33,074 nt of DNA from Archangiaceae bacterium (GCA_016879935.1 JAACJQ010000289.1:1-33074), one strand, 5' to 3'; numbered from the stretch's first letter, positions 1 through 33,074 are shown. Program-made: numbers and translations. The notes: generated by a model not told the origin, from the sequence alone.

Positions 1-360
1 ACCGGCGCCATCGACGGGCTGAGACGAGACGATGCGAAACGCGACGAACGCGAGCGCACACGCCGCCGCCGCTGCGAGCACGAAGCGCGGCGTGAACAAC
101 GAACGCCACCACCCGCTCAACGACCTCGCCGCCTCTTCGTCGACCTTGTCGGCCAGCACCGCGCCCACCCGCCTGGCCATCGCGTCAGGCATCGGCGGCG
201 GCTCTGGCAACAGCGAGAGCACGGAGAGTGACGACTCCACGTCGGCGAGGGCCGCGCGGGCTTCAGGCGACGCGTCGAGCTGCGCCTTCACCTGCGCCAT
301 CTCGGCCGCAGAGAGCTCGCCCTTCGCGTATGCCCACAACGTGTCGGTCGAAGGCGTCAT
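1..360 (-). CDS. Anti-sigma-factor-like single-pass membrane protein (partial, runs off window)
   Basis: The frame starts at ATG 360-358 and is open to the left edge, giving 120 residues of an incomplete protein. The start overlaps the sigma-factor stop as ATGA (360-357), which implies translational coupling and a functional pair. Residues 8-50 form an acidic/alanine-rich helical segment (LWAYAKGELS at 9-17 region) like the cytoplasmic N-termini of anti-sigma factors. A Pro-rich linker follows at about 52-58, and a probable transmembrane helix at about 93-111 (after TPRF). The HxxxCxxC zinc motif of ZAS anti-sigma factors is not present in the visible part. That the protein holds the ECF factor at the membrane is inferred from gene order and topology; the periplasmic part lies outside the window. 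Confidence 0.7.
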   Translation of the reverse strand, partial: MTPSTDTLWAYAKGELSAAEMAQVKAQLDASPEARAALADVESSLSVLSLLPEPPPMPDAMARRVGAVLADKVDEEAARSLSGWWRSLFTPRFVLAAAAACALAFVAFRIVSSQPVDGAG

Positions 361-941
361 GCCGCACCCGCCTTCAGCTGCTTCACGGCCTCGGTGAAGT
401 CGACGCGCGCGCGGTTCAATCGGCTGCGCACCGTGTTCACCGGGCAATCACAGAGCTCGCCAATCTCCTCGGGCTTCATGCCGAGCAGGTCGTGGTACAC
501 GAACACCGAGGCCTTCTCTTCGCTCATCGTCGAGAGCGCCTTCTGTACCAGCATCGCGGCCTGCTTCACCTGCGCGGCGCGCTCGGGGTCGTCGGTCTCG
601 GGAGCAGACTCCTCGGGCAGCTCGTCGGAGTCGTGCGGCGCTTCGGGCTTTCGACGCTTGCTGCGCAGGTGCATCAACCCGACGTTCACGCAGACGCGGT
701 GCAGAAACGTCGTCACCTTCGAGTCGCCGCGGTAGCCCTTCAAGGCCCGCATCAGCTGCAGGTAGCTCTCCTGCACGAGGTCTTCGAGGTCGGGCGAGTT
801 GCCGACGACGCGGTAGAGCACGCGAAACGCCATCTCGCGGGTGCGCTCGTAGAGCTGCGTGAACGCGACACCTTCACCGTCACGCGCGGCGATGGCCAGC
901 GAGCGCAGTGGGTCGGCCACTGCGATGGAGTCAGTCGCCAT
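357..941 (-). CDS. ECF-type RNA polymerase sigma factor
   Basis: The protein has 194 residues if it starts at ATG 941; the same frame is open to a GTG at 1010. I prefer 941 because the sigma region 2 fold begins shortly after, at PLRSLAIAARDGEG. Region 2 contains the core-binding and -10 recognition helices (YERTREMAFRVLYRVVGN, then DLEDLVQESYLQLMRAL). Region 4 contains a helix-turn-helix (MKPEEIGELCDCPVNTVRSR) that should read the -35 element. Between them is an acidic, variable linker rich in Glu, Asp and Pro. The gene follows the membrane kinase at 1066-2793 by 124 bases on the same strand and overlaps the downstream anti-sigma-like gene by four bases. Its target promoters cannot be told from this sequence. 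Confidence 0.9.
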   Translation of the reverse strand: MATDSIAVADPLRSLAIAARDGEGVAFTQLYERTREMAFRVLYRVVGNSPDLEDLVQESYLQLMRALKGYRGDSKVTTFLHRVCVNVGLMHLRSKRRKPEAPHDSDELPEESAPETDDPERAAQVKQAAMLVQKALSTMSEEKASVFVYHDLLGMKPEEIGELCDCPVNTVRSRLNRARVDFTEAVKQLKAGAA

Positions 942-1065
942 ACGTGGGAGGGTGAGGACGAGCGCCGTCATGGCAAACATCTGTTGCCGGGCCAAGCCGC
1001 GACGATCCACCGCGCGATGACTGATTTGCGCTCGAATTCCGCATGGTTGGACCCTGAGACGAGGC

Positions 1066-2793
1066 CTACTTCTTCTTCTTCAACTGGCGAATCGCGTCGG
1101 CCGCTTCGTCCTGCCCGCAGTTGACGGGCCCACCGGGACCTTCGTCTTTGGGCAGCTCCGAGAGGCCGCGCAGCGCCGACACGGCGTCGACGTCGCCCAG
1201 CGAGGCCAGGCGATTCGCGGCGAGCTGACGAACACGACACGACTTCGATTGCAGCGACGCGCCGTAGCGGGCGACGAGGTCGAGCCCTTCGGCGGTCGAC
1301 GTCGCGTCGAGCCAGCGCAGCGCGCCCCACTGCTTCGCCGACAGCGGCTCCTTCGCGTAGCCGATGAACGCGGGCGTGAGGCGCTTGGGAGGGACGACGG
1401 CGATGAGCTCCTTGAGCTCGGCGTCGGTCTCGGCCTCGGCGAAGTCTTCGGCGAGCGCCTCGAGCAGCATCGGGTGGGCCGCGTGGAGCGCCTGGTACGG
1501 CTGCGCCGACAACAGCCCGCGCTCGGCGTCACGGCGACCGGCCTTGTGCAACGCGGCCGCCTTCAACGCGAGCAGCATCGGCGTCTCGCCCTTCGCGCCC
1601 GGCAGGTTGCTGTCGATGAGCTCGAGCGCTTCGGTCGTCTGGTCGAGCGAGAGGTGGCGCGCGACGCGCTCCGTCACCGGCGGCGGCCAGAACGCGTACG
1701 CGGTGGGAATGGTGGCGATGACGAGCGCGGTGACGACGAGGCTCTTCTTCCACTGCGAGTCGAGCTGGCGCGTCAGCTTGGCGACGGTGCGCGCGCCCTG
1801 CCCCACGTTCGTCTGCACGCGGCCAGCGGTGATGGTGAGGTTCGCCCACGTCTGCGTGGTGACGGCCTGCAACGCGCGGCGCGTCTGGGTGCCGAGGTCG
1901 AGATCGGTCGGCGCCTGCAGGCGGAGCGCGTCGACGAGCGCGGCTCCGTCTTTCGGGCGATTCGACGGCTTCTTCTCGAGGCACTGCATCACCAGCTTCA
2001 CGAGCCCGGGGTACGTGCGCAGCTGCGGCGCGACGTCGTCGATGGCGGGCGGCTTTTCGCGAACGTGCTGCTCGAGGTAGTCGCGCGTGTCGGGCCCGAG
2101 GAACGGCAGCCGGCCCGCGAGCATTCGGTAGGCGAGCACGCCGAAGCTGTAGACGTCGGTGCGGGAGTCGACGGGTTGCGCGGTGGCCTGCTCGGGCGCG
2201 ACGTACGCTGGCGTTCCAACGGCCTGACCGGGGTGCGAGACGAACGGGTTCGAGCCCGGCGGAGGAAGTGGCGGTGGGCCGCCCTTCATCTCTTCGTCGG
2301 GGATCTCCATGAGGCGCGCGATGCCGAAGTCGAGCAGCCGCGCCTGCTCTCCACGAAGGCCCGGGCCGATGACGACGTTCTGCGGCTTGATGTCGCGGTG
2401 CACGATGCCGCGTTCGTGAATGGCCGCGAGGCCCTCGGCGAGCTGCAGCATCACCCGCATCGCCCGGCGCGGCTCGAACGGCCCCTGCTTGAGCGCCGCC
2501 TCGAGCGTCTCGCCTTCTGCGAGCTCGAGCACCAGCACGGTGCCGTCTTTGCCCGACTCGAAGTCGATGACGCGCACAACCGAGGGGTGTTCGACCGTCG
2601 AGAGCAGTCGCGCTTCACGTTGAAAGCGGTCGGCCATCGCGGGCTGGCTCGAGAGGTCACGCTTGAGCACCTTGAGCGCGACGAGCCGCCCGAGGGAGAT
2701 CTGCTCGGCGAGGAAGACCTCGGCCATGCCGCCACCTCCGAGGTGACGGATGAGCTTGAAGCGTCCTCCCAGCACGAGACGGTTGGCGGCCAC
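1066..2793 (-). CDS. Membrane-anchored eukaryote-type Ser/Thr protein kinase
   Basis: The protein has 575 residues and starts at GTG 2793. The kinase domain covers about residues 10-290: glycine loop LGGGGMAEVF (18-27), ATP-binding Lys41 in VALK, catalytic loop HRDIKPQN (132-139), DFG (155-157) and APE (199-201), so it should be active. The activation segment is long and carries a Pro-rich insert (PPPLPPPGSNP) at about 173-183. A transmembrane helix at about 351-369 is followed by a roughly 200-residue C-terminal domain, probably outside the cytoplasmic membrane, with alanine/leucine-rich helical repeats resembling TPR or HEAT and a Lys-rich tail. It precedes the sigma/anti-sigma pair on the same strand, so it may be co-transcribed and could phosphorylate either protein; that link is inference. 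Substrates are unknown. Confidence 0.92.
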   Translation of the reverse strand: MAANRLVLGGRFKLIRHLGGGGMAEVFLAEQISLGRLVALKVLKRDLSSQPAMADRFQREARLLSTVEHPSVVRVIDFESGKDGTVLVLELAEGETLEAALKQGPFEPRRAMRVMLQLAEGLAAIHERGIVHRDIKPQNVVIGPGLRGEQARLLDFGIARLMEIPDEEMKGGPPPLPPPGSNPFVSHPGQAVGTPAYVAPEQATAQPVDSRTDVYSFGVLAYRMLAGRLPFLGPDTRDYLEQHVREKPPAIDDVAPQLRTYPGLVKLVMQCLEKKPSNRPKDGAALVDALRLQAPTDLDLGTQTRRALQAVTTQTWANLTITAGRVQTNVGQGARTVAKLTRQLDSQWKKSLVVTALVIATIPTAYAFWPPPVTERVARHLSLDQTTEALELIDSNLPGAKGETPMLLALKAAALHKAGRRDAERGLLSAQPYQALHAAHPMLLEALAEDFAEAETDAELKELIAVVPPKRLTPAFIGYAKEPLSAKQWGALRWLDATSTAEGLDLVARYGASLQSKSCRVRQLAANRLASLGDVDAVSALRGLSELPKDEGPGGPVNCGQDEAADAIRQLKKKK

Positions 2794-2939
2794 GCGACGA
2801 ACGCTGACCTACACCGGCCGGCGCCTCACAGCCACGGTGGGGTGAAGCCCGTTTTGGTGGTTCGATTTCGCCTTCGCTCAGACCTCGCCGAGCGCTGCGG
2901 TGACGAGGGCAAGACAGAGCGCTCCGCTCGCGTCTTCGC

Positions 2940-5900
2940 TCACGGGTTCCACTTCAGGCGAAGGCCCTCCATCGAGAGGTGGGTCGCCGCCAGCACCTCC
3001 GACAGGCTCGCGGGCAGGCCTTCGTCGACGAGGTCGATGCGATGCAGCTCCTGGCGCACGTAGAACAAACGCCGGCCATCACGACTGAAGCGCAGCTGGC
3101 CCACGCGGCCTTCGTCGGCCGTGAAGCGCACGACCTCGACCAGCTTCTCCACGTCCCACAGGCGAATGGAGCCGTCGTGACTGCCACTCGCGAGCCGCTT
3201 GCCATCGACCGAGAAGTCGAGCGCCGTCACCTGATCCTGATGGCCATAAAGGACCCCGACCGGCTGACCATCGGCGACGCTCCAGAGGCGAATCGATCGG
3301 TCCCACCCGCCGCTCGCGAGCAACGTGCCGTCAGGCGAGAACCGCACCGCGCGCACGCCGTGTTCGTGGCCCTCGAGCACGCGCAGCTCCTTCCACGTCT
3401 TCGTCTCGTAGAGGCGCACGCGGCGGTCGTACCCCGCCGTCGCGACCAGGCGGCCGTCGGGCGAGAACGTCGCGTGAAAGAGCCCGTCCTTCGAGCGGGG
3501 CAACGACACCTTCAGCGACTGCGTGGCGACGTCCCAGACGAGCAGTCTGCCGTCTCGGCCGACCGACACCGCCAGCGTCTCGTCAGGGCTCAGCGCGATG
3601 GACTCGATCTGCTCGGTGTGCGCGCCGACCACGGCGAGCGAACGCCGCTCTTTCACGTCCCAGAACCGAACCGCGCCATCGGAGGCCGAGCCAATCGCCA
3701 ACCGGCCGTCTCGCGTGAGCACCGTGCAGCGCGCGGGCATGCCGAGCACCGCGGCCTCGTCTTCCGGCGACGGCGTCATCACCGTCGCGCTCTCGAGGTC
3801 GGGCGTCACCAGCACGAAGCCCGCGTTGTGCTGCAACGCGATGCGGCCGTCGTCGAGCTCGGTCAACGCGCTGACGTCGTGGCGGTTGTCGAGCACGGGG
3901 CTGTTCATGTCGAGCGACCGCAGGCTCACCAGGCCCCGCCGGCCACCGGTCGCCAGCACGCGCGTGCCCGCGAGGAACGTCGTCGCCAGCAGCTCGTCGT
4001 CACGCCCGATGGAGGCGCTCATCAGCGGCAGCTGCGAGGGCCCCGTCCACACGCGCGAGGTGCCATCGGCGCTCGCCGAGGCGATGACGTCTCCGTCGCT
4101 CGACCACGAGACGGCGTACGTCTTCTGGGTGTTGCCGAGCAGCACCTGCCGCTCGTCCCACGTGGCGGTCGACCAGAGCCGCACGGTGGTGTCGCGGCCT
4201 GCCGAGGCGAGCAGGTGCCCCGACGGCGAGAACGCCAGGCCCAGCACCGAGCCCGTGTGCCCTTTGAGGGGAGCGACCAGCACGCCGTCGTCGCGGCGCC
4301 GCACGTCGAGGGTTCCGTCCCACGCGCCCGAGACGAGGCGCTGGCCATCGGGCGAGAAGACCACCGCGTACACGGGCCGTTCGTGGCGCGCGACCAGGCG
4401 CAGCTGGTTCGTCGCCAGGTCGAGCAGCGAGACCGAGCCGTCTTCACACCCGATGAGCAGCTCCTTCGCGTCGGGCGCGACGGCCAGCGCATTGACGGCG
4501 TCTGGCATCGGCTGCAGCACCGAGCTCTCGCCCGTCTTCGTGTCCCATGCGCGCACCGCGTCGTCTTCACCGCCAGAGAACAGCCGCGCTCCATCGGGCG
4601 TGATGGCGAGCGCGCTGACCGACTGCGTGTGCCCCTGGAGCACGCGCACCGCCGCGCCCTGCTGCACGTCCCAGACCCGAATCGTGTGGTCGGCGCTGCC
4701 CGAGAACAGCGTTCGTCCATCGGGGCTGCCCACCAGCGCGCGCACCGCCGCCGTGTGCCCTCGCAGGAGCCTGCTCGCCGACCGCGTGCGCGGCCACACC
4801 ACGCGGAGGCCTGCGCTGGCGTCTTCACGACCGGCCGACTCGCGCGCCGCTGCGTACCAGACCGACGCCTCTTCCCATCGCAGCAGCGACTCGGCGAGCC
4901 GGCCCTTCTCGACGAAGGCTTCGGCGAGCGACTCACGGTTCTGCTTCACCGCCAGCGCGAGCGCGACGACGGCGACGAGCAGCACCACCAGCGACACCGT
5001 GCCGACGAGCGCGGCGGCCCGGTTGCGGCTGACGAAGAGGCGTACGAGCTCGAGCGCCGAGTAGTCGTGCGCTCCGACGGTGCGGCCGTCGAGAAAGGCC
5101 CGCAGGTCGGCCGCGAGCGCCTTCGCGTCGGGGTAGCGCTGGTCGGGGTCCCGCTCGAGGGCCCGCGCGACGACGGCCGCCAGCGCAGCCGGCACGTGCA
5201 CGTCGCGATGCTGCAGCGGAGGAACCGGCGCTTCCTGCACCTGGCGCAGCACCTCGGCGAGCGACTTTCCCGTGAAGGGCGTGCTGCCGCAGAGCAGCTC
5301 GTAGAGCATGACGCCCAGGCTCCACACGTCGCTGCGTTTGCCGACGCGGTTGCGGTCGCCTCTGGCCTGCTCCGGGCTCATGTACAGCGGCGTACCGAAC
5401 ACCTGCCCGTCCATCGTCTCGCGCTCCCCACCGCTGCCCGAGCCGACGTCATCGTTCTCGTCGAGCACGCGCGCGAGGCCCCAGTCGAGCACCACCGTCT
5501 CACCGAGCCGCCCGAGCACGACGTTGTCTGGCTTCAGGTCGCGATGCACGACGCCGGCTTCGTGCGCGAACGAGATGGCGTTGCAGACCTCGAGCATGCG
5601 CGGGAGCAGCGCGAGCCGTTCGACGAGCGTGGTGGCCGCCGACATCGCCTGACCAAGCGTGCCGACTCTTCCGGACCTGTCGCCCTGCACCAGGCGCTGC
5701 GCGCAGAAGAGCCGGCCGTCATCGGTTCGGCCGATCTCGTGCACCGCGATGATGTTGGGGTGGTCGAGCCGCGCGGTGATGCGGGCCTCACGAAGAAAGC
5801 GCGCCTCGGAGTCTGCGCCAGCGCTGCCGTCACCCGACGGCCTCGGCACCTTGAAGGCGACCTCGCGACCGAGCTCTTTGTCGAAGGCGACCCACACGAT

Positions 5901-6023
5901 GGACTGGCCACCACGGGCGAGTTCGCGAAGCAGGCTGTAGCGCGCGGTGACGGGCTGCGCCGGGCCCGCACCGGTCGAGGGCAACGTGGTCGCAAGTGAT
6001 GGAGCGTCCCCCACGGTCGGCAT
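2940..6023 (-). CDS. Ser/Thr protein kinase fused to WD40 repeats
   Basis: The protein has 1027 residues and starts at ATG 6023. The N-terminal kinase (about 28-312) has Lys58 in VAFK, the catalytic loop HRDLKPDN (160-167), DWG in place of DFG (180-182, metal Asp kept) and SPE (216-218). The glycine loop is loose (ARGGQSIVW). A transmembrane helix lies at about 336-359, then a short helical stretch. From about 418 to the C-terminus I count 14 WD-type repeats, strong ones with GH...D...RLWD and weaker ones in the middle, enough for two seven-bladed propellers. The propellers lie beyond the membrane helix and probably act as an extracytoplasmic binding platform. Kinase-WD40 fusions are typical of myxobacteria and planctomycetes. 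The gene is divergent from the calpain-like gene, with only 24 bases between its start and the longest frame of that gene. Confidence 0.93.
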   Translation of the reverse strand: MPTVGDAPSLATTLPSTGAGPAQPVTARYSLLRELARGGQSIVWVAFDKELGREVAFKVPRPSGDGSAGADSEARFLREARITARLDHPNIIAVHEIGRTDDGRLFCAQRLVQGDRSGRVGTLGQAMSAATTLVERLALLPRMLEVCNAISFAHEAGVVHRDLKPDNVVLGRLGETVVLDWGLARVLDENDDVGSGSGGERETMDGQVFGTPLYMSPEQARGDRNRVGKRSDVWSLGVMLYELLCGSTPFTGKSLAEVLRQVQEAPVPPLQHRDVHVPAALAAVVARALERDPDQRYPDAKALAADLRAFLDGRTVGAHDYSALELVRLFVSRNRAAALVGTVSLVVLLVAVVALALAVKQNRESLAEAFVEKGRLAESLLRWEEASVWYAAARESAGREDASAGLRVVWPRTRSASRLLRGHTAAVRALVGSPDGRTLFSGSADHTIRVWDVQQGAAVRVLQGHTQSVSALAITPDGARLFSGGEDDAVRAWDTKTGESSVLQPMPDAVNALAVAPDAKELLIGCEDGSVSLLDLATNQLRLVARHERPVYAVVFSPDGQRLVSGAWDGTLDVRRRDDGVLVAPLKGHTGSVLGLAFSPSGHLLASAGRDTTVRLWSTATWDERQVLLGNTQKTYAVSWSSDGDVIASASADGTSRVWTGPSQLPLMSASIGRDDELLATTFLAGTRVLATGGRRGLVSLRSLDMNSPVLDNRHDVSALTELDDGRIALQHNAGFVLVTPDLESATVMTPSPEDEAAVLGMPARCTVLTRDGRLAIGSASDGAVRFWDVKERRSLAVVGAHTEQIESIALSPDETLAVSVGRDGRLLVWDVATQSLKVSLPRSKDGLFHATFSPDGRLVATAGYDRRVRLYETKTWKELRVLEGHEHGVRAVRFSPDGTLLASGGWDRSIRLWSVADGQPVGVLYGHQDQVTALDFSVDGKRLASGSHDGSIRLWDVEKLVEVVRFTADEGRVGQLRFSRDGRRLFYVRQELHRIDLVDEGLPASLSEVLAATHLSMEGLRLKWNP

Positions 6024-6047
6024 CTAAGCGCAGTTGCCCGCCTCGCG

Positions 6048-7808
6048 GTGGTGACGAGGATGATGCTAGGCATCGGGGTGATGCCCGCTCCCCTCTCCGA
6101 CCGCCGTCTCGCTTCGGTGTACGCGTCGTTCGAACGACAGCTCGCGAAAGAAGCCCGCACCACCATCGGCAAAGACCAGGCGCTCGAGCTGTTGGCCGAG
6201 CTGGCAGACCGCGCGGGCAAGACGTCGAAGGATCTGCTGACCGAGCTGCGCACGCCGGGCCTCTCGCTGCAGCAGCAGGCGGCGCTGGTGAAGAAGGGCC
6301 TGACGAGTGACGAGCGCAGCGACCTGAGGGCGCTGCTGAAGGACGGTACGGTGCCGCTCGCTCCGGCGGCGCGCGAGCTCTTCGAAGCGGTGCTCGGTGG
6401 AGCGCCCATCGCCCACGACGCGACGCTCGATGCGGTCGTGACTGCAGGCACTGGCGTTCGCGGCACGACGAAGCCCAACGCGACCATCGAAGCCGTGAAC
6501 GTCTCCGCCGCGGCGGGCTCGGGACACGACGTGTTCGTGCTCGGTCAGGCCGATGCGCAAGGCCGCTTCTCCGCGAAGCTCTCGGGGCCGCAGCGGCCGA
6601 AAGAAGGTGACTTCGTTCGACTGCGTGCGCGCTTCGACGACGGCTCGACGAGCGACTGGGTGACGGTGCAGGCCGATGGGCGTGACGCGCGGCCCGCGGG
6701 CCTGCTGGTGAATCGCCTCGAGCTGTCGACCTCGGCGAGCGGCAAGGTCTCGGTCAACTCGCGCGACGACGAGCGCCACCTCTCGGAGCCCGGCGCCACG
6801 CTCTCGTTCACCAACCTGCGCACGAACGCCGTCGAGACCGTCACGCTCGATGGCAACGGGCAACTGCCGAAGGGCTTCTCGCTCGCGGGCAAGGCGGGCG
6901 ATCGGTTCTCGGTCTCGGTCACCGACGGCGTGCACGACAAGGCGATGAAGCAGGTCGCGGGCTACGTCACGGTGGCTGGAGGCTCTCGCGCGGGCGATCT
7001 CGTGCCGACGCCGGCGCTGCACAAGGACGAGCTCAACAAAGACGGCACGCCGAAGATGACGAAGAAGACGTTCTCGGGCCCGCTGATTCGCGACGGCATC
7101 AGCATGGCCGACGTGCACCAGGGCTCGCTCGCCGACTGCTACTTCCCCGCGGCGGTGGCGGCGGTGGCCAACGCGAGACCCGAGCTGCTTCGTCAGCTCA
7201 TTCGCGACAACGGCGACGGCACGTTCACCTTCACGTTCACGCAGCGTGACTGGGCGACGGGCCGCACGAAGAAGGTGCCGGTGACGGTCGATGGCGATCT
7301 CTGGGTGAAGCCCGAGAAGGGCACGCCCATCTACGGCCGCGGCGGCGTCGACCAGCGGCCCGAGACGATGGAGCTGTGGTTTCCGCTCCTCGAGAAGGCG
7401 TACGCGCAGTGGAAGGGCAGCTACGACGTGATGGGCAGCGGCGGCGTGGCGAGCGACGTGTTCGAAGAGCTGACCGGCGAAGCGGCCGACTATTACGACC
7501 TCAACGCGCGCACGAACCCCGACTCACTCTGGCAGCGCATCACCAGCGCCATCGACGACAAGCGGCCCATCGCGGCGGGCACGCACGAAGAGCACGGGCC
7601 GGTGCACTACACGAACACCGGCGTCTTCGGAGACCACGCGTACTCCATCGTCGGCTACCAGACCGAAGGGTCGAAGCGCATGGTGGTGCTGCGCAACCCC
7701 TGGGGTGACACCGAGCCCAGGAACAACGGGCCCGATGACGGGGTGTTCAAGATCGACCTCGAGAAGTTCATGCACCTGTACGCGAACGTGATGACGATCG
7801 CGAAGTAG
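6048..7808 (+). CDS. Calpain-family (C2) cysteine protease
   Basis: The longest frame gives 586 residues from GTG 6048. ATG 6060/6063 or ATG 6081 are alternatives, and 6081 leaves a more usual gap to the divergent kinase. The C-terminal half is a calpain-like catalytic domain: Cys364 in QGSLADCYF (classic QGxLGDCWF), His530 in GDHAYSIVG and Asn550 in LRNPWG, so the catalytic triad is complete. Residues about 20-120 form a helical region. Residues about 125-310 look like one or two beta-sandwich, Ig-like domains, with repeated phrases such as NATIEAVNVS and GATLSFTNLR. I see no clear signal peptide. The usual Ca-binding PEF domain of animal calpains is absent. Substrates are unknown. The end is convergent with the UDPGP gene, three bases apart. 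Confidence 0.88.
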   Translation: MVTRMMLGIGVMPAPLSDRRLASVYASFERQLAKEARTTIGKDQALELLAELADRAGKTSKDLLTELRTPGLSLQQQAALVKKGLTSDERSDLRALLKDGTVPLAPAARELFEAVLGGAPIAHDATLDAVVTAGTGVRGTTKPNATIEAVNVSAAAGSGHDVFVLGQADAQGRFSAKLSGPQRPKEGDFVRLRARFDDGSTSDWVTVQADGRDARPAGLLVNRLELSTSASGKVSVNSRDDERHLSEPGATLSFTNLRTNAVETVTLDGNGQLPKGFSLAGKAGDRFSVSVTDGVHDKAMKQVAGYVTVAGGSRAGDLVPTPALHKDELNKDGTPKMTKKTFSGPLIRDGISMADVHQGSLADCYFPAAVAAVANARPELLRQLIRDNGDGTFTFTFTQRDWATGRTKKVPVTVDGDLWVKPEKGTPIYGRGGVDQRPETMELWFPLLEKAYAQWKGSYDVMGSGGVASDVFEELTGEAADYYDLNARTNPDSLWQRITSAIDDKRPIAAGTHEEHGPVHYTNTGVFGDHAYSIVGYQTEGSKRMVVLRNPWGDTEPRNNGPDDGVFKIDLEKFMHLYANVMTIAK

Positions 7809-7811
7809 TGA

Positions 7812-8918
7812 TCAGCGGCGCGTCTCGGTGATCTGCTTGATCATGTCGAGGCGGCGCGCGAGCTCTTCGGGATCCTTCGCGGGCAGGAACCGGCCATCGG
7901 CGCCTTCACGCTCGACCTCGACGAACTTCGACGGCAGGTACGCGGTCAGCTCTCCGACGAGCCGCTCGAACTGAATCGCCGGCTTGCCGTCGACCTGCTT
8001 CTCGACCTTGTAGAACGGCAGGTCGAAGTCGCGATCGATGGCGTCGGCGTCGATGAGGAACGTGTTCGTGTTGAACACGGGAATCGAGTCCTGATCGAAG
8101 TCCTTCGGGAAGCGGAAGCCCTCGATGATCTGCGGCACGCCGTTGAGCCGCGCCGGAGCGCCGCCCTTGTCGCCCTTCTCTTTCCGCACGACCTCGGCGG
8201 TCAGCTTCGCGCCGAGCTGCAGGTGCAGGCCGACGAGCGCGGGGTCGAGCGTGGCGCCCAGGTTGTCGACGTTCGACATCATGAGAATGCGCCCACCGGC
8301 CGAGCGGAACTTCTCGAGCATGCCGCTCTTGCGCATCGCGAACGTGAGGTCGCCGTGCCCCGGCGCGTACGGAGACGTCGTGCCATCGGCCTCGGTGAAC
8401 AGCTGGCCTTCTGGCGTGAGCCGGAGCGAGACGAACTGCGGGAAGACGTCGATGTCGGGGCGGCCGTTGCTGACGAGGCGCTTCTCGTCGACGTGCTGCT
8501 TGATGCGCTCGTGCGTCGCGAAGCTGCTCATCACGAACATCGGCACCGCGCGGCCGGCCTTGCGAGCCACCCGCGCCACGTCGTCGTGCTTGAGCTCGAG
8601 GAAGGTCTTGTCACCCAGCACGGGCACGACCGCCTTCACGACGCCACCGAAGCGCGTCGCCATGCCGCCGGCGAGCACCACCGAGCCGACGAAGCCAGAA
8701 CGAATGGCCTGCATGCCCTTCTTGATCAACGCCTCGCGCTCGGGCGTGCCCGGCTTCGGCAACACGGTGACGTCACCCGGATCAGGCGGAGCGACCGTTC
8801 CACGCACGGCGTTGCCCTGCGTACTGGTCAGCTTCTGAACGAACTGCTGCAGCAGGCCCTCGTCGAAACCGTAGGGGCCCAGCGCCGAGCGCGTCTTGTC
8901 GTCGATAGCGAGCGTCAT
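7812..8918 (-). CDS. UDPGP-type sugar-1-phosphate uridylyltransferase
   Basis: The protein has 368 residues from ATG 8918. The frame is open further upstream to 9269, but that extension is antisense to the next gene and looks like shadow sequence. The nucleotide-binding signature LAGGMATRFGG (82-92) with Lys95 is that of eukaryote-type UDP-glucose or UDP-N-acetylglucosamine pyrophosphorylases. A second conserved element, MMSNVDNLGATLDP, carries the metal-binding Asp. The family transfers UMP from UTP to a sugar-1-phosphate, releasing pyrophosphate and making activated sugar for glycan or envelope synthesis. At 368 residues it is shorter than the usual 450-500, so it probably lacks the C-terminal beta-helix domain. 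The sugar specificity cannot be decided here. The start is about 60 bases from the divergent secreted-protein gene. Confidence 0.85.
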   Translation of the reverse strand: MTLAIDDKTRSALGPYGFDEGLLQQFVQKLTSTQGNAVRGTVAPPDPGDVTVLPKPGTPEREALIKKGMQAIRSGFVGSVVLAGGMATRFGGVVKAVVPVLGDKTFLELKHDDVARVARKAGRAVPMFVMSSFATHERIKQHVDEKRLVSNGRPDIDVFPQFVSLRLTPEGQLFTEADGTTSPYAPGHGDLTFAMRKSGMLEKFRSAGGRILMMSNVDNLGATLDPALVGLHLQLGAKLTAEVVRKEKGDKGGAPARLNGVPQIIEGFRFPKDFDQDSIPVFNTNTFLIDADAIDRDFDLPFYKVEKQVDGKPAIQFERLVGELTAYLPSKFVEVEREGADGRFLPAKDPEELARRLDMIKQITETRR

Positions 8919-8979
8919 GCCCCGCCCACTTGCCCCGACAACGTCGCAGGCGGAAGAAGAAAGAGGGATGGTTTTGGCC

Positions 8980-10317
8980 ATGTGGTGGCTGCTGGTGCTG
9001 GCGGCGCTCCCCGAGCGTGTCGACCTGAAGAGTGAAACTGCGGCCTTCACGGCCTCCCACGACGTCGCCATCGACGGGGGAAAGCTGTGGTGGCGCCCCC
9101 GGGGAACGACCGAGTGGCGGCTCCTGCCACCCGATGGGCTCCCGGCTCCGAAGGGCCGGCTCGAGGCGCTCAAGGAACTCACCGCCGACCTGCCGCTGGC
9201 CCCTGCGCCCTTCACCCGGCCGAGCCGAATCGTTCGCCTCTCGGCAGACGGCGACAACCTGCTCGCCATCTCGGACGAAGGCGTGGGCTACTACACGAAG
9301 CTCTCGACGCTGGAGTGGACCGACGTCTGGGGCCCCACCGGCCTCAAGGCGCCGCTGCGCATCGATGGCACCGTGAGCGGCTTCGCGATGAGCCACCGGA
9401 AGATTCCCTACGAAGACCTCGACGGAAACCCGCACCCCGTCACCGCGGGCGTCACCACCGTCTATGCGCTGCTCGAGTCGGGCCGCCGGCTCTCGTACGC
9501 CGACCCATGGCTGCCCGCCGGGTGGGCGCGCGCGATGTGTCTTCCCGAGCGGAACACCTTCGTCGCCTCTGCCATCTCGGCGAGCGCCTCGACCATGTTC
9601 GTCATCGACGCCGCGGGGCGCATGTTCACGCGGCTGGCCGACTTCGACACCGTGGGCGACGACCCCGCCCTGCCCTACTCGTGGACGCGTGAACGCCGCA
9701 GTGGAGCGCTTGCGGCCGTCCGAACGCTCCCGGGTGAAGACTGGCGCGCGCAGCCGGCCATCGTCGGCAAGCACTCCACCCGCATCACGATTCTGCAGAC
9801 CGGCACCACCAACGCCGACCGAGAGCTGCGCGTCGAAGGGGCTGGTGGGTACTGGAAGAAGCCGCTGCTCGCGCCGAAGTGGAGCTTCGAGAAGACGGGC
9901 GCCGCGCTCTCCGGTCCGGCGCTCCTCGCGTCGCCGCCCACCCAGCCCTCGCGAGCGTCGACGTGGAAGACCGACGCCACCTTCTCGGGAGCGAACCTTC
10001 GCCTCGAGGACTTCGACCCTGACTGCTCTCCCGCGACTCTGGTGTTCGAGAAGGGCCAGGAGGTGCTGCGGCTGCCGCTCCACTTTCACGGCGGCCTCGA
10101 GGTCGAGAAGACGGAGCGCGACCTGAGCGGCGCGGTGCTGCTGCCGAAGACGCGTCAACGGCTCGCGGTCGCCCTCAAGCTGCTCGCGACGGGACAATCG
10201 GAGCTGCACGTCGAGCTCGACGTGACGAGCGACGAGGTCGTCATCAAGTCACGCCCGCTGCGCAACGCGATTCCCGTCAACGGGCTCGCCTTCGAGTGGC
10301 GCTTCACCCGCCGTTAG
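8980..10317 (+). CDS. Predicted secreted protein of unknown function
   Basis: The frame is open from 8896, but a purine-rich Shine-Dalgarno (AAGAAAGAGGG, 8957-8967) points to ATG 8980, or less likely ATG 8968. The 8980 start gives about 445 residues beginning MWWLLVLAALPERVD, a short signal-peptide-like hydrophobic stretch. The mature part is rich in Trp, Tyr, Asp and short beta-strand-like segments (for example IVRLSADGDNLLAISDEG and STMFVIDAAGRMFTRL) that resemble beta-propeller blades. The C-terminal 100 residues look like a separate beta-sandwich. I recognise no catalytic motif and do not assign a function. The last 14 bases overlap the convergent CDP-alcohol phosphatidyltransferase gene. 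Confidence 0.75.
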   Translation: MWWLLVLAALPERVDLKSETAAFTASHDVAIDGGKLWWRPRGTTEWRLLPPDGLPAPKGRLEALKELTADLPLAPAPFTRPSRIVRLSADGDNLLAISDEGVGYYTKLSTLEWTDVWGPTGLKAPLRIDGTVSGFAMSHRKIPYEDLDGNPHPVTAGVTTVYALLESGRRLSYADPWLPAGWARAMCLPERNTFVASAISASASTMFVIDAAGRMFTRLADFDTVGDDPALPYSWTRERRSGALAAVRTLPGEDWRAQPAIVGKHSTRITILQTGTTNADRELRVEGAGGYWKKPLLAPKWSFEKTGAALSGPALLASPPTQPSRASTWKTDATFSGANLRLEDFDPDCSPATLVFEKGQEVLRLPLHFHGGLEVEKTERDLSGAVLLPKTRQRLAVALKLLATGQSELHVELDVTSDEVVIKSRPLRNAIPVNGLAFEWRFTRR

Positions 10318-10882
10318 GCGCGTGCAGCTGGCGAAGGCCTTCACGCACGTAGGCGATGCTCCCCGGCACGATGAGCAGCAGCGACAGCAGCGCGCCGCCC
10401 TGCACCACCGCCGCGGGCCATGCGGCCGTGCCACCGACGATGACGGCGAACACCACCAGGCTCGACGCCTTGCCGTGCCACCGGTGCTCGACGTGGACGA
10501 CGCGGTGTTTCCGGTAGACGAGCCAGAAGCCGATGAGCAGCGCGCCGTCGCGAAGCACGAGCGTGACCCACAACCACCACGGCAGCGGCGTGAAGCCGGG
10601 CTCGCCGTACACCACGAGGAACGTCACCGTCGCGACCTGCGCCAGCTTGTCGGCCACGGCGTCGAGCGTCGCGCCGAAGTTGCTCGTCAGCTCGAAGTGA
10701 CGCGCGATGGCGCCGTCGAGCAGGTCCGACACGCCGAGCGCCAGCAAGACGCCGAGCAGCGCGGTGCGGTCGACCGCCGAGTCCGACAACGCGACGGCGC
10801 GGGCCCCGAACGCGAGCACCAGCCACACGGGCACCAGCAGCACCCGCAACATCGAGATGGCGTTGGGAACCCAGGCCGGCAC
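10304..10882 (-). CDS. CDP-alcohol phosphatidyltransferase
   Basis: I take GTG 10882 as the start, giving 192 residues beginning MPAWVPNAISMLR, which matches how family members start; the longer frame upstream overlaps the divergent gene. The complete family motif D-x2-DG-x2-AR-x8-G-x3-D-x3-D is present: Asp53, Asp56-Gly57, Ala60-Arg61, Gly70, Asp74 and Asp78. Several hydrophobic segments, about six, fit a polytopic inner-membrane enzyme. The family replaces CMP of a CDP-alcohol (usually CDP-diacylglycerol) with an alcohol such as glycerol-3-phosphate, serine or inositol in phospholipid synthesis. The acceptor here is uncertain. The 3' end overlaps the convergent secreted-protein gene by 14 bases. 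Confidence 0.9.
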   Translation of the reverse strand: MPAWVPNAISMLRVLLVPVWLVLAFGARAVALSDSAVDRTALLGVLLALGVSDLLDGAIARHFELTSNFGATLDAVADKLAQVATVTFLVVYGEPGFTPLPWWLWVTLVLRDGALLIGFWLVYRKHRVVHVEHRWHGKASSLVVFAVIVGGTAAWPAAVVQGGALLSLLLIVPGSIAYVREGLRQLHAPNGG

Positions 10883-10921
10883 GCACGACGTCTTGGCATG
10901 AACTCGACGTGAGCGCGCTTC

Positions 10922-11770
10922 ATGGCGACGATGGGGGTTCTCGTGCTGCTCGCCGTCCTCACCGTGCTCTCTGCCGCGCCCCGCGACGCCGGCCCGCCTG
11001 CGGGGCTCGCCTGTCTGCCGACCTGGTACGCGGGCGAAGTCACGCATCGCGCCGACGGCGGCTGGGGCTTCGTCATCGACGGCGGCACGTTCATTCCATG
11101 GCGGGCGAGCGTGAAGGCGGCTCCCTTCGACGGCGGAGCGGACTTCGAAGAAGGTGAAGAAGTCGTCGACCTCGAGTCCATCTACAAGGTGCCGTACGTC
11201 GCGGGGCCCATCGTCACGCTCGACGCGACCGACGCTGGCGCCATCGACGACCCTGGCCGCGTGCGCATCGAGCAGCTGTTCCTCACCACCTACGGCCAGA
11301 GCCGCGACGAGGTGTTCGACCACCTCGGCAAGGTGCGCTTCTTCGGCCTGCGCTACCCCTTTCACGAGCTCGCTGCCGAGCCGTTACGCCGCGTGGTCGC
11401 GCGCCTCGAGCCCGCGGTGAAAGAGAACCCGAAGCTGAAGCCCTTTCTCACCAACATCGGCGGCACCTTCATCTGGAGGAAGATCGCCCGCTCCAAGAAC
11501 CTCTCGACGCACGCGTTCGGCATCGCCATCGACATCAACGTCGACCGCGCGCACTACTGGCGCTGGCAGAAGCGCGGCGAGCCGCTGAAGTGGCAGAACA
11601 AGATTCCGCAGGTGGTCGTCGACGCGTTCGAAGCCGAGGGCTTCATCTGGGGCGGGCGCTGGCTGCACTACGACACGATGCACTTCGAGTACCGCCCCGA
11701 GCTGCTCAGTGATTCCTGTCGCGGATTGCCTGAAATGGTCCGTGATGGCGGCGTAGACGCGGGCCGCTGA
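10922..11770 (+). CDS. Secreted M15-family (VanY / L-Ala-D-Glu endopeptidase-like) peptidase
   Basis: The protein has 282 residues from ATG 10922; ATG 10931 is possible. An N-terminal signal peptide (GVLVLLAVLTVLSAAP) sends it to the periplasm or outside. The zinc site of M15 peptidases is visible: His197 and Asp204 in STHAFGIAIDIN (SxHxxGxAxD), and His254 in DTMHFEY, with Asp251 three residues before it in the place of the catalytic acid. Residues 30-110 form an extra N-terminal domain with a beta-rich start (WGFVIDGGTFIPW). Family members cut peptidoglycan stem peptides, at D-Ala-D-Ala/D-Ala-D-X or L-Ala-D-Glu bonds. The start is 39 bases from the divergent phosphatidyltransferase start, and the lipoprotein gene begins 20 bases downstream. 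Confidence 0.88.
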   Translation: MATMGVLVLLAVLTVLSAAPRDAGPPAGLACLPTWYAGEVTHRADGGWGFVIDGGTFIPWRASVKAAPFDGGADFEEGEEVVDLESIYKVPYVAGPIVTLDATDAGAIDDPGRVRIEQLFLTTYGQSRDEVFDHLGKVRFFGLRYPFHELAAEPLRRVVARLEPAVKENPKLKPFLTNIGGTFIWRKIARSKNLSTHAFGIAIDINVDRAHYWRWQKRGEPLKWQNKIPQVVVDAFEAEGFIWGGRWLHYDTMHFEYRPELLSDSCRGLPEMVRDGGVDAGR

Positions 11771-11790
11771 CGGCACGTATTCGGCGTCGC

Positions 11791-13431
11791 ATGCGCGCGT
11801 CTGCCCTGCTCCTGCTGTTCGTCGCCTGTGCGAAGCCCGCAACCGAGAACGAACGCTGCACGCGAACGAGCGACTGCGTCTCGGGCCTCGCGTGTTGTGG
11901 CGGCGCGTGCATCGACCTTCAGAAAGACACCCGGCACTGCGGCGCGTGCGACGCGGCGTGCCCCAGCCAGAACGCGCTCGCGGCCTGCGTCGGCGGAGCG
12001 TGCCGGCTCTCGTGCAACGACGGCTTCTCGGACTGCAACGCTGCGTCGGCCGACGGGTGCGAGGTGAACACGACCAACGACTCGCGGCACTGTGGCGCGT
12101 GTGGAGCGGCCTGCTCGCTGCCCAACGCCTCGTCGACGTGCAGCGCGAGCCAGTGCTCGGTGAGCGCCTGCAACACCGGCTACGCGAACTGTGATGGGCG
12201 CGCGGCGAACGGGTGCGAAGTGGTGAGCGCCAGCGACCTGCAGAACTGCGGAGGGTGCGGCGCGGTCTGCACGGTCGCGAACGGAACGCCGCGCTGCACG
12301 ACGGGCCAGTGCTTCGTGGCGACGTGCGCTGCGGGTCGGGCCGACTGCGACGGGCTCGCGAGCACGGGCTGCGAAGTCGACACGAAGACGAGCGCGATGC
12401 ACTGCAACGGCTGCGGCCAGGCCTGCGCGGCTGATCAAGCCTGCGCTGACGGCACGTGCCGGGTGCTCGAGCTCTTCGTCTTCGGTGGCCTGCCGGATCC
12501 AACGGGCGTGGCGACGAACGAGGTGAAGCGGCTCCAGCTTGGGCAACGGCTGTTCACGGCGCTGACCCCGCTCACGCCCGATGGAACCCCGTCGGCGCGC
12601 GCGTTTCAGGCGAGCGCGTGGGACGCGATGGAGTCGCGCATGCTCGTCTTCGGTGGCACCAATGTCGTCGGCTCTCCCGCGCTGCCGCAGGTATGGAGCC
12701 TCACGCTCGGCGCCATGCCGACGTGGAACCTGCTCGCGACGACTGGCACGGCTCCGTCGGCCGTGGTCGGGCAAGCCTCGGGGTGGGACCGCACGCGGCG
12801 ACGCTGGTTCCTCTTCGGTGGAACCTCGCAGCTCACGTCGACCACGCGCTCGGCCGAGCTCTTCGTGTTCGACGCGACGACTGCGACGTGGAGTCAGCCC
12901 AACGTGACCGGAACTGCTCCACCGGCGCGTGCCTTCGCAGCGGCGACGTACGACGACGCGACGTCTCGCTTCATCGTGCACGGGGGCCGCGGCGTGAGTG
13001 GAACGCTGCCCGACACCTGGGTCTTCGACCCGACGACCTCGACGTGGACGCAGGTGCTCATGAGCGGACCGGCGCCGCGCGAGTTCGCGACGTTCTTCTC
13101 CGGCAGCTCACCACCGCTGCTGGTCGGCGGTCTCGATGCAACGACGCACTTCGACGACCTCTGGGAGCTCGACGTGCTCGCCCCCGCGTGGACCTCGCGC
13201 ACCGCCACGAACCGCCCTCCTGCGCGCCGCTCGGCCGTCGGCCTCACCGTCGGTGGCGTTCGCACGCTCGTCTCGGGCGTCTTCGACGATGGCCAGACCC
13301 AGACGCTCTTCAACGACGTGTGGACACTCCAGTGGCCCGCGCTCACGTGGCAGCAGGTGCGCAGCAACTCGCTCTCGGGAGCCTCGGACCAGCGCGTGGG
13401 CTTCTCGGTCGTCAGCACCGAGCCGCGCTGA
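11791..13431 (+). CDS. Cys-rich repeat plus kelch-repeat lipoprotein
   Basis: The protein has 546 residues from ATG 11791. The N-terminus MRASALLLLFVAC has a lipobox-like end (FVAC, Cys13), suggesting a lipoprotein; Phe at -3 is not ideal. Residues 23-226 hold a Cys-rich array with a period of 51-52 residues, units beginning near His49, His100, Asn152 and His204. Each unit has a pattern like HCGACxxAC, then CxxGxxDC and GCEV, probably disulphide-bonded. Residues 227-546 contain about six kelch-type repeats (RMLVFGG, WFLFGG, FIVHGG, with W at blade ends) that should form a beta-propeller. This layout suggests a cell-surface binding protein; no enzymatic motif is seen. It lies 20 bases after the M15 peptidase, so the two may be co-transcribed. 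Confidence 0.85.
   Translation: MRASALLLLFVACAKPATENERCTRTSDCVSGLACCGGACIDLQKDTRHCGACDAACPSQNALAACVGGACRLSCNDGFSDCNAASADGCEVNTTNDSRHCGACGAACSLPNASSTCSASQCSVSACNTGYANCDGRAANGCEVVSASDLQNCGGCGAVCTVANGTPRCTTGQCFVATCAAGRADCDGLASTGCEVDTKTSAMHCNGCGQACAADQACADGTCRVLELFVFGGLPDPTGVATNEVKRLQLGQRLFTALTPLTPDGTPSARAFQASAWDAMESRMLVFGGTNVVGSPALPQVWSLTLGAMPTWNLLATTGTAPSAVVGQASGWDRTRRRWFLFGGTSQLTSTTRSAELFVFDATTATWSQPNVTGTAPPARAFAAATYDDATSRFIVHGGRGVSGTLPDTWVFDPTTSTWTQVLMSGPAPREFATFFSGSSPPLLVGGLDATTHFDDLWELDVLAPAWTSRTATNRPPARRSAVGLTVGGVRTLVSGVFDDGQTQTLFNDVWTLQWPALTWQQVRSNSLSGASDQRVGFSVVSTEPR
11935..12465 (+). repeat. Tandem ~51-52-codon Cys-rich repeats
   Basis: Within the lipoprotein gene, three full units and one partial unit begin near 11935, 12088, 12244 and 12400. 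They share Cys, Gly and GCEV positions at protein level while the DNA has diverged, so the array is old rather than a recent duplication. Confidence 0.8.
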
Positions 13432-13434
13432 CGT

Positions 13435-14787
13435 TCACGACAACAGGAAGAAGGTCGGGTTCACCTGCTCCGCGGCCGCGTCGACGGTGCCCACGATGGA
13501 GCGCGAGGCGTCGACGCCCAGATCGAGCAGGTACGAAGCCGGGCCTTCGGTCGTGCGCACCACCCGCACCACCGGCCGAGACGCCCGCCCCGCCTCGACC
13601 GGCACGTCGATGACCACTGCCACCGCGCCGTCGTCGAGCTTCACCATCGAGCCGATGGGGTAGATGCCGACGACCGAGACGAAGAGCGTCACCATCGACG
13701 GGTCGAAGCGCGTGCCTGCTTGATCCTGAATGAGGCGCAGCGCCTGATCAGCCGTGACGGTTGGAGCCGGCGGCTGCGCCGAGGTGAAGCGCTCGAAGGC
13801 CGACGGCACGGCGATGAGGCGGGCGAGCGCTCCCGGCCGCAGCAGGTCCTGATGCCACGCCGGCAGGCCCGAGCCGAAGGCCGCCTGCGCATGCCACGCG
13901 GTGTCGACGCGCGTGCCTTCCGTCAACGCCACCAGCATCGACAACAAGCCGCCGCGCTGGGAGTCGAGCTCGGCGTCGCGCGAGGGCTGATAGTCGGGGT
14001 GCGCAATGCCGAGCTGGTGAACGAGCGCCGCGAGCACGAGGTCGACGAGCACCACCTTCGACAGCCCCAGCCTCCGGCCCATCACCAGACAGTGCGCCGC
14101 CACCGCTGCATGAAAACACCCGAGGTCACCGCGAAACCCGGGGAAGCGCGTCAGCCCGGTGAGCAGCCCGTCGCGGTCGCGCGAGGCGTCGATGAGGGCC
14201 TGCACCACCCGCCGCGCCTGCGACGAGAACGGAGGCTGACCGGCCTGCACCCGCGTCACCGCCTCACGCGCGAGAATGGTGAGACGCGCGTAGCACTTGA
14301 GCAGGTGCTGGCGGGCGTCGACCGTCGCGCCCGTCATGCCGGGCTCGTCTGACGCAGAGCCGAGCGTCGCCAGCCGCACCGCGCCGGCCGGCTCCGACTT
14401 CAGCGCCTGCGGCGTCGGCGTGCGCCAGTGCTTCTGGAACAGGCCGAGAAAGGCGCGCAGGTCGTCTTCGGTGGTGGCGGGCGAGAAGGCCATGCGTTGA
14501 ATCGCGAGCCGCGCGTACGTCTTGCGCAGCCCTTCGGCCGCATCGGCGAGCCCGACGGGAATTCGCACCAGCGCCTTGTTGACGAAGAAGGAGTCGGCGA
14601 CGAGGTCGACGCGAACCTCCGACTCCGCCTGCAGCTCGCGAATGAGCCGCGCCAGCGCCGAGATGGGTGGGTTCAGAATGGTGTTCGTCGCGTCGTGCAC
14701 CTGCGCGAGGCGCATCAGCACCGCCACCTGATTCAGCAGCGCCGCCGAGGGCGTCACCACCGGCGCTGCCGCAGGCGCGTCGCTCAC
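13435..14787 (-). CDS. Degenerate HD-GYP-type protein (probable non-catalytic)
   Basis: The start is GTG 14787, sharing GTGA with the upstream gene's stop, which gives 450 residues. Residues 20-190 form an N-terminal helical region of unknown type. Residues about 220-400 align by eye with HD-GYP domains: HAAVAAHCLVMGRRLGL, LVLAALVHQLGI, AVPSAFERFTS and the trailing FDPSMVTLFVSVVGIYPIGS, which is a hallmark of that family. The metal-binding HD has become HQ (257-258), and the HHExxDGxGYP segment is missing or reduced to GSGLPAWHQ. Cyclic-di-GMP phosphodiesterase activity is therefore unlikely; a binding or scaffolding role is inferred. It is the last gene of the coupled kinase/HEAT/HD unit. 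Its stop is three bases from the convergent lipoprotein gene. Confidence 0.85.
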   Translation of the reverse strand: MSDAPAAAPVVTPSAALLNQVAVLMRLAQVHDATNTILNPPISALARLIRELQAESEVRVDLVADSFFVNKALVRIPVGLADAAEGLRKTYARLAIQRMAFSPATTEDDLRAFLGLFQKHWRTPTPQALKSEPAGAVRLATLGSASDEPGMTGATVDARQHLLKCYARLTILAREAVTRVQAGQPPFSSQARRVVQALIDASRDRDGLLTGLTRFPGFRGDLGCFHAAVAAHCLVMGRRLGLSKVVLVDLVLAALVHQLGIAHPDYQPSRDAELDSQRGGLLSMLVALTEGTRVDTAWHAQAAFGSGLPAWHQDLLRPGALARLIAVPSAFERFTSAQPPAPTVTADQALRLIQDQAGTRFDPSMVTLFVSVVGIYPIGSMVKLDDGAVAVVIDVPVEAGRASRPVVRVVRTTEGPASYLLDLGVDASRSIVGTVDAAAEQVNPTFFLLS

Positions 14788-16682
14788 GGCACGCCCCGCT
14801 TCGAGAGCCGCTCCAACGCCGTGCGGCACGCGGCCTTGAGGGCCGGCGTCGTCAGCACCTTCACCGACGTCGCCGTCAGCGCAGCGCGGGCCTCGGGCGA
14901 GTGCGCGGCTCCCAGGGCGAGCGCTGCGGCGATGCGCCGCGTGCCGACGCTCTGGTTCAGCTCGTTCAACAGAAAGCCGAGCGCCTCGCGGGTGTCGATG
15001 ACGCCGATGGCCTCGAACAACAGCTCGAGCTCGGGCGAGTCGATGCGCGGGCGGCGTGCCAGGGTGAGCAGCGCGGGCAGCGTCGACGGGTCTTCGAGGG
15101 CGGTGACGACCTTCAGCATCGACAGCCGCACCTCGACGTCGTTGTCCTGCACTCGCGCGAGCACGAGCTGGTGCCGCAGCAACGGCGCACGCCGGGCGGT
15201 GAGCGCCTTCGCGCCGATGCGCCGGGTCTGCACGTCGAGGCTCGACAGCAGGCGCTCGAGAATGTCGCGCGCCTCGGCGTCGGGCATCGTGGGAATCCGA
15301 ATGACGAGCGTGCCGAGGCTCGACGGGTCGCCCACGGCCGCTGCTGCGCTCGCCGCCTGACTCGGGTCGACCTCGCGCGCGAACGCCAGCGCCGCCTTTC
15401 GCGCGGCTTCGTCACGCGTGGCGCTCGCGAACTTGAGCACGTTCGGCACCACCACCTTGCCCATCACCTGCAGCGCCTCGAGCGCTGCTTCGCGGCCTGC
15501 CTCGCTCTCGAGCCCCACCACCAGCGCCTCGACCACCTCGGGGCTCATGAGGGTGTTCTTCCACTGCTTGAGCACCTCGACGCGGCGCGCTCCGAAGACG
15601 GGGTCGTTGCGTGTCGCCGACACCAGGCGCTGCCAGGTCTGCATCGGCAGGCGATAGTCACCGCCCGCGAGCGCCGCCTTCACCAACGCCTTGAACGCCT
15701 GCTCGAGGGCGGGCCAGTCGGTGGGCGCGTTGAGCACCGCGGCGTTGAGCAGCACGCCTCCGAGCAGCCCCATCGACAACCCGCGCTCGGCCTCGAGCTC
15801 GTCGCGCATCGCCTGGAGCACCGGCGCTTCGAGCCCACCCACCTGCGCCTTCTGCCCTTCGTGCGCCGCCAACTGCGCCGCGGTGATGTTGCGCACGGCT
15901 TCACTTCGCAGCAGCGCGACGTCGTCGGCGCTCACCTGAATGAGGCCTTGTGAGACGAAGCCACCCCCACCGTCGGCTGCGAGACCTTCGGAGGAGATGG
16001 CCGAGACCAACGAGTCGATCTGCTCGGCCACGCTCAGGGTCCTGCCCGTACCGACGCGCGCCGCCGAGACGCCCGAGCCGTCGCCGCCCTCCTGTGCGCC
16101 GTCGAACGTGTCGAGGAGCACCAGCTTGATGCCTCGGGGCTCGAGCTCCCAGACGCGTGAAGCGACGCTGCCACCGAGCGGCGCGTTGGCTGCCTCGAGC
16201 CACTCGCCGAGCAGGGTGCGGGCCTCGGTCGGTGTCAGAGACGTCAGCAGGCTCAGCCGGCGTACGCCCTCGTTGAAGAGCGTCGTCGCGAGGGGGTCGC
16301 GCGTCTTCGCGGCGGCGCCCTGCACCGTGAACGAGAGCGCCTGCGCGTCGAGGTGAAGCGCCGACGGCCCCACGTCGAGCTGCAGGTCGCCCTGCGCGAC
16401 GAGGGCCAGCGCGCCTGCGACCGACCGCTCGAGCGCCTCGGCCGCCATCGGGTGCGTGCGCGAGTACTGGCGAAACGGCTCCAGCGCCCGCCGCAGCCCG
16501 TGCAGCCATTGGGTGACGTCGTTGACGCGCCGCTTCGCCGGGTCGCCCTGCACCGCCGACGGCGACGAAGTCACACCCGACGGCGACGACGCACGGGTGA
16601 TGCCAGACGGTGACGACCCACGCGCGATGCCGGACGGTGACGACTGGCGCGCGCTGCCGTCTTCGTCCGGGCGCCCTCTCAT
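14784..16682 (-). CDS. HEAT-repeat-like helical protein
   Basis: The start is ATG 16682, overlapping the kinase stop as ATGA; the frame is open further upstream but that part is shadow of the kinase. The protein has 632 residues. Residues 10-43 are a Ser/Pro/Gly low-complexity tail of tandem 9-residue units, followed by a mixed N-terminal domain (about 50-260) and then alanine/leucine-rich helical pairs to the end. Phrases such as ALEALQVMGKVVVPNVLKFA, AVGDPSSLGTLV, RRIGAKALTA and TRRIAAALALGAAHSPEA are typical of HEAT/armadillo repeats. I see no catalytic motif. A scaffold or partner for the kinase upstream and the HD-like protein downstream is inferred from the four-base overlaps on both sides. 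Confidence 0.8.
   Translation of the reverse strand: MRGRPDEDGSARQSSPSGIARGSSPSGITRASSPSGVTSSPSAVQGDPAKRRVNDVTQWLHGLRRALEPFRQYSRTHPMAAEALERSVAGALALVAQGDLQLDVGPSALHLDAQALSFTVQGAAAKTRDPLATTLFNEGVRRLSLLTSLTPTEARTLLGEWLEAANAPLGGSVASRVWELEPRGIKLVLLDTFDGAQEGGDGSGVSAARVGTGRTLSVAEQIDSLVSAISSEGLAADGGGGFVSQGLIQVSADDVALLRSEAVRNITAAQLAAHEGQKAQVGGLEAPVLQAMRDELEAERGLSMGLLGGVLLNAAVLNAPTDWPALEQAFKALVKAALAGGDYRLPMQTWQRLVSATRNDPVFGARRVEVLKQWKNTLMSPEVVEALVVGLESEAGREAALEALQVMGKVVVPNVLKFASATRDEAARKAALAFAREVDPSQAASAAAAVGDPSSLGTLVIRIPTMPDAEARDILERLLSSLDVQTRRIGAKALTARRAPLLRHQLVLARVQDNDVEVRLSMLKVVTALEDPSTLPALLTLARRPRIDSPELELLFEAIGVIDTREALGFLLNELNQSVGTRRIAAALALGAAHSPEARAALTATSVKVLTTPALKAACRTALERLSKRGVP
16554..16656 (-). 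repeat. 27-bp tandem repeat encoding SSPSG units
   Basis: Three full copies of a 27-base unit (16576-16602, 16603-16629, 16630-16656) and a shortened fourth copy (16554-16575) lie in the 5' end of the HEAT-like gene. They encode SSPSGIARG, SSPSGITRA and SSPSGVT, then a reduced SSPSA. The copies still agree closely in DNA, so copy number may vary between strains. Confidence 0.85.
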
Positions 16683-19600
16683 GGGCCAGCTCCGCGCGCG
16701 GTCGACCCGGCAGGGCGAGCGGCTGCGGCCATCGCCTCGCCCTCTTTCCACCCAATCTCACGCGACCGCAGCGCCACCTCGCGAAGCTCGGCGTCGGCCT
16801 CGGCCACCCGGCCGCTCGAGCGCAGCCAGTTGGCGTGGTTGTACTGCACCCGAATGGCGCCCAGCCGATCGCCGCCTTCACGCGCGTGGGCCAGCGACTG
16901 GGTATAGAGCCGCTCGGTGAGGGCCTTGTCGCCGCGCTGTGCGGCCAACACCATCTGGTTGGCCAACACCCGGCCCTGCCCGGCTGCGCTCTGGCAGTTC
17001 TGAGCGGCGACGAGCGCGTTCTCGAAGAAGGCCTGCGCTTCGACCAGCTTGCCCAGCCGCAGATGCACTCGACCGAGCTGGTTGAGACAGGGCCACAGCG
17101 ACGCCGGCTCCGATTGCCCACGCGCGCTCAGCAGCTGCATCGCCTGGGTGAGCTCGAGGGTGGCCGGGCCCAGCTGGCCTGCCGTCTCGAGGGCCGACGC
17201 GAGCTCGGTGCGCACCGTGACGATCTGCACCACGTCGTCCGCGGCGCTCAACAGCGCGAGCGCCTCGCGCAAGTCTTTGACGGCGTCGGTCGCCCGCGAG
17301 AGCTTCAGCTCGAGCAGGCCGCGTTGACGCAGGGCCTCGGCACGCGCGCGGCCACGGCGCGTCTCGGGCACGGCGCTCATCGCCTCGTCGAGGAACGCGA
17401 GCGCGCCCTTCGGGTCGTCGAGGCCCGCGGCGCCCGCAGCGGCAGCGGCGAGCTCGAGCAGATGCCCCGAGGTGACGTCAGAGAGCGGGCCCAGCCTCGC
17501 CGCCTCACGCGCGAGCAACGAATACGCCTCGCGGTACTGGCGCGCCGCCACGTCCCACGCGTGCTTCTCGACCCAGCGATCGGCCGCCTGGCGCAGGTAC
17601 TTCATCGCCTTGCGCGGTTGCTCCGAGCCGACGAAGTGGCGGCTGAGCGCGTCGAGCGGGTGCTCCGAGCCGGCAGAGCAGCCACGCTCGAGCGCTTCGC
17701 CGACCAGCTGATGCAGCCGCCGACGGTCGGCCGGCGCGAGGCGCTTGAGAATGGTGTCACGCACCACGGCCTGGCTGAACTGCAGCACGCCTTCGCCCTG
17801 CTCGCTGCGCTCGAGCAGCCCGCGCCGAACGCAGTCGTTCACCGCAGCGGCGATGTCGATGGGCGTCTCGACCGAGGCCGACACGAGGTCGACCGTGAAG
17901 CTGCGCCCGATGACGGCGCCGAGACGCAGAAGCGTCTTCGCGTGCGGGCCGATGCGCTCGAGCCGGGCCGCGACGACGTGCGCGAGTGACTCCGGCAGCT
18001 CGGCCTCGCCGGTCGCGAATCGCCACTCACCGTTGACGAACTGCAGCTGCCCCGACTCGCTCACCGCCGAGAGCAGCTCGTTGCAGTAGTGGGGGTTGCC
18101 CTCACAGCGCGCCCAGATGGCCTCGAGGAGGGGCGCGGGCGGCCGGCCCTTTCTCAGCTGTGCGGCGACGAGCGTGGCGATGTCGGGGGGCGTCAGCGGC
18201 GCGAGCTCGACGCGCTTGAGTCGCGGGAGCACGCCTTCGGTCTCTCCCGGCCTCGCGGCGGCCAACAACCCGAGCGGGTGCGCGGGGCTCGAGCGCGCCA
18301 CCACCTCTTCGACGATCTCCAGCGAGAGCCGATCGGCCAGCTGCGCGTCGTCGATGAGCAACAACAGCGGCTGCTGCTGGGTCGCCTTCGCGAACAGCTC
18401 GAGCAGCGCGGCGCGGTCGTGGTACCGCTCCTCTTCGGCGGCGGGCGCGACGCCGGGGTTGGTCGACATCGAGAACAGGCTCTCGAGCCGCTGAATGTCG
18501 ACCGCCTCGAGGCCGAGCCGCGCGAGCCCCTTCAAGGTCGTGCGGGCGACGTCTTCGGTCGGCCCCCTGTCTCGTTCGTTGAGGGAGTGCACCAGCTGCC
18601 GAATCACGTCGAGCGGTGCCGCCTGCCCGAGCCGGCCACCACGGGCGCGCGCGATGGTGACGCCCCGCTTCGAGGCGAGCTCGTGTGCAAACCGAATCAG
18701 CCGGCTCTTGCCGATGCCGGGCTGCCCCAGCAGCAACGCGCCACCGCTGCGCCGCTGAACGAGCCCCTCGACGAAGTTCTTCAGCATCGCCTGCTCGCGC
18801 TCGCGCCCACACAGCGGCTCGGCCTTCACGACGTCGTCGGCCACCAGCTTGAAGACGGCCTCGCTCACGCCAGGGAGCGACGGCACGTCGGTGACGGTGA
18901 TGCCGCCCTTGAGCGCCGAGCGAACGGTGCGGGTGAGCAGAATCTCTCCGGCCGCCGCCGCGCCCTGCACCTGCCGCGCGAGGTTCAGCACCTCGTTGAC
19001 GGCCGGGCTGTCGTGCAGCGGCAGCGACGGGTCGACGCCGGTGACGGTCGAAGCGCAGACGCCGATGCGCACGAACGCGTTCACCCCGGTGCCCTGCCCG
19101 GAGTCGGCCACGAACGCGCGGGCGTCTCGCGCGGCGCGGAGGCACCGCATCGCGTCGTCTTCATGCAGCTCGTGAACTCCGAACACGGCCACCAGGCAGC
19201 TGCCCATGAAGCGCTCGGCCAGCCCGCCCTGCGCCGTCACCGCGTTGACGAGGCCCGCGAAGAGCGGAGCCAGGCTGTTGCCCGCGGCCGGAGAGTCGGC
19301 AGTTCGGTCGGAGCCCACCTCGAGGAAGAAGGCGTGCAGCGTGCGCTTCTCGGAGCGCGCCAGCTGCGACGACAAGGAGCGCGTGTATTGCGCGAGCTCC
19401 GATGGCAGCAACCTGCTCAACGCGTCGATGGTGACGGGCGCGACGCTCGGGTTCGAGACGGCGGTCGCGCCGGCGCTCTGGGCAGGCACGGGCTCGAGCA
19501 TCGACGCGGGCGCCGTGACGGGCGCCCCCCGCAGCCCCTGCGCGATGAGCTCGAGCGCCCGACGAAACTCGAGGGCCGAGCCGTAGCGGGCGCTGGGCTG

Positions 19601-20497
19601 CCGCTCGAGCGCCTTCAGGCAGACCTCGTCGAGCCCGGGCGGAATCGGAATGGAGGAGACGGACGACGGCGAAGCGACGACCTGGGAGAGCTGCCGGTTG
19701 ATGGTCTCGAGCTCGTTCTTCCCCGCGAAGAGCCGCTTGCCGGTCAACAGCTCCCACAAGATGACGCCGGCCGAATAGAGGTCGGTCGCGGGCGAGACGG
19801 GCTCGTTCGTGAGCTGCTCGGGCGCCATGTAGCCGGGCGTACCCACCACGAGGCCGGTGCGGGTCAGCCCGCGCTCCGAGCCGTCTCCCGCCGTCAGCTT
19901 CGCGATGCCGAAGTCGACGACCTTGAGCATCTCACTGCCATCGCGAAGCTTGCTGACGAGCACGTTGGCCGGCTTCAGGTCTCGGTGCACCACCCCCTGG
20001 GCATGCGCTTCGTCGAGCCCCGAGAGCATCTGCACCGTCAGGTTCACCGCGCGCTCGAGGGGCAGCGGCGCGTCCTCCTTCAGCACGGCGCGCAGGGTGC
20101 GACCCTCGACGTACTCCATGACGATGTAGAGCGTGCCGTCGTCGGTCTTGCCGAAGTCGAGCACCGTCACCACGTTGGGGTGGCGCATGGCCGCGGTGGC
20201 CTGGCCCTCGCGCTCGAAGCGCTGCACCAGGCTCGGGTCTTTCGCGAAGTGCGGCAGCAACGTCTTGATGCAGACCGCGCGCTTCAGCCGCTCCTGCTCG
20301 GCGCGGTACACCTTGCCCATGCCGCCTTCACCGATGAGCGCGAGCACCCGGTAGTTGCCGACGAGCTTGCCGATGAAGTCGTCACGCGAGGCCGACGTGT
20401 CTTGCACCTGGGTTCCACACTGCGCGCAGAACCGGCTCCCCGTGGCGATCGCGGCGCGACAACTCGCGCAGACGACAGTGGCAGTCGTGACCGACAT
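16679..20497 (-). CDS. Zn-ribbon / Ser-Thr kinase / cyclase-like / AAA ATPase / TPR protein
   Basis: The protein has 1272 residues from ATG 20497, chosen because the zinc ribbon (Cys10, 13, 24, 27; CASC...CAQC) begins just after it; the frame is open to 20599. The kinase domain (about 48-320) has glycine loop IGEGGMGKVY, Lys78, HRDLKPAN (171-178), DFG (195-197) and APE (225-227). Residues about 380-550 resemble a class III nucleotide cyclase (GGLAERFMGSCLVAVFG, RIGVCAST, NLARQVQ) with both metal Asp positions changed. An AAA/STAND-type ATPase follows, with Walker A GQPGIGKS (591-598) and Walker B LLLLIDD (711-717). The C-terminal third (about 990-1260) is TPR-like. The kinase plus ATPase layout recalls PknK, but no DNA-binding domain is seen. 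It is the first gene of a three-gene overlapping unit. Confidence 0.92.
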   Translation of the reverse strand: MSVTTATVVCASCRAAIATGSRFCAQCGTQVQDTSASRDDFIGKLVGNYRVLALIGEGGMGKVYRAEQERLKRAVCIKTLLPHFAKDPSLVQRFEREGQATAAMRHPNVVTVLDFGKTDDGTLYIVMEYVEGRTLRAVLKEDAPLPLERAVNLTVQMLSGLDEAHAQGVVHRDLKPANVLVSKLRDGSEMLKVVDFGIAKLTAGDGSERGLTRTGLVVGTPGYMAPEQLTNEPVSPATDLYSAGVILWELLTGKRLFAGKNELETINRQLSQVVASPSSVSSIPIPPGLDEVCLKALERQPSARYGSALEFRRALELIAQGLRGAPVTAPASMLEPVPAQSAGATAVSNPSVAPVTIDALSRLLPSELAQYTRSLSSQLARSEKRTLHAFFLEVGSDRTADSPAAGNSLAPLFAGLVNAVTAQGGLAERFMGSCLVAVFGVHELHEDDAMRCLRAARDARAFVADSGQGTGVNAFVRIGVCASTVTGVDPSLPLHDSPAVNEVLNLARQVQGAAAAGEILLTRTVRSALKGGITVTDVPSLPGVSEAVFKLVADDVVKAEPLCGREREQAMLKNFVEGLVQRRSGGALLLGQPGIGKSRLIRFAHELASKRGVTIARARGGRLGQAAPLDVIRQLVHSLNERDRGPTEDVARTTLKGLARLGLEAVDIQRLESLFSMSTNPGVAPAAEEERYHDRAALLELFAKATQQQPLLLLIDDAQLADRLSLEIVEEVVARSSPAHPLGLLAAARPGETEGVLPRLKRVELAPLTPPDIATLVAAQLRKGRPPAPLLEAIWARCEGNPHYCNELLSAVSESGQLQFVNGEWRFATGEAELPESLAHVVAARLERIGPHAKTLLRLGAVIGRSFTVDLVSASVETPIDIAAAVNDCVRRGLLERSEQGEGVLQFSQAVVRDTILKRLAPADRRRLHQLVGEALERGCSAGSEHPLDALSRHFVGSEQPRKAMKYLRQAADRWVEKHAWDVAARQYREAYSLLAREAARLGPLSDVTSGHLLELAAAAAGAAGLDDPKGALAFLDEAMSAVPETRRGRARAEALRQRGLLELKLSRATDAVKDLREALALLSAADDVVQIVTVRTELASALETAGQLGPATLELTQAMQLLSARGQSEPASLWPCLNQLGRVHLRLGKLVEAQAFFENALVAAQNCQSAAGQGRVLANQMVLAAQRGDKALTERLYTQSLAHAREGGDRLGAIRVQYNHANWLRSSGRVAEADAELREVALRSREIGWKEGEAMAAAARPAGSTARGAGP

Positions 20498-20581
20498 GGG
20501 CGGTCGAGGAAAGGCGACTTCTTCGAAGAGAACAACACCCATGCCGCGACGTTGTCGGCACCTGGAATACACGCGCGCTGA

Positions 20582-21745
<1,164 letters not shown>

Positions 21746-22036
21746 TCACCGTGCGAAGAGTTCGAAGAACCCCGGGTCGATGCCGGTGAAACGAATGCCC
21801 GCGCGGCCCCGCACCTGCAGCCTCGGCTCGGCGCGGAACGACCAGGTCACGGTGCCGGTGAAGGGCAGCTCCTGCTCACCGACGCGTAGCTGGCCGTGCA
21901 CCATCGTGCCGGGCAGCAACGTCGACATCAGCTCGATGGCGAAGCCGCCCGTCGACACGTCGCTCGTGAAGGCCGGTCGATCGCCGAGCCACACCTGAAG
22001 ACGGCGACGCAGACGCGGGAGCAGGCGCTTGTTCAT
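21746..22036 (-). CDS. Small PilZ-domain protein
   Basis: I take ATG 22036 as the start, giving 96 residues; the frame is open to 22123 but the extra part is not PilZ-like and overlaps the divergent gene. The basic N-terminus (RLLPRLRRRLQVWLG) supplies the RxxxR-type arginines, and SDVSTGGFAIEL is the DxSxxG motif, so cyclic-di-GMP binding looks possible. The rest is a beta-barrel-like sequence ending ARPGIRFTGID-type (here RAGIRFTGIDPGFFELF). Single-domain PilZ proteins usually act as adaptors in motility, polysaccharide or signalling pathways; the target here is unknown. It is divergent from the small membrane peptide gene at 22117, with 80 bases between them. Confidence 0.85.
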   Translation of the reverse strand: MNKRLLPRLRRRLQVWLGDRPAFTSDVSTGGFAIELMSTLLPGTMVHGQLRVGEQELPFTGTVTWSFRAEPRLQVRGRAGIRFTGIDPGFFELFAR

Positions 22037-22116
22037 GTGACAGAGGGTGACAGGCCTGTTGCGCTGATCCAGTTTTCGCACCGCTGAGTAGGCTTGCTGA
22101 TCATGCGGGGCCCGGC

Positions 22117-22278
22117 GTGACACGCTCGTTGGTCGTCTTCGCGCTCGGCGTCACCCTGCTCGTCTCTCCTGCGCGAGAGCTGTGGCTGCGAACGGACTCG
22201 GCCTTCGTCGCGTTCGTGGTCTGGGCGGTGGTGCTCGCGCTCGGCTGGTGGTCGGTGCGGCCGAAGGAGCGCCCGTGA
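22117..22278 (+). CDS. 53-residue two-helix membrane peptide preceding the SSS-type sensor kinase
   Basis: The frame starts at GTG 22117, with GGGG (22107-22110) six bases upstream, and ends at TGA 22276-22278. It encodes 53 residues: a hydrophobic segment at about 5-17 (LVVFALGVTLLVS), a short polar turn (PARELWLRTD), a second segment at about 29-46 (AFVAFVVWAVVLALGWW), and a basic C-terminus (RPKERP). The stop overlaps the kinase start as GTGA, so the two are probably translationally coupled. Small hydrophobic proteins of this type sit before SSS-containing genes: DUF485 before actP, DUF4212-type before other symporters, and CbrX before CbrA in Pseudomonas. The role as a subunit or assembly partner of the sensor is inferred; the gene is easily missed by gene callers. 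Confidence 0.8.
   Translation: MTRSLVVFALGVTLLVSPARELWLRTDSAFVAFVVWAVVLALGWWSVRPKERP
22264..22277 (+). promoter_or_regulatory. Ribosome binding site and GTGA start/stop overlap of the sensor kinase
   Basis: AAGGAG (22264-22269), inside the last codons of the small peptide gene, lies five bases before the GTG at 22275. The GTG shares bases with the peptide's TGA stop. This site fixes the kinase start at 22275 rather than at the longer open frame beginning near 22182. Confidence 0.8.
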
Positions 22279-25058
22279 CGCTCCTGCTCGCGATCGTCTG
22301 CTGGCTGCTCCTGTTGTTCGGCGTCGCGCAGCTCGGTCAGACCAGCGGCCGGTTTCGCCAGCTCTCGAAGCACCCGCTCGTCTATTCCCTCTCGCTCGGC
22401 GTCTACGCCACGAGCTGGACGTACTTCGGCGCAGTGGGCTTCGCGCGCACGTCGGGGCTCGACTTTCTCGCGGTGTCGCTGGGGCCGACGCTGGCGGCGC
22501 TGCTCGTACCCGTCGTCTCGTTGCCCCTGCTCGAGGTGCTGCGCCGTCATCGCCTCGCGACGCTCGCCGACCTGTTGGCGTTTCGGTATCGCAGCAAGGC
22601 CGTCGGCGCGGTGGTGACGTTCACCCTGATGCTCGCGATCATTCCGTACCTCGCGGTGCAGGTGCGGGGCGTGGGCTCGACGGCGTCGGTGCTGCTCGAC
22701 GGGCTCGACCCGGTGCTCAGCGGCGCGGCGTTCTGCGTGGCGATGGTGCTCTTCGCGTCGTTGTTCGGTGCGTCGCACGCGACGAGTCGTGAACGGCACC
22801 CGGGGCTCGTGCTCGCGGTCGCGATGGAGACGCTCTTCAAGCTCGTCGCGTTGCTCGTCGTCGGTGTCACGGCGGTGACGACCGCGAAGGCGCCGTTGGT
22901 GGTGCCGCCGCTGCCCCAGACGCAGGGCTTCGTGTCGGTGACGTTGCTGTCGGTGGTCGCAGCGTTCCTGTTGCCGCGGCAGTTCCACATGGCGTTCGCC
23001 GAGGCGCCTGAAGGCGAGCCGGGCCGCCGCGCGCTGCTGACCTCGACGTGGGCGTTTCCCCTGGTGCTGTTGCTCCTCAACCTGCCGATCCCCCTCATCC
23101 TCGCGGCGGGCACGCAGCTGTCGCCCGAGGGCAACGCCGACCTCTACGTGCTGACGGTCGCGGCGCAGGTGCCGCTACTGCCGACGCTGGCGTGGCTCGG
23201 TGGGGTCTCGGCGTCGAGCGCGATGGTGATCGTCGGCACGCTCGCACTCAGCAACATGGTGGCCACGCACTGGGTGACCCCGCTGCGGAGCGCCCCGAAA
23301 GACCTGTATCGCCAGCTCGTGTTGGAGCGCCGGTTCGTCATCGCCGCCTCGCTCGGGCTCGCCTTCGTGCTCTTCGTGGTGCTCGAGCGGGTGAGCCCGG
23401 CGGCCGTCTCGCGTGGTGGCGCGCTCGCGCAGGTCGGGCTCGTCGCGTTCGCGGGCGTGGCCCAGACGCTGCCTGCCACCCTCGGCGTCTTCTTCTTCCC
23501 GAAGCTGAGTCGCGCAGGCGTGATCGCGGGGCTGGTGGTGGGAACGGCCGCGTGGCTCCTGTCGCTCGCGTTGCCGCTCGTCGGAGTCTCGCTGGTCCAT
23601 CTGCCCGAGGTCGATGGTCTCGGCGTGGCGGTGTGGTGCTCGCTCGGGCTCAACGTCGCTGCCGCAGCGCTCGGGTCGTGGTCGAGCCCGGTGTCGAGAG
23701 AGGAGTCGCTCGCTGCCGAGGCGTGCCGTCGCGAGGTCGTCGACGACGATGCGTCGCTGCCGGTCGATCAAGGCGGCTTCGTCGAGAGGCTCGCGCCCGT
23801 GCTCGGCCAGGCCTCGGCGGCGCTCGAGGTCGCGAAGGCGCGCTCGGCGTTGGCGTTGAGAGAGACCGACACGAGCGTGACGGCGATGAAGCGGCTCAAG
23901 CGGCAGCTCGAGGCCGACTTGTCGGCGCTCGTGGGCCCGATGGTGAGCTGGGCTGCGCTGAACGTGACTCCGCGGGAGGAGTTCGCGCGCGGCGTTCCGC
24001 TAGCCGAGCGCATTCGTTCACTCGAAGAGGCCGTCGCCCACGCCCGGCAAGGGCAGACCCAGACCGCGGCAGAGACGTTGCGCGCCTGGCTCGAGGCCGT
24101 CTTCCGCGCGCTGCCCGTCGGCGTCTGCGTGCTCGGGCCCGACGACGACGTGGTCTGGTGGAACGAGCGGCTCGCGACGCTCACGGGTGTTGCTTCAGCG
24201 CAGGTCCGTGGCCGGCTTCGCACGACGCTCGAGGCCGACCTCGCGCAGGCGCTCGCGGCGAGTGGTGAACACCGGGTCGGAGCCCTCACGGTGCGGGTCA
24301 CGCGCACGAGCGCCGCCGATGGGCTCGAAGGCGCCAGCATCGTCGTGGTCGAAGATCTCTCGCAGACGCGGCAGCTCGAGGCGCAGGTTCGACATCAAGA
24401 TCGTCTCGCCACCATCGGCCGATTCGCAGCAGGCGTCGCACACGAGGTCGGCAACCCGCTCGCGGCGGTGATGATGCTGACCCAGGGCATCGAGCGCGAC
24501 CACGACGCTTCCCCCGAGCGGCTGAGCCAGTTGTACGACGCAGCCCGACGCATCGACGAGATCGTCCGCGGGCTCGTCTCGTTCGCGCGCGCCGGCTCCA
24601 TTCAGACTACGACCGCACGGCAACCGGTCTCGCTCGACGCCATCGCGACGCAGGCCGCGAGCCTCGTGCAGCTGTCGAAGAACCGCGCCGTCACGCTCGA
24701 GCTCTCGAGCGCCGACGCCACGACCGACGCGAACACGCAGGAGCTCGTACAGGTCGTCGTCAACCTGCTCACCAACGCCGTCGACGCGACGCCGAACGAC
24801 GAGCGCGTTCGGGTTCACACCTCGTTCGACCAGCACCACGTCACGCTCGACGTCATCGACGAAGGTGCGGGCATGGCCCCCGAGGTGGCAGCGCACGTCT
24901 TCGAGCCGTTCTTCACGACGAAAGACGTCGGCCAGGGCACGGGCCTCGGGCTCTCCGTCGCGTGGACCATCGTTCAAGCGCACGGTGGCACGCTGACGGT
25001 GAAGAGCGCACCCGGAGCAGGAACGACGATGACGCTCCAATTGCCCCGGTCTGCTTGA
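22275..25058 (+). CDS. Sensor histidine kinase with sodium:solute-symporter-like (SSS) membrane domain
   Basis: The protein has 927 residues from GTG 22275. Residues 1-465 form a polytopic domain of about 13 helices resembling SSS/SLC5 transporters, with recognisable phrases TSWTYFGAVGFARTSG (46-61) and SASSAMVIVGTLALSNMV (312-329). Residues about 500-600 resemble the STAC-type linker of such kinases, and about 605-695 a PAS domain. The transmitter has an H-box with His723 (FAAGVAHEVGNPLA), an N-box (NLLTNAVDATP), a G1 box (DEGAGM), an F-box (FEPFFTTK) and a G2 box (GTGLGLSV), so it should be active. The architecture matches CbrA and CrbS, which regulate carbon use. It is coupled to the small peptide upstream and followed 65 bases later by its likely partner, the NtrC-type regulator. 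Confidence 0.95.
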   Translation: MTLLLAIVCWLLLLFGVAQLGQTSGRFRQLSKHPLVYSLSLGVYATSWTYFGAVGFARTSGLDFLAVSLGPTLAALLVPVVSLPLLEVLRRHRLATLADLLAFRYRSKAVGAVVTFTLMLAIIPYLAVQVRGVGSTASVLLDGLDPVLSGAAFCVAMVLFASLFGASHATSRERHPGLVLAVAMETLFKLVALLVVGVTAVTTAKAPLVVPPLPQTQGFVSVTLLSVVAAFLLPRQFHMAFAEAPEGEPGRRALLTSTWAFPLVLLLLNLPIPLILAAGTQLSPEGNADLYVLTVAAQVPLLPTLAWLGGVSASSAMVIVGTLALSNMVATHWVTPLRSAPKDLYRQLVLERRFVIAASLGLAFVLFVVLERVSPAAVSRGGALAQVGLVAFAGVAQTLPATLGVFFFPKLSRAGVIAGLVVGTAAWLLSLALPLVGVSLVHLPEVDGLGVAVWCSLGLNVAAAALGSWSSPVSREESLAAEACRREVVDDDASLPVDQGGFVERLAPVLGQASAALEVAKARSALALRETDTSVTAMKRLKRQLEADLSALVGPMVSWAALNVTPREEFARGVPLAERIRSLEEAVAHARQGQTQTAAETLRAWLEAVFRALPVGVCVLGPDDDVVWWNERLATLTGVASAQVRGRLRTTLEADLAQALAASGEHRVGALTVRVTRTSAADGLEGASIVVVEDLSQTRQLEAQVRHQDRLATIGRFAAGVAHEVGNPLAAVMMLTQGIERDHDASPERLSQLYDAARRIDEIVRGLVSFARAGSIQTTTARQPVSLDAIATQAASLVQLSKNRAVTLELSSADATTDANTQELVQVVVNLLTNAVDATPNDERVRVHTSFDQHHVTLDVIDEGAGMAPEVAAHVFEPFFTTKDVGQGTGLGLSVAWTIVQAHGGTLTVKSAPGAGTTMTLQLPRSA

Positions 25059-25123
25059 CGCATCGCGCGAGCGGGCCGGCCTCGCCGTCTTCGCTGGCTC
25101 GTCTACGGTCGCCTTCCTCTCGC

Positions 25124-26458
25124 ATGCGCCTCCTCATCGTCGAAGACGAAGTCGCCGTGCGGGCCGAGATGAAGCGGCTGTTGACCCGCGCCGGCCACGA
25201 GGTCGTCGAGGCAGGAACGGTGCGCGACGCGCGCGAGGCGAACCCGACGGCCTTCGATCTCGTCATCAGCGATCTCCGGCTGCCCGGCGGGCTGGGAACC
25301 GAGCTGATCAGCGCGGCAGAGGGCGTGCCGGTGTTGATCATCACCTCGTACGCCTCGGTGCGCAGCGCGGTCGACGCGATGAAGCAGGGCGCGGCCGACT
25401 ACCTCTCGAAGCCGTTCGACCCCGACGAGCTGCTCATCGTCGTCGAACGAATTCTCGGTGATTCGCGCACGAAGCGGCAGGTGGCGGCGCTCTCACGCGA
25501 AGCGCAGGCGACCTGGGCCGTGGAGGGCATGGTCGGGCGCTCCGAGCCGATGCAGGCGGCGTTCGATCGCGTACGCAAGGCGGCGCCGACCGACGCGACG
25601 GTGCTCATCCTCGGAGAGTCGGGCACGGGCAAAGAGCTCATCGCCCGCGCGGTGCATCAGCAGTCGTCGCGAAAGCCCGGCCCGTTCGTCGCGGTGAACT
25701 GCGCGGCCATTCCCGAGAACCTCATCGAGTCGGAGCTGTTCGGCTACGCGCGTGGCGCCTTCACGGGCGCGAACACCGACCACGCTGGACTCGTCGAAGC
25801 AGCCCACGGCGGCACGCTCTTTCTCGACGAGATTGGTGAGCTGCCGTTGCAGGCGCAGTCGCGCTTGTTGCGCACGCTGCAAGATGGAGAGGTGCGCCGC
25901 GTCGGAGCCACGCAGTCGCGCCGCGCCGACGTTCGCCTCGTCGCCGCCACGCATCGCGACCTGCCGAAGATGGTCGAGGCGGGCACCTTCCGCTCCGACC
26001 TCTACTACCGGCTGAAGGTCGTCGAGGTGCGGCTCCCGGCCCTGCGAGATCGCGGCGACGACGTCATCGAGCTCGCGAACGCGCTGGTGACCCGTCACGC
26101 GCAGAAGCTCGGCCGGCCCGTTCCTCCCTTCACGCCCGAGGCCACCGACGCCCTGCGCTCGCATCACTGGCCGGGCAACGTGCGTGAGCTCGAGAACGCG
26201 CTCGAGCGGGCGCTCATCTTGAGCGACGGCGTCGCGCTGACGGCCGAGCTGCTGGGGCTCGACGACGTTCAGCGCCAGCCCGCGCCGGCGAAGGAGTCGG
26301 CCGAAGACGCGTCGCTCATGGCGTACTTCAAGCGCTTCGTCGAAGAGCACCAGCACGACCTGTCAGAGACCGAGCTCGCGCGCCGCCTCGGCATCAGCCG
26401 CAAGACATTGTGGGAGCGCCGGCTGAAACACGGGCTGCCCCGCCCCGCTCGTGGCTAG
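25124..26458 (+). CDS. NtrC-family sigma54-dependent response regulator
   Basis: The protein has 444 residues from ATG 25124. The receiver domain has acidic residues ED (7-8), phospho-acceptor Asp50 ([10 protein letters not shown]), Thr/Ser at LIITSYAS and Lys97 (YLSKPFDP). The AAA+ domain has Walker A GESGTGKE (164-171), the sigma54-contacting GAFTGA loop (211-216), Walker [10 protein letters not shown] (231-239) and the R-finger region (FRSDLYYRL). The C-terminus has a Fis-type helix-turn-helix ([20 protein letters not shown]). It should activate sigma54-RNA polymerase from upstream sites when phosphorylated by the SSS-type kinase. A matching -24/-12 element and an inverted repeat lie before acs, 2.2 kb downstream, the most likely target in view. 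Confidence 0.96.
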
Positions 26459-26467
26459 AGAGAGCGC

Positions 26468-27418
26468 ATGAGTCGCGACCAACGAGCGCGGGCCAACGCA
26501 GGCCTCGTGGCCTTTCTGCTGCTGAGCTTCTCGCTGACGTGGGCCGTCGCCGCCTCGCTGCGCGCGCTCGGGCTCACCGGTGTTCCCGTCGAACGTCTGG
26601 GCACACGGCTGTTCACGACGTCGCTGCTCTACGTGCTCACCATGGGCTGGCAGCCGTTCGTCGCGACCCTGCTGGTACGACGGTGGGTCGACCCGCCCGA
26701 CGCGCTCGACTTGGGCCTGCGCCCGACGCGCGGCGTCTTCAGCCTCGTCGGTGGCGTCGGCGCCATCGCCTTCGTCGCGCTCGCGGCGATGGTGGCCTTC
26801 GTGCTCGGCGCGGCGAGTGGCGCATCGACGCCGGAGTCAGAGGTGCTCGACGCCGACGGGCTGAACGCGCTCACGCTCGTGCTCGCCTTCTTCGGCACCA
26901 TCGCGCTCGTCTGGCTGCAGGCCTTCGCCGAAGAGCTGGGCTGGCGCGGCTACTTCCTTCCCCGCGCGATGGAGCGCTTCGGCCACTGGCCAGGTCTGCT
27001 GCTCCACGGCGCCGTGTGGGGGCTCTGGTACGCGCCCGTGCTGCTCTTCGCGACCGAGGGCCCGCTCGAGTTCGCGTCGGTGCTCCGCCCAATCGCCTTC
27101 GTCATCACCTGCGCGCTGCTCGGTACGCTCTACGGCTGGTTGCGACTCGCCTCGGGCAGCCTCGCGCCTGTCGTCGTCACCAACACCACGCTCACCCTCG
27201 CCGCCGGTCTGCCGTACGTGATTCACGGCGTCGACCCGGGCCTGCGCTCGGCGGCGTTCGGTGCCTCTGGGTGGCTCGTGCTCGCCGTCACCATCGCTGC
27301 GCTCGCGTCGACCCGCTGGCGCTCGGCCGTTCGGCTGCCGCTCGCGCTCAGCGAGTCGAAGGCGACGACCGCGGGCTTCCCGATGCGGCGCTCGCCGGGC
27401 AAGCAGTACCTGCACTGA
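26468..27418 (+). CDS. CPBP-family (Rce1-like) intramembrane protein
   Basis: The protein has 316 residues from ATG 26468, with a purine-rich site (GAGAGAG, 26458-26464) just before it and only nine bases after the regulator's stop, so it probably belongs to the same transcript. About eight hydrophobic segments are visible. The CPBP motif 1 is complete (EELGWRGY; Glu155, Glu156, Arg160), and motif 2 has His180 (LLHGAVWGLWYAP). In the third motif (SLAPVVVTNTTLT) the usual His is Asn239 or Thr238, so metal binding and proteolysis are uncertain. Family members cut prenylated or membrane substrates, protect against bacteriocins, or have unknown roles. A link to the two-component system is only suggested by position. 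Confidence 0.85.
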   Translation: MSRDQRARANAGLVAFLLLSFSLTWAVAASLRALGLTGVPVERLGTRLFTTSLLYVLTMGWQPFVATLLVRRWVDPPDALDLGLRPTRGVFSLVGGVGAIAFVALAAMVAFVLGAASGASTPESEVLDADGLNALTLVLAFFGTIALVWLQAFAEELGWRGYFLPRAMERFGHWPGLLLHGAVWGLWYAPVLLFATEGPLEFASVLRPIAFVITCALLGTLYGWLRLASGSLAPVVVTNTTLTLAAGLPYVIHGVDPGLRSAAFGASGWLVLAVTIAALASTRWRSAVRLPLALSESKATTAGFPMRRSPGKQYLH

Positions 27419-27442
27419 GCCGCGGCGTGCGAGAGTGGCGCC

Positions 27443-28555
27443 ATGCGGTCGCTGCGCCTCAGCGCCTTGCTCGAGCAGGAAGGGCTGCTGCCCGTCGACG
27501 AAGCCATCGCGCTCGCGTGGAAGTTGCTCGCAGATGCACCTCCGCGCCGCGAGCCCCGCGTCGTCTCGCCCATGGGCGTGTTGCTTCGTGACGACGGCTC
27601 CGTGGGAATGGTGTCTCCGCTGAGCCAGCAGGCTCGGCTCGCCGCAGCGACCGGAGCCGAACGAGCACGCTGGAGCCCGCTCTCGGCGTGGGCCCCGAAC
27701 GAGCAGGGCCAGGCGCGGCCTCTCTTCACCGACGCTGCGCGGTTCAACTTCGGCGTGATGGCGGTGCTCTTCACCTGTGTCACCGGCCAGCGCCCCTTCG
27801 ACGAAGCGCCAGTCGTCGGGGCCCCTGGCACGCCCGTGTTCGCCGAGCTGGTTCGACGCATGGGCTCGTCAGTTCCTGAGCCTCTCGCGAGGCTGCTGCG
27901 CACCGAGCTGTTGTGGCACCTCGAGCCCACGCCCGGCGCTCGTCACTGGCTGCGCAAGCCACTCAGCCGCGAGACCGTCATCTCGACGCTCCTCAGCTTT
28001 CTGGGAGACGCAGGGCCCGATGAGTCGCTCGCGATGCTGGGGCTGCGCGTCGAGGCCGCCTTGTCGAAGCAGCCCGCACCCAACGTGGCCGAGCTGACGA
28101 CCGCTGTGCAGGCCGGTGACGAGCCGTCGCGACTGGTGCTCGCCGACGCCTACGAGGAGCGTGGACAGCCAGACGAGGCGGAGTGGCTAAGGCTCGAGTC
28201 GCAGGTTCAACGGGCGTCACGCCGGGAGACAGCGCCGCTGCTCGCGCGGTTGGCCGAGCTTCGAACGCGCCTGCCCGCCCGGTTCATCGCCGAGGTCTCG
28301 CGGGCGCCGCTGGAGGGCTGCTCGGTGCGCTTCGGCCTGAAATGCCCGCGCCGATGGGAAGAGCTCGAGCGCACCGAGACTCCAGACCGCCGGTACTGCG
28401 CGATGTGTGACGCGCCGGTCTTCTTCGTCCTGTCCGTCGAGGCGGCACGTGAAGCGGGCCGAGCCGGCCGATGTGTGGCGATCGCTCCCGCGGGAGCCTC
28501 CGAGGACGAACGGGTCATCGAGATGGGCATGCCGCTGATGCCCGAGTACGACTGA
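27443..28555 (+). CDS. Truncated pseudokinase-like domain plus TIGR02996-type domain and Cys motif
   Basis: The protein has 370 residues from ATG 27443, 24 bases after the CPBP gene. Residues 1-150 look like a kinase C-lobe that has lost its function: the place of HRDLKPENVLL reads VVSPMGVLLRDDG, and FNFGVMAVLFTCVTGQRPF matches the FGVLLYELLTGRRPF helix of bacterial Ser/Thr kinases. There is no glycine loop, no catalytic Asp and no DFG. Residues about 218-255 (AGDEPSRLVLADAYEERGQP...EWLRLE) match the TIGR02996 domain described from myxobacteria and planctomycetes. Residues about 300-330 carry four-Cys-like spacing (KCPRRWEEL, YCAMCDAPV) that may bind zinc. Function is unknown; a binding or adaptor role is inferred. 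It is the last gene before the acs promoter region. Confidence 0.8.
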   Translation: MRSLRLSALLEQEGLLPVDEAIALAWKLLADAPPRREPRVVSPMGVLLRDDGSVGMVSPLSQQARLAAATGAERARWSPLSAWAPNEQGQARPLFTDAARFNFGVMAVLFTCVTGQRPFDEAPVVGAPGTPVFAELVRRMGSSVPEPLARLLRTELLWHLEPTPGARHWLRKPLSRETVISTLLSFLGDAGPDESLAMLGLRVEAALSKQPAPNVAELTTAVQAGDEPSRLVLADAYEERGQPDEAEWLRLESQVQRASRRETAPLLARLAELRTRLPARFIAEVSRAPLEGCSVRFGLKCPRRWEELERTETPDRRYCAMCDAPVFFVLSVEAAREAGRAGRCVAIAPAGASEDERVIEMGMPLMPEYD

Positions 28556-28570
28556 GCCGACTCGCCGAGC

Positions 28571-28609
28571 GTTACGGGAGGTAACACTCCCCGCGTTTCG
28601 CTCCGTAAC
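28571..28609 (+). promoter_or_regulatory. Candidate upstream activator sites (GTTAC-N5-GTAAC and a related half-site)
   Basis: GTTACGGGAGGTAAC (28571-28585) is a perfect inverted repeat with a five-base spacer. A second GTAAC at 28605-28609, preceded by CTCC, reads on the other strand as GTTACGGAG, close to the first arm GTTACGGGAG. The pair lies about 135-170 bases before the -24 element, a normal distance for NtrC-type enhancers. Binding by the regulator at 25124-26458 is inferred. Confidence 0.5.
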
Positions 28610-28741
28610 AACGCGCGTGCGACGAAACGAAGTCGCGGCCCTGCGCGCGCGCGACGCAGCCTGACGGCGTTGCGCGTCAATCGAACCAATCCACACACCT
28701 GCGTGTACATGCCGCGCAGCGTCGTCGCGGCGTCACGTTCG

Positions 28742-28756
28742 TGGCGCGGTCGTTGC
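28742..28756 (+). promoter_or_regulatory. Sigma54 (-24/-12) promoter of acs
   Basis: TGGCGCGGTCGTTGC matches the consensus TGGCAC-N5-TTGC with one change (A to G) and exact GG-to-GC spacing. The expected transcription start is about 28767-28769, leaving a leader of about 30 bases that contains GGGGG before the acs ATG at 28799. A sigma54 activator with GAFTGA is encoded 2.2 kb upstream. Confidence 0.72.
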
Positions 28757-28798
28757 GATAGGTCTGCGGGCTCCACTCACGCATTGGGGGTTGCACCG

Positions 28799-30765
<1,967 letters not shown>

Positions 30766-30769
<4 letters not shown>

Positions 30770-31092
30770 CCCCTGAGCTCGCAGCGCCGGCCGTCACGGC
30801 GACCACCCCTTCGAACGAGTCGATGAACGCCGTACGCGCCGTGGCATCGATGCGGTGGCGCATGGCCATCGTCCTCTCGCTGCTGATGCTGGTGACGTAC
30901 TTCGCGTTCGTCCTGGGCATCGCGTTCGACAAGCCGGCGCTGGGCACACTCATCACGCAGGGGTTGTCTGTCGGCATCGTGCTCGGCGCCGGCATCATTC
31001 TCACCGCGTTCGGCCTCACGGCCTTCTACGCCTGGTGGGCCAACCGCGTGTACGACCCGGCGCTCGACGAGGTCGCGCGAGGTGGCCCATGA
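30766..31092 (+). CDS. DUF485 (YjcH-like) inner membrane protein
   Basis: The protein has 108 residues from ATG 30766, overlapping the acs stop as ATGA and its own stop overlapping actP as ATGA (31089-31092). A 30-residue polar N-terminus is followed by two transmembrane segments, about 32-53 ([20 protein letters not shown]) and 63-90 ([20 protein letters not shown]), and a short acidic tail. The acs-yjcH-actP order is the one known from enterobacteria. DUF485 proteins are regarded as partners of the ActP symporter; the exact function is not known. The overlaps on both sides suggest fixed stoichiometry. Confidence 0.93.
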
Positions 31093-32636
31093 GCCCGCTG
31101 CTCGCGACCTCGCTGGGTGAGCCGAACCTCACCTCGATTCTCTTCTTCTTCGCCTTCGTCAGCGTGACGATGGGCATCACGTACTGGGCCGCACGCAAGA
31201 CGAAGACGGCGAGCGAGTTCCTCACGGCGGGCGGCAACGTCACGGCAGTGCAGAACGGGTTCGCGCTCGCGGGCGACTACATGAGCGCGGCCAGCTTCCT
31301 CGGCATCGCGGGCCTCGTCGCGACGTCGGGCTTCGATGGCCTCATCTACTCGGTGGGCTGGCTCGTCGGCTGGCCGGTGGTGACGTTCCTCATCGCCGAG
31401 CCGCTGCGCAACCTCGGCAAGTTCACCTTCGCCGACGTCCTGACCGCGCGGCTCCAGCAGAAGCCGGTGCGCATCGCGGCGGCCTTCAGCACGCTCACGG
31501 TGATCAGCTTCTATTTGATCGCCCAGATGGTGGGCGCCGGCAACCTCGTGCGCATGATGTTCGGCATTCCGTACGAAGCCGCCGTCGGCGCGGTCGGCGT
31601 GGTGATGCTGCTCTACGTGCTCTTCGGCGGAATGATCGCCACCACGTGGGTGCAGATCGTCAAGGCGGTGCTGCTGCTCTCGGGCGCCACGCTGCTCGCG
31701 CTGATGGCGCTGTCGAAGTTCGGCTTCAACCCGCTCACGCTCTTCTCGGCTGCGGCCGATCAATACGGCGCTGAAGTGCTCGCGCCGGGCAAGCTGGTCT
31801 CGAGCCCGGTGGAAGCCGTGTCGCTCGGCCTCGCGCTCATGTTCGGCACAGCGGGCCTGCCGCACATCTTGATGCGCTTCTACACGGTGCGTGACGCCAG
31901 GACGGCCCGCACCAGCGTCGTGTACGCGACCGGCCTCATCGGCTTCTTCTACCTGGTGACGTTCATTCTCGGGTTCGGCGCGTCGGTGCTCGTGGGCCGT
32001 GACGCCATCAAGGCGGTCGACGCGGGCGGCAACATGGCCGCGCCGCTGCTCGCAGAGGCCGTCGGCGGGACTCCCTTCCTCGGGTTCATCTCGGCCGTCG
32101 CCTTCGCCACGATTCTCGCCGTCGTCGCAGGCCTCACGCTGTCGGGAGCCGCCGCGCTCTCGCACGACCTGTGGACGCACGTGATTCGCAAAGGCGTGGT
32201 CGGCGAGAAGGAGCAGCTCACCGTGGCCCGTGTCGCGTCGGCTGCGCTCGGCGTGGTCGCCATCGTGCTGGGCCTCGTCTTCAAGGGCCAGAACGTGGCC
32301 TTCATGGTCGGGCTCGCGTTCGCCATCGCCGCGAGCTCGAACTTCCCCGTGCTGATTCTCTCGATGCTGTGGAGCCGGTTCACCACGAAGGGCGCCGTCG
32401 CCAGCATCGTCACCGGCGCGGTCGTCAGCGTGGTGCTCATCGTGCTCTCGCCGACCGTGTGGGTCGACATCTTGAAGAACGCGGCGCCCCTCGTTCCACT
32501 GAAGAACCCGGGCATCGTCGCGCTGCCGTTGTCGGTGCTGATGGGCGTGGTCGTCTCGCTGCTCACGAGCGAGCCCGAAGCGCGCGCGAAGTACGCCGAC
32601 GTGCAGCGGCGCATGGAGCTCGGCAACCGCGCCTGA
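31089..32636 (+). CDS. actP: Cation/acetate symporter ActP (SSS family)
   Basis: The start is ATG 31089, inside the ATGA overlap with DUF485; the longer open frame from 30855 is shadow. The protein has 515 residues and about 13 transmembrane helices, somewhat shorter than the E. coli protein (549). Family signatures include FLTAGGNVTAVQNGFALAGD, YMSAASFLGIAGL, the loop FGTAGLPHILMRFYTV, which is characteristic of acetate/SSS symporters, and FATILAVVAGLTLSGAAALSHD. It should bring in acetate and other short monocarboxylates with a cation. Together with Acs it forms an uptake-and-activation module. The same transporter fold forms the sensor half of the histidine kinase at 22275-25058. Confidence 0.95.
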   Translation: MSPLLATSLGEPNLTSILFFFAFVSVTMGITYWAARKTKTASEFLTAGGNVTAVQNGFALAGDYMSAASFLGIAGLVATSGFDGLIYSVGWLVGWPVVTFLIAEPLRNLGKFTFADVLTARLQQKPVRIAAAFSTLTVISFYLIAQMVGAGNLVRMMFGIPYEAAVGAVGVVMLLYVLFGGMIATTWVQIVKAVLLLSGATLLALMALSKFGFNPLTLFSAAADQYGAEVLAPGKLVSSPVEAVSLGLALMFGTAGLPHILMRFYTVRDARTARTSVVYATGLIGFFYLVTFILGFGASVLVGRDAIKAVDAGGNMAAPLLAEAVGGTPFLGFISAVAFATILAVVAGLTLSGAAALSHDLWTHVIRKGVVGEKEQLTVARVASAALGVVAIVLGLVFKGQNVAFMVGLAFAIAASSNFPVLILSMLWSRFTTKGAVASIVTGAVVSVVLIVLSPTVWVDILKNAAPLVPLKNPGIVALPLSVLMGVVVSLLTSEPEARAKYADVQRRMELGNRA

Positions 32637-32641
32637 TTTCC

Positions 32642-32719
32642 GCCGGGCGGTGTCCCCGCCCACCGGCTCACCTTCCCCCCGATGCAGGCAGGGAGGGCGC
32701 CGCCCGGCTTCTCTTTCTC
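32642..32719 (+). terminator. Two GC hairpins after actP, possible weak terminator
   Basis: GCCG/GGCGG pairs with CCGCC/CGGC around a TGTCC loop (32642-32667, with a CAC bulge), but no T-run follows. A second small stem GGGC-GCC-GCCC (32695-32705) is followed by a pyrimidine tract (32708-32719). Either could end or attenuate the acs-actP transcript before the porin-like gene, but neither is a classic intrinsic terminator. Confidence 0.3.
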
Positions 32720-32736
32720 ACCGCCGTGGAGGACCC

Positions 32737-33074
32737 ATGCGTCGCACGCTCAGTCTCGTCGTGTGTCTCGTCGCCAGCCTCGCCGCCGCTCAGGGCACGT
32801 CGGAGTACGGCAGCGGCCTGCGCTGGAACCTGAACCCCGAGGGCGATCGCTTCATTCGCGCCATCACCTGGGCCCAGGTGTGGACTCGCGCCATCGAGAA
32901 CAACCCGGGCACGACCGTCGATGGCGTGTCGTCGCCGTGGACGACCGACGTCGGCCTGCGCCGCGTGCGCCTGCTGCTCTACGGCCAGGTCTTCCCGCGC
33001 GTGTTGATCCTCACGCACCTCGGCATCAACAACCAGACGTTCAACAACGCGCGCAAACCCGGCTTCTTCGTGCA
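32737..33074 (+). CDS. Porin-like outer-membrane protein (partial, runs off window)
   Basis: The frame starts at ATG 32737, after a strong Shine-Dalgarno GGAGG (32728-32732), and is open to the right edge, giving 112 residues. A signal peptide is clear (RRTLSLVVCLVASLAAAQG, cut after the Ala run). The mature part has alternating beta-strand character with DVGLRRVRLLLYGQVFPRVLILTHLG, as in the first strands of phosphate-selective porin O/P-like beta-barrels (R-RxRxxxxG pattern). The ending FNNARKPGFFV is also seen in this type of protein. It follows actP by 100 bases on the same strand. The link to acetate or other substrate uptake is only positional, and the missing C-terminus prevents a firm family call. 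Confidence 0.7.
   Translation, partial: MRRTLSLVVCLVASLAAAQGTSEYGSGLRWNLNPEGDRFIRAITWAQVWTRAIENNPGTTVDGVSSPWTTDVGLRRVRLLLYGQVFPRVLILTHLGINNQTFNNARKPGFFV

Follow-up and report, generated by a model that had tools for sequence, protein, structure and literature searches.

A Ser/Thr kinase gene coupled to a HEAT/pseudo-HD-GYP gene pair in Myxococcota: a candidate pseudo-enzyme regulator

Three overlapping genes and their domains

The stretch of DNA analysed here (the window; 33,074 nucleotides from an Archangiaceae bacterium, JAACJQ010000289.1) carries three coupled genes on its minus strand, which we call K, H and D (Table 1). K starts with an ATG at 20497 and stops at 16681-16679. The ATG of H at 16682 overlaps the end of K by four bases (ATGA, 16682-16679), and the GTG of D at 14787 overlaps the end of H in the same manner (GTGA, 14787-14784), the stop of D lying at 13435. 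Coordinates, strand and joints are as given in a preliminary description of this DNA, and the domain make-up that it proposed for the three proteins is borne out by Pfam/NCBIfam and profile matches. The window also contains two more Ser/Thr kinases on the minus strand (1066-2793 and 2940-6023), the second of ~1027 aa and fused to WD40 repeats, and on the plus strand a calpain-family cysteine protease (Peptidase_C2; 6048-7808) with a weak match to an Ig-like domain.

Table 1. Genes and domains of the K-H-D trio in the window
Feature	Position	Strand	Details
K	16679..20497	-	Zn-ribbon / Ser-Thr kinase / pseudo-cyclase / AAA_16 (STAND-like) / TPR protein, 1272 aa
K zinc ribbon, N-terminal, CxxC...CxxC	20408..20470	-	residues 10-30; Zn_Ribbon_1 E 0.0013, below Pfam cut-off; four cysteines in sequence
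K Hanks-type kinase domain, catalytic motifs intact	19583..20353	-	residues 49-305; Pkinase 3e-51
K class III cyclase-like domain, both metal Asp lost	18863..19345	-	~residues 385-545; aligned with intact L041 cyclase
K AAA_16 P-loop ATPase	18272..18817	-	residues 561-742; AAA_16 2e-17; Walker A GQPGIGKS, Walker B LLLLIDD
K TPR region	16718..17590	-	~residues 970-1260; TPR_12 match
H	14784..16682	-	HEAT-repeat protein, 632 aa
H N-terminal domain common to D	16113..16550	-	residues 45-190
H HEAT repeats	14796..15833	-	~residues 284-629
D	13435..14787	-	degenerate HD-GYP protein, 450 aa
D N-terminal domain common to H	14383..14751	-	residues 13-135
D pseudo-HD-GYP domain	13666..14316	-	residues 158-374; 1/7 metal ligands left; GYP and substrate Arg lost
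D C-terminal beta domain	13438..13665	-	residues 375-450; predicted strands, conservation

The VAIK Lys, alphaC Glu, HRD and DFG of a Hanks-type kinase are intact in the window K and in every K protein of the trio set that has a kinase domain, and so are the Walker A and B residues; the Lys of HRDLKPAN is replaced by Ser in the Myxococcus-type K. In the cyclase-like domain of K, metal Asp and base-selecting residues are gone (FLEVG/GSCL versus FADIS/GDCL of the class III cyclase at locus L041). The first metal Asp is lost in the aligned kinase-bearing relatives, and the second is kept in one of them (L055). Motif alignments thus confirm the earlier statement that kinase and ATPase motifs are intact and that the cyclase and HD-GYP domains have lost catalytic residues. 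Downstream of AAA_16 in the protein lies a GxP motif (G800/P802), both residues of which are invariant in 21 K proteins. With Walker A, an hhhhDD Walker B and this GxP, K has the sequence features of STAND NTPases, and we assign it provisionally to that type from its motifs and domain order, that is, from sequence. Among the ~150 kinases in the window's own genome, only K matches the K query past ~residue 450. Membership of K in the TOMM kinase/cyclase fusions (TIGR03903) was rejected, as its continuous match over residues 73-996 scored 364.1 bits, below the curated cut-off of 705.75; nothing resembling a TOMM biosynthesis cluster was seen among the window genes scanned with Pfam. An identity as anti-phage defence kinase was rejected too, since the best 25 of 35 PADLOC matches cover only ~residues 20-362 of K. 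PADLOC gave no defence matches for H and D.

The repeats of H match HEAT_2 weakly when taken singly, but as a profile H strongly matches HEAT/alphaRep structures. D matches HD_5 at 2e-9 and its profile matches HD-GYP structures. In the predicted models (pLDDT 82.7 for D, and 77.7 for H, which has a disordered stretch), Foldseek and VIA-align comparisons with Bd1817, PmGH and DvhD, together with the profile matches, identify an HD-GYP fold in D. The nearest fold is that of the inactive Bd1817 (Z 21.1, rmsd 2.9, 208 residues), and PmGH scores Z 13.5. The N-terminal domain that H and D have in common was recovered by hhalign (97%, E 5.6e-11); H proteins from other phyla match the D profile at this domain, and its secondary structure is alike in the H and D models (helix-helix-strands-helix-strand-helix). 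Fold searches, the results of which were filled by HD and HEAT matches, returned no name for the domain.

Conservation of the trio and of the H-D pair

Searching 195 genomes of the phylum, in which D orthologues score far above a weaker paralogue, we found K, H and D together in the fetched regions at 21 loci in 20 genomes. The carriers belong to Myxococcus, Hyalangium and Citreicoccus or are MAGs (named carriers are Hyalangium versicolor, Myxococcus llanfairpwll..., M. qinghaiensis and Citreicoccus inhibens), and their D proteins are ~33-45% identical. The preliminary description had proposed a neighbourhood check for co-conservation beyond close relatives, and these loci provide it. Two layouts occur. 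The genes run K, H, D in one direction in the window, Myxococcus, Hyalangium and Citreicoccus, and K is convergent to D-H (K> <D<H) at five loci (L054, L055, L056, L057 and L062), with two small genes between K and D in L055. K is cut by the contig end in L053 and L062; gene starts in the fetched loci were called by a simple method based on codon usage, and some of the contigs are short. When the non-kinase part of K served as query, most of the phylum's best matches fell at H-D loci. Moreover, the divergences of K, H and D are correlated (Mantel rho 0.87-0.94, 0/2000 permutations), to which a common species history could partly give rise. One genome (G106) has a second K near a second H-D; in another (G156) the additional K is not near any H-D gene, and H-D stands without a visible adjacent K in G112 and G147:C689.

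Five Corallococcus-like genomes (L248-L252), which represent one sister genus, have K in synteny and lack H-D. In all five the Walker A of K reads GRS, not GKS, with the kinase motifs intact; the K proteins of the trios all have GK[ST]. This change, possibly a single event, fits a dependence of the K ATPase on H-D.

H and D form an ancient pair that is older than the trio. When named genomes were scanned, full-length D relatives with H directly upstream turned up in records from Desulfobacteraceae, Syntrophaceae, Nitrospirae, Aminicenantes, Acidobacteria and NC10. In the pooled table, H lies directly upstream of 92 of the 97 D proteins that have the N-domain and a visible upstream gene, versus 2 of 60 HD-GYP proteins without the N-domain. 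Likewise, in 80 genomes of a Nitrospirae-related phylum, that of the intact pair L082 from Nitrospirae bacterium JdFR-88, H was found at most 450 bases upstream of every N-domain D among the matches listed (53/53). Most Myxococcota, and the other phyla too, have H-D without a K. The pair itself emerged from this analysis and is absent from the preliminary description, which had treated the three genes as one unit: a coupled signalling trio does recur, but within it H-D is an older pair that often goes without K, and K goes without H-D in the Corallococcus-like genomes. An Acidobacteria MAG has a tandem of two H-D pairs, both with intact ligands (L096:2925-10102). Beside an AAA/TPR gene, HEAT repeats and D share one open frame at L262:3156-5573, where a nearby gap makes a true fusion unsure; an apparent H-D fusion in L179 was discarded as the artefact of a run of N.

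Loss of the HD-GYP active site and kinase neighbours

Catalytic HD-GYP domains have seven metal ligands (H...HD...H...HH...D) and the GYP motif. The sole ligand kept in the window D is the H of HD, which here reads HQ; the window D and its nearest relative have F at H1 and HQ for HD, and most other trio D proteins keep H1 and the HD dyad. The third His (H3), the fifth His and GYP were missing in all 40 Myxococcota D proteins that were aligned first. In a larger automatic alignment the HHE region is out of place for some rows, and since single-residue scores there are approximate, we used only the classes 7/7 and less. The H-D pairs sampled outside Myxococcota have 7/7 ligands, in a sample drawn via two conserved peptide patterns that could miss dead pairs in other phyla. 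A few Myxococcota pairs also have 7/7 (L155, L158, L166 and L171), and most pairs of Myxococcota are dead.

In a quick maximum-likelihood tree the dead D proteins form one clade (57 rows, SH-aLRT 94, a good value below the starred level; some rows have long branches), for which one change suffices, and the clade was also recovered with the motif columns masked. The trio D proteins belong to a supported subclade of it, which has L041 and L040 as basal members. At both of these loci an AAA/TPR protein without kinase is convergent with H-D. The one at L041 (1925-5119, plus strand) is K-like and combines an intact class III cyclase, AAA_16, TPR and a GGDEF-like domain lacking the GGDEF motif, beside a dead H-D. 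This suggests an order of events in which the AAA/TPR partner came first and the kinase later, with decay of the cyclase and of the HD-GYP domain. Given that the pair is intact in other phyla and that its active site is gone from most myxobacteria, the data also suggest that a messenger-degrading enzyme was turned into a kinase regulator. A further suggestion is that many of the Myxococcota proteins counted automatically as HD-GYP 'phosphodiesterases' are inactive.

A kinase is encoded within three genes of 24 of 74 dead pairs versus 0 of 26 intact ones (p 0.0003), and of 13 of 57 dead pairs after thinning of close relatives (p 0.007), in samples that are not fully independent and with an intact group mostly from phyla with fewer kinases. 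Pkinase matches are found in 11 of 100 immediate neighbours of dead pairs versus 3 of 101 genes four to five places off (p 0.02), and cNMP_binding matches in 7 of the 100. The association of dead pairs with kinases is therefore suggestive only, and for the majority of H-D pairs in Myxococcota no kinase is encoded within that distance of three genes. One kinase adjoining a dead H-D has two cNMP-binding domains (L039:4564-6795) and another carries MshEN, REC and DUF4388 (L037:10803-13694). Upstream of a paralogous H-D, a protein of ~137 aa is cNMP-binding by Pfam (L044:6466-6876) and is preceded by an MFS/HEAT-type protein; genes of similar size (~137 aa) lie upstream of the paralogous H-D at L043, L050, L153, L187, L190 and L178.

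PmGH recognises its substrate through R314 (PMC4159591). In our assignment, the arginine of an RPYR motif probably corresponds to this residue. It is kept in 21 of 22 intact pairs and 26 of 27 paralogous dead Myxococcota pairs, but in only 3 of 19 D proteins of the trio clade; the window D reads AQPPAP at this position. In terms of canonical substrate-contact residues, to which this comparison is limited, the trio D lacks the contacts of a c-di-GMP receptor (RPYR arginine, GYP). From these counts the paralogous dead pair would be a fair candidate for such a receptor, and the trio D a poor one.

A model of kinase control, its rivals and known relatives

In the explanation that we favour, K is a kinase of the STAND type, with an ATPase/TPR switch under the control of a pseudo-enzyme complex formed by H and D. 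K would give a Ser/Thr kinase output through its N-terminal kinase, which is followed by the dead cyclase, with the central AAA_16 as switch and the C-terminal TPR region as sensor. H, as HEAT scaffold, and D, once an HD-GYP phosphodiesterase and now retained as a pseudo-enzyme that binds protein, would form a complex, probably via their homologous N-terminal domains. This complex would dock on K as a dedicated regulator and decide whether the ATPase/TPR part assembles, and hence whether the kinase fires. The contacts between H and D and between H-D and K, the direction of control, and the lack of any reading of cyclic dinucleotides, are what we infer from the trio at 21 loci in two gene orders, the correlated distances, the common N-domain, the dead pairs near kinases, the Walker A change in Corallococcus-like genomes, the loss of the substrate Arg, and the AAA/TPR protein that stands at H-D already without a kinase in L040 and L041. 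We put the probability of this model at just under one half. Several points speak against it. K persists with intact kinase motifs in the Corallococcus-like genomes that lack H-D, so that dependence is not strict; the altered Walker A and the decay of the cyclase amount to one or few evolutionary events; a second K lies apart from H-D in G156, and no K is visible next to H-D in G112 and G147:C689; and kinases are missing within three genes of most Myxococcota H-D pairs. For the wider history, we regard the chances as even that H-D with its common N-domain is an unrecognised module of several phyla, active as phosphodiesterase outside Myxococcota, which lost its site once in a Myxococcota lineage and was reshaped there into a pseudo-enzyme that regulates Ser/Thr kinases, the partner cyclase decaying in parallel.

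The preliminary description had proposed that the dead domains read cyclic nucleotides by binding. That the pseudo-HD-GYP domain, the pseudo-cyclase or both still bind a cyclic (di)nucleotide but do not turn it over, and relay the binding to the kinase, now seems rather unlikely. An HD-GYP domain can act as a c-di-GMP receptor, as in DvhD of Desulfovibrio (PMC13090378), a relative of D by sequence and fold; cNMP_binding proteins (7/100) are among the neighbours of dead H-D pairs, which include the two-cNMP kinase of L039, the MshEN kinase of L037 and the cyclase/AAA/TPR/GGDEF-like protein of L041; and the RPYR motif is kept in clade B D proteins. However, the trio clade lacks GYP, has mostly lost the metal ligands and keeps the substrate Arg in just 3 of 19, which weakens the proposal for D, and it is weakened for the pseudo-cyclase by the loss of metal and base-selecting residues. 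It is very improbable that D, with a changed set of ligands, retains metal-dependent hydrolase activity of another kind. The H1 and HD dyad of most other trio D proteins and the binuclear iron centre of Bd1817, the nearest fold (PMC4159591), would agree with such an activity, but the window D and its nearest relative have F at H1, HQ for HD and 1/7 ligands, and H3 is lost in the 40 Myxococcota D proteins sampled.

Two further readings leave the sensing of nucleotides aside. K could phosphorylate H and/or D, which would then be substrates acting on a further target, an output and not a regulator. The kinases near dead pairs are indeed of several unrelated architectures (K, kinase-cNMP, REC-kinase and kinase-MshEN-REC), and H-D often has no neighbouring kinase, as expected of an independent effector; yet the Walker A change where H-D is absent points to a link with the ATPase part of K, and the basal L040 and L041 have an AAA/TPR protein and no kinase at H-D, so that we consider this reading unlikely. 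If K merely adjoined an independent H-D, co-occurrence would reflect one inherited chromosomal block. The occurrence of H-D without K in most Myxococcota and of K without H-D in Corallococcus-like genomes would suit this, and within Myxococcus one deletion could explain the loss of all three genes. Adjacency has nevertheless survived a switch between co-directional and convergent gene order and a divergence of D to ~33-45% identity, and the second K of G106 lies near a second H-D, which makes mere adjacency improbable.

Myxobacteria each encode more than 100 Ser/Thr kinases, for which few regulators are known. In the favoured model of control by H-D, the conserved pair that accompanies the kinase K offers a testable regulator candidate. 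How second-messenger enzymes become protein-binding regulators is an open question, for which the H-D series of intact enzyme, dead protein with substrate residues and dead protein without them is a natural before-and-after comparison.

The libraries and open-licence papers searched gave no name for the system, as the preliminary description had supposed, and the open-licence literature yielded no work on the HEAT/HD-GYP pair and nothing on the K-type kinase architecture with a partner pair. The components are of known kinds; what appears to be undescribed in the open papers searched is their combination, the H-D pair and the change of that pair into a pseudo-enzyme. K has a PknB-like catalytic domain in common with other Hanks-type kinases of Myxococcota. 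The order of effector, P-loop switch and TPR in K is like that of STAND NTPases (AAA_16/TPR, MalT-like), from which K differs in its effector, a kinase with a pseudo-cyclase, and in its HEAT/pseudo-HD-GYP partner. With the TOMM fusions of TIGR03903 K has the order kinase, cyclase-like domain and AAA in common, but it falls below their cut-off, its cyclase is dead and it has the H-D partner. D resembles the HD-GYP phosphodiesterases (PmGH, PA4781 and V-cGAP3) and the inactive Bd1817 in fold and HD_5 similarity; unlike the phosphodiesterases, the window D lacks six of the seven metal ligands, GYP and the substrate Arg, and has an unnamed N-terminal domain in common with its HEAT partner. In DvhD, too, an HD-GYP domain serves signalling rather than known turnover, but DvhD is a membrane PAS/Cache protein that binds c-di-GMP, whereas the trio D lacks those domains, is paired with a HEAT protein and is without the nucleotide-contact arginine.
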